Shown here piece after piece: positions 1 to 64,000 of a stretch of DNA of 64,000 nucleotides. Position 1 is the first letter of the stretch. Every line of letters starts with the position of its first letter. Location of the stretch: the NCBI RefSeq assembly GCF_019393635.1, contig NC_057867.1, forward strand, positions 62,627,492-62,691,491, read 5' to 3'. Origin of the DNA: Dromiciops gliroides. Lineage: Eukaryota > Chordata > Mammalia > Microbiotheria > Microbiotheriidae. The notes below the pieces were generated by a model. That model made no database searches and was not told the origin of the DNA. It worked only from the letters and a program-made list of their open reading frames with translations. The position numbers and the translations under genes are program-made.

Positions 1-590
1 AAATCTATGTATTTAATTTTCTTTTACAGGGTTGTTTTTGTTGTGGTTTTTTTAACCTTTAATTTAACTTATTACAAAGTTGTTTAATTGAAGGTTTATC
101 TTTCTTCCTGGAGCAGGGGTTTCTAACCTGGGGTTTAGAGCCTTCCTAAACTGGTGCCCAAAGCTGAACACTCTTCCATATGTGGTCTGAGTACGCCATG
201 ATATATTGGGACTATCGCTTCCCATGGCATGGATCGTATGCCTCTCAACAATAAGCATGAAATGCCTACTGTGTTCAGGCATTTTGTTATTAGGTATTGG
301 GCAAAGGAAAAAATAAAACAATCCCTGACCTCAGTAAGTTCGCATTTTAGCAGGAGCATATGACATGTAAAGAATCAACGGGAAGTATTGTTAAGAGGGA
401 GAAGGCACTAGTCATATAGAAATGGGGAAGGCATGATGCCAGGAGATGATACCTGAATTGAGCACAGGGACAAGGATCTGTAATTTCTTGGTAATTGGGT
501 GTTACTTCGCATATGAAAGGCGGATCACATCTAAGAGTTAGGAAACAAAAATTCATCACTCACTGAGACCAAACTGGCAGCAAGTTCACT
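1..590. other. Intergenic, mostly unassigned
   Basis: A degraded L2-like 3' end on the minus strand is suggested at about 250-430 (CAATCCCTGACCTCAGTAAG). Nothing else is recognised. Confidence 0.4.
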
Positions 591-847
591 AATTGTCAGG
601 ACCTGCCAGGGCTTATACTTCATGGCCTTTGGGAGCCCAGGATTACCTCCAAGCCACAAGGCATGTGGGCTCCAACAAAAGACAAAATGGCTACAAGGCA
701 CCTCCGAGTAGAAGACTCCCTAGCATCTTGCCACTGGTAACTTTCTATGGTAGCATCCTATGGGATCCGGAATTTCTCCCTTTCTGATCATGGCCTTGGG
801 AACCCTTTTGCTTCTTGCCTAATCCCTCTCATGTGTAGTATCTTCAC
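591..847. other. Intergenic, nothing recognised
   Basis: A 64-codon open frame (593-787) shows no similarity I know and no splice or promoter context. Confidence 0.5.
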
Positions 848-1145
848 AGCAGCTAGGTGGCGCAGTGGAGAGAGCACTGACCGTGAAGTTGGGAGGACCT
901 GAGTTCAAATCTCACCTCAGACACTTACTAGCTGTGTGACCCTGGGCATGTCACTTAACCCCAATTGCCTCAGACATCTGGGGCCATCTTCAGTCGTCCT
1001 GATGTATATCTTGCCACTGGACCCAGATGGCTCAGGAGGAGAGAGTGAGGTTGGTGACCTGGCACAGCCCTCCCTCACTTCAATTCAATTTCTGCAAGTC
1101 ATGACCTCACCTCGATGTCGATAATGAAGGACAAACATCAACAAG
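848..1145 (+). mobile_element. Long tRNA-SINE subtype
   Basis: Begins with the SINE head (CAGCTAGGTGGCGCAGTGG) but continues past TTGCCTCAG into a second module (CATCTGGGGCCATC ... AATGAAGGACAAACATCAAC). This extension is absent from the short copies elsewhere in the window. Confidence 0.8.
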
Positions 1146-1188
1146 AAGTATCGTCACAATATAGCCATTTATTAGGCAAAAGCTGTTA

Positions 1189-1473
1189 GGACAGCTAGCT
1201 GGTACAGTAGGTAGAGTACACCAGGCCTGGAATCAGGAAGACCGGAGTTCAAATTTGACCTCAGACTCTAGCTATGTGACAGTCATTTACCCTCCACCTG
1301 CATAAAACTTGAGAAGAAAATGGCAGACCACTCCAGTATCTTTGCCAAGAAAATCTCATGGATTTAAATGCTATAAGAGATGACACTGGAAGATATGTCC
1401 CTTAGGTCAGAAGGACCTGGTATGCTATGGTCCACGGGGTCATGAAGAGTCGGACATGACTGAACAACAAAGT
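1189..1473 (+). mobile_element. RTE-tailed SINE
   Basis: Divergent SINE head, then AGACCACTCCAGTATCTTTG and the RTE/BovB-like end GAGTCGGACATGACTGAAC. Confidence 0.75.
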
Positions 1474-1816
1474 ATGTATAGATACAGGTATCAAAGTAGG
1501 CAAATGGGAAACATAGTCTCATTTAATTGAGCCTGACTCCCACACTGATTAGACTTTTACAGTTGCCTCCAGTTTCACTTCCTCTTTCTACCTGTGCTAC
1601 TATTACCAGTCTACATGACTTATTAAGGGCATATTAAAGATCTTTCTTGATTAGGGGGGTATAGGTCAGAGGAAGGAGACAGCACCCTATTGCCACCATA
1701 CCAGAGGTGGGGAGTGGAAGGGCATGTAAAGGGGTGGGGGTGACTGTGGCACAAAGAGAAAAACACACCAAAAACAGCTATCCCCATAAAAAAAATTTAA
1801 TGCAAAAGAAATACAG

Positions 1817-1984
1817 AGGGGCAGCTAGGTGGTGCAGTAGATAGAGCACCGGCCCTGGAGTCAGGAGTACCTGAGTTCAAATCCGGCCTCAGACACTTAA
1901 CACTTACTAGCTGTGTGACCCTGGACAAGTCACTTAACCCAATTGCCTCACTAAAAAAAATAATAATAAAAAAAATTTTAAAAG
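1817..1984 (+). mobile_element. WSINE1-type SINE
   Basis: Full-length short SINE with A-rich tail, flanked by target duplication AAAAGAAATACAG. Confidence 0.9.
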
Positions 1985-2134
1985 AAAAGAAATACAGAAA
2001 ATAACTTCCCCTAAGTTTTCCCCATTCTTCTAAGCCATTCTAAATGCAGCAAACATAATTTTATGAGTAAAGGAAATTATCACAAATATTTATTGGGTGT
2101 CCCTTGTGTTTTTGTTTTTTGTTTTTGATTTTTT

Positions 2135-2277
2135 TCTTTTGAGGGGCAATGGGGGTTAAGTGACTTGCCCAGGGTCACACAGCTAGTAAGTGTCAAGTGT
2201 CTGAGGCCGGATTTGAACTCAGGTCCTCCTGAATCCAGAGCCGGTGATTTATCCACTGCGCCACCTAGCCGCCCCCA
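2135..2277 (-). mobile_element. WSINE1-type SINE
   Basis: Antisense copy; flanks CCCTTGTGTTTT and CCCTTATGTTTT are a near-perfect target duplication. Confidence 0.9.
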
Positions 2278-2324
2278 GTCCCTTATGTTTTAAGGGCAGA
2301 AGAGCACTGTGGTATAGTTTGGCA

Positions 2325-2510
2325 GTGTTAAACTCAAATAGAAGCAGGGCCCCTAAGTACATAAGGATCCCTTTGGACCTCATATTGACTCAGTTTTTAA
2401 ATGTTATATATATATATATTGTATTCTGTTTTTATTTCTTTTGTTAAAAATTTCCCAATTACATTTTAATATGATTCTGGCTAACAGTGTTGCACCTGAC
2501 ATGTTTGACA
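2325..2510 (+). repeat. Unclassified dispersed repeat, copy 1
   Basis: Shares AACTCAAATAGAA, CAGTTTTTAAATG and the AATTTCCCAATTACATTTTA end with 57290-57445. Contains a short (TA)n tract. Confidence 0.6.
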
Positions 2511-2711
2511 TTTCATAGTTGATAGGGGGCAAGCCTGGGGTCAGGGAGATCTACATTTAAGTCCTGTCTCAGACACACACTATGTGACCCTGGGTCAGTC
2601 AGCAACCACTTATTAAGCCCTTACTATGTGCCAGCCACTGTACTAAGCACTAGGGATACAAAGAAAAGCAAAAGACAGTCCTTGTTCTCTAGAGCTGTAG
2701 GTATATTAGAG

Positions 2712-2894
2712 CAGGGCTTCTTAAACTTTGGCCACTTGTGAGCTCTTTTTGCCTAAGAAATTTTTACAAGACCCTGGGTAAATAAGTATATAAAATAGGT
2801 ATACAGAACCTTTTACTGTTGCCAAATTTTTTGCGACCCCCACATTCAGTTACCTGATCCCATATGGGGTCATGACCCACAGTTTAAGAAGCTA
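2712..2894 (+). mobile_element. hAT-like MITE
   Basis: Inverted ends CTTCTTAAACT (2717-2727) and AGTTTAAGAAG (2881-2891), no coding capacity, inserted in L2. A partial copy in the other orientation is at 15835-15950. Confidence 0.7.
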
Positions 2895-3010
2895 GGATCT
2901 AGAGACTTACAGTCTAATGGGGGAGATAACATGCAAACATCTGTAAACAAACTGAAGGATACGTTGGAGATAATCAACTGAGAGAAGGTACTCACATTAA
3001 GAGTGGTCAG

Positions 3011-3345
3011 GATGTAATGGAATATTATTGTGCTATAAGAAACGATGAACAGGCAGATTTCAGAGAAACCTGGACGGACTTGCATGAACTGATGCTAAGT
3101 GAAATGAGCAGAACCAGGGGAACATTGTACACAGTAACAGCAACATTGTGTAAGGATCAACTGTGATAGACTTAACTCTTCTCAGCAATACAGTGATCCA
3201 AGGTAATTCTAAAGGACTCATGATAGAAAATGCTTTCTCTCCACATCCAGAAAAAAGAATCCATTGAACCATACTGTTTCTACTTTTTTTCTTTTTTGAG
3301 GTTTTTCCCTTTTGTTCTGATTCTTCTTTTACAGCATGACTAATG
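3011..3345 (+). mobile_element. L1 3' fragment (ORF2 C-terminus and 3' UTR)
   Basis: Translates as MEYYCAIRNDEQ-like residues with small changes, the C-terminal end of L1 ORF2, followed by the marsupial L1 3' UTR (GATCCAAGGTAATTC). Confidence 0.75.
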
Positions 3346-3904
3346 CAGAAAAAAGTTATCAAGAAAGGTTTCTTGTAGAAGATGGGGATTTTAGCAGGAA
3401 CTTGAAGGAAGCCAGGAGGCAAAGCATTCCAGGCATGGGGGACAGGCAGTAAAGATGCCCAGAGTTCAGAGATGGAGCTTCTTGTGCAAGAAACAGCAAG
3501 GAGGCCAGTGTCGGTCAATTGCAGAGTATGTGGGGAGAGGTCAGGGAGGTGGAGATATGAGTTCAATTTTGTTCATGTCTAATTTAACAGGTCTATAGGA
3601 ATTTGAGGTGTCCAGGAGACAGTTGGAAATGAAGGACTGGAGGTCAGGAGAGAGGTCTGGACTAGATAAATCAATTTAAGAATCACCAGCATAGAGATGA
3701 TACTTCAGTCCATGGAAGCTGATGAAATCATCAGAAGAATCTGTGCAGAGGGAAGAGAGAAGTGAGCCCAGGACAGAGCCCTGTGGGACAACCAGGATTA
3801 GCAGGTATGACCTCAATAAAGATCAAGCAAAGGCGCCTAAGGAGGGGTCAGATGGGTAGGAGGAGAACCAGGAAAGAGTCAAGAGAGAAGAGAGTATCAA
3901 AGAG

Positions 3905-4045
3905 AAGCAGGACAATGAGGGTTAAGTGACTTGCCCAGGGTCACACAGCTAGTAAGTGTTAAGTGTCTGAGGTAAGATTTGAACTCAGGTACTCCTGACT
4001 CCAGGGCCAGTGCTCTATCCACTGCGCCATCTAGCTGCCTCAATA
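3905..4045 (-). mobile_element. WSINE1-type SINE
   Basis: Antisense copy inserted into the L2 element, which resumes immediately afterwards. Confidence 0.85.
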
Positions 4046-4780
4046 GTGTCCAATTCTGCAGAGAGGACAAGAGGGATTTCAAAAAGAGCATTTTATTTGG
4101 CACTTGAGGTCATTGGTCACTTTGGAGAAAGCAGTCTTGGTTAAATTATGAGCTTAGAAGCCAGGCCATAAAAACTTAGACAGTGAGAGGAGAGGAAAGG
4201 AAGTGGAGGTATCTGTTGCAGATGCCCTTTCCCAAGGAGTTTAACCACAAAAGGGAAGAGAGATGTGGGACAATAGCTTTCAAGGATGGATGGATCAAGT
4301 GAGAGTTTTTAAAGGATGAGGGAGACACTGGCATGTTTGTAGGCAGCAAGGAAGCAGCCAGTAGACAGGGAGAGATTGAAGATAATGAGGAAGTGGGGAT
4401 TACAAAGGGGGCAATGTGCAGGAGAAGATGGGATGGAATAGCATCACTTGTGGGTGTACAGGGGTTTGCCTTGGCAACAAGAACCACTTGCCAGGGGTGG
4501 CAGTGGAGATAATGGCAGAAGGCATCTGTATGATGTGAGATGAAGAAGAGGAGAAAAGAGGGAACTCGCAGTGAATGGTTTCCAAAATTCTCAGCTGGAG
4601 ATTGGGGGGAGGAGCCATGGGAGGTTTGAAATGATATGAAAGGTTTGGAAAAGCCACTGTGGCGAGTGGGATAGTGAGTCAGGGATTGCCTTGCCACAGT
4701 GAGGGTCCACTTAAGTAAATGTATTGTGGATCTGATCAGCACAGTTTCCTGATTTTATTCAGCCTTGTTCAGCGGCATGC

Positions 4781-5910
4781 AAGTAGGAGCAAAGGTAACA
4801 GTGGAAGTAATCCAGGGATGAGCTTTGGCCCATCAAGGTCAAGGGTAGGATAAAGCCCCCCCCCCCACACACACACACACCCCGGCTGTGTTTGATAAAT
4901 GTTGAATGACTGACTAGAGCGCAGTGATGGAATTTGGGGTAATGGCACAGAGAACATGTGAGTGGGAGCTCTGCAGGAGCCAGATTGGGAAGAGCTTTAA
5001 ATGTCACCAGAAGGCTTGGTATTCATCCTAGAGGAAATGGGGAGCCCCCGGAGCTCATTGAGAAGAGGAGGGATATGGTCTGACCTTTCGGAATATCAGT
5101 TTGACAGCAGAGGGGAGAAACAGGAGCCAGACTAGGAGACCACTTAAGAAGCTCGCGTGACAAGCTCAAACACCTATTGAGCAATAAAGGCCTGCGAGGG
5201 GGGAGGGGAGGGGAGACACTTGAACAGAGGCTGTGGGTGATAGAAGCCACATGATTTGGCAACTAATTGATTGGATGTGAGAATTGTGGGAATCTTTAAG
5301 GATGATTTCAATGACTTTGGTCAAAGAAAACAACTATCAGAGCATTTCTTCTGAGTCTGGAAGATGTTGGCAATTAGACACTGCAGATAAGTGGATCAAA
5401 ACTGAATGTGACCCTGGGCAAGTCATGCAACCCCAATTGCCTCGGGAAAAAAAAAAAAAAAAACCTGAATGGCCCCAGATCTCAAATGTGCAGAGATGAG
5501 TCTATACAAAATACAGCCGGAGATACAAAGGATTTTTATTTTTTGTCGAGGGGTGGGCATGGGGATGAATGGCAATAACCCTGAGGAGGTCCGTAAGGAC
5601 TCTGGAGGAGAATGGTACTCAAAGTGAAGCTTGAAGGGAGGTAGGGATTCCAAGGGGCAGAGGCCAGGCAGAAATGGCTCGTAGAGAAAATAAAAGTTCA
5701 GAGGTTTGGCTGGAACAGAGTGGACGTGGGGATATACAAGATAAGTCTGGCGAGATGTGTGGGATCAGTCTGCTAAGGGCTTCGATGCTAGACAGGGGAG
5801 TTTGTACTTTATACTGGGGGCATCTTGGGAAAAATAGATTTACAACTAGATGCACCTTGGGAATCAGAGATTTAAAAGTAGAAGATGTTGTAGCTGTCAT
5901 TGTATCCATC
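4781..5910 (-). mobile_element. Further L2-like LINE fragments, antisense
   Basis: Diverged L2-type blocks (GATTGGGAAGAGCTTTAAAT, GAAATGGGGAGCCCCCGGAG, GGGCTTCGATGCTAGACAGG). A C8/(CA)n tract lies at about 4857-4880 and an A18 run at 5445-5462. Confidence 0.6.
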
Positions 5911-5948
5911 CCCTATATTAATTACTGAAAAGATAAAGGGGGGGGGGG

Positions 5949-6110
5949 GCCAGCTAGGTGGCGCAGTGGATAGAGCACCGGCCCTGGATTCAGGAGTACC
6001 TGAGTTCAAATCTGGCTTCAGACACTTGACACTTACTAGTTGTGTGACCCTGGGCAAGTCACTTAACCCCAATTGCCTCACCAAAAAAGAAAGAAAGAAA
6101 GAAAGAAAAG
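5949..6110 (+). mobile_element. WSINE1-type SINE
   Basis: Preceded by a G-run, tail with (GAAA)n; GAAAAGATAA flanks both sides as the target duplication. Confidence 0.9.
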
Positions 6111-6242
6111 ATAAGGGAACTGAGGCTGAGAGAGCAGAAGGGACGTGGCCAGGATCCCTTTCCTTAGCTGGGGCTCTTCTTGAGAGGGTTTCTCAAAGCA
6201 ATCATTGCAGGTAGCAACACCCCCATCCAGGCTGCACCCCCA

Positions 6243-6470
6243 CCCTCAGGGCTTCTCAACTTTTTGGTGTCCTGAACCCTGTGGGCTGTCTGGTAAAGAC
6301 TATACATAGATTCCTCTGAATCATATTTTTAAGTGCATAAAATAAAATACATAGGATTACAAAGGAAACCAAAGGTTACTGAAAGTAAAAGCATTTTTTC
6401 CCACCCAAGTGTTTGCACTGAAATCGATCTGCCGGCTTCAGGTTAAGAACCTCAGTGTTCTCAACCCCAG
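6243..6470 (+). mobile_element. hAT-like MITE next to promoter
   Basis: Starts CAGGGCTTCTCAACTTTTTG and ends near GGTTAAGAACCTCAGTG; internal ATAAAATACATAGGATTAC block. It abuts the MTMR1 CpG region. Confidence 0.6.
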
Positions 6471-6707
6471 TGTTCCCAGAAGCAGCCCCTGGGGGGAGGA
6501 CAGAGATACCCAAGGTGGGCTCTCCTAGGTGTGGCCAGTCCCGGGGGGAAAGCAGAGGGTCCAAGGTGGGGCAAGAGCATCCTGGCGGGAGGCGGGGAAT
6601 TCCCGCGCGCGCCAGCTCCTCCCTCCCGGCTCGGGGAGTAGCCTCCCCTGCGGGGGCCAGGCAGCGCGGGGCCTTGTGGGTAGCAAGGAGTCGCCAGGTG
6701 ACTGCTA

Positions 6708-6773
6708 ATGGCGGCGGCGGCGGCGGCGGCGGCTGGGCTTGCGGCGGGAGAGCCGCTGGAAGAGGCTGCCTAA
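6708..6773 (+). CDS. Candidate upstream ORF, 21 codons, poly-alanine
   Basis: ATG followed by seven GCG codons and GCT (a GGC-type trinucleotide tract), then GLAAGEPLEEAA and a TAA stop. It ends 158 nt before the MTMR1 start codon. The start context is weak at -3 (C) but has G at +4. If the mRNA begins upstream of 6708 this uORF could dampen MTMR1 translation. The alternative is that it is only a GGC repeat around a YY1-like site. Expression is inferred, not shown. Confidence 0.3.
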   Translation: MAAAAAAAAGLAAGEPLEEAA

Positions 6774-6931
6774 AACCGTCCCAGGCGGACCGCAGGGAGA
6801 GGCCGGCGGCGCCTGGCGAGCCCCCCGGCCGCTTCCTCTTCCTCCTCCTCCTCCTCCCCCGCCCGTGCAGCCCCCTCGCGGCTCGCGTTGGCGAGGCCCG
6901 AGCCGGCCGCCCCTAGCTTCGAGGCGCCGCC

Positions 6932-7062
6932 ATGGATGCGGGGGCGCCGGGCGCGGACGGCGGAGGTGGCCTGGGAGGCTTCGGAACCGGCCGGAGGCCT
7001 CCCCGGCCCGTGGGCCCCCTCGCCGTGGTTTCGCGACAGCCCAGCGTGGAGACCTTGGACAG
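6932..7062 (+). CDS. MTMR1: MTMR1 exon 1 (coding part)
   Basis: Start codon in a near-ideal Kozak context (GCCGCCATGG). It encodes residues 1-43 plus two bases of codon 44, opening with MDAGAPGADGGGG and ending QPSVETLD before donor AG|GTGAGG. The low-complexity Gly/Pro/Arg N-terminus is typical of MTMR1 and is a few residues shorter than the human one as I recall it. There is no in-frame ATG between this one and the conserved QPSVETLD block. Confidence 0.95.
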
Positions 7063-7065
7063 GTG

Positions 7066-7115
7066 AGGCTGGGCTGGGGGGGGGAAAGGGCGGAGGGGGG
7101 CCCGGGGCGAGAGCG
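7066..7115 (+). other. G-run cluster just after exon 1 donor
   Basis: Five G-runs of three or more (7071-7073, 7076-7084, 7088-7090, 7095-7100, 7104-7107) are separated by loops of two to four bases on the coding strand. This meets the usual G-quadruplex pattern and lies within 50 nt of the first splice donor. Formation of the structure is inferred. Confidence 0.5.
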
Positions 7116-7599
7116 TCCAGGCCGGTCCCCCCACTTGTCCTGCCTCTTCTGCGCTGCCCCTTCTTAGGCATGCAGGAGGACTTCCTGCCTTGGGACCCCC
7201 CTTTCTGTGTTTTAGCTTTTATGGGGCACCCCGCGCCCCCTCCTCCCCCGGCCTTCGGCTGGACCTCCCTCGGTTCGTGTCCGGATCTGGGCCAGTAGCG
7301 GGGGATGCTAAGAAAGGCGAGCGCTCGCTGTGCTCCAGGTGAGACTGGGAGCCCCGCCCCACCCCCATTCCCACCTGCTGCCCCTAATCTCGCCGAGCGA
7401 CGCCTCCTCCCTTCCTTTGCCCAAGTAACTTGCTCTTCTTGCTCCAACCTCGGGTTGCTGGCGAAAACCTCCTTGTTTGTCCTCCTTACAAACCTCTCTT
7501 CCGGCCCCTGTTTGTTTATTTAAGGAAAAGAAAAAGTATTGCAAGTTTCAAATGGTGCGTTAGTATTTTGTTTCGGGCGGGGGGCGGGATTCGGATTAA

Positions 7600-8750
7600 C
7601 ACATTTTTAAAGATAGGTTGTTGGACTCTCATCTTTCAAAGCCATTTGTGAGAGGAAGGAAGCAGATGCTTTCTTCTCAGAATGAAACTTCTTAAAGTAA
7701 GTTCATTATGCTCATCTTCATGTGGCATACAAGGAATCTGCAACAGAAAATTACCTATGCAATACGAGCGCACTGAACAACAAAAGCAAAGCCCTGGGCT
7801 GTCTTGGAACCTGATTCTCTGATTCGCCCACTCGTTGCTATTTCATTGACAGCCCTGGCATTAAAAAAGTATTATAAGGAGGAAGAAAGTAGAATTGAAA
7901 ACTTGCCAGTTTTTGGATATTGACTTCCTATGTCTTAGTCATCCCAAAGTGCTGAACTTTAGGGAGTTCCCAAAAAAGCGAGCAACAAGAAAAACCTCTT
8001 CACTTTGCTATTGTTTTACTATAATTGCACTTCCCTCTCTGGTTGCCTCATAAAAAAAAAAAGATTACCTGTGAATCTATTGTTTACAGCTTATTTAACG
8101 GTGAAACTAGAAACTTTAATAATCCATGCTGTGAATTTGTGAGTATTTATGCATACTTTTCTGTGACTTTGGACACTTGGCTAGCAGGTTTTTTCATTAT
8201 AACTTGTAATGACCAGGAATTGAGTAATTAGATCACATAATTGCAGATCTAGAGGAAGGACCACAAACACTCTTTAAGCAAACTTCACTTTTTATATATG
8301 ACTAAAACCAGGATTGGTTAACAGCAGAGCCAGAATAGACCCTTCCTTCTGCATGCTAAGTCTGATGTCCTTTCAACGAATTTCTTGGAAATGGTTTGAA
8401 GAATGGAACCACTAGAAAAACAGCAATCCAAGCAACAGTGTGAAAAAGGAAATAAATAGGACTTAAGGTTAAACAGAAAAATGCAAATATGCCCTTTTCA
8501 TGGTTTTTCCCTTTTGCTGAAGAGGAGAGCAGGTAGAAATAATGATCTAGGATAGGATGACTTTTTAAAAATTATGCCAACTGATGCATTATTGTTCAAA
8601 GATGTAAGAGATGTGCTTTTGGAAGGTTTCTTTACTCTGACAACTGTAAAGTTAATACCTCTTTCCTCCTTCGTTTCCTAATGAATTCTTGTGTGGTTGG
8701 TTATATATGCTAACAGACCTTGCCATCTGTATGATGGGGAATTACAGACC
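7600..8750. other. Intron 1, unique sequence
   Basis: AT-rich intronic DNA with no repeat or exon recognised. Confidence 0.5.
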
Positions 8751-8754
8751 GAGC

Positions 8755-8935
8755 TGGAATGAAACTTAATGGTCTTTTAGTCCAACCTACTCGTTGTACA
8801 GAGGTGGAAACTGAGGCTTCAGAGAGATTAAGTAAATTACCTAAAGTTGTCCTGCTAGCAAATAGCAGAGACAGGGTTTGAACCCAAAGGCCTCTGATTA
8901 GAAATCTAGGTAGGTCTCTTTCCTTAATGCTACAG
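8755..8935 (+). mobile_element. MIR-like SINE
   Basis: Contains GAGGTGGAAACTGAGGCTTC and a decayed AACCCAAAGGCCTCTGAT core, typical of MIR-class elements. Confidence 0.6.
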
Positions 8936-9119
8936 TATACCTCAACCTAATGACTTGTCAATGAATCAAATGAACAAATATATGGAAACTTTCTAAAAAG
9001 CTGGTTATGTTAAAAATAGCATAATGCATGCTGGCACTTGGAGGAATTGTACTGCTGGTTAGAAGTAGAAAATGAAATATAGCCTGGGGTTATCTTGGAA
9101 TCTAAATTAGCTTTCAAAT

Positions 9120-9950
9120 AAATATAGAAGTCACCAAGCATTTACTGAGCTCTTCCTGTGTACCAAGCAGTGGGCAAGGTGATGGGGATAGAAAAACAAA
9201 AATGAAAGTAAAAATAAAGCAGGAGGAATGTCTTAGCATGGGATGGAACGGATACAGAAATAAGAATATACAAAGCAAATACAAGGCACTGTCATTAGGT
9301 GGAAGATGACATCAGTATATAAGAGGGAATCAGTAATACTGATTTAGGAGGTGGTGCCTGAACTGAGCTTTGCAGGAAGAAGGTGAGGCAGGAACAGGAG
9401 ACAGACACCCCGTGTAAAGGAACAGAGACTGAAGATGGAGTGTTATGTAAAGAACAGGAAGAAAGAAGGCCAGTTGAGCTGGACCACAGACTGCAAGAAG
9501 TTTCATTATGTGTACTAAAGCTGAATTCTGGTTTGAGACAGCTTTGTAAAGGGCTTTAAAAGGCAGGAGAGTTTGTGTTTTGCCCTCCGTGCAGGAGGAA
9601 GCAGTGGAAACTTATTGAGCAGGAAAACCTATGCATTAAGAATTTCCCTTTGGCAGCTATGTGGAGGCGAGAATGGAGAGGAGACCCAGTAGGAGGTACA
9701 TAGACTAGTCCAGGGAAATTTGATCTAGGGGTGGCCTGGGAGTAGAAGAAAGGTCAATATGAGAGAAGAGAGACTGGCTACAAGACTTGGCAGTTGACTA
9801 AATAGGTTCCTATACAAGCAATAATGAAAGCAGGACACTCTTGCTTAGGGAACTTTTCCCCCATTGGACACCCTCCTCATTGTTTATGGAGTGCTATCGC
9901 CGAATAGATGTTGATAATTAAGGGGAATGGGAGAGCACGTCTACATTTTT
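9120..9950 (-). mobile_element. L2-type LINE fragment, antisense
   Basis: Order of blocks (CAAGCATTTACTGAGCTCTT, GGTGCCTGAACTGAGCTTTG, AGGGCTTTAAAAGGCAGGAG, TATTGAGCAGG) matches other antisense L2 copies here. Confidence 0.65.
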
Positions 9951-11103
9951 CTTTAAGGTCAACCAAATTTGGTATTACACCTAGAAGGCAAGTGCTACTG
10001 CTCTACTAGGACTTAGCATACCTCCCCTAAAGTCCTATTCTCATCCAAACATTGAGTTGGCTGTGTTTTCAAAAGCTCTCTACACCACCAATGGAATACA
10101 AGTTCCGGCAGATACACTATCAAGCATGAAAAGCTCCGACTATGAGACTGGAAAGAATCTGCCATCCATGGACCAGTTTTTAAGGGAGGCTCATCACCAG
10201 AGTATCAGCCACAGCAACTCCTGAAGGCCATCTTAGGTTTCAGGGAATGCTCCAGAAAGGTCAGCTCCTGGGAGTGTGCTAGCATTGTACTTAGCTTTCA
10301 TGGGGCCTTTCAACTATGGATCATAAACATTTGGATGCCTGCTCGGTGTAGAATTATTTTGTTAGTTTACACAGCTTGTGATTCACTCAAATTGACATGT
10401 CCCTAAAATATCCAGTTTTTCTAGATTCTAGAATAATAGGAAATTTACTGAATACCATAATAGCAACAGTGAGCTGGGTGTTCATAAGCTCAGTTTTATC
10501 TGCTTTTTGTAGACCTGAGCCTTAGGTGTATGTGTTCTATTTGAGGTCGCATTTTCTATAAATGCCTTCTTTTTTTCTTTTCCTTTTTTTTTTTTTTTTT
10601 AGGGGTAAGGGGAAATTAATTGATCTGTGATTTCCTAGAGAACTCCCTACCCACGCAAGGTTCTGCCTCCTCTGCAACTTTGTCTTCAGGGGCTGCCATG
10701 GGCACTGAGAAGTTTCCTGGGTTACCTTTACTGTGGTCCAATGGCCAGTGTGTGCCATTGGTTGAGACTGGTCCTCTAGCCTCTAAGCCAACACTGCCTC
10801 TCAGAAGTGACATTGGCTACACTTTCTTTTTCACAGAAATCATAAGTATATACATTTAAATGTGGAAAATAATACATAAACTTGTCAAAATCTTTCGATG
10901 AAAATTTACATATTTGAGTTAAATAAATTTAAATACAAATGACTAAGGCCCTTCAGTCAGCATTTCAATTCTTAAATTAATTCTAATAATAGATAAGTGT
11001 TCTAGAAAACATGCATCTTGCCTAGATATGACTGTATTTAAATTCACTTCCCCTTTGAGAGCCAATATAATTTGAAAGATTTTAATTACAATCTTTCTTT
11101 TAG
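9951..11103. other. Rest of intron 1
   Basis: Mostly unique. A T18 run lies at about 10583-10600, followed by a possible old antisense SINE (10605-10850) that I could not classify. The open frames there look non-coding. Confidence 0.4.
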
Positions 11104-11209
11104 CCCTACAGGATCCCATGTTGAATGGTGCAAACAGCTAATAGCTGCTACAATTTCTAGTCAGATTTCAGGGTCAGTGCCATCTGAAAGCATATCCAGA
11201 GATTACCGG
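11104..11209 (+). CDS. MTMR1: MTMR1 exon 2
   Basis: Acceptor TTTTAG at 11103, donor GTAAGT at 11210; 106 nt. It completes codon 44 (Ser) and encodes residues 44-79, from SPTGSHVEWCKQ to SISRDYR. It ends in phase 0, so any in-frame cassette exon between exons 2 and 3 adds whole residues. Confidence 0.96.
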
Positions 11210-12094
11210 GTAAGTAACATTGCTGTCTTTTCATTGTCCTAGCCACAGAGTAACTACTTAAGTTTTCTTCCCTACCCTCCGTAGTCAGTTGAGTGGACCC
11301 TTGACAGATTGTCTCCAAATCAAATGCCTTTTACTTGTTAACATGGTGACAAAGTTGCTTTTGTTCATGGTCTAGAGCTTCAAAATGGGGGGGGGGGGGG
11401 ACAAAAAGAAAACCGTCATGTGTTACAGTAGCTAGATCTTCAGAAAACTTGAACTTGGTAGCTTGACTCCAGTTCTAATACTAATAATTACTCTTTTTGC
11501 TACTACCTTTCAGAAAAACATCATTTTGTTGTGCGTAAATTAATTTTCTTCATAAGTGTTCTGATTTGGAGAAATGGTTATTACCTTAATTTGAAATTTT
11601 GTCTTTGTACTTAAGTACTCTGTGTATGTGGCTAAATCCCACCAAAACAAAACTTGAATTATGTTCTTTACATGCGAAACTAGAGTTTTCAGAAAACCAC
11701 AAAATTCTTACACAATCAGCCCAGAAAAGTAATATATGGGAAGCTCTCTTTTTAGTACCCATTGAAGTGGTTAAATTTCTTAATCTTTCTTTCCCTTCAT
11801 CATATGCATTCAGTTGCTTAAAACACTTAATTTTTCCCATGTTCTGAAGTTATGAATGGAGAACAAAAACCTAAATTGCCTATGCCCTGGTTAAGGAATG
11901 AATGAATGTGTGTCTTAATGTCAGTCAATACAAAATAATATTAGCAGATTCACTAAAGATGGTTTTGTACTTCTTTTGTCAGTTATGATCAAACTAAACT
12001 TTATTTATTTCAGGTGTTCATGCAAGCTCGGGAGATACTTGGTTTTCATACGTGGGAACTAGATTTAGTAGCCAGAAGCTCCAAATCTCCAAGA

Positions 12095-12245
12095 GTCAGT
12101 GTAGCCTAGGGAGTCGGGTGCTGAACTTGGAATATGGAAGATCTGGGTTTCAATACTACCTGTGTGGTGCTGGGGAAGTCACTTGACCTCTCTTGGCTTC
12201 AGTTTCCTCATCTGTAAAACAAAGGAGTTGGACTTCATGGTTTCT
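12095..12245 (+). mobile_element. MIR/MAR1-like SINE
   Basis: Core GGAAGTCACTTGACCTCTCT then CAGTTTCCTCATCTGTAAAA. Confidence 0.7.
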
Positions 12246-12420
12246 GGGGTGCCGTGAACATTGTCACAAAAATCATTTTTTACTGATGTTTTACCGGCCT
12301 TTCATGATTTTTCTTCTAGCTCTTCCCTTATCCCCTGACAAAAGTAATTGAATGAGATGCATTTGTATAGAGCTAAAAGGAGCTTGGGTCGTCTGACTGA
12401 GATTTAGCCAACATGTACTA

Positions 12421-12569
12421 TGGGGGGGGGGGGGCGGGGAATGAGGGTTAAGTGACTTGCCCAAGGTCATGCAGCTAGTAAGTGTCAAGTGTCTGAGGCT
12501 GGATTTGAACTCAAGTGCTTCTGAATCCAGGGCTGGTGCTTTATGCACTTCACCACCTAGCTGCCCTCT
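12421..12569 (-). mobile_element. WSINE1-type SINE
   Basis: Antisense, after a G-run; flanked by CCAACATGTACT on both sides. Confidence 0.85.
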
Positions 12570-12690
12570 CCAACATGTACTTTTTTTTTTTATTGGATAG
12601 AATTTTATTTTCCAAAATATATATAAAAACAAATTTTGACATCAATTTTTTAAAACTTTGTGTTCCAACTTCTCTTCCTCAACATGTACT
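12570..12690 (-). mobile_element. L1-like 3' fragment, antisense
   Basis: T-run followed by TTGGATAGAATTTTATTTTCC and GTGTTCCAACTTCTCTTCC, the reversed L1 3' end pattern. Confidence 0.5.
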
Positions 12691-12698
12691 CTTTTATT

Positions 12699-12814
12699 TT
12701 TTAGTGAGGCAGTTGGGGTTAAGTGACTTGCCCAGGGTCACACAGCTAGTAAGTGTTAAGTGTCTGAGGTCGGATTTGAACTCAGGTCCTCCTGACTCCT
12801 GGGCCGGTGCTCTC
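12699..12814 (-). mobile_element. WSINE1-type SINE, truncated
   Basis: Lacks the SINE head; flanked by CTCAACATGTACTCT at both ends. Confidence 0.85.
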
Positions 12815-13094
12815 AACATGTACTCTTGAAGAAGAACGTTGCTGCAAGTGACAACACAAATCCCTGAGCCATTGAAACTGCACTCAACAGCAAGCAATAA
12901 GACTCCCTCCCTGTTAGCCAGTTTTCATGCCATCCACCTTGATAGAAGTATCGCAAAAGTTGGAAAGCACTGCCACCTTGGGCAAGGACATTGAAAGCAA
13001 AGACATGTCCAAAACTGAGTAATGGGCTCAGGACCCTCTGGTACCATTATACCTAACATTATACTTAGACTGGCAAGTGATAATTTTCATTGTT

Positions 13095-13330
13095 GGTGAT
13101 TTTCTTGTTAGTCATTTCCAACCCTTCATGACCCCATTTGGGGTTTTCTTGGCAGAGATACTGGAGTGGTTTGCTATTTCCTTCCACAGATGAGGAAACT
13201 GAGGCAAGCAAGGTGAAATGACTTGCCCAGGGTCACATAGCTAGTTAGTATCTGAGGCTAGATTTGAACACAGGGTTTCCTGACTCCAGGCCTAGTACCC
13301 TATCCATTGCTGTGCCGTCTAGCAGCTGTT
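13095..13330 (-). mobile_element. RTE-tailed SINE, antisense
   Basis: Begins with the reversed RTE tail (TTCCAACCCTTCATGACCCC), then GATACTGGAGTGGTTTGC and the reversed SINE head. Confidence 0.75.
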
Positions 13331-14488
13331 AACAAGTAAGAACTGATAATAATGTTGTTATCATAGGTAAATAACTGAGTGCTCTGTGGGTTACTAAAAT
13401 GTTAAAGTATGCCCCCAAATAGTCATTTAACATTGATATTTACAGGTCAGCTGACCATTCTAAACTTTTAACAAAGCAACTAAGTTTGTTTTTAATCTAT
13501 TTTAAAAATTGTTATCAGTTGGTTTTAGTTTCCCTAGTCAGCAGTTAGTGTTAAGATATGTAGGCTCTTCAGTAGTAAGGAAGTGGAATTGCAAATATGT
13601 ATCCTGGGTCGTGGTGGCACCTCGTGCTTAGTGTATAGAACAAGGACTGAAAGCAGTAGAATCCCAGTCTGCAAACTGGGTGGTCCCCTTCTCATTTGGT
13701 GTTCTGGCTTCTTCAGAGAGCTCTAACAAAATCCAGGAATGATTTGCAAGGTCAAGTTTGCATGCCGGTTTATAGAAAGTACTTGAACAATTTAGTGCCC
13801 TGAAACAGTATGCACTGGGTTATGGGTGAGGACCTGTCGGACCTACTTTTGATTGGTCCCTGCATCCTTTACATCTCCATATCAGCTCTGGAGCCCTAGG
13901 TTTAGTGCCTTGAGGAATAAATCTCTAGGGATCAATAATTGTCCCTTGAAATGAGCTCTTTTCCATGTATGCTACTTGAAATGCACTAAGTTGGCCCCCC
14001 CAATTAAACGTTTCTGTGGAATTTAGTATCGATGATAGCTGTGAAGTCAGGTGTCTAGGTTATGCAGAGCACCTAAACCTTCCCTTGAGATGTTATTGCT
14101 TCAAGTTGCCAACACTGCTTGAGGCTTTTGTTTGCCTTTCTTGGTGTATGGCCAGCGGAGTTGCTGATGATTCTATTGCTCTGACACATATTCTTGCAAG
14201 TAAACACCGACAGATTTTCAGCTGGATAATCGATAATAATCCTAGACAAGAACATTAAGTAATTAAAAATTGTTCATCTAACATAAATTGAGTCATAAAG
14301 GAAGAAAAGGGAGTACTTGGGATAGTAAAACCAGAGTAACATAAGTGCATTCATTAACATTCGTTAACATTATTTCATACTAAAGCTTGACTATGACAAC
14401 TAGGAAAAAGTATTGTGGTATTAACCAGCCATTAATCTTTATGCGTTTTTCCAGGCTGATAAATTACATTATCTAGCGCTCCTATTTT
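13331..14488. other. Intron 2, unassigned
   Basis: Unique-looking. The 80-codon frame at 14016-14258 has no recognised homologue or splice context. Confidence 0.4.
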
Positions 14489-14663
14489 TTTCTTTTTTTT
14501 TCTTTCTTTCTTTCTTTTTTTTTTTTAGTGAGGCAATTGGGGTTAAGTGACTTGCCCAGGGTCTCACAGCTAGTAAGTGTTAAGTGTCTGAGGCCAGATT
14601 TGAACTCAGGTACTCCTGACTCCAGGGCTGGTGCTCTATCCACTGCGCCACCTAGCTGCCCCT
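14489..14663 (-). mobile_element. WSINE1-type SINE
   Basis: Antisense with a (TTTC)n-bearing tail; CTAGCGCTCCTATTTTT duplicated at both ends. Confidence 0.9.
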
Positions 14664-14854
14664 AGCGCTCCTATTTTTAACAATTTTAAAAACAAGCCTA
14701 GAAGATTTCTTAACTCTAGGTCTGAGCCTTAGCACTAGTGAATGTTATAGTTGCTAACCCTTCTACTAAAACCAGTACTTTTAAGAACTATTAGTAAAAG
14801 GCCACCCAGGTGATGGTTCCCTTTGTATGGCACATAAAGCTAGGCCAGGGAGGG

Positions 14855-15060
14855 CATCATGCTGTAGAAGAAAGAATGCACTGGGCTGGCAGTCAGAAGA
14901 ACTGATTTCTACTCCTGGATCTCCAGTTAGTTAATGTTGAAGGAGTCTCCTCACCTCCATGGGCCTCATTTTCCTCCTCTGTAAACTGAAACAAGACCAG
15001 GTGCTCTCCAAAGTACCTTCTAGTTCTAAAATCTATCATGTTTTGGTATCTCACAGGAGA
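14855..15060 (+). mobile_element. MIR-like SINE
   Basis: GCACTGGGCTGGCAGTCAGA, then CTCATTTTCCTCCTCTGTAA and the CTTCTAGTTCTAAAATC end. Confidence 0.65.
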
Positions 15061-15112
15061 ATCCAGCATAGTTATTACCTACCTCTTTTTATTTTATTTA
15101 TTTATTGCCTAC

Positions 15113-15226
15113 CTCTTTTAACCATCGCTGTTCACAGTTGCACAAAAATGTCCCAAAGAGGCAACTGTGAAGGTCATCCAGGACGGTAATCAAGAAGAGT
15201 TTGTTGAATTCAAATGCTGAGGGAAA
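15113..15226 (-). pseudogene. MTMR1: Inverted duplicate of MTMR1 exon 13 in intron 2
   Basis: Read on the minus strand this matches exon 13 over all 114 nt with about seven substitutions and no indel. The acceptor (CTTTTAAG) and the GT of the donor are kept. The frame stays open, but most changes alter the residue (E to K, I to V, H to D, Y to H, Q to R, R to W), as expected without selection. Intron sequence upstream of the exon is also shared, so this is a DNA-level duplication and not a retrocopy. It is antisense to the gene, so it cannot be spliced into MTMR1 mRNA. Confidence 0.9.
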
Positions 15227-15479
15227 CTTAAAAGATGAGGAAATATTTCATTCAGATTTAAAGCACACAGTTGAAAACACAACCATTATCAACTATAAAA
15301 ATGCTTAGTCATAGTTTAGAATCTGACCAAAGGTGAACAGATGATGACTATTTGGCAAGAAAGGAAAAGCCCTCTGTCCACCCAACTCTGTTGGCTTCTG
15401 ACAATTTTAACAAAGAATTGGAAAGTAGGCTAGGGATTGCTGATAACTTTAAACAAAGAAAAGGTTCCAGGGCACAGAG

Positions 15480-17189
15480 AGATTTTGTTTAAAACCTCCC
15501 AGGCAGTCATGAAATGCTTTAGTCAGTGTTGATGATAGAACAGGTTGAGAAGTGTACTTGGCCATCGTGCTGCTGCTTGAAGCCATGTGCTGTGGGTTTG
15601 ACATGAATTGGGCTCCACCATTTATTTTTGGAAGGTTTTAGTTAATTCTTAGGTCTTACAGATATATCTACCCTTGCTGTCCTCCACCTGGGAGCTAGCT
15701 AGTTCTGTGTTTGAACAGTCTAGCAACTAGTGTTTTTGTGTTAACTACACACAAACAATATGTCAGAGAAAGGCTCCCTCTAGTATTCCTATCAAACAAG
15801 CTCTGAATTGGAAGGCTCTTCAGAGGTCATCTAGTCCAAAGCTTCTTAAACTATGGGATCGCACAACTGAATGTGGGCGTCTCAAAAAATGTGGCAGTAA
15901 ATTTTAGATTTGTAACCCTATTTTATATACCTCTTTTTTATACCTTGTAAGAGTATCTCAGACAAGTGGGTCACCCAGCCTCTGCTTGAAGACCTCCAAT
16001 GATAATCTTTTGTGACTCCTATTAACATACAAGGTACTCTGCATAACAGATAGCATCCACTTGGGGTTTTGCTACAGCAGAAGTGGCAGAATCAGACTTC
16101 CTTTCCTAAAGAAGTAGCAGCTGGAGAAACCTGGCCCTTATGTAATTTTTGGAGGGCATGTTGCCTTGCTCTGAAGGTTAAGTCCTGCTATTTCTCCTTC
16201 TCGTGGGCCAATATCCTTTGGAAATGCACTTGAACCTTTTCTGCAGTGTTATGGACTAGATTTTGTTTTTTATTCCTGCAAGGGTTTTTCTTTACATAAA
16301 AGAAAACAATAGAGAAAGGATGCCATTGTTGACCATTATACATTTTTATTTTCACTCATTTTAAAATTTAAGGTCAGAGTAAACCAGCAAAGTCCTTTGG
16401 TTTTTTGGTTTGGTACTTTTCCATTTCTTTCCCCCCTGCCCCTGCCTTTTTTTTGATGGGAGAATTCATTCTTAGGGTAAAAGTCTTCCCATCTGCCAAG
16501 ACCCTTTTGACTTTGTTAGATCTAGCATGCTTCTAGTCAAGCCAAGGTTATGTGATTGTCTCCACGTAGATCAGTTAAGCTTTGCACAGAGGAGAACCAT
16601 CTCATTTCCATGCACTACACAGCTAACTTTGGCCAGAGGTCCTCCAGATGTGAGCCACTAGTCACAGAAAGATTGAGGAAGACATTTGTAAATGGCTCAG
16701 CATGAACCCATTCCCACAACAACTGAGGAAGTGTGTGCTGACTCTGGGTCAGTGCAGTTTTTTCTTCCTCTTTTTTAAAAAAATTGACCCACTGTTTGGG
16801 CATAACATGCCCTTCCCAACATGCCCTAAACTCCCCCCTTCCCCAAATTACATTCCCTCCAAACACTTAAGCAAAACTGCCTAACAGTGTGATGGTGACT
16901 GAAAGATTTAACTCTGAGAGTTTCATACCAACATTGTCCTTTGCCATTTGTATCCAAATGTAAATAATTATATGCTGCTCTGAGAACACCCTTTAGTGAT
17001 ATAAAGCACTGGTAGCTAACTTCAAACAAATAGAAGTAGGGGTCCCAGCAACTGATCATTGTTTTTCTCTTCTGCTCTCTTCACCTGAAAAGGTGCTGGA
17101 TGTTTATTTAAAATCACCTGACAACAACATTCAGTATCTTTTCAAAGATAAACAAAAAACCACTAACAAACCCAGAGTCAGAAGCCTGT
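15480..17189. other. Segment interrupting the inverted duplication
   Basis: About 1.7 kb with no partner in intron 12. It holds a partial hAT-like MITE (15835-15950) and otherwise unassigned sequence. Confidence 0.5.
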
Positions 17190-17624
17190 ATTGTATTTGT
17201 GTAACTTAGTAAAGTTCTCTTAGATTAATGGTGTAGAAAAATGTTTTCTCAATGCCTGTCTATGCCCTTTATGAAAAAGGAAATCCGTGTTCAAGTTACC
17301 CGGAATTTCTTGATGATTTACCCCGTGACTTAGTTTCATTCACTTTTCCTAACTCTGTAGCCATTCCTTGAAAAACAAAGTAAGACCCTGTGTGTGGCAG
17401 AGAAGCTGGAGGGCTGGCCCAGAGTCAGGAAGAGCTGGCTTCAAGTCTTGCCTTCCACAAGTCCTAGTTGTGTGATCCTGGGCAAGTCACTGAACCCTCA
17501 GGGTTCCAGACACTTTCCAAGATCCCAAGTTGCAAAGCCAGGGCTGATCCTGCATTGTTAGAGGGGTTTTCCTTCACTGATGACATCAGAGTATACACAT
17601 CCCCACTCATTGGCTAGGCTAATC

Positions 17625-18585
17625 AAATAAGCTGATATTTGTAAAGCACTTAGCCCAGTACCTGGCACATAGTAGGCACTTAAGAAATTCTTACTCCATC
17701 CCTCTCCCTTATCTGGGGAAAATCTGTTTTGTTGTTTTCAACCACTTTTTTTTTTCAATGTGTCTGGACACTTAAACCAGTTTATTTGGAATTCTTATGG
17801 CTTTCATTAAAGAGGCTGCCAGTATTCACTGATGTGATTCAATTGGAATAGCATTAAATCGTGCATTTACTTATCGAGTTACATGGTATATCCACCACCC
17901 TCCTTCCCCCCTCCGCCCTCTGAGAGTAGGGGCTGCTTTTTGTTTCATCTTTCGATCCTGAGCACTTGGCACGGTGCCTGGCACATCCTGGGTGGGTAAT
18001 ATGTGCTGCTCAGATTATGTGGCTTTTAAAGTAATTTGGGGAGAACCTTACTATCAATAAAGAATCCTCTTTTGGCCTCTGTGACTCTGGGAAATACCTT
18101 AGATGAGCAAGTGAGCAGATATTTCCTGCTTTTACGCCTTGCTTCATGTCAGTATTCAGCAAGTCATTGAGCTAAGTTGATCTGTAGTTGCAACTCCCAT
18201 AGAATTTCCTATTATTTTAACACATGTATGGGATACACGTAGCTTTCATGCAGCATTTATTCTCTGGAGTCAAATGTTGAGTTTGATTCTCTGCACTTAA
18301 GTTGCATGACAATAGAACTGTAATCTACTGTAGGAAATCATGCTGTTTGTATCACAGATAGCCTTGGTGCTACAGGGTGTCATAGAAATGAGGAAATTAG
18401 TGTGGAGGGTGCTGCTTGCTGTCATCCTCTTCTTTCTCATTTTCCAGAGTTGACGACTTGTTTAAACGAGTCAGGGGTTGGGGCAGATATCATTGCACAT
18501 GATGTTGTATTATCTTTTTTTCTTTTTTTGTTATTTACTTTGACCTTTGCTCCAATTAGTCGATAACCTGACTATATACAGCTAA
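17625..18585. other. Intron 2 with old repeat ends
   Basis: L2/MIR 3' end fragments at 17630-17710 and 17900-18010 (CACGGTGCCTGGCACATCC); the rest is unassigned. Confidence 0.4.
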
Positions 18586-18589
18586 CAGA

Positions 18590-19035
18590 CAGTCATATCG
18601 AACTGGAGCACTAGACCTGAAGTCAGGAGTTCATATCCCACCTCACATGGTAGTCGTGTGACCCTAGGCAAGTCACTTAACCTTTCTCAACTTCATTTTC
18701 CTTTCTGTAGGGGACAAAGATAGAGACTAGCTCTGTGATTTAATTGGTATAGGTAACTCCCAGGTGACTATATGCCCTCTACCAATGCAGGTTGGCACCT
18801 CTTCTGCAAATTGTCAACTTAGAGAGTTTCCCAGATCTCCCAAAACTGCTCTAGGAAGTATGTATGTGTTAGAAACAGGACCTGAACTGGGGTCTTTCTG
18901 GATTTAAATCCACCTCTCTCTCCATTCTGCACGCTGGAGATGACAACAGCAGCTACCTCCCAGGGATGTTGTGAGGATCAAATGAGATAATGAAAGGAAA
19001 GTGCTTTGGAGCACTCTACAAATCCTAGCTACTAT
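18590..19035 (+). mobile_element. MAR1-like SINE interrupted by another repeat
   Basis: Head to 18725 (GGCAAGTCACTTAACCTTTC), foreign antisense repeat 18740-18920, then the tail GTTGTGAGGATCAAATGAGA to 19035. Confidence 0.6.
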
Positions 19036-21132
19036 CATTCAGGTCTAGTTAGTCTCACTTTGTGTGATGTAATGCGTTCCTTGCTAGTTGATTTCCCTTT
19101 GTTTCTTGAAAAAATTGTCTTCATGATATAGAAGGCTTATAAGGATTCTCCAGGCCTTCGAGTTCTTTGCTCCTTTGATCTCACACCATATTTTTGCATC
19201 AAAGCTCCACTATCAAGGTCTGTGTTAACTTAATTTGGATTGTCTTTGCAATTTCTCTACCTCTTCATCCTCGGGAACCCCAGCTGGCAAGTACACTCCA
19301 GTTTTCTTCTTTGGGATCTGTTTGTTCTTATATGGAGCTATGAGGTGAGACCACCAGTGTCCAGTGGGATGAAGTTCCCTATGGCCTTTATGTGCAGCAT
19401 GAAAATAATGGTCTCATTCACTTACCTAAGATGAACATCTGGGAGTTGAGCTGTCTTTCCATTCAGTCGCAACTTCTTGTCTTCTGGTTTTATTTCTCAC
19501 AAGAATGCCAACATGGGTGAGGTCCCAGTAGTGGGACTACTTTGGGGACTTCAGACAGAGATCACTCGTATAGGAAACTCAAGATTAAATTAATGCTCGG
19601 AGACACTCAGGTGCTTCTTAGCATCCTTTTCTGCTTATGCTCCCTGGTTCCATTGCCACACTCAGAACAAAAAGGGTCCAAAAACTGTTACTTTTTTTTT
19701 ATTTCATTCATCACCAAATGGGCAACCTCTCTGCTTTCAGCTAGGCTGGTCTTCAGATGACAGTTGGTTATTAGGCCTATTTTTTTTTTTTTTAGGTAAT
19801 ACTTAAGATATAGAAAGGACTACGTAAGTTGGATTTGTTTGCCATTGGGCTTCAGTTCAGACTCAGTTAAAACATTGATTAATTTAAAATACTTTAAATA
19901 ATGATTGCAGATATTAGTCAGAATCATAGAGGTTTTTAGAATTCAGTTCTTTACAGTCATGTCATCTTTTTTAATATTTAAATTCTTCTTGGTTATCTAC
20001 TTCAGTTAAGAGGAGTAATAATACCCTTAAGCTACTCAAAACAAATGTGGCTGGGTTTTTCACTGAACATGTAGGAACTGGAGCATAGGGTTGTATAGTT
20101 CAGAACTGGGGGACAAGAATTTTAAAACTCTGCCCAAGACTAAGGTTTTGACTTGAGTAGATGTGTAATCTCATTTCTGGGTAACGTGCCTCTGATAATG
20201 ACTTCCTGAAACTTTGTAATGACATTTCAAGTAGCTACCACTCTACTGGAGTATTATATCAAAAACCATTATAGCTGAATTACCCATGGTCCTCAGGAGA
20301 ATCTCAGCTCTTTGAGGGAAGGACCAGTTTCTTTTCTTTTTTTTTTTTTCTCTGTTTCCTCGGGGCTAACACAATAACTAGTACAAGGTAAACATTTAAT
20401 GAATTCTCAATGAATTGAATTGTTGAACTTAAAAATGACTCACTCGTGAAATATCTCAGATTGCTTAGGACAGGGATTCACCTCTCCACTAACGTTGGGG
20501 ACCCCTTCCCACCTATTTCCCTATTATCCCGGGAACCTCAGCCAAGGTATATTCTTGACATCTTGAGTTGCAACTCAAGATAAGGTTTCATGGAGTTACA
20601 ATGTGATGGTGATTTTTATTTCTACAGTACTATTGGTAGAGTCTCCAATAAAATGCCACGGTAGGTAGTCCAGAAATGTTTGTTATATCGAATTCTTAAT
20701 TTATATCGGGGTGGGGGGGGTGTTTCTGAGGTACTAGGGTAATATTTTATATATGTGTGTCTATGAGGAGAATGTAGTTTAAGTTCCACTAATTTACAAA
20801 TTAATTTTCAGGCATGACTCAGCTTTAATTAAGCTGAGGATGGCCTGAATGAGCTCTTGTTAGAAGGGGTTTAGATGTGCAATGAGGTGTTTTACTTGGG
20901 TTTACCAAGAGAATTCGAGGTCCTTGAAGGCCAAAACATTCATTTTTTTTCTTTGTACTTTGCACCTAGTAGGTACTTGGTACATGGCACATGGTAGGTA
21001 ATTGAATTGGATTGTACTCTGGAGTTGGATTTTCTTTCTTGATTTACAGTGTTTGTATGTTGTTGCCCATAAACTGCCCAACCTGCTGGTATTTCTCGAC
21101 ATTCTGATGACATTCTGTGTTTTAACTAACAG
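19036..21132. other. Intron 2, mainly unique
   Basis: Small L2-like ends near 20300-20400 and 20930-21000; G-run at 20709-20720. Open frames here look random. Confidence 0.4.
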
Positions 21133-21156
21133 GTTTTCAGGAGGCCTGACATCAGG
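21133..21156 (+). CDS. MTMR1: Candidate MTMR1 microexon (24 nt, alternative)
   Basis: Eight codons (VFRRPDIR) between acceptor TTTAACTAACAG, which includes a branch-point-like CTAAC, and a strong donor AGG|GTAAGG. The length is a multiple of three and both flanking exons are phase 0, so inclusion keeps the frame. Human MTMR1 is known to carry short, tissue-regulated exons between exons 2 and 3. Six YGCY motifs, the type bound by MBNL proteins, lie within about 75 nt on either side. It was called from splice signals and position only; no transcript was seen. Confidence 0.55.
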
Positions 21157-22834
21157 GTAAGGATACATTTGCCTTTCAGCAGATCGGCCTCCTGCCTGTT
21201 TGTCTTTTGTGCTTTATTGAAATTTTTTAGTCCTTTGAGTGTTTTTTACTTTATCAACAATTCTATGAGTTAATCAGATCAATCTGCTCTGCTATGTCAT
21301 AGCTTTAAATGTTGCAATAGAAATGCTTTGTTTGTTACAATGTTTTATGTGCTAATAAAAGCCAGTATATGTAAAGTCATATATTTAAGTTGTTAGAAAT
21401 GTGTGCGACTGAATATTATTACATGAATTCTGACCAAATGGGTATGCATGACTGATGCTTACATGCCTAGGAGTACAGAGTGCTGTATTATTATCTTTAT
21501 TGTATCATCCTTGCTATAGAACTGAGCTACAGAAAAAGGGTTAAGTGGGCTTCATAGCCAATTTCAATAAAGTTTTAATTTGGGTTAATACATGTCAAAT
21601 CGTTGGATTAATTTGACACTGATTTTGCAGGTAATTTTAGCGTCCTCAATCTTTACCTAGTGCTTTTGGGGAATATTAATTAGCAGGGAATATCTTTAGT
21701 AGTGAGTATAATTAGTAGAGTGTGTTTTGTTTTTTCCATCCTTTTCCTGCCCCTTCTCTTCAGAACACCTATAAAACAGGAACAAGATTGGTAATGTGCA
21801 TGCGTTTTCTTATTATTGTAAAGTTGCTTACATTTAATAATGGAGAGGAAGAGAAATGTAAAATTTAGCAACAGTGGTTTAAAGTTAATCTCCTTTCCAT
21901 TCCTCAAAATTATTTGGATTGGGATAATCTTAACCATTTTAATGAGTTAATATCTTCAACTTTTATAGGACAATGAAGAACTTAAAATAAAACGTTTAAA
22001 GTTCTTATTACTTCAATTGGTTTTTCATTATTTCTCTTTTTCCCCACCAGTAAAAGTGCCTTTCACTTAATGAGAATGTTTCCTTTTTCTTGTATTGGTC
22101 CATATTGTTATGATACAAGATTTTATTTGGTCTTCATAATTGCATGGACTTTGAAGTGCTGTTGTGTGTGGGGGAGGGGAGAGTATGTGTTTGTGCATAT
22201 GTTTTCCTCTGAAGAAACATTATTAAAAGATAATTCTACTTTGCTTTATATTTTAAAGAATGAAAATACAAAACTCTTGGCCGAACGGAAATATATTCTA
22301 CGATTTTGAATGGTTTTGGTTTCTGTTTCATACTAAATTCAAACTAATGAACAAAGTATGAAAATGTGTCAGTGTTGTCATGATATGTGCTGGTATAGTT
22401 TAAAGTTTGGAATAAGAAGTCCATCTAACTCTTAACAACTCCTTTGGTGTAATCTTTTTTGGTTTTAGATGCACAATTTTGGTAGTGAAACTAAATTTTC
22501 CTTTAAAGTAGACAAATCTGTCATTTAAAAAAAAACCAACTTATTTGGCCTCATAGAATTGACATTGCTTACAAAGGGATTATAAACTTACATTCTTCAT
22601 AATATCTGTTTAATTAAGAGTTGGTCTGTAAGGAGATCATATTGGGAACATAAGCTGTTCATAAAGCAATTGGAAAGAGTTACCTAAGAAAAGTAAATTA
22701 GACCTTTTAACCATTCCTTTGAAGCATATTGTTGTCATGACAGAAACATTTAATATGGAATATGTAAAATGCAGTATTTAATGTATTTTTTAAAAACTTC
22801 TGCAGAATACACAGTATATCATCAAGTAAGTGGT

Positions 22835-22838
<4 letters not shown>
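21157..22838. other. Intron 2 between candidate microexons
   Basis: AT-rich and unique-looking; no SINE. A pyrimidine-CAG site at 22050 was examined and not accepted as an exon. Confidence 0.4.

Positions 22839-22896
<58 letters not shown>
22839..22896. repeat. (TA)n microsatellite
   Basis: About 28 TA units following GTGTGTATA. Confidence 0.95.
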
Positions 22897-22898
<2 letters not shown>

Positions 22899-23424
22899 TC
22901 AGCAAAATTTGCTGCTACCAGCGAAGGTGCCTGCCCATGCAAGTAGGCAATAATTTAAGTATATTTTGGTCTTTAAAAACACAAATTTCTTGGGGTTTCT
23001 TTTATATTTTTTGCATGACTTTCCTCTTCACATAGCTTCCATAATGTGCTATGTTATCTATTTTTTGAGCATGTTATGCTCATTACTTTGCGTTTTCTTT
23101 ATTCTGGAATTGTGTGATTTTTAAAAAGTGTATTCTTTATGTCATTTGAAAACCATAGTGTAGGTTTGTTCTTTTACCCTCCTCCAGCAAAGAATAGTTA
23201 TACCATTTTAGATAGATGCTACAAAGTATGTCCATCAAACTGGGTCTTTAACTCCAAGGGGGAAAAAATTGTTATGAGTTACAAATCTGTGAAAGGTGCT
23301 AAGTTTTACACTCATACTGTCTCTTTTGGGGGGGAAAAAAATTCTGTCCTTTCACCTGTTTGTTTGCACGTGTTTCTCTCTTTTCCTCTTCTCCGTTCTT
23401 GTTCATGCACCTGATGCTCAGCAG
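22897..23424. other. Intron 2 upstream of the 51-nt candidate exon
   Basis: No repeat recognised; ends in the long pyrimidine tract of the candidate exon. Confidence 0.4.
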
Positions 23425-23475
23425 GAGGTTCAGGACGGACACAATGGCTATCATTCTGAAGCTGGAGCTGATCAG
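23425..23475 (+). CDS. MTMR1: Candidate MTMR1 cassette exon (51 nt, alternative)
   Basis: Seventeen open codons (EVQDGHNGYHSEAGADQ) after a long pyrimidine tract (23370-23405, PTB-like CTCTCTTTTCC) and acceptor CTCAGCAG, with donor CAG|GTGGCA. The acceptor is a NAGNAG site, so use of the upstream AG would add one Gln. It is in frame with phase-0 neighbours. As with the 24-nt candidate, it fits the known alternative exons of human MTMR1 in this intron. Inclusion is inferred. Confidence 0.55.
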
Positions 23476-23864
23476 GTGGCAAATTTTACTTTTTTGTTGT
23501 GTAGCTACTGATCCTGTGCTTAGAAACCATTTTATTTTCAATTTCTGGAAGAGCAAAACTTGCAAAACCATTGTCCCATTATAGTCATTCCCTCCTTTCA
23601 TTTCTAAGTTCAGTAGAACCCCATTATGACACAACTTATCCAAATGTGTGTCTTAAGATTTGTCAGTGGAAATTTCCATTCGTGTATAGTTCGATCAGTT
23701 GGATAAATAATACTTATGATGATGACCTTTAAGTACTACAAAATCCTGAAGTGCCATGTGAATGAAGAGATTTAAATTAGGTTCTGTATAGTTTCAACGT
23801 GGGCTGTCCTGTTTTTGGTCATCTATATTTGGAATATAGGACATTTTTATTAATCAGAAATAAT

Positions 23865-24190
23865 CATTCAAATATGTGAGTGCCTGCTATGTATACCAGG
23901 CACTTAGGGATATGCAGAAGTCCCTACCCCCAAGGAGTTTACATAACCTTGTTGGGATGGAATTATAATGAATAATTCAAGAGACTACAAGTAAATGTTA
24001 AATTGGATTGAAGTTCTACAGTAGTTTCAAGGAGAAAGCAGACCAATGAAAGCTGTGCTAATTAGGCCAGACTTCATGGAGGAGGTAGAGCTTATCCTAG
24101 GCTTTGGGTAACAGGTAGGATTTGGCTATGCAGAAAATTCCAGGTAAGGGGGCAGGGACAAAAAGAAGCGAGACTATGCCTGGCAAGTTG
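23865..24190 (-). mobile_element. L2-type LINE fragment, antisense
   Basis: GCACTTAGGGATATGCAGAA, CCCCAAGGAGTTTACATAAC and ACTTCATGGAGGAGGTAGAG in the order of an antisense L2 3' end. Confidence 0.6.
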
Positions 24191-25548
24191 AGACCAAGTA
24201 TTTGATTAACCTGAAAACCCAATTTTTCTATCCATGATAAACAACAGAACATGTGAATCTGGGGCCACCCCAAGTCAAATCATGTCCACTAAACCAAAGC
24301 CATGGCAGATTCTTGTCATTAAAAGCCTCATAGAACACCCGATATAAGTTCTCTAAAGGGGTTCCACTGCACTTAGTAAGTGTAAGTTTTGTTATAATCT
24401 CCAGTTCACTGTCTACTAAAACTTTAATTTTCTAATTGTACTTTATTTAAAATCCTAAAGCTAAACTTCTTTGGTGTTTAAAATGAACCTTTTATTGGAG
24501 GTATCTTAAAGCATTGTCATTATCTCACTGGTTTTGTTTGTTTCAGTTTTGATGGTATATTTTTCATCCTTTTAAAAGTACATCCCAGCTTAATTACTAG
24601 TAATGGGATGTTTGCCTTGCCAATTGTCTCACAAAGACATATTCTTATCTTAAGTGTCCCAGATAGGTGTGTGGATGTTTTTCTAACTAATTTGGACATA
24701 GTGACATGAAAATTCTACATTTCATATAAGTCACTGGCCTGTGTCTCTAGAGCATTCTCTTAGTGGGACATCTCTTTAAAGGATCTGGTGAACTCTCACA
24801 ATTGCCTCCAATCACCGTCCTTTCCCATCTTCTGTATTTCCTTGTGGTATCCTTTTATGTAGAGTAATGGCTTTTAAGCATTTGTCCTGTCAAATTTTGG
24901 TGTGACTTACTATGTAGTTCAAACTTAACATTTTATTCATAGCCCCCAGAAAAGTTATAGTTCAGTAAAATGGAACGACTCATTTTTGTTCTGTATGTAG
25001 TACTTGTTAATAAGTGTATTTAAACAAGCACTCCACATTTATTCTGAATACATTTGATGCAGTAATATTGAGTGACTTAATTTAGTTTAATAATGTAAAA
25101 TATTTCAAAGCAATTTAAAATTAAATATTTGATTAAGATAATTTTCTCTGTTACTGGGGCATAAAGTCAATTACCAATTCATGACATCAGTTACTGAAAT
25201 CTAAATTTTATTAGCACATGTGTCTGGATTTTTTTTTTAGTGTTCTTGAAAACTGACATATTAAAAGTGTACATACAAGCTCCTCCTTTTACTGTACTCA
25301 AAATTTGTTTCACATTTTTTAATTATGCCCATTATGTCTACTGACAATAAACTGAAAGAAAAATGAGTTCTGCAAATTCTTTTCTAAATACTCTTACGTA
25401 TTGATGGGCTCTATACTTTTCTTAACAAAAGAAACACCTAAGAATTCCCTTTGGGGGAAAAAAAAGTAAAAACAAGAATGAAGGAAAAATGGGAACTTAC
25501 TGAACTTGTCGAAAAGCAGTAGGTTTTGTTAGAAGGCCTATCTAAGTG
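24191..25548. other. Intron 2, nothing recognised
   Basis: AT-rich unique sequence. Confidence 0.4.
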
Positions 25549-25693
25549 GGGCAGCTAGGTGGCAAAGTGGATAAAGCACTGGCCCTGGATTCAGGAGTAC
25601 CTGAGTTCAAATCTGGCCTCAGACACTTGACACTTACTCTCTGTGTGACCCTGGGCAAGTCACTTAATCCCCATTGCCCTACCAAAAAAAAAG
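25549..25693 (+). mobile_element. WSINE1-type SINE
   Basis: Full SINE with short A-tail; head carries GGCAAAGTGG in place of GGCGCAGTGG. Confidence 0.9.
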
Positions 25694-26004
25694 AAACAAA
25701 GAAACATTTCTTTTGACTATTGAGCATGGAGTTGGGTCTGTAGTTGGCATTTCTTCCCTTTATTTTGTGGGTTTAGAGGGGAACTACCATGGAGAATCTA
25801 AAACAGTTTAGGTTAGTTTAAAAATGGAACCCTAATGAAATATGTTGAAATATTTTATGAAGTACTTGGAAACTCCATCAAAGTTGTGTTTTAACTAAAT
25901 TATTATTTTAAATTTCCCATTTAATGTTACAGGAAAATAGACTAATTTTTAATTTCTGCACTTATCAAATAATGCAGATAACTTCCTTGACTGTCTGGTT
26001 TATC

Positions 26005-26107
26005 ACAGAGGCAGCATGGCATAGTTTATTAGAGAGCCAGCCTTGAAGTAAGGAAGACCTAGGTTCAAGTCCTACCTTTGATATACTTAAGCATGCGCGC
26101 ACGCAAG

Positions 26108-26151
<44 letters not shown>

Positions 26152-26200
26152 ACACAGAGAGGCTGTGTGACCCTGAATAAGTCATTTCTGTTTGAGTGCT
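26005..26200 (+). mobile_element. MIR-like SINE split by a microsatellite
   Basis: GCCTTGAAGTAAGGAAGACC before and GGCTGTGTGACCCTGAATAA after a GCGC/(CA)n tract at 26091-26156. Confidence 0.65.
26091..26156. repeat. Compound (GC/CA)n microsatellite
   Basis: Alternating purine-pyrimidine GCGCGCACGCAAGCGCGCGC then about 22 CA units; Z-DNA-prone. Confidence 0.9.
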
Positions 26201-26548
26201 CAGCTAAAACTATAAGTTTCAGGGAAGATGCCAGCTTGCATTGGTAGGGGGAGTTTCTGCATCTGGGAGTTACTCATACTAATGAAATCCCAAGTCCAAT
26301 CCCTGTCCCTCTTTATCATTTGTGTTTGCTTGTCTTTTCAAATTATTCCTGGTTTTGTGATCTGTAACTGTAAAATCTCAACATGTTGTAGTGTCTTATT
26401 GAAACAGCCAGTGTAATGTCCTGTGATGCTGTGCTTTGACAAATGGGATGAGCACTGTTCTGCTTCTGTATGCTCTCAGCAAAATGTGACTTTCCTGCAC
26501 AGCTAGGGAAAATAAGATTTGATCCTGTTTCTTCTTTGCCCTTGACAG

Positions 26549-26624
26549 GCTCTGAGAGATGGAAACAAGCTGGCCCAAATGGAAGAGGCACCCCTTTTTC
26601 CAGGAGAATCAATCAAAGCAATAG
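26549..26624 (+). CDS. MTMR1: MTMR1 exon 3
   Basis: Acceptor TTGACAG, donor G|GTAAGT; 76 nt. Encodes residues 80-104 (ALRDGNKLAQMEEAPLFPGE then SIKAI) plus the first base of a Val codon. Start of the PH-GRAM domain. Confidence 0.97.
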
Positions 26625-27049
26625 GTAAGTATAGCATTTGTTGCATTTCATTAGCATACTTGGTCACAGGTAGTCATAAAGGGAAATGGCATTTTCCTCG
26701 ATGTGCTTGGATGATGCCATTTTGTGGGATGGGGTTGAAGACTAAACAGGTTTGTTTCATCATGGTTTATAAAAGTGAAATAAATTGCCTTTAGTGTTGC
26801 TATTGTGGCCATTGTTAACCATAGTCTTCTGATGATGTCTCTTCTCTCCTCAAGCCTTCTATACCACACTCACCTCCTGCTCTTATACCTAAGGATCTCC
26901 TCCTTGTGCTATACTGAGAAAATAGAGACCATTTACTATGAGCTCCCTCTTCTCCCCTTGCCCACAACCCTGTGCCTCAGTTTTCTCACTTGTAAATAAG
27001 AGAATTAGTCAGTGATCTCTAGGATCCTTTCTAGCTCTAGATATAAGAT
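26625..27049. other. Start of intron 3
   Basis: Unassigned, with a MIR/L2-like tail at about 26960-27050. Confidence 0.4.
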
Positions 27050-27054
27050 CCTAT

Positions 27055-28385
27055 AAAATTGCTCTCTTATTCATGGGTTCATTCAGTAAACATCTCTTAA
27101 TTGTCTGCTATGTGTCAGGCACTGTGCTAAGGATACAAAGATAGGCAAAAGACAATCCCTACACTCAAGGAGCTCAAAATCTCGGAGAGACAAACTACAA
27201 ACAAATATGTACAAACTATACACAGAACAAATAGGAAATAAATCAACAGCGGGAAAGTACTACAATTAAAAGGGATTGGGGAAAGCTTTCTGTACAAGGA
27301 GATTTTAGCTAGGACTTGAAGGAAGCCAGAATATGGAGATGAGAAGGGAGAGCATTCCATGCATGAAGACTCTGAAAATGACTAAACCTGAGAAATGGAG
27401 TGTCTTGTTTGAAGAACTTCAGTGGATCTAAGAGTATATGCAAGGATCATGTTAGTGTAAGAAGACTAGAAAAGGGGGTGGAGGGGAAGTTATGAAGTGC
27501 TTTGAATGCTACACAGGATATCATATTTGATCCTAGAGGTGATAGGAAGCCACTGGAGTTTATTGAATAGGTTGACATGGTCAGATCTCTGCTTTAGCAG
27601 CTAAGTGGAAGATGGATTGGAGTAGGAAAAGACCTATGGCAAGCAGACCCAGCAACAGGCTATTTCAGTAGTCCAGGACTGAGAAGATGAGGGCCTGCAA
27701 CAGGGTAGCAACAGAAGAAAGAAAAGAGCCTATTTTAGAGATGTTACAAAGGTAAAAATCAATAGGATTTAGCAACGCACTGTATGTAGGGATGAGAGAG
27801 AATGAAAAGTCTAGGTTGGAAGACTGGGAGAATAGTGCCTTCAATAGTAATATGAAAGTTTGCAAGGCAGGAGAGCTTGGGGGAAAGAATTCAGTTTGGG
27901 ACATGTTGAGCTTAAGACGTCTATGGGACATCCAGTTGGAGATGTCTAAGAGGCAGTTGGAGATGTAAGGCTAGAGATCAGCACAGAGGTATGGGCTGGC
28001 TAAGTAGATTGGGGAAATATTAGCTTAGAGATAGTAATTGAATCCATGGAGGTGGATGAGATTGCCAAGTGAAATAGTAGAGAGGGAGAAGAGAAGAGGG
28101 CCCGGGACGGAGTTCTGTAGGACACCCATGGTTAGCAAAATATGTCCCGAATTAAAATCCAGCAGAAGAGACTTGGGAGTGGTCAGATAGGTAGAAGAAG
28201 AACCAGGAGAGACTGATGTCATGAGACCCAAGAGAGAAGAAGAGGAAGGTGAGGAGTGATTGTGTCCAATTCTCCATAGAGCTCAAGAAGGTTGAGGATT
28301 GAGAAAAGACTGTTGGATTTGGCAATTAAGACACGTTGGTTAATTTTGGAGAGAGCAGTTTTTGTTGAATGCAATCTAAATTAGT
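27055..28385 (-). mobile_element. L2/CR1 LINE with decayed reverse transcriptase, antisense
   Basis: Reversed 3' end at 27085-27175, then 1.2 kb coding remnant. Minus-strand frames contain PGPLLFSLST (28025-28231), matching the GVPQGSVLGPLLF catalytic-region motif of CR1-clade polymerases, and SHRRLKLNMSQTEF (27665-27931), the downstream block. Stops and frameshifts throughout. Confidence 0.85.
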
Positions 28386-28960
28386 GTGATTCTTAGCACC
28401 CTCTTCTACCTTTTCTGTCTCTGTGCCATCTACATCACAGAAGATGAAAGGAGCCTCATGGAATTGAAATGATTCACCACCAAATGCCCAGTTTACTGGT
28501 GATGAACCTGACCTAGGCTGGTCTTAAGGAGGCAGTCACAGGCTGACTTTGCAGTACAGTAGACCCTGTTAGAACATGTTCTTTCACTGGGTCACCTCCA
28601 TGCCACAATGAAGCATTGGAGTAGGAGTTAGTGCTTTGTGAAACCCACTAAAAACAGTGCCTGTGACATGAAGTGAAAAGGAATCACAGAATGCCAGAAG
28701 TGACATAGACCTCCAAGCTCATTTAGTCCAGCGTGAAGCATTTGCTTACAAGCTACCACTGGAAGACTTCCATCGTTGAAGTACATACCCCACCACTACC
28801 TCTTGAGGCACTGGTTTCCATCATTTGGGGTAATGTCAGAGATTGGTGCATTTTCATAAAGTTGAAACTATAAGTATTATTTTGTTGTTCAGGATGGTAA
28901 AATTTATTGAAGCACAGATATCTACAACAACGGGTGCTATTTGAAGTTTCTTTCTTTCAG
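28386..28960. other. End of intron 3
   Basis: A MIR-like piece at about 28690-28830; otherwise unassigned. Confidence 0.4.
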
Positions 28961-29055
28961 TTAAGGATGTCATGTACATCTGTCCATTTATGGGAGCAGT
29001 TAGTGGAACACTGACAGTGACTGATTTCAAGATGTACTTCAAAAATGTAGAGAGG
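28961..29055 (+). CDS. MTMR1: MTMR1 exon 4
   Basis: Acceptor TTTCTTTCAG, donor AGG|GTAAGT; 95 nt. Residues 105-136 ([20 protein letters not shown], then [12 protein letters not shown]), the core of the GRAM domain. FKM replaces FKL of the human protein as I recall it, a conservative change. Confidence 0.97.
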
Positions 29056-29127
29056 GTAAGTTTTAAGAAATGTATAATTACACTCAAATTTTAGATTCTA
29101 GAGAGAAGGGGAAAGTAGCACTATTTT

Positions 29128-29540
29128 ATTTTTTTTTAATTAATTAATTAATTTACTTATTTACTTAAGTTTTCAACCTTTGTTTAGATAAGATTTCCAA
29201 TTTCAAATTTTTTCTCCCTCCCCTTCCCCTAGACAGCAGGTAATCTTGATATATAACATTAAACATATTTCTGCATTAGTCATGTTATACAAGAAGAATC
29301 AGAGCAAGAAGGAGAAACCTCAAAAAAGAAAAACAACAGCACCAAAAACAAAAGAGATAGTATGGTCCAGTCAGCGTCCATATTCTACAGTTTTCTTTCT
29401 TTCTTTCTTTTTCCCTGGATTTGGACAGCCTTTTCCATCATGAGTCCTTTGGAACTTTCTTGTACCATTGGATTGGTGAGAAGAATCTAATCTATCACAA
29501 TTGATCAACATACAATGTTGATGATACTGAAAGTAGCACT
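29128..29540 (-). mobile_element. L1 3' end, antisense
   Basis: T-rich start with (TTAA)n, then TCTCCCTCCCCTTCCCC and GCATTAGTCATGTTATACAA, shared with 59190-59515. Confidence 0.7.
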
Positions 29541-29821
29541 ATTTTATTATACACAATCCATATTTATACTTCTATAAATTAATTTGCGTATATAAAATAC
29601 AAAAAAAATACTAAAATGCAAAATATACTAAATGTCATAACATTTCATGTCATAACTCCCTCAAAAGCCTCCATTAAGGTATTTTGTCCATTCTTTTATG
29701 TTCACTTTTATTTGATCATGGCATATAATTGTTTGGCTCTGCTTTTTTCAGTTTTCATTATTTTGTAATAGCCTTTCCAGGCTTCTTTATATTTCTTATA
29801 CTTGTTAAACTTAGTCACATA

Positions 29822-30100
29822 ACAGGCCCAGTTTCACTACTGATTGGCATGGGAGCTTTAATCCTGCTCCATTGTTATGATTATGATTATTTTATTTTCT
29901 GAGATTGAGTCTCTGTATCTCACCAAGGCTGGAAGTGCATTGGCAACCCACAGGCCCAGTTTCACTACTGATTGGCATGAGAGCTTTAATCCTGCTCCAT
30001 TTCTGACTCGGACCAGTTCCCTTTTTTAGGCAGCCTGGTGGTATGATCATTTTTATATTTCATGTTGCCATATTCTCCAAAAGAAAATGTACAAGTTTGT
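29822..30100 (-). pseudogene. RN7SL pseudogene: 7SL (SRP) RNA pseudogene with internal duplication
   Basis: Plus-strand text GAGATTGAGTCTCTGT, then AAGGCTGGAAGTGCATTGGC, is diverged antisense 7SL 3' end. It is followed by the S-domain part (CACTACTGATTGGCATGAGA, CCTGCTCCATTTCTGACTC, GGCAGCCTGGTGGT). The S-domain block at 29822-29873 recurs at 29950-30001 with one difference, period 128 bp. Similarity fades after about 30090. It is too diverged to be functional SRP RNA. Confidence 0.75.
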
Positions 30101-30767
30101 ACTTATGTCATAAAGAGTGCATGAGCCTGTTTCTCCAGCACTCTGCTAAAATTCAGCTTTAAAGTATTTTTGTCAATTTGATGGATACAGACTACCTAGA
30201 AGTTGTAATTTGCATCTCCTTTGGTTTTAATGATTTTTTTTACAAGTGATTAACAATTCATGTTTCCTCCTTTGAACATTGTTCATATCCTTTGACCATA
30301 TACACTAAGGCCTGAAAGTTGCCCTATGTAAATTTTTATTGGTAGAGTTTTAGCTGTCATGTTTGCCATAAATACTTTAACTCATCTGTAATTTTTCCTT
30401 TTAGCTGTATTGCCCATTGCTATGATAGCCTATTATTTATTGTGATTAATTTAATGTAATAAACACACTTATCTTGTCCCTATTACTTGCTTCTATTTGT
30501 TGACTAGAAAAAAGTCATATCCCCTTTTCAGTTGAGATAAGTACATTATTCCATTTTCTTCCATCTTTTTCATAAGATTTTTTTCATGTTTGTGTGTTAC
30601 CCATCTAGAATTCATTAAGATGTGTGAGGTGTGGGGGCAGCTAGATGGCGCAGTGGTTAAAGCGCTGACCCTGGATTCAGGAGTACCTGAGTTCAAATCC
30701 AGCCTCAGACACTTAACACTTACTAGCTGTGTGACTCTGGGCAAGTCACTTAACCCCCATTGCCCCC

Positions 30768-30803
<36 letters not shown>

Positions 30804-31490
30804 TGTGTGAGGTGAAGGGTGGTTCTAAATCCTTTTCCAACCAAATTGCTATCCAGTTTTATCATATGCCGGGTTTTTCCCACCTCTGTTTATTACACAC
30901 CAACTTTGTGTACATTTGGTTTGATGTCTGGTTCTATTTTTTTAATGAATTTGTTTTTATCCAACTTTTAAAACTACTTGATATTTTGATTATTATTGAA
31001 TTAAGTATTCAAATAATTTGAGGAATATGGGCAATTTTGTTAGATTATTCTGATCCACGTATGGGGAATACATTGTTGGAGGGAACTCCCAAACTGATGA
31101 GATCACAGGTCTGACATGATTATTCTGACCCATCCATGACCTTTGAATGTCTTGCTAGTTATTTCAGTCCCTTATTTTGTTCAAATATTTGATCACTCTT
31201 ATTCTTATAATAAATGGGATTTATTTTTATGAAGATTACTTGATTTTTGTTGCTGATAAGTAAGCATACAAATACATTTCTTTGCGGAAATCTATTTTGA
31301 GCATTTCTGAAGTCCTTTATTGTTGCAAATTTATTTTTTGGTTGAAGTGAATTTTTTTAGACTTATTATCATGTCATATAATGATGCATTGAGCACTTTA
31401 TTTCTGATATTAATCCTTCTAATATTTTTCTCTTGTTTCAACTGCTAGAATTTCCACTAATTTCAAATAAAATTGGCTAATATGGGGAGA
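30101..31490 (-). mobile_element. L1-like sequence, antisense, split by a SINE
   Basis: AT-rich text typical of reversed L1 (GAACATTGTTCATATCCTTT, TGACCATATACAC, CCAACTTTGTGTACATTTGG), interrupted at 30632-30800. Exact extent is uncertain. Confidence 0.5.
30632..30800 (+). mobile_element. WSINE1-type SINE, young insertion
   Basis: Flanked by a perfect 14-bp target duplication AGATGTGTGAGGTG (30618-30631 and 30801-30814), with a pure A-tail of about 30. Confidence 0.95.
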
Positions 31491-31663
31491 AAGGAGTGCT
31501 CTTAGTATATACTTAATAAGTCATAACTATGGCATAATAGAACTTCCTAAGTCAGAGAGAGATGAGAATAAAAACACATCTTTCGCTCAGTGGAAATCTT
31601 AAGTGTAATATTCTACCTATTGACTGATATTGAAATGCATTTGTCTTAATTTGGAAACTTTAG

Positions 31664-31771
31664 GATCCACATTTTATTCTTGATGTTCCTCTTGGAGTGA
31701 TAAGCAGAGTTGAAAAGATTGGAGTACAAAGTCATGGAGATAACTCTTGTGGCATAGAGATTGTTTGCAAG
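31664..31771 (+). CDS. MTMR1: MTMR1 exon 5
   Basis: Acceptor AACTTTAG, donor AAG|GTATGA; 108 nt, phase 0 at both ends. Residues 137-172 ([20 protein letters not shown] ... IEIVCK), the second half of the GRAM domain. The donor departs from consensus at +5. Confidence 0.97.
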
Positions 31772-32007
31772 GTATGATATGATTAAATATTAAACGAATG
31801 AAGCCTTTTTATTTTCTTGGGAAGGTGAGAGATGCTAGTGGTTTTCATTTACCAAGGTTGAATGGCATTTCTAAGATTGCTTCACAATTCATACTTTTAC
31901 AATAACACATTCACACAAGCCTTTTTCTTTTCTTTTTTAGTATAGGCCTTACAAATTAGTATTTTCCTATATCCTAAGCCCCTAGAACTTGTAGGTCAGG
32001 CCTAAAG

Positions 32008-32184
32008 AAAAAAAATAAGAGAAAAGAAAAGCTGGGAAGCCAAAGTCAAAGTTCAATGACTTCATAAATTGACTATCAGTTTTACAGACAGCTCTACAAG
32101 CACATTTGTCTTATGACTGAATGCAGACACAGCTAAGAATGCTGCTACATATGATGTACACCAACAATGTTTGGCAGGACTTTG
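32008..32184 (+). repeat. Inverted repeat unit, left copy (intron 5)
   Basis: Bases 32016-32184 are the exact reverse complement of 38630-38798 by base-by-base reading (169 bp, no mismatch). A run of A8 here faces T9 there. Flanks do not match. The unit has no A-tail at a 3' end in either orientation and no clear target duplication, so it does not look like a standard retroposon. Confidence 0.95.
32026..32152 (+). ncRNA. Candidate H/ACA snoRNA-like element, intron 5 copy
   Basis: It folds as hairpin-hinge-hairpin-tail. Hairpin 1: AAAA-g-CTG (32027-32034) with CAGTTTT (32077-32083), inner stem AAGTCA/TGACTT. Hinge ACAGACAG, an imperfect H box (ANANNA not met at the last base). Hairpin 2: AGCA-CATT (32099-32106) with AATG-c-TGCT (32138-32146), inner stem TGTCT/AGACA with CAGCTAAG unpaired on the 3' side. 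An ACA box (32147-32149) follows the stem directly, with three bases after it. About 127 nt, the usual class length. Sense to MTMR1, as intronic snoRNAs are. I do not recognise a named snoRNA and no guide target was assigned. A chance fold is possible. Confidence 0.35.
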
Positions 32185-32214
32185 CAGATGAGAACGTTTT
32201 TTATCTAGAATGAT

Positions 32215-32367
32215 ACAGTCAGTCAGTTGGTGTTGATTAAGCACTTACTGTGTGTCGGGCACTGTGCTAAGCACTGCGGATATAAGGAAAGGCAAAACCC
32301 CCAAACTCCTGCTTTCATGGAGTTTCCAGTCTAGAGGGGGAGATAACATGGAAAAAAGATACGGAGA
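32215..32367 (-). mobile_element. L2 3' end, antisense
   Basis: GCACTTACTGTGTGTCGGGC, then CTCCTGCTTTCATGGAGTTT; continues after the SINE to about 32760. Confidence 0.75.
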
Positions 32368-32477
32368 GGGGCAGCTAGGTGCTGTAGTGGATAAAGCACC
32401 AGCCCTGGATTCAGGAGGACCTGAGTTCAAATCCAGCCTCAGACACTTGACGTTGCCCTGCAAAAAAAAAAAAAAAA
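32368..32477 (+). mobile_element. WSINE1-type SINE with internal deletion
   Basis: The middle (from CACTTGAC to TTGCCCTG) is missing, including the CTGTGTGACCCTGGGCAAG core. AAAAAAGATAC-GAGAGG flanks both sides. Confidence 0.85.
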
Positions 32478-32765
32478 GACAGAGAGAGAGAGAGAGAGAG
32501 ATAAAAAAGATACAGAGAGGATGAATTATCTCAGGGAAGACACTGAGATTAAGGAACACTGGAAAAGGCTTCTGGTAGAGGGTGAGATTTGAGTTGAAGC
32601 TTAACAGAGGCCAAGAAAGCAAAGAGGAGGAGTTGAGGAAGTAGAACATTCCAGGCATGGAAGAGGGCCAGTGAATGGGAATGTCATTGGGAAATGGAGG
32701 GTTATGTGTAACAAACAGCACTGGATCACAGAGTACATTGAGTGGGGTAAAGGAAGGTTTTTATT
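32478..32765 (-). mobile_element. L2 fragment, antisense, after (GA)n
   Basis: (GA)n at 32484-32501, then GGTGAGATTTGAGTTGAAGC and TTCCAGGCATGGAAGAGGGC in L2 order. Confidence 0.65.
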
Positions 32766-33011
32766 TGCAAGACAACACTTCATCATAAGGAAGCTTTGAT
32801 AAGGTATCTTTAAAATCCCACAATTAAAAATGTTTTTTAAATGTTTAATATCTTGGCTATTGAATTCTTATTGAGCTATACTTGTAACTTTCACTCTTTG
32901 GGTTAAGTAGAAAATTCGTGTACTTTTAAGATCAAATATTAGTTTGAGCAATATTTATAACTTGCTCTTTTTATGTTTATCTAACAAAGTATGCATTTGG
33001 GTGATTACCAG

Positions 33012-33113
33012 GATATGAGAAACTTGCGACTTGCCTATAAACAAGAAGAACAGAGTAAGCTGGGGATATTTGAAAACCTCAACAGATATGCCTTTCCTCT
33101 TTCCAATGGGCAG
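33012..33113 (+). CDS. MTMR1: MTMR1 exon 6
   Basis: Acceptor TTACCAG, donor CAG|GTAAGT; 102 nt, phase 0 at both ends. Residues 173-206 (DMRNLRLAYKQEEQSK ... FPLSNGQ), end of GRAM and linker to the phosphatase domain. Confidence 0.97.
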
Positions 33114-33415
33114 GTAAGTATATCTGAGTTAGAATTTTCCTTTGGGGATTTGGGATTCCAATATTGTAGAAACCTCCGGCCTTACTTTTGCTTGTTACTT
33201 TCACTTTTGGCACATAATGAGGTCAGTTTTCTGTTACAATACTCAAAATGTATCAGTACTACCTTATTCGAGTAAGGCTACCAATTTACTGCCTCAAACG
33301 CTATAGATTTAAATTTGGAATTTTAATAAATACAGCCTTTATCACAATGAGAACTTTTAAGATTGGATGTCTGGCAATATTGAAAAACAGAAACATTTAT
33401 GTTTTTTTGATTCAG

Positions 33416-33499
33416 GCTTTATTTGCATTCAACTATAAAGAAAAGTTTCCATCTAATGGCTGGAAGGTTTATGATCCCGTATCTGAATATAAGAGACAG
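33416..33499 (+). CDS. MTMR1: MTMR1 exon 7
   Basis: Acceptor GATTCAG, donor CAG|GTAAAT; 84 nt, phase 0. Residues 207-234 ([20 protein letters not shown] ... EYKRQ). WKVYDP and EYKRQ are conserved myotubularin blocks. Confidence 0.97.
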
Positions 33500-33779
33500 G
33501 TAAATAAATAAATGCATTTTTAACTGAAAACAATTGTTTACAGTCTTTTTTATGAAGAAATGCTTAGGATTTTTTTTCAGGAGTAAATATTTTATAAAAT
33601 ATTATCAGCTGTATTCAGGATATGAATATTCAACTATAGATAATCTGGTTTCTTAACTTTTCCTTTTTATACCCATCCTTTGATATTCCCTACTTATTAG
33701 TCCTTTTGCTGGGTTAAGAGAATTTCAAACTCAAATCTGTTGAAGTTTTTTGTCATTCAAGGCTTTATAAAAGAAGATA

Positions 33780-33930
33780 TAGGGGCAGCTAGGTGGCGCA
33801 GTGGATAGAGCACCGGCCCTGGACTCAGGAGTACCTGAGTTCAAATCTGGCCTCACACACTTAACACTTACTAGCTGTGTGACCCTGGGCAAGTCGCTTA
33901 ACCCCAATTGCCTCACTCCAAAAAAAAAAA
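33780..33930 (+). mobile_element. WSINE1-type SINE
   Basis: Target duplication AAAAGAAGATATA on both sides. Confidence 0.92.
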
Positions 33931-34361
33931 GAAGATATAAGTGAAGATCCAAACTAAGGGCTCATGGGTTTTTGGATTGTAGCAGAAATAAATCAGTTGA
34001 GCTGAAGGGCCCCCTCCCCCTTTGCTTACAATGACTTATAAAGTGTTTTCCATGCTTATGTGTCTAAAATAAAAGTTTGTGCTTTATAGGCATACATGGG
34101 TATGCACAAAATGTATACAAATGATTACATTTTATCCTTACAACCTTTTGTTCATTGTATCAGGTGCTATTAGTTTAATACTTTTTTATAGACTAAGAAA
34201 TGCATATTATGGTATCATTTAATTCTGTATGATTTAGAAATGCCTACATTTAACTAAGATCTTAGTTGCTTTAAAATGGATTATATGAAATAAAACTAAT
34301 TAGTAGTATTGAGCTTTTTTAAAATGATCAGCAAGATGTCAATAGGTTTACATTTTCTTTG

Positions 34362-34506
34362 TTTTTTGGGTGGGGCAATGAGGGTTAAGTGACTTGCCCA
34401 GGGTCACACAGCTAGTAAGTGTCAAGTGTCTGAGGCCGGATTTGAATTCAGGTACTCCTGAATCCAGGGCCGGTGTTTTATCCACTGCACCACCTAGCTG
34501 CCCCCA
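34362..34506 (-). mobile_element. WSINE1-type SINE
   Basis: Antisense; AATAGGTTTAC flanks both ends. Ends 77 nt before exon 8. Confidence 0.92.
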
Positions 34507-34583
34507 ATAGGTTTACGTTGAAAAGAAGCAACTAATATGGTTTGTGTTGAATGCTTCTTGCTTTTTTCCCTAATAACCTCTAG

Positions 34584-34733
34584 GGTTTACCAAATGAGAG
34601 CTGGAAAATATCCAAAATAAATAGTAGCTATGAGCTTTGCGATACATATCCTGCTATTATTGTTGTGCCAACTAGTGTGAAAGATGATGACCTCACAAAA
34701 GTAGCAGCATTTAGAGCAAAAGGCAGAGTTCCG
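34584..34733 (+). CDS. MTMR1: MTMR1 exon 8
   Basis: Acceptor CCTCTAG, donor CCG|GTAAGT; 150 nt, phase 0. Residues 235-284, with [20 protein letters not shown] and RAKGRVP, which begin the phosphatase domain. Confidence 0.97.
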
Positions 34734-35665
34734 GTAAGTAATAAACATACAGGTTTATTAGCTTATGAACATACATATGGGTTTATTAGCTTATTTCCCT
34801 GTGAAAATTGACAGATGTGGTTGAATAGTCGAAGGAGTATAGATATAGGCAAGTTGTCCAACAAATTAGAAAGGTGCAAAATAAGCTTCAGTTCATTGTT
34901 GGATCCTTATTTCTCAAGAATTATTTTATGCTGTGTTATGATAATTATAATACACAACATTATCATGGTGGGTAGCAACTGTATGTATGAAGATGACTTT
35001 CATTGCTTGCCAATAGGCCACCCAGAAGGTGATACTCTCAAAATATAATAGAAGAGGGGGAAAATGAGTAGCGGGAAAGAGTGAGTGTGAATTTGTTAAA
35101 ATTTTTCATGGCTGATATTCAAAGGATGATCCTGGAGAAAATACATTTCCTTAGCTACTAAGTAGAATGCTACATAAAAATATGATGTAGTTGCACAAGA
35201 GGGAGGCTTTTCCTAAGAAAATAGCAGCTAAGAGTGAACTGCTGTGTTCAGAATTTGCCTTCAGCATCATTGTAAATCATTGCCCATAAGAGGGAAAGGG
35301 GGAAAAGTAAGATATTTGGATAAATTTTAGATGGAATGAACAAAGACATTTGTTTTTCACTTTGTCCCCATCTGACCCTGTATATTAGTGTTAAAATAGA
35401 AAATTATTTAATTTACGAGTGAAAAGAAGAAACCAAAAGAAGCTAATTGAACCCAACCAGGGCGAAGTCTTAGGTAGTTAGCACCTTTTGGTTTTTCTTA
35501 GAGAATATCTAGGCCAATGTGATTTGAGCTACTCCAGGTTTTTAGTTCTAAGACTTACATAACATTGATTTGAAGAAGTATAATGTGTGTAGGTCTTTGT
35601 TGTAGCCCTGCTATGTGGGTGACTGTGAGTAAGGTATTTCACTGCTCTGGGCCTCAGTTTCTTAT
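34734..35665. other. Start of intron 8
   Basis: Unassigned, with a local short duplication (TTTATTAGCTTAT) at 34755-34795. Confidence 0.4.
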
Positions 35666-35669
35666 CACT

Positions 35670-35965
35670 TTTATTGAGGTAGTCAGTCAAGAAGCATTTA
35701 TTAAGCACCTACTATGTGCCATGCACTGGGCTAAGGATCCAAAGAAAGGTAAAAGACAGTCACTGCTCTCAAAGTGCTCACATTCTAGTGGAGGAAGCAA
35801 CATGAAAATGATTATATACAAACAAAAAGGATAAAATGGAGATACTCAATGGAGGAAAGGCTTCCTGGACAGGGTGGGATTTGAACTTGAACTTGAAGGA
35901 AGCCAAGAGAGAGAACGAAGGAGAGTATCCCATGTGTCCGAAGTTTAAGGTGTATATTGTTGGGA
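35670..35965 (-). mobile_element. L2 3' end, antisense
   Basis: GCATTTATTAAGCACCTACT, AAAGACAGTCACTGCTCTCA, GGGATTTGAACTTGAACTTG. Confidence 0.8.
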
Positions 35966-36229
35966 AAAATGTGCTATCCCAATGCAACTTTTCCCTGTGC
36001 CCACTTGATCTGCAGTGCCAGGTGCCTTTGGTGCAGAGGAGCAGTCTTCCCTTGGACCTCAGACCTTCTATGTCCAGCTGCACAGTTGGAGAGCAGGACT
36101 GCCATTTCTTACTGTGCAGGTTCAACTTCCATCTCCTGCTGTACTTGTGTCCTACTTAATATCCAGCTTGGGGCCTCCCATTTGACCATGTGCCTTCCAT
36201 CTCACCTTGTGCTTGCCTCTTAACCTGAT

Positions 36230-37455
36230 GTCTAGCATCCTTGATGAACAGTCTTGCACCTGGTCATAATCTACCCATCCCATCATCCACACTCTATTCC
36301 CTATCTGCCATCTCTTGATTCCTTATTCCCATCCCTACCCACCCCTTCTACTGTGCCCTCTGGTATGTCTGTTCCATAGGCAACAAACTTCACTTCATCC
36401 TAAATCTTGTCCTCTCCCACTCCTTTCATCTTCTAGCAGTCACTGAAACCTGGAACCCACCACCCCCAGTGACAGATACAGCCTCCCTGGCCACCCTTTC
36501 CAGTGATGGCTACACCTTTCATTCCCTTCACCTCCTTAGTCAAGTTGGGAAAGAGTTGGAATACTCCTTGTTCTCCTCTGCCACTTTCAAGTTCTCCCCC
36601 TCTCTCCATCTCTCAGTAATCTCTCCTCCTCTGAGGTCCATGTTATTGACATCTACCAACCAATCTAGATCCTGGTGACTGCTGTATATAGATCTCCAGG
36701 TCATGTGCCTTTCAACCTCAGCAAGTTTATACCTGGTTTACAATTTTTCTTCCCTCCTCAACTCCTGCCTTCATACGAGGGGACTTTAACATACATATTG
36801 ACTCACCTTCAAACACCCTAACCACTCAGTTCCTGAACTTACTCACTTCCCATGATGTACTCCTCCACCCCACCTCAGCCACATACAAAGATGGTCATAT
36901 CCTTGATCTTGCCATCACCCACAAATGTACTACCTCCACGTTCAAGAATTCTGAAATCCGCATCTTTTTATCAAAACACAGTCTATTGGCTTTCCACCTC
37001 TTCTTCTACCTTCTCTTACCAAACCCTACTCTTCATCCACACTGAGCTCCAGTGCCTTTACCCCTCAGTTCTCTCCCAGCCATCTCTTGTACACTACCCA
37101 CTCTTTCTTTAATCCAGCTTGACTTCTTGGTCAATCAGTTTAACTTTACACTGTCTTCCTCTCTCCATTCCTGACCCCCATTTTGTATCTCCAATTACGC
37201 TCGGCCAAGCCTCAGCCTTGAGTCATTCCTGCCATTCACTGGCTTCACTCCTCCACATGTACTGCTGAATGGAGGTGGAGAAAAGCACATAACCGTTTTG
37301 AATGGGTCCACAACAAATTTGTGTTACACAATCTCAACTGGGCCCTTACTGCTGCTTAGACACTTATCAACTCAACTATCCCACTCTACGCTTCAACCCT
37401 CCACAGATGTCCTATGGCTCCCTTTCCCCTCACCCTCTCCGAGAACTTTGCCTCA

Positions 37456-37460
<5 letters not shown>
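36230..37460 (+). mobile_element. L2/CR1 LINE endonuclease region, sense
   Basis: Plus-strand translation holds GDFNIHIDSPSNTL, the GDFN motif of the APE-type endonuclease, followed by SATYKDGHILDLAIT. Upstream and downstream L2 coding text is broken by stops. The element runs into a (CA)n tract. Confidence 0.85.

Positions 37461-37502
<42 letters not shown>
37459..37502. repeat. (CA)n microsatellite
   Basis: About 21 CA units. Confidence 0.95.
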
Positions 37503-37504
<2 letters not shown>

Positions 37505-37740
37505 ATACAAAATAAACTGAAGATAGTCTTAGAGGGCAAACAGGAAGATTCAAGAGGACTTGGAAGGGCCTGTTGTAGCTAAGACTTGAAGAAAGCCAGG
37601 CAAGTCGGGAGGGAGGGATGAGGGAGAGAGTTCCAGATTTGGGGGACTGGAGATAGAATAGCTTGTCCAAGGAGCACTAAGAGGGCCAGTTTCACTGGAT
37701 TGCAGAGGACGTGGAAGGGAGGAAGTTACAATTCTTTTTA
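37503..37740 (-). mobile_element. L2 fragment, antisense
   Basis: AGACTTGAAGAAAGCCAGGC and GTTCCAGATTTGGGGGACTG; ends 44 nt before exon 9. Confidence 0.65.
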
Positions 37741-37784
37741 TTACAGTTCTCTATACTGACATCTATCCTTTACAAACAAACTAG

Positions 37785-37973
37785 GTCTTGTCCTGGATTC
37801 ATCCTGAGAGTCAGGCAACAATAACTCGATGCAGCCAGCCACTTGTAGGCCCGAATGATAAACGCTGCAAAGAAGATGAAAAATACTTGCAGACGATAAT
37901 GGATGCAAACGCCCAGTCACACAAACTTCTTATCTTTGATGCCAGACAGAACAGTGTCGCTGATACTAACAAG
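37785..37973 (+). CDS. MTMR1: MTMR1 exon 9
   Basis: Acceptor AAACTAG, donor AAG|GTACGT; 189 nt, phase 0. Residues 285-347. Carries the family signature [20 protein letters not shown] and the segment [16 protein letters not shown]. Confidence 0.98.
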
Positions 37974-38214
37974 GTACGTCCTTAGAAGAGACCTGAGAGA
38001 CGTCATTGCAAAGTAAGCCTAGGAGAGAAATGGGTGCATTTCCAACGACTGACTTCTTTCCTCCTTAAAGGCACCAAGCACTCTGAATAGCCCGAAGATT
38101 TTGAATTCATGTTTACACTTGTCTCTGATCTGTCCTTTTAATATTATGAGATAAGGCTTCTTTTTTCTTTTTTCCTCTTTACCACTTTGGGGAATGTAAG
38201 ATATAAGCGGAATG

Positions 38215-38360
38215 GGGCAGCTAGTCGGCACAGTGGATAGAGCACCGGCCCTGGATTCAGGAGGACTTGAGTTCAAATGTGACCTCAAACACTTGATACT
38301 TACTAGCTGTGTGACCCTGGGCAAGTCACTTGACCCCAATTGCCTCACCAAAAAAAAAAG
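38215..38360 (+). mobile_element. WSINE1-type SINE
   Basis: AGATATAAGC flanks both ends. Confidence 0.92.
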
Positions 38361-38629
38361 ATATAAGCAGAAGTCTTGTCTCTTGTGCCAACTAATTACC
38401 TGTCTAGAAAGGGTGTGGATGTCCCAAGTAGGAAATAATTATTTCATTGAAATGAGCTTGAGATGAAATGCTGTTATTCTCCCCACCCTACCCCCGAGTG
38501 CATCTTTAATGATCATAGCTCCCTTTCCCAACGTCAAACTTATGCAGTACAGTGATACCATCATCTTAAAATCTTCTGGAAATGAAGTTCTTTTCTAAAG
38601 AGGTTACTGTATTAGAACAGGTAGTTTTC

Positions 38630-38807
38630 CAAAGTCCTGCCAAACATTGTTGGTGTACATCATATGTAGCAGCATTCTTAGCTGTGTCTGCATTCAGTCA
38701 TAAGACAAATGTGCTTGTAGAGCTGTCTGTAAAACTGATAGTCAATTTATGAAGTCATTGAACTTTGACTTTGGCTTCCCAGCTTTTCTTTTCTCTTATT
38801 TTTTTTT
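38630..38807 (-). repeat. Inverted repeat unit, right copy (intron 9)
   Basis: Partner of the intron 5 unit, in opposite orientation. The two are 6.4 kb apart and bracket exons 6, 7, 8 and 9. Confidence 0.95.
38662..38788 (-). ncRNA. Candidate H/ACA snoRNA-like element, intron 9 copy (antisense)
   Basis: Identical sequence to the intron 5 candidate but on the minus strand. It would be antisense to MTMR1, so it could not be released from the MTMR1 intron as a snoRNA. If the element is real, the intron 5 copy is the likelier source. Confidence 0.25.
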
Positions 38808-39945
38808 CCTCTGTAGTGCCTTGTCCCTCTTTACCCTACCAATAAGAAAGAATCTGATAACACTCATTTATACATGCTGGTTGACTGATTACACTTAATT
38901 GGGGATGAGTTTCAGACAGTATATCATTTCAGTCAAGCCTTTCATTTAAAGCATTTTATCTCTAATTGTGTGACACTTTGTCCCATTAAAGGGATGTCAG
39001 GCATCAGTAAGCAGATGGAGATTTTGGGGGTTGGGTAGGGCATGGGAAAGCTTCTAGCAGTATGAAGATACTAGGTCCCATTGTCCCCAGCTTAGGCTAG
39101 AATTTGGAATCTGTCGTGTGCTTGCACATACGTGTTTACCATATGCTTTCCTCCAGACATTCCCCAAATCCCTTCTCTAGCCTCTTCCACTCTATCTTCC
39201 TCATTTTTCCTCAGGCTACCATATAGATAGGTATATATATGTGTGTATATACGTATAGATATGCTTGTTTATATTTTATGCTTCTCAGGATAGTTGACGT
39301 TAATGTTCATTATATTTTTGTGACATAAAATGGAGAGCTCTGTGGTCACCAAAGGTGTTTGCAATTGTCATGGACGTTCTTTGCACAGAGTACAGAGGAA
39401 GAGCAATTCCTCATAGGTGGGGAGGTCTTCCAGCTGCTCCCATTTGCAAATGATAGGCTTGCTTGGATCAACCTCCATGTATTTCACACAAGCCTTTGCT
39501 CATGCCTGGAATATATTTGTTCTTTTCTCTACTTCTTTATCTTCAGGACCTAACCCCAGATTCCACTTCCTCTCTGAAGTCTTTTTTTTTTTTTTTTGGA
39601 TTACTCCTATTGCTAATGCATTTTCCCTTCTCACTTTTCCTAGTACTATACTTATTTATGTAAATGTTGGATCCTCCTAGTAGAATGCAAGCTTATTGAG
39701 GGCAGAAACTGTTTTATTGCTGTCTTTGTATCCCTGGTGTGTTATGTGACCTCAGTTACTCAAAAGATGAGCTTAACAATCTATACAGGAGAAACTAAGC
39801 TGATAAAATCCTTATTGATTGCATTATGACATATAGTTGGAATTAACATATCAGTATATTTATATGTGAAAGTTTCTACACATGCCCAGTGACACATATA
39901 TCTATATTATAATTCAATGAATATGACACCCAGTTGCTCATAAAT
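38808..39945. other. Intron 9, largely unassigned
   Basis: Short (TATATG)n at 39228-39260 and an L2 sense 3' end at about 39480-39750 (GAATGCAAGCTTATTGAGGG). Confidence 0.4.
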
Positions 39946-39949
39946 CTGA

Positions 39950-40135
39950 ACAGTGCCATTTGACAAGCATTTATTAAAAATCTGCTATGTTCAAAGCACT
40001 AGGCTCAGCTCAGTCCAAAGACAAAAATAAAGTAGTCCCTGCCCTCAAGGGGAGTAGAGCATACATGCCAGGAAGGTTGAAGCAGAGAACAGTAACTGGG
40101 AGGATAAAGGAAAGCTCTTCAGAGAAGTTCATCCC
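39950..40135 (-). mobile_element. L2 3' end, antisense
   Basis: ACAAGCATTTATTAAAAATC then AGTAGTCCCTGCCCTCAAGG. Confidence 0.7.
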
Positions 40136-40607
40136 AGTCTAGATCTTCATTGATCACTTTCTCAAGGAGTCTGGTGCCTGGCTTACAATCTCTCTACCCC
40201 AATCCTATCCTCATTATAGTTGTGGTTGCTAAGAAACATATGGGTATCCATTTATTCCACTAGAGATTTCCAAAATGACACTGAAGATTCCTGGTTCGTA
40301 GATCAACAAAGTGGAGGACTTCTCAAATCTCTGCAAAGTAGATTATGCACAAGAGATAAAGCTATTTGAAGTGCCTCCACAGTCTAGGAAACTAAGAACC
40401 CAAATGATCTAAAAACGTGGTCAACTAACACAGTAATAGCTAACTCCCAGCATGCTCACTCAGCATCCCCTCCCCCACCACCTACCACACAGTGACAGCA
40501 AGGCTATACAAACTGTCCCATTGCTTAAAACAGAGCTCAGGTCAGTGACCCAACATTGAACTTGAAGGGTGCTGGTAGTAAACCCACCCCTAACACACAG
40601 ATAGATA

Positions 40608-40660
40608 AATAGATACATAGATATATAGGTAGATAGATAGAAAGGAAGGAAGGAAGGAAG
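40608..40660. repeat. (GATA)n/(GGAA)n tract
   Basis: GATAGATAAATAGATACATA then AAGGAAGGAAGGAAGG. Confidence 0.9.
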
Positions 40661-40714
40661 TCATGATAGTATCTTCCCTCTAGGATTCCCCCCCCCCCCA
40701 GTTACGCTCTATTT

Positions 40715-40870
40715 ATCTTGTTTGTACATAGTCATCATGTGTTGTCTCCCCCATTAGAATGTGAACTCCTTGGGAATGAGGTCTGTGATTCTTACTTTCT
40801 TTGTATCTCCAGCACTTAGTATAGGATGGCCTTAATGCAAGCTTGTTGATTGATTGAGTGAGTGAGTGAG
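40715..40870 (+). mobile_element. L2 3' end, sense
   Basis: CCCCATTAGAATGTGAACTC, then TTTGTATCTCCAGCACTTAG and a (GAGT)n tail. Confidence 0.75.
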
Positions 40871-41059
40871 TGTTAAATTAATGAGCAGACTGAAAATTTT
40901 CTGTTCATTTGCAGTATTCTAGAGACTTTGGAGATAAATACTGGTAGATCCATTATATGGAAGAGGAGACTGAGAAACAGAGATAGTAAGACCCTTATTC
41001 AGTCCCAGAAAAACTGTACGAGCCTTGCTATCCCATCAATCACCAGGCAATTTGTAGAC

Positions 41060-41470
41060 GCCAGCACTGTGCTAGGTAGTGAAGATGTGAAAGATAATAA
41101 ATCCAACAATCCCTCCTGAAAGGAACTTGCATTCTAATGAGAGAGACAGGACACAAATTAGTAAAAATAAGGAACCAATATAAAGAGAATAAAACAAATA
41201 AATGCAAAGGACTTAAAAGGCAGTTGGAGAGGGAAAATCCTAGTCATTACAATCAGTAAAGATTTCCCATAGAACTGGGGTGATGCTTGTGTTGTGAAGA
41301 AAGGGTTTCTGTGGGGCAGAAGTAAGGAGGGAGTGCATTCTAGGCATGAAGAAGAGCCAGTGCAAAGAGGCAAGAGTTGGGGTGATGAAATGTGTGTGAG
41401 GAGCAGAGAGAAGGTTGTCTGTTGTAGCCAGATTTCCAAGTGTGGGGTGGTGAATAATATATGAGAAGCT
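41060..41470 (-). mobile_element. L2 fragment, antisense
   Basis: GCACTGTGCTAGGTAGTGAA, GAGTGCATTCTAGGCATGAA, GGTTGTCTGTTGTAGCC. Confidence 0.7.
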
Positions 41471-41499
41471 TATAAAAATTAGCTTCTCTGTGATTCACA

Positions 41500-41735
41500 G
41501 TTGCCATCTAGGCGGCACAGTGGATGGAGCCCTGGGCCTGGAGTCAGGAGGAGATGAGTTCAAATATAACCTCAGAAAGTGATTAGCTGAGTGACCCTGG
41601 GCAAGTCACTTAACCTATGTCTCAGTTTACTCAGCTGGAAAGTGGTGATTGTTATAAAATGAGATGATATTTATAAAGTGCTTAGCACAGTGCCTGCCCC
41701 ATAGCAGGCATTTAATAAATCCTCCCTTGCTTCTT
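41500..41735 (+). mobile_element. MAR1-like SINE
   Basis: Divergent SINE head, GTGACCCTGGGCAAGTCACT, then the tail GAGATGATATTTATAAAGTG and GCACAGTGCCTGCCCCATAG. Confidence 0.8.
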
Positions 41736-42204
41736 TCCTTGGGCTTGAGACAATAGTAAAAACCATTCGTCTACATATGAGACTTTATATTTCTCACAAC
41801 AACCTTGTGAGGTAAATGGTTTATTATCATAATCCATCTTCTCTTCATAGCTGAGGAAATAGGCCCCAGGGAGATAAACCCTCTTCCAGTGACTGACAGT
41901 GACAAGCAGGTGTGTCTTCTGATACCAAATCCAGGTAGCTCATGTGTAAACCCTTTCATGTTTCTGTCGACTCTAGTTCTGCTTTTCAAGAAATTCCTTT
42001 CAATTAAACCTTTATTAAAGGCCTTCCTTGTACAAAACTGGGCAAAATCACTTCACCTCTCAGTGCCCTACACTGATAGAGGGACTGTCCTCATTGGGAT
42101 TTCCCTTTACCTGTGAAATCACAGGTCAAAATTTCAGGGAATCTATGAACCTGGATAGAAGGGAAGAAAATTATGTATATGTTTTCATTCTCCTCTAACT
42201 GATG

Positions 42205-42330
42205 TTAAGCATTTCCTTCAGTTATTTAAAAACATTCTTCTGAGAAGCAGTCCATAGATTCACCAGATGTCCAAAGGAATCTGACAGCAAAAGTAAATAA
42301 GTAAAAAGATTTGAGAGCCCCTGCTCTAGG
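42205..42330 (-). mobile_element. hAT-like MITE fragment
   Basis: Reversed relative of the 6243-6470 element (AGTCCATAGATTCACCAGAT). Confidence 0.5.
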
Positions 42331-43765
42331 TGCTGAGGTCTGCCAGGTCTCCTTGCAAATGACATTGGTCCAATTATGTATTGCCTCAGACATCGCAGAA
42401 CCCCCTGGGAGAGACCTGTAATCCTAGAAGAGTTTAGGCTAATGACCTACAGAGGAAAAATCAAGTGGATGAAATGCCTATTATTCAAACTCTTATATGT
42501 AGTTGGAACTGGTCCATCAATATGTGTATCTTGAACAAGCACTACAGATGGACAGAGAAGTGGGTCCACAATTGAGTAGGAGGAAGAAAATGCTGTGTCT
42601 GGGAACACAATTCTGAAGACTCTAAATTTCAGCTCACCCAGCAAATAGTCATGAAGAGGTTGCAATATATTACCAGTCACAAATTGTACAGGGGAAGCGG
42701 TGTTAAACTTGTCAAAGATATGTATGACTGAAAAAAAGATGAATAAGTGAACCAGTGGACAGTCTTTATTATATAAGGAGACCTAGTGAGGTCCCCAACT
42801 TGGCTGGACCCATGTTGGAGGACTTCTGGGAGGACATGGGTAATAATAATGTAGGAATGAAATGGCCCAGATGGTTTGCAGTTTGCTTTGATGGAGGGTG
42901 TGTACCCATGTCAATGAGACACTAAATTAAAATACAATGAGATCCATTGAAGTTCCTAGGGGTTTTTTTCTTTATTATCTTCCCCTCCCTGTGATAGCTT
43001 CCAAAATGATTATGTGATGCTTTCAAGATGGTGTCATCTCCCGTTGTGATTTCCTTGATGTATACTTGGTTTTGTCAAGCTGTTCCTCTTGACTTTGCTG
43101 TGTTGAGTGCTATTTCAACTTCTGTGTCTAGCACATTGTGTAAGGTGTAAGGTGTAAGGTTGAAATCTAGTAAGTAGTTCATCTACCACTGACCATAAAA
43201 AAAGGTCAACATGGGAAACGTAGGCAAATTTATTCCACTTTTTACTTGTTTTTCTTCTGTCAGCTTTTTTCTCTGAATGCTCTCCAGATGTGGCATAGCT
43301 GGGTCTCAAGCCAAGCTTTTTGTGGACTGTATTCTAAATATGGATGCCGTGTCTTTCTGCTTGATAAAGACAGAAAACATTCATTGACAAAAGTTATTTC
43401 TAGACTCCTTTCCCATGGATATATTATAAAAAGAAATCTATAACTAGAAAATACAGGTATATTTCATTCCCCAAAAGCCCCAAAGTGTTCTCCAGGTTAG
43501 TTTGTTGTCCTGGAATATTTTCTTTTTAAAAAATTAAAAAAAAAAACCTATTTGAAAACTGTGTCATTGGCTGGAGCTTGGAGATCTTTTTACCCTAAAG
43601 AAATATTGTCAGATATCTGCCATATTGAGGCTTGACGTGGATTTGCAAATGGCTTTAGCCTTTCTTTGTCAGGGAAACTAAGACCAAACCCCAGATTTAG
43701 CCCTATCATCATGGTGTTCTGCATAGAGAAGGTCCATTCTCCATTAGCAGCTCTGCCTGGCTTCT
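42331..43765. other. Intron 9, nothing recognised
   Basis: No exon or repeat identified; open frames look random. Confidence 0.4.
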
Positions 43766-44049
43766 CCTCCTCTTGGCTAGGATAAGCTATTCTCCTGTGA
43801 AGAATGGCTTGGGTTTGGACCGCGCTACACTTTCCCACCTTCCCACCTTCCTCAGCCTCCTAACCCCTCTGATTGGAGGACTGGAGGGTGGATCCTCAAC
43901 TCCTCCAAATGCTTTTCTTTATAGAGGACTCACCACCTTTCTGGCAAGTCCTTTCTCCATTGGCTGCCCTGTTTGGCTTCCATTCCAAGGAACAATCTGC
44001 CCTATGTGAGCCCAGCACCGCCTAGGGACTCCCCCAATTTTCAGCTTCC

Positions 44050-44190
44050 TCTTGTGTGTTATCTTCCCCCATTAGACTATAAGCTCCTTAAGGACAGGAG
44101 CTGTCCCTCCTTATTTGTACTTCTACTAATTAGCACAGTGCCTGGCACATAATACAAGCTTAACAAATGCTTATTGAATTGAAAATAGAA
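44050..44190 (+). mobile_element. L2 3' end, sense
   Basis: CCCCATTAGACTATAAGCTC, then CACAGTGCCTGGCACATAAT and CAAATGCTTATTGAATTG; ends 131 nt before exon 10. Confidence 0.8.
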
Positions 44191-44320
44191 GGTTCACTTG
44201 ATATACTTTTTAAAAACAAACCATACCATTCATTATTTCTCTGAATTGTTTTCATCTCTTTTCTGTACAGAAGTGGGAAAATCTAGATAAATCACCAGCA
44301 TGTTAATTTATTTTAAATAG

Positions 44321-44506
44321 GCAAAAGGTGGAGGATATGAAAGTGAAAGTGCCTATCCAAATGCTGAGCTGATATTCTTGGAAATTCACAATATTCATGT
44401 GATGAGAGAATCATTACGTAAACTGAAAGAAATTGTTTATCCTTCGATTGATGAGGCCAAGTGGCTGTCCAACGTGGATGCAACACATTGGTTGGAATAT
44501 ATAAGG
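44321..44506 (+). CDS. MTMR1: MTMR1 exon 10
   Basis: Acceptor TTTTAAATAG, donor AGG|GTAAAG; 186 nt, phase 0. Residues 348-409 ([20 protein letters not shown] ... THWLEYIR). It includes the helix-rich stretch ([20 protein letters not shown]) before the active-site exon. Confidence 0.97.
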
Positions 44507-44699
44507 GTAAAGAACTTCCATCTTATAACTATAACTGTGTTATTAAAACTTTGTGTGATTGTACCAAAACTATACTTGCATTCATCTTACACGTGAATAT
44601 ATCTCTTGCATACTTAAACTCTTTTCCTCTGTTTCCATGAACAGAAATCTTGATGTGTCCTTGGGGTGGAGGAAGGGGTGTTTAAGAAGCAGTGCTTTA

Positions 44700-44852
44700 G
44701 GGGGCAGCTAGGTGGCGCAGTGGATAGAGCACCGGCCCTGGAGTCAGGAGTACCTGAGTTCAAAATCCGGCCTCAGACACTTAACACTTACTAGCTGTGT
44801 GACCCTGGGCAAGTCACTTAACCCCAATTGCCTCACTAAAAAAAAAAAAAAG
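44700..44852 (+). mobile_element. WSINE1-type SINE
   Basis: GCAGTGCTTTAG flanks both ends. Confidence 0.93.
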
Positions 44853-45454
44853 AGGCAGTGCTTTAGAAGATGAGAACATGGATTTAGAGTGAAAAGTGAC
44901 TGTACATATACTCCACGTACTCCATCACACATTTAAAAGATCAAGAAATAGACTCAAAGTAGTGAATTGACTTGGATTATAAGTAGCAGAAGCAGGATTC
45001 AGGCCTCTCCTCACTCAGCATACCTCCCAGCAGTCCACTATGAGGCACTGGTGATGCAAAGACAAAAAAGGAACAGGCCTTCTCAAGGATACTGGTTTTA
45101 ATCTAGCAAGAGGAAGCATAATGTGTCTGTGTGTCCGTCTGTCCATCTAAAAAAAAATGAATCAGCTGTACAAGGACAGGAGGGGAAGAGATGTGGCTAA
45201 ACAGTACTTTGAGTCAAAAAGATCCAGGGGTTTAATGCTGAACTGGAGTCAACAGTGGCTGCCAAGAAAAGGCCTGTGATGAGAAGCATTGTGTCCCAAA
45301 TCAGAAAGGTAGTAACATGATTGCTGTTTGTGCCTCTCAGACTACCCATATACTATAATGTGGAAATCTAGGCACCTTATTCCAAAAAGGACAGTAAGAA
45401 ACCAGAAAAACAAACAAACCAACTTCAGAGTAGGGCAACCAGGATGGTAAGAGG

Positions 45455-46200
45455 AGTCTGTTTTTATATAACAAATATTTTTATTTATGGTTTTGAGTTT
45501 CAAATTCTATCCCTCCCTGAGGCCGTAAGCAATCAGATATGGGCTATACATATGAGATTATGTAACACATTACTGTATTAGTCATTTTGTGCAAGAAAAC
45601 TTGAATAAAAGGCGGAAAAATGAAAGAAAGTGAAAAATAGCATGCTTCAGTCTGTGCTCAATCAACAGCAGTTCTTTCTTTGGAGGTGGATACTGTGCTT
45701 CATCGTTAGTCCTTTGGGATTGTCTTGGATCATTATATTGCTGAGAATAGTTAAGTCATTCACAGTTCTTCATCAAACAATATTGCTGTCCCTGTGCACA
45801 ACATTCTCCCAGTTCTGCTCACTTCACTACACATCAGTTCATACAAGTCTTTCCAGGCCTTTCTGAAACCATCCTTGCTTGTCATTTCTTATAGCACAAT
45901 AATATTCCATCACTATCATATACCACAGCTTATTTGGACATTGCCCAATTGATGGGCATTCCTTTGATTTCCAATTCTTAGCCACCAGAAGAGCTGCTAT
46001 AAATATTTTTGTACAAACAAGTCTTTTTCTCTTTTTGGGGATGTCTTTGGAATATAAACCTTGCAGTGATATTGCTGGATCAAAGAGTATGCACAGTTCT
46101 ATAGCCCTTTGGGCATAGTTCCAAAATAGTTCCAGGATGGCTGGATCGGTAAGGAATTTTGAGCATGACACATGAAGGACCCTCCCCACCAAATGGTACC
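45455..46200 (-). mobile_element. L1 3' end with ORF2 C-terminus, antisense
   Basis: Minus-strand frame (45839-46216) carries IFIAALLVAKNWKS and MEYYCAIRND, the C-terminal end of L1 ORF2. The 3' UTR lies to the left (GCAATCAGATATGGGCTATA). A second copy of the same region is at 60820-61630. Confidence 0.8.
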
Positions 46201-46224
46201 TAAGCATGCTGCTCAATGTGCCAG

Positions 46225-47340
46225 ATACTTGCTAGCTGCTGGGGATACAGAGAGGAAACAGTGCCTACCCTCGAAGAACTTGGATTTGGCAAGTTGTTTA
46301 AGGAATCGAGATGTTAAGCTTGGAGAGGATAGGACTGGGAGAACACAGTAAGCTACCTTCAAAGATCTGAAGAACTATCGCAGAGATTTATTTTGCTTGT
46401 TTCCAGAAGAAAAAACACTGAGTAATGGGCAAACAGTACAAGGAGTCATCTTTACACTCATTATCTTTATTAGGAAGCAGATCTGTGGAGCTGATCCAAA
46501 CCAGAATGGCCTACCTTGCAGAGTAGTCATTTCCATTGACTAAGATGTTCACATAGAGAAGTTGGCTGACCACTTTTCAGGGATATGGAAGGGTGGGTTC
46601 GTGCATTAGGTTAGAGGTTAAACTAAGTTACGGTAAGGCCCCTTACAGTGCTAAGATTCTATCTACTCTCTGATAATGTGAATTCTTAGTGAATATGTCT
46701 TAGGACGTTCTTAAGCTATCCTAAGACATTGTGTATAGTGTTGGAATTAGGAGAGATGAGTTCAGAGCCCCTGACACTTCAAAGCTATATAAACATGGAC
46801 AAGTTACTTTACTAGGCTCAATTTTATCATTTGTAAGACAGATGGTATCTGTACTAGCTTCATCATAGTGTTGCTGAGCTGCTCAATGAGGCTGTCCATA
46901 AAGCTCTATGTAAACTTTAAAGTGCTATGGGGATACCAATGCCAAAGTGAGACAGGCCTTACCCCAGGGCCCTTGTAGTCTAGTAAAGGGGTTAAGATGT
47001 AGCACTTCAGGACACAAATAAAATTAAAAGTGGTTTGTGGGATAGTAACAACTGGGGAAATCAAGAGAGACCTCTTGAAGGAGTTACCACCTCGAAGGGA
47101 ACTAAGAGTTCACAGAAGCATGGAACGGGGCGTAGTAGGAGCTTAGGGGATGTGGAATTCTGTTGAATCAGTCTGGAAACACAGACAGGATCAGATTGGG
47201 AAAGACTAGAAAGACCGAACAGGATTTATTTTCTCCTAGAAGCGAAAGGCAACTATTGAAGCTTCCTTTGCAGGAGAGTATCAGAGAAGGATGAGAGTTT
47301 GGAAATTAGGAGAAAGGGGGATGATCAAAGGGTCAAGTTC
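46225..47340 (-). mobile_element. L2-like fragments, antisense
   Basis: Pieces such as GGCCTTACCCCAGGGCCCTT and GATTGGGAAAGACTAGAAAG. Boundaries uncertain. Confidence 0.5.
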
Positions 47341-47456
47341 TTAGAGGATATAGAAGAATATCAGCTCAGGGGCACAAATAGGAAGACAAGAAGGAGAATA
47401 ATAATGATGGTGGCTCCCACTTTCCTCCAAGCAACCCTGTGAGGGTAGGTACTCTT

Positions 47457-47609
47457 TTTTTTTTTTTTTTTTAGTGAGGCAATTGGGGTTAAGTGACTTG
47501 CCCAGGGTCACACAGCTAGTAAGTGTTAAGTGTCTGAGGCCGGATTTGAACTCAGGTCCTCCTGACTCCAGGGCCGGTGCTCTATCCACTGCGCCACCTA
47601 GCTGCCCCG
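47457..47609 (-). mobile_element. WSINE1-type SINE
   Basis: Antisense; GAGGGTAGGTACTC flanks both ends. Confidence 0.93.
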
Positions 47610-47947
47610 AGGGTAGGTACTCTTATTCGTCCCATTTTACAAGTGAGGATGCATGCTTAGAGAGTTTGGTGAACTGCTTTATCCAAGGTCAGACAATTAA
47701 GTGAAGGGCTACCTTGTTCCCTAAGTCAGGAGAGGAGGAGGAAAAAATAGGGATATTCAGGTGATTTAAAATCTGGAATTAGAAAAATGGACTCAGTTCT
47801 TTCAGTGAAGTATTAGAGGAATTGAAGGGCATGATACAAATGACTCGAGAAGTGAAGGGAAGTTTAAAATAACTGCTTTGCTATTAATGTAGACATGAAG
47901 TGGGGGGGGTTTATTATGACTAAAAGTGTCTGCTTTCTTTTCTGAAG

Positions 47948-48154
47948 ATGCTTCTTGCTGGAGCAGTAAGAATTGCTGATAAAATCGAATCTGGAAAAAC
48001 ATCCGTGGTGATACATTGCAGTGATGGCTGGGATCGAACAGCACAGCTCACATCTCTGTCTATGCTCATGTTGGACAGCTATTACCGCACCATTCAAGGA
48101 TTCGAGGCCCTCATAGAAAAAGAGTGGACGAGCTTTGGGCACAGGTTTGCATTG
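47948..48154 (+). CDS. MTMR1: MTMR1 exon 11 with catalytic loop
   Basis: Acceptor TTCTGAAG, donor TTG|GTAAGC; 207 nt, phase 0. Residues 410-478. The active-site loop [11 protein letters not shown] is complete: nucleophile Cys at about residue 433, Asp residues at 435 and 438, and Arg at 439. The copy is therefore predicted to be an active 3-phosphatase and not one of the dead myotubularins. [10 protein letters not shown] and [13 protein letters not shown] follow. Confidence 0.98.
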
Positions 48155-48980
<826 letters not shown>

Positions 48981-49029
48981 TAGTGAAGTTCCTGGATAGA
49001 ATTAAGATGATCTTTATGGATTCATTGAT

Positions 49030-49560
49030 GGGAAGGTTGGCATTTTCGATCCTGTTTCATTCAGTTTGATTGTATTTTCAGCACATCACTTTCTGAGAAT
49101 GTGTGTCATCCTCTGTACCTCTTCTGCTAACAGTAGGTGGGGGATCCCCTTTATCATCATTTATTAGAGGCATAATTGTTTATGACTTTGATCATTGTTC
49201 TGTCTTTCTCAGTTGTTTTCCTTTGTGTTATTGTGGTTTCTTGTAAACTGTTTTCCCAGTACTACTAACTTCATTTTTCATCAGTTCATACAAGGCTTCC
49301 CAAGACTCTGAATTCTTCATATTCATTTCTAGAAGCACAATAATATTCCATCACATTTACACACCACAGTTGCATCAAGCCATTCCCCAGTTGGAAGGTC
49401 ACCACATTGTTTCCAGTTCTTTGCTACCTACCACAAGAAGTGCTTCTCTAAACATTTTAATACATAGTAGTCTTCTGTCTTTTAACCTCTTTAAGGGTGT
49501 ATGCCCAGTAGTGATATTGCTAGATTAAATGACCAAATCCTTTCTGCACCAGCAGATTGT
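49030..49560 (-). mobile_element. L1 3' region, antisense
   Basis: AAGCACAATAATATTCCATC, CAGTTGCATCAAGCCATTCC and GTAGTGATATTGCTAGATTA, shared with the other antisense L1 copies. Confidence 0.7.
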
Positions 49561-50095
49561 CTTCTAATCGCATTTATGGCCTTGGATTAAGAGGACCAGG
49601 CCTCTGCTTGTACAGATACACTGACTTGCCACCAAGATTAAAAGGAAGGAAATGACAGTACGGACTCAGATGTGACTTATCTGTAATGTGGCCGAGAACT
49701 CAGAAGGAAGCAAAGGGATATGCCTCCGAGGAAGCAAAAGCCATTTCCCATACTTCATATACTCGGTTTATAAGACAAATGCTTCTCTCAAAATCAATTT
49801 GCTATTCTTTTATGAACTATGCTAACAAACAGTCGTTTGATTTCCCAGCTTACATACTAGAAGAGCAGCAGGAGTAAGACGGAGGAAGAGAACAAGTACA
49901 GGCAGGCATGATGACAGCTGCGACAGGAAGAGCCAAGTATGCAGGGCCATTTAGTGTGGTAGAAAATATTCCTATGTGTATCAGTAGCCCCTGAAGATAT
50001 CTCTGTGTTACACTGATTTGTATTCATAATGACAGTACTAAGCCACCAAGAAAAGATTCAAACATATGCATTATACTTTATTTAAGAATGCAAGG

Positions 50096-50248
50096 GGGCA
50101 GCTAGATGGCGCAGTGGTTAAAGCACCAGCCCTGGATTCAGGAGTACCTGAGTTCAAATCCGGCCTCAGACACTTGACACTTACTAGCTGTGTGACTCTG
50201 GGCAAGTCACTTAACCCCCATTGCCTAAAAAAAAAAAAAAAAAAAAAA
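50096..50248 (+). mobile_element. WSINE1-type SINE, cluster member 1
   Basis: Preceded by AAGAATGCAAGGGG, which recurs after its A-tail. Confidence 0.92.
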
Positions 50249-50258
50249 GAATGCAAGG

Positions 50259-50412
50259 GGAGCAGCTAGGTGGCACAGTGGATAGAGCACTGGCCCTGGA
50301 TTCAGGAGGACCTGAGTTCAAATCCAGCCTCAGACCCTTGACACTTAGTAGCTGTGTGACCCTGGGCAAGTCACTTAACCCCAATTGCCTCACACACACA
50401 CAAAAAAAAAAA
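50259..50412 (+). mobile_element. WSINE1-type SINE, cluster member 2
   Basis: Starts directly after the second GAATGCAAGGGG; tail with (CA)n. Confidence 0.92.
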
Positions 50413-50422
50413 GAATGCAAGG

Positions 50423-50570
50423 GGGCAACTAGGTGGCACAGTGGATAAAGCACCAACCCCGACCCCGGAGTCAGGAGGACCTAGGTTCAAATGTGGCCTC
50501 AGACACTTGACACTTACTAGCTGTGTGACCTCGGGCAAGTCACTTAACCCTCATTGCCCTGCCCAAAAAA
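50423..50570 (+). mobile_element. WSINE1-type SINE, cluster member 3
   Basis: Starts after the third AGAATGCAAGGGG; contains an ACCCCGACCCCGG imperfection in the head. Confidence 0.92.
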
Positions 50571-50587
50571 ATGCAAGGAGGGGGGGA

Positions 50588-50735
50588 GAGAGCTAGGTGG
50601 CACTAGAGTGAATTGAGCACCAGCCCCAGGGTCAGGAGAACCTGAGTTCAAATCAGGCCTTAGATACTTACTAGCTATGTGACCCCAAGCAAGTCACTTC
50701 ACCCTGATCGCCTAGAAAATAAAATTTAATTTAAA
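50588..50735 (+). mobile_element. WSINE1-type SINE, cluster member 4
   Basis: Preceded by AATGCAAGGAGGGG. It is the most diverged of the four, so probably the oldest. Confidence 0.85.
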
Positions 50736-51061
50736 ATTTTAAAATGCATATAAGTATATCTTAAGAAAAGTTCTATAAGCAATTGTTGAAATAAGCAAAG
50801 TTTGAGAATAAAATTCAGTTATTTGAACAGTCAACCTAAATGGAACAGCACATTTACAGTGATAGGTTATTGAGGTGTTGGTGTATATGTAATTTCTTTT
50901 CTGCTTTTGACCTGATTTCTGTTCTAGTTTGTTTAGTCCCTGGGCATCTGGGCCAGTGCTGATTTATGCAACTGGACTATATTGGTTTTGCACTCATTCA
51001 TGTGTCCTTAATATAGTTGCAATAAGAATATAACTAATTTTTTTTTTAAGTCGTTGTTAGG

Positions 51062-51220
51062 GAGGGCAGTTAGGTGGTGCAGTGGATAAAGCACTGGCCC
51101 TGGATTCAGGAGGACCTGAGTTCAAATCTGTCCTCAGACACTTAACACTTACTAGCTGTGTGACCCTGGGCAAGTCACTTAACTCCCATTGCCCTGCAAA
51201 AAAAAACAAAAACAAAAAAG
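51062..51220 (+). mobile_element. WSINE1-type SINE
   Basis: GTTGTTAGGG precedes it and recurs after its A-rich tail. Confidence 0.92.
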
Positions 51221-51232
51221 TTGTTGTTAGGG

Positions 51233-51380
51233 GACAGCTAGATGGTGCAGTGGATAAAGCACCGGCCCTGGATTCAGGAGGACCTGAGTTCAAATCCAGC
51301 CTCAGACACTTGACACTTACTAGCTGTGTGACCCTGGGCAAATCACTTAACTCTCATTGCCCCACAAAAAAAAAAAAAAT
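51233..51380 (+). mobile_element. WSINE1-type SINE
   Basis: Directly follows the previous SINE after the shared GTTGTTAGGGG. Confidence 0.92.
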
Positions 51381-51498
51381 CATTAACTGATTTTTAAATC
51401 CAGAAGCTCTCTATGAAAAATACAAGGTGCCTTCCAACTCTTTGTTCAGTTTTAATCTATTAAGGCTTGTTTCAATTAACATTGTTTTGCACTCTTTT

Positions 51499-51653
51499 TT
51501 TTTTTTTTTTTTTTTTTTTTTGGTGAGGCAGCTGGGGTTAAGTGACTTGCCCAGGGTTACACAGCTAGTGTCAAGTGTCTGAGGCTGGATTTGAACTCAG
51601 GTACTTCTGAATCCAGGGCCGGTGCTTTATCCACTGCGCCATCTAGCTGCCCC
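51499..51653 (-). mobile_element. WSINE1-type SINE
   Basis: Antisense with a T-run of about 25; TGCACTCTT flanks both ends. Confidence 0.92.
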
Positions 51654-51839
51654 TGCACTCTTAAAGCTTAAGACTGCTCTGAGACTTTTGGTACACTGTG
51701 GAGTAGTAGGAGCATCTGCTTCTTAAACTTTATGTATATATTTAAATGGCTATTGAATAAATAACCTCTTCAATAAGTTACACAACTTGAGATGTGCACT
51801 ACTGATGAAAAGAAAATATGCTTTTCTGGACCTGTGATT

Positions 51840-52530
51840 TCAGAGCTTCTGTTCTGCAACTTAGAATCTTAGGAAGTTGTCTGGAGCCCTAAGAGGATTG
51901 GCGACTTGCTCAGGGTCACACAGCCAGGACATGTCGGAGGCAGGACTTCCAGCCTCTCTGCCACATGGTCTTAATTTGGTTTTCAGTTAATTGCTACAGA
52001 GTTAGGAAAAGTGACCTAAGCTAAGTCATGGGGAAAATAATCAGAAATTTCCAGGTTACTCGAATATGGAACAATGCATGTAGAATCCCTTTTTTCATAA
52101 AGGGTGTAGAGAGACTTTGAGAATCTCAAACACTTTTATCCACTATATTTAAGAGAACTTTACTAATCTACACAATGTCCTGGAACCTTTTCTTTGTTTA
52201 AAGTTATCAGCAAGCCCTAGCCTACTTTCTAATTCTTGTCAAAAGCCAACAGAGTTGGGTGGGTAAAGGGCTTTTCCTTTCTAACCAAATAGTCATAATC
52301 TGTTCACCTTTGGTCAAATGCTAAATTCTGGCTAAGCATTTTTATAGTCAATAATGATTGTGTTTTGACTGTGTGCTTTAAATCTGAACCAAATGTTTCC
52401 TCATCTTTTAAGTTTCCCTCAGCATTTGAATTCAACGAACTCTTCTTGATTACCATCCTGGATCACCTTTACAGTTGCCTCTTTGGGACTTTTTTGTGCA
52501 ACTGTGAACAGCAACGGTTAAAAGAGGTAA
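51840..52530 (+). repeat. Right arm of inverted segmental duplication (includes exon 13)
   Basis: The parent arm: end of intron 12, exon 13 and its donor. Similarity to the left arm stops within a few bases of the exon 13 donor, which marks one breakpoint of the duplication. Confidence 0.85.
52413..52526 (+). CDS. MTMR1: MTMR1 exon 13 (last exon in window)
   Basis: Acceptor CTTTTAAG, donor GAG|GTAAAT; 114 nt, phase 0. Residues 510-547 ([20 protein letters not shown] ... CEQQRLKE). An inverted copy of this exon with flanking intron lies in intron 2 (15113-15226). The next expected block (DVYTKTISLW-like) was not found between 52527 and 64000. Confidence 0.97.
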
Positions 52531-53039
52531 ATATGTCCTACTTTTATTTTATGTTCATGATATTCATCCAGATGTTTTTATAGTCATGTGGCTTAGTGGA
52601 AAGAATACAAAACTGGCAGTAAAGTGAATTGGGTTCTGATTGTAAGTTTCTCACTAACTAGCTGTTTGACCCTGGGTAAGTGACTTTACTTTCCCTGGGG
52701 CTCAATTTCTTAATCTGAAAATCAGAAGGTTGAACCAGATGACCATATATGATTTTAGGATTTTTTGTTTCAAAAGGATTTTCCATGGTACTTAGCAGAA
52801 AGATACACAAATAAATGAAATCCATGGATTATCTAAGAACCCCAGTTTAGGCAGTAGTTTAACCTTCACCATCAAACCTGTGACAGAAGCTATTGCCAAA
52901 TATCTCGTAGAGTGGCATTTCAGCTCCTAGCCCTTCTCTGATCAGAGAAGTGACCCACCATGGGGGAAAGAGAGGAAAATGTCATAGATATGTTCATAAG
53001 CTAAATGAACAATTCTCCTAAATAATTGTGACTGTTTTA

Positions 53040-53300
53040 AATGAGAGGCAGCTAAGGTGGTGCAGTGAATAAAGTGCTGGGCCTGGAGTAGAGAAGACTC
53101 ATTTTCATGAGTTCAAATTTGGCCTCAGACACTTAGTAGTTTATGACCCTGGGCAAGTCACTTCACCCTATTTGCCTCAGTTTCCTTATCTGTAAAAGGA
53201 TCTGGAGAAGGAAATGGTATCCCACTCCAATATCTCTGCCAAGAAAATCTGAAAATGGGTCATGAAGAGTTGGACACGACAGAAAAGCAACTGAACAAAA
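53040..53300 (+). mobile_element. RTE-tailed SINE
   Basis: CAGTTTCCTTATCTGTAAAA then CCACTCCAATATCTCTGCC and GAAGAGTTGGACACGAC. Confidence 0.8.
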
Positions 53301-53399
53301 AATATTAAATGACTTAAGCACAATAAAAAGCTTTAGATTTTGAGGTAAAATATTCTGTAAAGAAGGTGAACTTTCATACTCTGTAAAAATGGCAAGTGA

Positions 53400-53550
53400 G
53401 GGGGCAGCTAGGTGGTGCAGTGGATAAAGCACCGGCCCTGGAGTTGGGAGGACCTGAGTTCAAATTTGGCCTTAGATACTTGACACTTCCTAGCTGTGTG
53501 ACCCTGGGCAAGTCACTTCACCCTCATTGCCCCGCAAAAACAAAAACAAC
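53400..53550 (+). mobile_element. WSINE1-type SINE
   Basis: Complete SINE with a short CAAAAACAAAAAC tail. Confidence 0.9.
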
Positions 53551-53927
53551 ATGATTCCAAGTATTTCAAGGGCTGTTACATGAAAGAAGGATCAGGGTTG
53601 TTCTTTTTGGCCCCAGAGGACACACCTAGGAGCATTGAGGAGAAGTTGCAGAGAGGTAGATTTAGGTTTGAGGTCAAGAAAAACAAAACAAGTAAAAACT
53701 TCCTGACAGTTAGAACTATCCCAAGTCAAATGGGTCACCTTTGGGAAGCGGTAGGTTAGTTCCTCCTCGTCAGAGGGCTTAAAAGATTGTGTTCAATTGT
53801 TTGTTGGGTATGTTGCAGAGAGGAATTCTTTTTCGGGTCTGGGTTGAAGTAGATTCTCTGATTCTGAAAATAATCAAGTCTTGAGGGGGCTTTCATTTGT
53901 CTCTTACAGCCAAAAGTTTTAGAATAG

Positions 53928-54073
53928 GGGCAGCTAGGTGGTGCAGTGGATAGAGCACCAGCCCTGGAGTCAGGAGGACCTGAGTTCAAATGTGGCCTGA
54001 GACACTTGACACTTCCTAGCTGTGTGACCCTGGGCAGGTCACTTAACCCCAATTGCCTCACCCAAAAAAAAAA
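53928..54073 (+). mobile_element. WSINE1-type SINE
   Basis: AAGTTTTAGA flanks both ends. Confidence 0.92.
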
Positions 54074-54075
54074 TA

Positions 54076-54690
54076 AGTTTTAGAGTAATCTTGACATGCT
54101 TTGCAACAGAACCTTCCCAGTATCATTTGGACCATAACTTTCAGCTAGACTAATCTGCCATGCAGTCCATCAGCAACTGTCTTAGAGTCGTTCTTGATTG
54201 TGCTAGCATATGTGGACCCACTATAGTTAGTCCTTTCATATAAAAGTTCTTAGCAGAACAATTCTGGAATGATTCCACAACTTTGTATGTGCCTGGACAA
54301 ATGTCTAAGTTTCACCTTCAGACACTAGGTAAAAGCAAGCCTGGTACAGAGCAGCATCCAGTATACTTGTCTTGCCAGTGTGTGGGCACTAAGAAACTTT
54401 GCCCTAACCACCCATTGCTATTCTTTCTCTTTGTGTGCATTTAGGTCCAGATTTGCCCTCTTTTACATTCCTTTGGGATGTGAGTTCCTTGAAGGCAGAG
54501 AGAGTTTGTCATTCTTGTCTTGCTGTTCCCGGTTCCTAATATCAAACGCTGCATATAATTGGTTCTTGATCAATGTCAAATTCAATTTTATTCAGTTGAA
54601 TTATTCTCTTCTATGAATGACTTGGCCTGCTATTGATTTTGACTTTTGATTACCTTTTTTATATCATGTCAATTTGTCCTTTGAAGTGGT
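54076..54690. other. Intron 13, mostly unassigned
   Basis: An L2 sense 3' end is likely at 54460-54600 (GTGAGTTCCTTGAAGGCAGA). Confidence 0.4.
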
Positions 54691-54694
54691 ATTA

Positions 54695-54770
54695 TTGGGG
54701 CAGCTAGGTGGCACAATGGATAGAGCACTGGCCCTGGAGTCAGGACCTAAGTTCAGATCTGGCCTCAGAC
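54695..54770 (+). mobile_element. WSINE1-type SINE, 3'-truncated
   Basis: Head only, stopping at GGCCTCAGACA. Confidence 0.85.
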
Positions 54771-55109
54771 ATAGGGAAAGGTCTAACTAATTTTCGTATA
54801 GATATCTCCCTCCATTAAACTTATCATCTGATGCCTTGAATGAAAGTGACCCCGGGTTCTCAGAGGCCACATGAGCAGAACACAAGCTGTGACAAGTCCT
54901 AATAAGATGAAATGGCCACTAATTGACTCTGAAGGTCGGGGACCTAGCTAGCTATGTTTCGAGAGCCTCATCACAAGGTGGCTTGGTGATGAACTTTTTG
55001 GTTTCAGCATCTCTCAAAGATCATGTCCCAAGTTGTAGAGCAGTTGGATACTGGTACAAGGAATTTAACAATCACATAGTGATAGTAGTGAATACGCCCG
55101 CTGCCCTTT

Positions 55110-55440
55110 GACCTGGTCAGGACGTTTTTGGAGGACTGTATTCAATTTGTGTCCAAAGAATAGTAGTTATGAAAGTGAATAGCTTTGAAATCATCGTGTT
55201 AGAAGATGAGGTAAAGTAGTTGGGAATGTTCAACCTTGACAAGACTCAATGAACATGCTGACTGTCCTCAAGTATCTGAAGGACCGTCGTGTGGAAAAGG
55301 AAATTAGACTTGTTTTGCTTGACCTCCAGAAGTCAGAACTAGAAGTAAAGGCTGCAATCAATGCAGCAAACACCACACTGAGCATTAGGGATACTGTCAT
55401 GGCGGGCCAGGGCAACGAGCATTTGTCCTAAGTGGTGGGG
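55110..55440 (+). repeat. Unclassified dispersed repeat
   Basis: Shares the order of blocks (AATGTTCAACCTTGACAAG, CAAGTATCTGAAGGAC, GTGTGGAAAAG) with 62880-63345. The short open frames here are part of the repeat. Confidence 0.5.
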
Positions 55441-55839
55441 ATACAGATCCAAGCAAAAAAGAAAGACAGTCTCTGGCTTCAAGGAGCTTGTATTTAGTGG
55501 GGGAAGATAATACTGTAGGGAGCTGAAAAGCAATGGGGCCGGCAGAGTGACAGAATCTGTAAAATCAAAGGCTAAGCCAGCAGAGAAATGAAAGTTGCCC
55601 AGACTAGACCCTTTCCCAAAATAGAGGCCTCAGGTGGAATTCAGCAGTGGGAGGAGAGGCCTGGCCCATCTGAAATATTATAGGGTTAGAAGACCACTGG
55701 CCCTGAGGGAAGGTCCAGGGTGAGTCAGCAGCTGAGGCATAGCAGCAGAGCCCAGAGGGGAATGAAGACTGGCCAGCTAGGGCCCCTGATGCTCCTAGGG
55801 ATCTGTGACCTTGTCCACTGACGTATTCTCTCCACCTAC

Positions 55840-56105
55840 AAAGGTAGCTAAGTGGCACAATGGATAAAGTGCTGGACCCGGAGTCGGAAAGACCCGAGTT
55901 CAAATCCAGAGTCAGATACTTTCTAGCTATGTGGCCTTGGTAAGTCACTTAATATCTGTCTGCTCCCCAATTTCCTCATCTGTAAAATGGGGCTAATAAT
56001 AGCTCCTACCTTCCAGGGTTGTGAGGATAAAATGAAATATTTGTAAAGTGCTTTGTAAACCCTCCAGCACTATAAAAATGCTGCTGCTTGTTGTTGTTGT
56101 TGTTG
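55840..56105 (+). mobile_element. MAR1-like SINE
   Basis: Head AGCTAAGTGGCACAATGGAT, tail CTCATCTGTAAAATGGGGC, then GTGAGGATAAAATGAAATAT and a (GTT)n end. Confidence 0.85.
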
Positions 56106-56460
56106 TTGAATGCAAAAATGAAACAATCCCTGCCCTCAAGAAGCTCAGATCCCACTATCATAAAATCTCATAATCTCAGTGGAAGATGATTTGAACAACT
56201 TGGGGGAGATAGGAACGACTTTCCAGAGTGGGTGAACTGTGAAAGAAGATAGAAGGAGGGGAAGGGAGTGAATGAGGGGCAGCTCATTTCGAGTTGGGAG
56301 AGAAAACTAGTCTAGGTTGACTGAGATGGAGAATGTATGGAGGGGAGCATGTGAGGCAGGAACGTTAAATTGAGCCAGATTGTTGAGGGACTTAATTGCC
56401 TGATGAAGGATTTTGGTTTTGATCCTCTAGGCAACAGAAAGGCAGCAGTGGTTGGTTTAA
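56106..56460 (-). mobile_element. L2 fragment, antisense
   Basis: CAATCCCTGCCCTCAAGAAG, GGGACTTAATTGCCTGATGA. Confidence 0.6.
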
Positions 56461-56694
56461 AAGAGATTTTATTAGTCATTTTTGTTTTCTTCATCTCTTC
56501 AGTTACCCAATATAGCCCCATAGCCCTGAATAACAAAAAGTAGAGTTTAAAAACAAGCTGTTCATTAAAACTGATGAACACTTTAATCAGGTGTGAAATA
56601 TATGCTGTTTTTCAACCCTGAAAAGAAGGGAAGGAGGTACATTCTCATCTCTTCCTCACTGCCAAATTTGGTTATTTTAATTGCACAGCATTGG

Positions 56695-57250
56695 GGGGGG
56701 GGGGGGTGTTGTTCTTTCGGTTTACATTGTTGCAGTGATTGTGAATGTTACTTTCTTGGTTTAATTTACTTGTACCCATTTGAGTCTTTCCAAGCCCCAC
56801 TGTGTTCTTCATATCTATTGTTTCTTGTATTTCAGTAATATTCCATTCCATTCATCTGTCACAATTTATTTAGCCATTCCCCCAATGGGAATGAACATAT
56901 GCTCTTTTCCCCCCATGTTTGGCTGTTATGATAAGTATTGCTATGATTAATTTGGTATAATATGGGACAATTCTTTTCATCTTTGACTTAGTTGGTGACA
57001 TTTGCCTAACAGTGGGATATCTCCATCAAAGGAGACATTTTACTTGCTTTCTTAGCATAATTCCAGATTACTTTCTAGACTAGTTGGACCCATTCACATT
57101 TCCAGAAACAGTGTATTAGCATTGTCTTTGTATAAAACTTCCAACATTGGCTTTTCCCATCTTTTGCCATGTTTGTCAATTTGCTCAGTGTGTGGAGAAA
57201 CCTTACAACTGTTTTGATGTGCACTTCTGTCATTATTAGCGATTTAGAGT
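56695..57250 (-). mobile_element. L1 3' region, antisense
   Basis: G-run start, then ATCTATTGTTTCTTGTATTT, TAATATTCCATTCCATTC, ATTTAGCCATTCCCCCAATG. Confidence 0.7.
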
Positions 57251-57289
57251 AACATTTCATATGTTGTTAATAGTTTGAAATTTTTTTAG

Positions 57290-57445
57290 ACCAGCGATGT
57301 CAAACTCAAATAAAAATGGATCCCTGTGACTGCAAATTGACTTAAAAAAAAACCCCACAAATTAACATTCTCTCTGTTGTATGGTATTTTTCTTTCTTTT
57401 GTTAAACATTCTCCAATTAGATTTAAATAAGGTTTGGGCCTGCTC
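57290..57445 (+). repeat. Unclassified dispersed repeat, copy 2
   Basis: Related to 2325-2510 (GATGTCAAACTCAAATAAAA, TTTTGTTAAACATTCTCCAA). It directly precedes the UHRF2-like fragment. Confidence 0.6.
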
Positions 57446-57554
57446 TGCCAGTTGGACACCTCTGCTCTAGGTTCCTATCCTTTGTCCACTTTTCCTTTGG
57501 AAAAAGTGGCTTTGGTCCCTGAGGTTTCTGAGCAAAGAGGCAACGTGTTCAGAA

Positions 57555-57900
57555 GTGGGGTAGACTGCTTGCTTATGTTCTGGATGTGGTGGCAAACAAG
57601 CAGCTGCTCTGTGATGAGTGTAATTCGGCCTTTCATATCTATTGCCTGAATCCTCCTCTAAGCAAAATTCCAGAAGATGAAGACTGCTATTGTCCTTCCT
57701 GTAAAACTGATTCAAACAAAGTTGTAAAAGCTGGCAAAAAACTCAAAAAGAGTAAAAAGAAAGCAAAGATGCCATCTGCTAGTACTTAAAGCCATAGAGA
57801 CTGGGGCAAGGGAAGAACCAGACCAGGCTGGAACTCTAGGCTAGATAGGCCTTTTCTTAACTTTCTGAACTCCACGTGAATATCTGTATGCTTTAATAAA
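57555..57900 (+). pseudogene. UHRF2 pseudogene: UHRF2-like PHD-finger fragment (pseudogene)
   Basis: Bases 57589-57786 read [17 protein letters not shown], then [20 protein letters not shown] and VVKAG...[12 protein letters not shown], the PHD finger and following basic segment of UHRF2 (UHRF1 is less similar). The preceding CLCSGCGGK block is in another frame, so there is a frameshift with a small deletion. A TAA stop follows MPSAST and SHRDWGKG continues after it. The Trp before the final Cys pair is Cys here. AATAAA lies at 57895-57900, with no A-tail visible. The rest of the roughly 800-residue protein is absent. It may be a truncated retrocopy or an older fragment. Confidence 0.8.
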
Positions 57901-57909
57901 TGTTTAATG

Positions 57910-59185
57910 CCCAAAGACTGGTGCTAAAGCTTCTAATTTAAGGCAATCACACAATTTAGATTTTAAACATCACACTTACTAGAGATCTTCAAATGAGTTA
58001 CATGATTCCTTATGTGATTGTAGATCCTAGTCTAGCTTTGTCTTTTTATTCATGAAGAAATTCCACAAGGAAGTTCATCAACTGCCTGTGGTCATACAAA
58101 TAGTGTCAGAGGCACAATTTAAACATGGATCCTCAGACTCCAGGAGCTGGGTATGGTTTTGATGCATTTAAGTGCCTTATGAGGTTCGGTGATTTTTCAA
58201 GTATCTATACTGAGAATTTTATTGATCTTTAAAGGAGATGTGGTGAGAGTGTTTTCAGATTACAAAAACTACTAAACTGAAAAGTAATGATTTTGTTAGG
58301 GTGTAGGTGTTTTCATTTTTTTAATGATAAATAACTCAAGAATGAGCAAGCAGTTGTATTTTCTTTGATACTTCTGGTGGCCTGTTTTTCATTTTTAATC
58401 TAAAGCTTTATCTAATACTGTGGAACAGGCCCAGGTCAATCCACCAGTAACAGTTCTTTGGTGTTTTGATAACTAAACCCCTTTATGTGAAACTTAAGAT
58501 GGGCTTGATCTTACACTGAATTCTGCTCTGGGTGGAGCTAGAACAGTTAAACTGTGTAACTGACAGCTCTGAGTTTTCTCAAAAAAAAATCATCAAATAC
58601 TCTTAGGTCCCACTAGGTGGAGCTGAATCTTTTCTTATTACTTAATGGTTGCCAAACTGGTTTTGTAAATTGACAATGTGGTAAAGCTCCTTCAAAATGT
58701 AATTTATGACATCACTATACTAGAAATAGATACTCCTGCTGAAAAAAGAATTAGAAATCTAAAAGTAAAGCCAGAAAAACTAAAGTTCTGAAATATGAAA
58801 TTAATGGTTTTGTGTTTGCTGGTTTTTCAATTAAATATAATTTCTAATTGAATGCCCCAAAATGAAAAGTTCAGAATGAAATGCTCTTATGTGTGTGGCT
58901 CTTAAATGATAAATCAGTTGTCTCTAAACAAATTCACTGAAATTGTTTATTTGACTTTGTAATTTTACTTTTGAATAATTTTTGTAGCTTTTCTTTTCCT
59001 TCATCTATGTTTTATATAGTAACTCGTGCATCATTTTTTAAAAACAGCATACCAAGTTTACAAGTTATTTTCTGCGTTTTGGTTTGTGGTTTTGTTTTTT
59101 AAAGAAATAAAATGTTAGTGAGGCCATGTGAACCAATTGTAATGTTTTTCTTGAGTTCAGTATAAATGTTTATATTATTTCCAAA
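57910..59185. other. Intron 13, AT-rich unique sequence
   Basis: No SINE in 1.3 kb, unusual for this end of the window. It could belong to the non-coding part of whatever brought in the UHRF2-like fragment, but I recognise nothing. Confidence 0.4.
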
Positions 59186-59189
59186 TAAC

Positions 59190-59515
59190 ATCTTTTTTTC
59201 TTTAATTAAAAAAAAAATTCCCCATTACATGTAAAGATAGTTTTCAGCATTCATTTTTGTAAGATTTTGAGTTCCACATTTTTCTCCCCCCTCCCAAAGC
59301 CAGCAAGCAACCTGACATAGATTATACATTATAATCATGTTAAACATATTTCCACATTAGTCATGTCATAAGAGAAGGATCAGAACAAAAGGGGAAAAAA
59401 ACCACAAGAAAGAATAAACAACATAAAAGCAACAACAAAAGTAAAAATAGTACGCTTCAGTCTGCATTCAGACCATAGTTTTTTTTCTGAATGTGGAGAC
59501 CACCAAATAACATCT
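59190..59515 (-). mobile_element. L1 3' end, antisense
   Basis: TTCCCCATTACATGTAAAGA, then CACATTAGTCATGTCATAAG and AGTACGCTTCAGTCTGCATT. Confidence 0.8.
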
Positions 59516-59747
59516 TGTAGTAGAGATCATTTATTGTATAGCATATAACACAGTGCTTTGCACATACTGTGGGTCGCATAAAGATTTGTTGAATTAAATG
59601 CATTTCACCTCACTAATGCATGCTTTTGCAACCCTTAGAGAAGGATTTCTTTCTCCTTCCCCATGCTCCATTCATTCTGCCATTTAGCTTTAACATAAGA
59701 GCTAAGATGCTAAAGCCTTTAAACCATGGTAAATAATGTGTTTATTC

Positions 59748-59905
59748 GGGCAGCTAGGTGGCTCAGTGGACAGAGCACTGGCCTTGGATTCAGGAGGACC
59801 TGAGTTCAAATCCAGCCTCAGACACTTGACACTTACTAGCTGTGTGACCCTGGGCAAGTCACTTAACCCCAATTGCCTCACCAAAATAAATAAATAAATA
59901 AAGTG
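59748..59905 (+). mobile_element. WSINE1-type SINE
   Basis: GTGTTTATTC flanks both ends; (AAAT)n tail. Confidence 0.92.
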
Positions 59906-59974
59906 TTTATTCACAGTCGTAATTCTTATATTATTTTTTAACTGTAAAAATATTGATTAGACCACCGAATTCGC

Positions 59975-60115
59975 ATATCTAGAGTCAAAGGACCTGACTC
60001 CCTGCTCTTCTCCTTAGATGTGTGTGATCATGCACAAGTCACTTAACCTCTCTGGCCTTTATTTCCTCCTCTATAAAATGGACCCAATGATCTGTAATGT
60101 CCCTTCGAGTGAATT
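59975..60115 (+). mobile_element. MIR-like SINE
   Basis: GCACAAGTCACTTAACCTCT then TTATTTCCTCCTCTATAAAA. Confidence 0.7.
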
Positions 60116-60119
60116 CAGT

Positions 60120-60815
60120 AAACATTTAAATGCTTATGGTGTGCTGGGCACTCAGGGTACTAAGCCAGAGATTTCCCATCATGGCTTTGGAGCTGGAAGG
60201 GGCCTTAGAAGTCATGGAGGTCAGCACTTTCATTTTTATAGACATAGAAACTGAGGTCCAGAATGGTTAATGATTTGTCTAACTGGGTAGAGTCACACAG
60301 TTCAATGAGGATCAAAGGAAGGCTTCCAAAATTTCCCATTTCCTGCTAGCTAGTACTGTGTTTTGTTAGCTCCACTGTGCTACTTACTTTTCCTGTACCC
60401 AAGGATAAGGCAATTGCAGGAGTAATGGGGACAAAAGAGAACAGACAAACCATTCTAGGAGTATCTAAAGAGAGAAAAGAACTGAGGAAGGAGTTTGGAC
60501 TCAACTTAAGCCTTGAAACAAGATAAGGAGTCTGAAAGGTAGAAGTGAAGAGGTCATGTGTTAAAGGCCAAGGGCCTTTGGCTGGAAGATGAAGTAAGTA
60601 AAGGAGCATGATGTTAAATCCAGCTGGGAAGTTAGATGAGAGTCAGATTGGAGAAGGTTGGAAACAGTATCCTAAGGCTTTTATACTAACAACAATAGGG
60701 AATCCCTGAAAGTTGGTGAGCAGGAGACTGATGTGGCTGCACCTGTGCCTTAGGGACATTATTTTGACAAATATGTGGAGGATGGATTATAGAAGGGAGA
60801 CTGGGTACAAAGAGA
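60120..60815 (-). mobile_element. L2 fragments, antisense
   Basis: TTTAAATGCTTATGGTGTGC, a MIR-like insert (60180-60310), then AGGAGACTGATGTGGCTGCA. Confidence 0.55.
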
Positions 60816-60819
60816 TCTA

Positions 60820-61635
60820 TTTTTTTTAATAAACATTTTTATTTAAAGTTTTGAGTTCCAAATTTTATCCCTCCTCCCTTATCCCCTCCCTGAGGCAGTG
60901 AGCAATCAGATATGGGTTATACATGTGCGATTATTATTGAAGACATCACCAGATTAGTCATTTTGTATAAGAAGACTCGATTAAAAGGGGGAAAATGAAA
61001 GAAAGTGAAAAATCGCATGTTTCAGTCTGTGTTCAGTCAATATCAGTTCTTTCTCTAGAGGTGGATAGTACGCTTTATCATTACTCCTGTGGAATTGTCT
61101 TGGATCACTGTATTGCTGAGAATAGTTAAGTCATTCACAGTTCTTCAGCAAACAGTATTGCTGTCACTGTGCATGGCATTCTGGTTCTGCTCACTTCACT
61201 ATACAACAATTCACACAAGTCTTTCCAGGCCTTTCTGAAATCACCCTGCTGGTCATATTTTTTTTCTTTCATAAAAGTATTTTATTATTTTTCAATTACA
61301 TGTAGAGATAGTTTTCAACATTTGTTTTTATAAGATTTCTAGTTTCAAATTTTTCTCCTTCCCTCCTCCTTTTTGTCATTTCTTATAGCACAGTAATATT
61401 CTGTCACAATCGTATGCCACAGCTTGTTTAGCCATTCCCCAGTTGATTTCTAATTCTTAGCCACCACGAAAGGAGCTGCTATAAATATTTTTTTACAAAT
61501 AGATATTCCTTTTTGAGGGATGTGTTTGAAATATACACCTAACAGTGGTATTGCTGGATCAAAGGGTATGCCTTTTGGGCAAAGCTCCAGATTGCTCTCC
61601 AGAGTGGTTGGATCAGTTTACAACTCCACCAACAG
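60820..61635 (-). mobile_element. L1 3' end with ORF2 C-terminus, antisense
   Basis: Collinear with 45455-46200, with a second L1 tail inserted at 61257-61370 (TTTCAATTACATGTAGAGAT). Confidence 0.8.
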
Positions 61636-61639
61636 TGGA

Positions 61640-61860
61640 ACAAAGACATCTGTTGTTGTTATTGTTTAATCTTTTCAGTCATATCCAACTCTTTGTGATC
61701 CCATTTGGAATTTTCTTGAGAAAGATACTGGAGTGGTTGGCCATTTCCTTCTCCTGTTCATTTTACAGATGAGGAAACTGAGGCAAACAGGGCGAAGTGA
61801 CTTGCCCAGGGTTACATAGCTACTAAGTGTCTGAGGCCAGATTTGAACTCAGAAAGGTTA
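61640..61860 (-). mobile_element. RTE-tailed SINE, antisense
   Basis: TCATATCCAACTCTTTGTGA, GATACTGGAGTGGTTGGCC, then the reversed SINE core. Confidence 0.8.
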
Positions 61861-62199
61861 ATCTTCCTCATTCGAAGACTAGCTTGCTATCACAAAGGCT
61901 GGTCAAGTGGTGATGAAGACTTGATTTAGGATGGTAGCCCTGTGAGTAGAGAGAAGAGAGTGAATGTCAGACACATTATGGAGGTAGAAAAGGTGGGACA
62001 TGGCAGCTGCTGGGCTGTAGTAGGTGAGGCAAAGGGAAGAGTCAAAGATGATAATCAAGTTCCCAGTGTTCTCTGAATCCCTTCCAGCTCTAAATTACAC
62101 ATTCTTGCTGGCCTGAAGCTTCTGTGGGTAAGGTCTCTTGTGCTTTTCTTTTGTCTCCAGATTTGAGCCATGTGTACACACGTAGTTTGCAAATGCCTT

Positions 62200-62670
62200 A
62201 ACATTTAGTAATGCTTAGTAACACTCTTCCCTCTCCCTTCATCTCCATCCCACTTCGAGTCATTTGCCAAATCTGATCAGTGCAACCTCTGCAACATCTC
62301 TTGCATTTGTCCCCTTTTCTCCTTTCAGCTGACCATGACCCTATTACAGCCCTGAATCACCTCTCACCGAGGCTATTAGAATCACTTCCTTGTTGTTCTC
62401 CCTGCTTAAAAGATCTCTTTTCCAATCCATCTTCCACACAACCACCAAATTAATATTCCGAAGACATAGGTCTGCAGATGTTTCTTAAATTCAACATGTA
62501 TAAAATGGAATTACTTATCTTCTCCTCTCCCCCTAAAAAAGCCACCCCTCGAACCTATCTTGCCTATTTCAGCTGAGGACACTGCTATCTTTTCAGTCAC
62601 TCACATTTACAGTTTCACAGTCATTCTCATTATTCCTCCCCATAGCCAGTCACAGGTTCAGAAAAAATCA
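62200..62670 (+). mobile_element. L2-like LINE fragment, sense
   Basis: CAGCCCTGAATCACCTCTCA, CAATCCATCTTCCACACAAC. Confidence 0.5.
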
Positions 62671-62879
62671 GCTTTATAAGTACGATATTGAAGTGACATG
62701 GTTAGCAATAGCTATGAAAAGTACTGAGAGCTTTTAGCGGACTCCAGGGTCAATATGAGTCAGTAGTGTGTGTTGTGGTAACCATAAAAGTTAATGTGAT
62801 CTGGGGCTCCAGGAAAAGAAGTATAACTTGCGGGCAGAAGCGGGTGATAGACCGTCTTTCTGCTTTGCCTCAGAGTGTT

Positions 62880-63345
62880 GTACTTGGTTTTGAGCACCAC
62901 AGTTGAGGAAGCATGTTGACTAACTAGAGAGTGTTCAGAAGGGAACGTTCAGGATGGGGAATTGGCCTTAAAACACATGAGAATTGGTTGGAAAAAAATG
63001 TGGGAATGTTTAACCTGGAGAAGAAAAAATTGAGAAGGAATATGTGCTAGTTACCTTCACGTATCTGAAAGACTGACTGTCATGTGGGAAAGTATTCGAG
63101 TTGTTCCATGTGGTTCCTGAGAACCAGCACCAAGAGCAATGCATGGAAGTTGCCAAAAGGAAGATTGAGACTTGCTATCAGGGGAAAAATTCCTAATAAT
63201 GAGATTTCATCAAAACTAGAAGGGGTTACATTGGAGGTCTTTGAGCAGAATCTGAATGATCGCTCCTCAAATATGTGATGATGGGAATTCCTTTGAGTAG
63301 CTTGGGCTACATGGCCACTGAAGTCCCTCCCAGGGCTAAGATTCT
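62880..63345 (+). repeat. Unclassified dispersed repeat
   Basis: Relative of 55110-55440; contains GGGAATGTTTAACCTGGAG and CACGTATCTGAAAGACTG. Confidence 0.5.
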
Positions 63346-63349
63346 GGGA

Positions 63350-63640
63350 GTCTTGCTCATTCCACTGCTTAAAAATTGTCATTGGCTCTCTTTTGCAGCT
63401 GAGATCACATACAAATTCTTCAGCTTCACATTAAAAACTCTCTAAAACCTGGCTCCACCAGCATTTATATGCTTGATACATATTATTTGGTGGAATTACC
63501 CTGTGTATGCTCTTCCATCCAGCTAAATGGGCCTACTGGCTCATTTCCATTTGATAGTCCATCTCTGTGCCCTTACACAACCTGGCCTTGCCTTAAATAT
63601 GCATTCTTTTCTCACCTCCACCTCTTAAAATCATTAGCTC
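63350..63640 (+). mobile_element. L2 3' region, sense
   Basis: AAAAATTGTCATTGGCTCTC, ACTCTCTAAAACCTGGCTCC; resumes after the SINE to about 63920. Confidence 0.65.
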
Positions 63641-63792
63641 TGGGGCAGCTAGATGGCGCAATGGATAGAGCACCGGCCCTGGAGTCAGGAGTACCTGGGT
63701 TCAAATCCAGTTTCAGACACTTAACACTTACTAGCTGTGTGACCCTGGGCAAGTCACTTAACCCCAATTGCCTCACTAAAAAAAAAAAAATC
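63641..63792 (+). mobile_element. WSINE1-type SINE
   Basis: AAAATCATTAGCTCT flanks both ends, splitting an L2 element. Confidence 0.95.
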
Positions 63793-63929
63793 ATTAGCTC
63801 TAAGACTCAACTCTTAGTACTATCTCCTATGTGACTTATTTCACTCTTTCCCTTCTTAAATTACTTTTATATTTTGTTTACATTTTGTGTTCCTCCTCTC
63901 TCCCCACCCTCCATTAGAATCTAAGTTCC

Positions 63930-64000
63930 TGGGGCGGCTAGGTGGCGCAGTGGATAAAGCACTGGCCCTGGATTCAGGAGGACCTGAGTTCAAATCCGGC
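63930..64000 (+). mobile_element. WSINE1-type SINE, cut by window end
   Basis: Head GGGGCGGCTAGGTGGCGCAG through CAAATCCGGC at the last base. Confidence 0.92.

Follow-up and report, generated by a model that had tools for sequence, protein, structure and literature searches.

The 64-kb window (the whole stretch of DNA analysed here) carries a gene that, judged by similarity to known proteins, is the orthologue of MTMR1 and a close match to human MTMR1. Using tblastn with MTMR1-like segments as queries, we placed exons 2–13 on the + strand and then read their splice sites. The candidate for exon 1 at position 7031 is a weak 10-residue match (E 0.15) and exons beyond 13 were not found in the window by tblastn, so the exon numbering used here is provisional. 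The translation of exon 9 is identical to MTMR1 chain 5c16 at 62 of 63 residues. When exons 5–11 were joined, their best match was again 5c16 (746.7 bits vs 584.2 for MTMR2), and the joined sequence carries the myotubularin-like phosphatase domain PF06602. Four exons matter most for what follows, all on the + strand: exon 6 (33012–33113, 102 nt), exon 7 (33416–33499, 84 nt) and exon 8 (34584–34733, 150 nt), each placed by tblastn and splice sites, and exon 9 (37785–37973, 189 nt), placed by its match to 5c16 and splice sites. These have the same strand and order as exons 2–5 and 10–13.

Extent, copy number and junctions of an inverted pair

An earlier note on this DNA had reported an exact inverted repeat of about 170 bp (169 bases, 32016–32184 and 38630–38798) whose arms lie some 6.4 kb apart and bracket exons 6–9. 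The repeat is real and its arms are slightly longer than described: positions 32008–32184 (left arm, +) and 38630–38806 (right arm, −) are reverse complements at 177 of 177 bases and the gap between them is 6,445 bases. The left arm lies within intron 5 (1,240 bases), 827 bases before exon 6, and the right arm lies within intron 9 (6,347 bases), 656 bases after exon 9. The bracketing of exons 6–9 was thus borne out as well, the numbering agreeing with the exons we located (with exon 1 as the weak match given above). One end of the arm falls in an A/T run, with 8 A at the left locus and 9 T at the right, and the boundary there is therefore uncertain by about 1 base. The probability that an exact match of 177 bases arose by chance is negligible.

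Among the 25 matches listed of the 217 inverted pairs in the window, 100% identity is unique to this pair, and it is likewise the only pair at 100% among 35 low-copy rows. By reading, all but one of the other 24 listed matches resemble the multi-copy SINE family of the window; the exception pairs 15110–15276 with 52363–52529 and belongs to the older duplication described below. Elsewhere in the window the arm has no convincing match: a third copy was not found in the 64 kb (best other nhmmer match, E = 1.8), and other blastn matches of the arm extend over 11–33 bases, the strongest (E 0.002) falling in its A-rich end. In viral contigs, where such DNA is not expected, a 29-base core had 0 matches. 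We rejected the presence of a known RNA family in the arm on the Rfam results: a search of the window gave 0 matches at the gathering score, and around the right arm there was one chance-level match, to NEAT1_2 (12.8 bits; cut-off, 60). Folds of the arm (150/177 bases) gave z scores of −0.69 and −0.92 relative to shuffled sequences, 42/200 and 32/200 of which folded as well. In literature listings on MTMR1 inverted repeats, MTMR1 circRNA and back-splicing, marsupial inversion and conversion we found no description of this inverted repeat.

The ends of the arms are abrupt, which confirms another observation of the earlier note. Four comparisons of the flanks (300-base and 60-base) revealed no homology beyond the arm ends, with 51 to 187 of 200 shuffles scoring as high. 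The right arm is bracketed by a direct repeat, TTTTCC, at its proximal (38625–38630, +) and distal (38804–38809, +) ends, and it has no poly(A) tract at its right end, yet the 6-base repeat is there; the flanks of the left arm share a direct repeat of only 3 bases. A direct repeat of at least 6 bases occurred at 800 of 20,000 random sites (4.0%) and two arm copies were tested, so that the repeat is a weak hint, read from the junctions, that the right copy is the insert. We also joined the flanks and compared them with the window for an older repeat with the site still empty, which would have shown the direction of copying; two matches spanned the join, both short (E 2.3 and 0.19). In whichever orientation either copy is read, its A/T run lies at the end opposite to the one expected of LINE-primed insertion. 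For this reason, and because the left copy lacks a direct repeat of at least 5 bp, LINE-primed retroposition and class 1 TSIP (see below) were rejected.

An older inverted duplication in MTMR1

The gene also contains a second inverted duplication. Positions 51855–52529 (+), which run from the last part of intron 12 through exon 13 to 3 bases past it, recur in inverted orientation in intron 2 at 15110–17534, where the copy is split by 1,722 bases into two pieces (15110–15474 and 17197–17534, both −). The direction of copying is clear here, from the exon 13 locus into intron 2, because the exon 13 query matches exon 13 in place better (94.9%) than the intron 2 copy (79.5%). Intronic identity within this duplication is unequal, being 215/237 (90.7%) next to the exon and 153/189 (81%) beyond the split (Fisher p = 0.004); over the whole far-side part, 243 of 299 bases are identical. 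Either a later conversion that affected one part or a pair of separate events would account for this inequality. More than one inverted self-copy has therefore arisen in MTMR1, and not at the same time, although the survey covered this gene only and does not mark it as unusual.

Origin of the 177-base pair

We consider it likely that the 177-base inverted duplication in MTMR1 is the product of one recent templated insertion in which a piece of intron 5 was copied, reversed, into intron 9. Templated inverted insertion is an already known class of mutation. DNA synthesis or break repair would have copied the intron 5 sequence as follows: synthesis near 38630 would have jumped about 6.4 kb onto the intron 5 template, copied 177 bases as far as the A/T run of the template, and returned through pairing between a short run of T and the TTTT at the site it had left, whereupon TTTTCC would have been copied again. 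The TTTTCC repeat fits such a return jump, with six bases re-copied through TTTT, or else a small target duplication. How the copy was made, in which direction and that it is recent are inferred, and with them the role of the left arm as template and, from its flanking direct repeat, that of the right arm as insert.

Several observations favour a templated insertion. The feature by which such insertions are recognised, identity of the insert to a template elsewhere, was found at 177 of 177 bases within the window; only two copies occur in the 64 kb, their ends are abrupt, and no Rfam family matches. The direct repeat brackets the right copy (6 bases vs 3 at the left), exons 6–9 are unflipped, and MTMR1 also holds the older inverted self-copy. 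In addition, the arm length is inside the range of 73–414 bp (median 191) given for templated insertions at induced breaks (PMC5110952), and template switches are described as often leaving a perfect inverted repeat (PMC7954356). Against this origin, the direct repeat is weak evidence given its frequency at random sites, the joined flanks matched no convincing empty site in the window, and a jump of 6.4 kb exceeds the short-range switches described in the latter source.

Like the templated sequence insertions (TSI and TSIP) of PMC5110952, for which intronic templates have been reported, the pair would involve a short piece copied from elsewhere into a new place; unlike them, it has its predicted template 6.4 kb off within one and the same gene, and the copy is inverted. 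As outlined in that report, class 1 TSIP have a target duplication plus poly(A) and class 2 TSIP have no target duplication, whereas the right copy in MTMR1 has a 6-base direct repeat (unlike class 2) and a right end free of a poly(A) tract (unlike class 1). By the class features given there, the MTMR1 pair fits neither TSIP class cleanly. Reverse-oriented copying would be common to it and short-range template switching, but the switches described in PMC7954356 stay within a single replication fork. In PMC8421209, two people were found to carry 103 and 99 germline templated insertions of 25 bp or more; these MMB-TI, linked to MMBIR, are likewise templated insertions, and microhomology is a feature of theirs. 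At the MTMR1 junction, the TTTT return match is compatible with microhomology.

For estimates of age, we took the neutral rate to lie between 1 and 3e-9 per site per year. Zero differences in 177 bases then give a 95% upper bound of 8.5, 4.2 and 2.8 million years at rates of 1, 2 and 3e-9, respectively, provided that the arms have not since been made identical again by conversion.

To account for the perfect identity in introns the earlier note had named three possibilities: a recent event, gene conversion between the arms, and constraint. The recent local event fits best, given two copies in the window, abrupt ends and the lack of an RNA family. Nothing calls for conversion. An older inverted duplication whose arms were kept identical by gene conversion seems to us improbable: the unequal intronic identity of the older MTMR1 duplication is what partial conversion could leave, but two separate events could leave it too, and the flanks of the 177-base arms retain no residual homology of an older duplication. 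Nor is the GC content of the arm raised; at 36.2% (window, 40.2%) it stands at the 27th percentile of 177-base windows and shows no trace of prolonged GC-biased conversion, weak as this evidence is. Constraint in the form of selection on an intronic RNA duplex would have to be judged highly improbable. The arm pair does have the lowest predicted duplex energy of 104 pairs (−321.4 kcal/mol), but the next pair is close (−313.3 kcal/mol), neither strand of the arm folds clearly better than shuffles, and a duplex, which can accommodate G-U pairs as well as paired changes, does not depend on perfect identity of the DNA.

Perfect identity, and a length near the scale of short reads, would also be expected if the assembly had placed one intron piece twice. 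We regard such an error as distinctly improbable, since each arm ends abruptly against flanks of its own and the window contains no N and writes out both a 33-base A run and a 26.5-copy TA run, which suggests continuous sequence without proving it. It is very unlikely that the arms represent a young mobile-element family inserted twice in MTMR1, for 64 kb contain no diverged third copy, the left copy has no target duplication (3 bases), and neither copy has its A/T run where LINE priming would put it. Inversions through staggered breaks leave inverted duplications at their ends, and one of these could in principle have produced the two arms. A single such inversion was rejected because it would have flipped exons 6–9, which keep the strand and order of the exons on either side; only with a second, exact re-inversion could it be reconciled with the gene as it stands, and we find this scenario scarcely credible.

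If the pair is indeed one recent templated insertion, it provides a clean natural example of templated inverted insertion reaching over several kilobases, and comparison with a few related species could reveal when and in which direction the copy was made. Otherwise it is an ordinary structural mutation within introns.

Predicted pairing of introns 5 and 9

We compared predicted RNA duplex energies for 104 inverted pairs found by blastn, all at least 60 nt long and at most 20 kb apart. The arm pair ranks first among them but is no outlier. Six pairs lie between exon 4 and exon 10; three of the others score −281 to −250 kcal/mol and, by these predictions, would compete with the arm duplex. Exons 6–9 sum to 525 nt, which is divisible by three, and the corresponding circle can be read through twice with no stop codon. 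In the pre-mRNA, introns 5 and 9 would, on the predicted energies, be capable of pairing with each other, and this might promote back-splicing (a 525-nt circle) or in-frame skipping of exons 6–9.

In C. elegans, back-splicing and skipping alike are promoted when the flanking introns contain reverse complementary matches (PMC8330042). As there, complementary introns surround a run of exons in MTMR1, at 827 and 656 bases from the nearest exons. The match described there in zip-2 is 13 nt long; in MTMR1 any such effect is a prediction. A bolder reading is that one copying error made an RNA switch, with a 177-bp duplex directing both a stop-free 525-nt circle of exons 6–9 and an in-frame skip of 175 codons, in a gene that repeatedly gains inverted self-copies; we think this unlikely. 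If the pair is one recent event, the locus would also allow a test in nature of whether a single new inverted repeat with perfect arms in introns suffices to start circularisation or skipping of the exons it encloses.

Other features of the window include an inverted pair in intron 10 (44701–44851 and 47459–47608), probably SINE copies, which is 98.7% identical over 151 nt and has the third-lowest duplex energy of the 104 pairs. A probable 7SL (SRP) RNA pseudogene lies at 29950–30131 (−), below the Rfam cut-off (17.7 of 70 bits, E 0.017), and a 52-base piece of it is repeated directly at 29822–29873 (98%). Two SINE-like tandem arrays are also present, one at 50084–50558 with 2.9 copies of 164 bases and the other at 51048–51379 with 2.0 copies of 168 bases.
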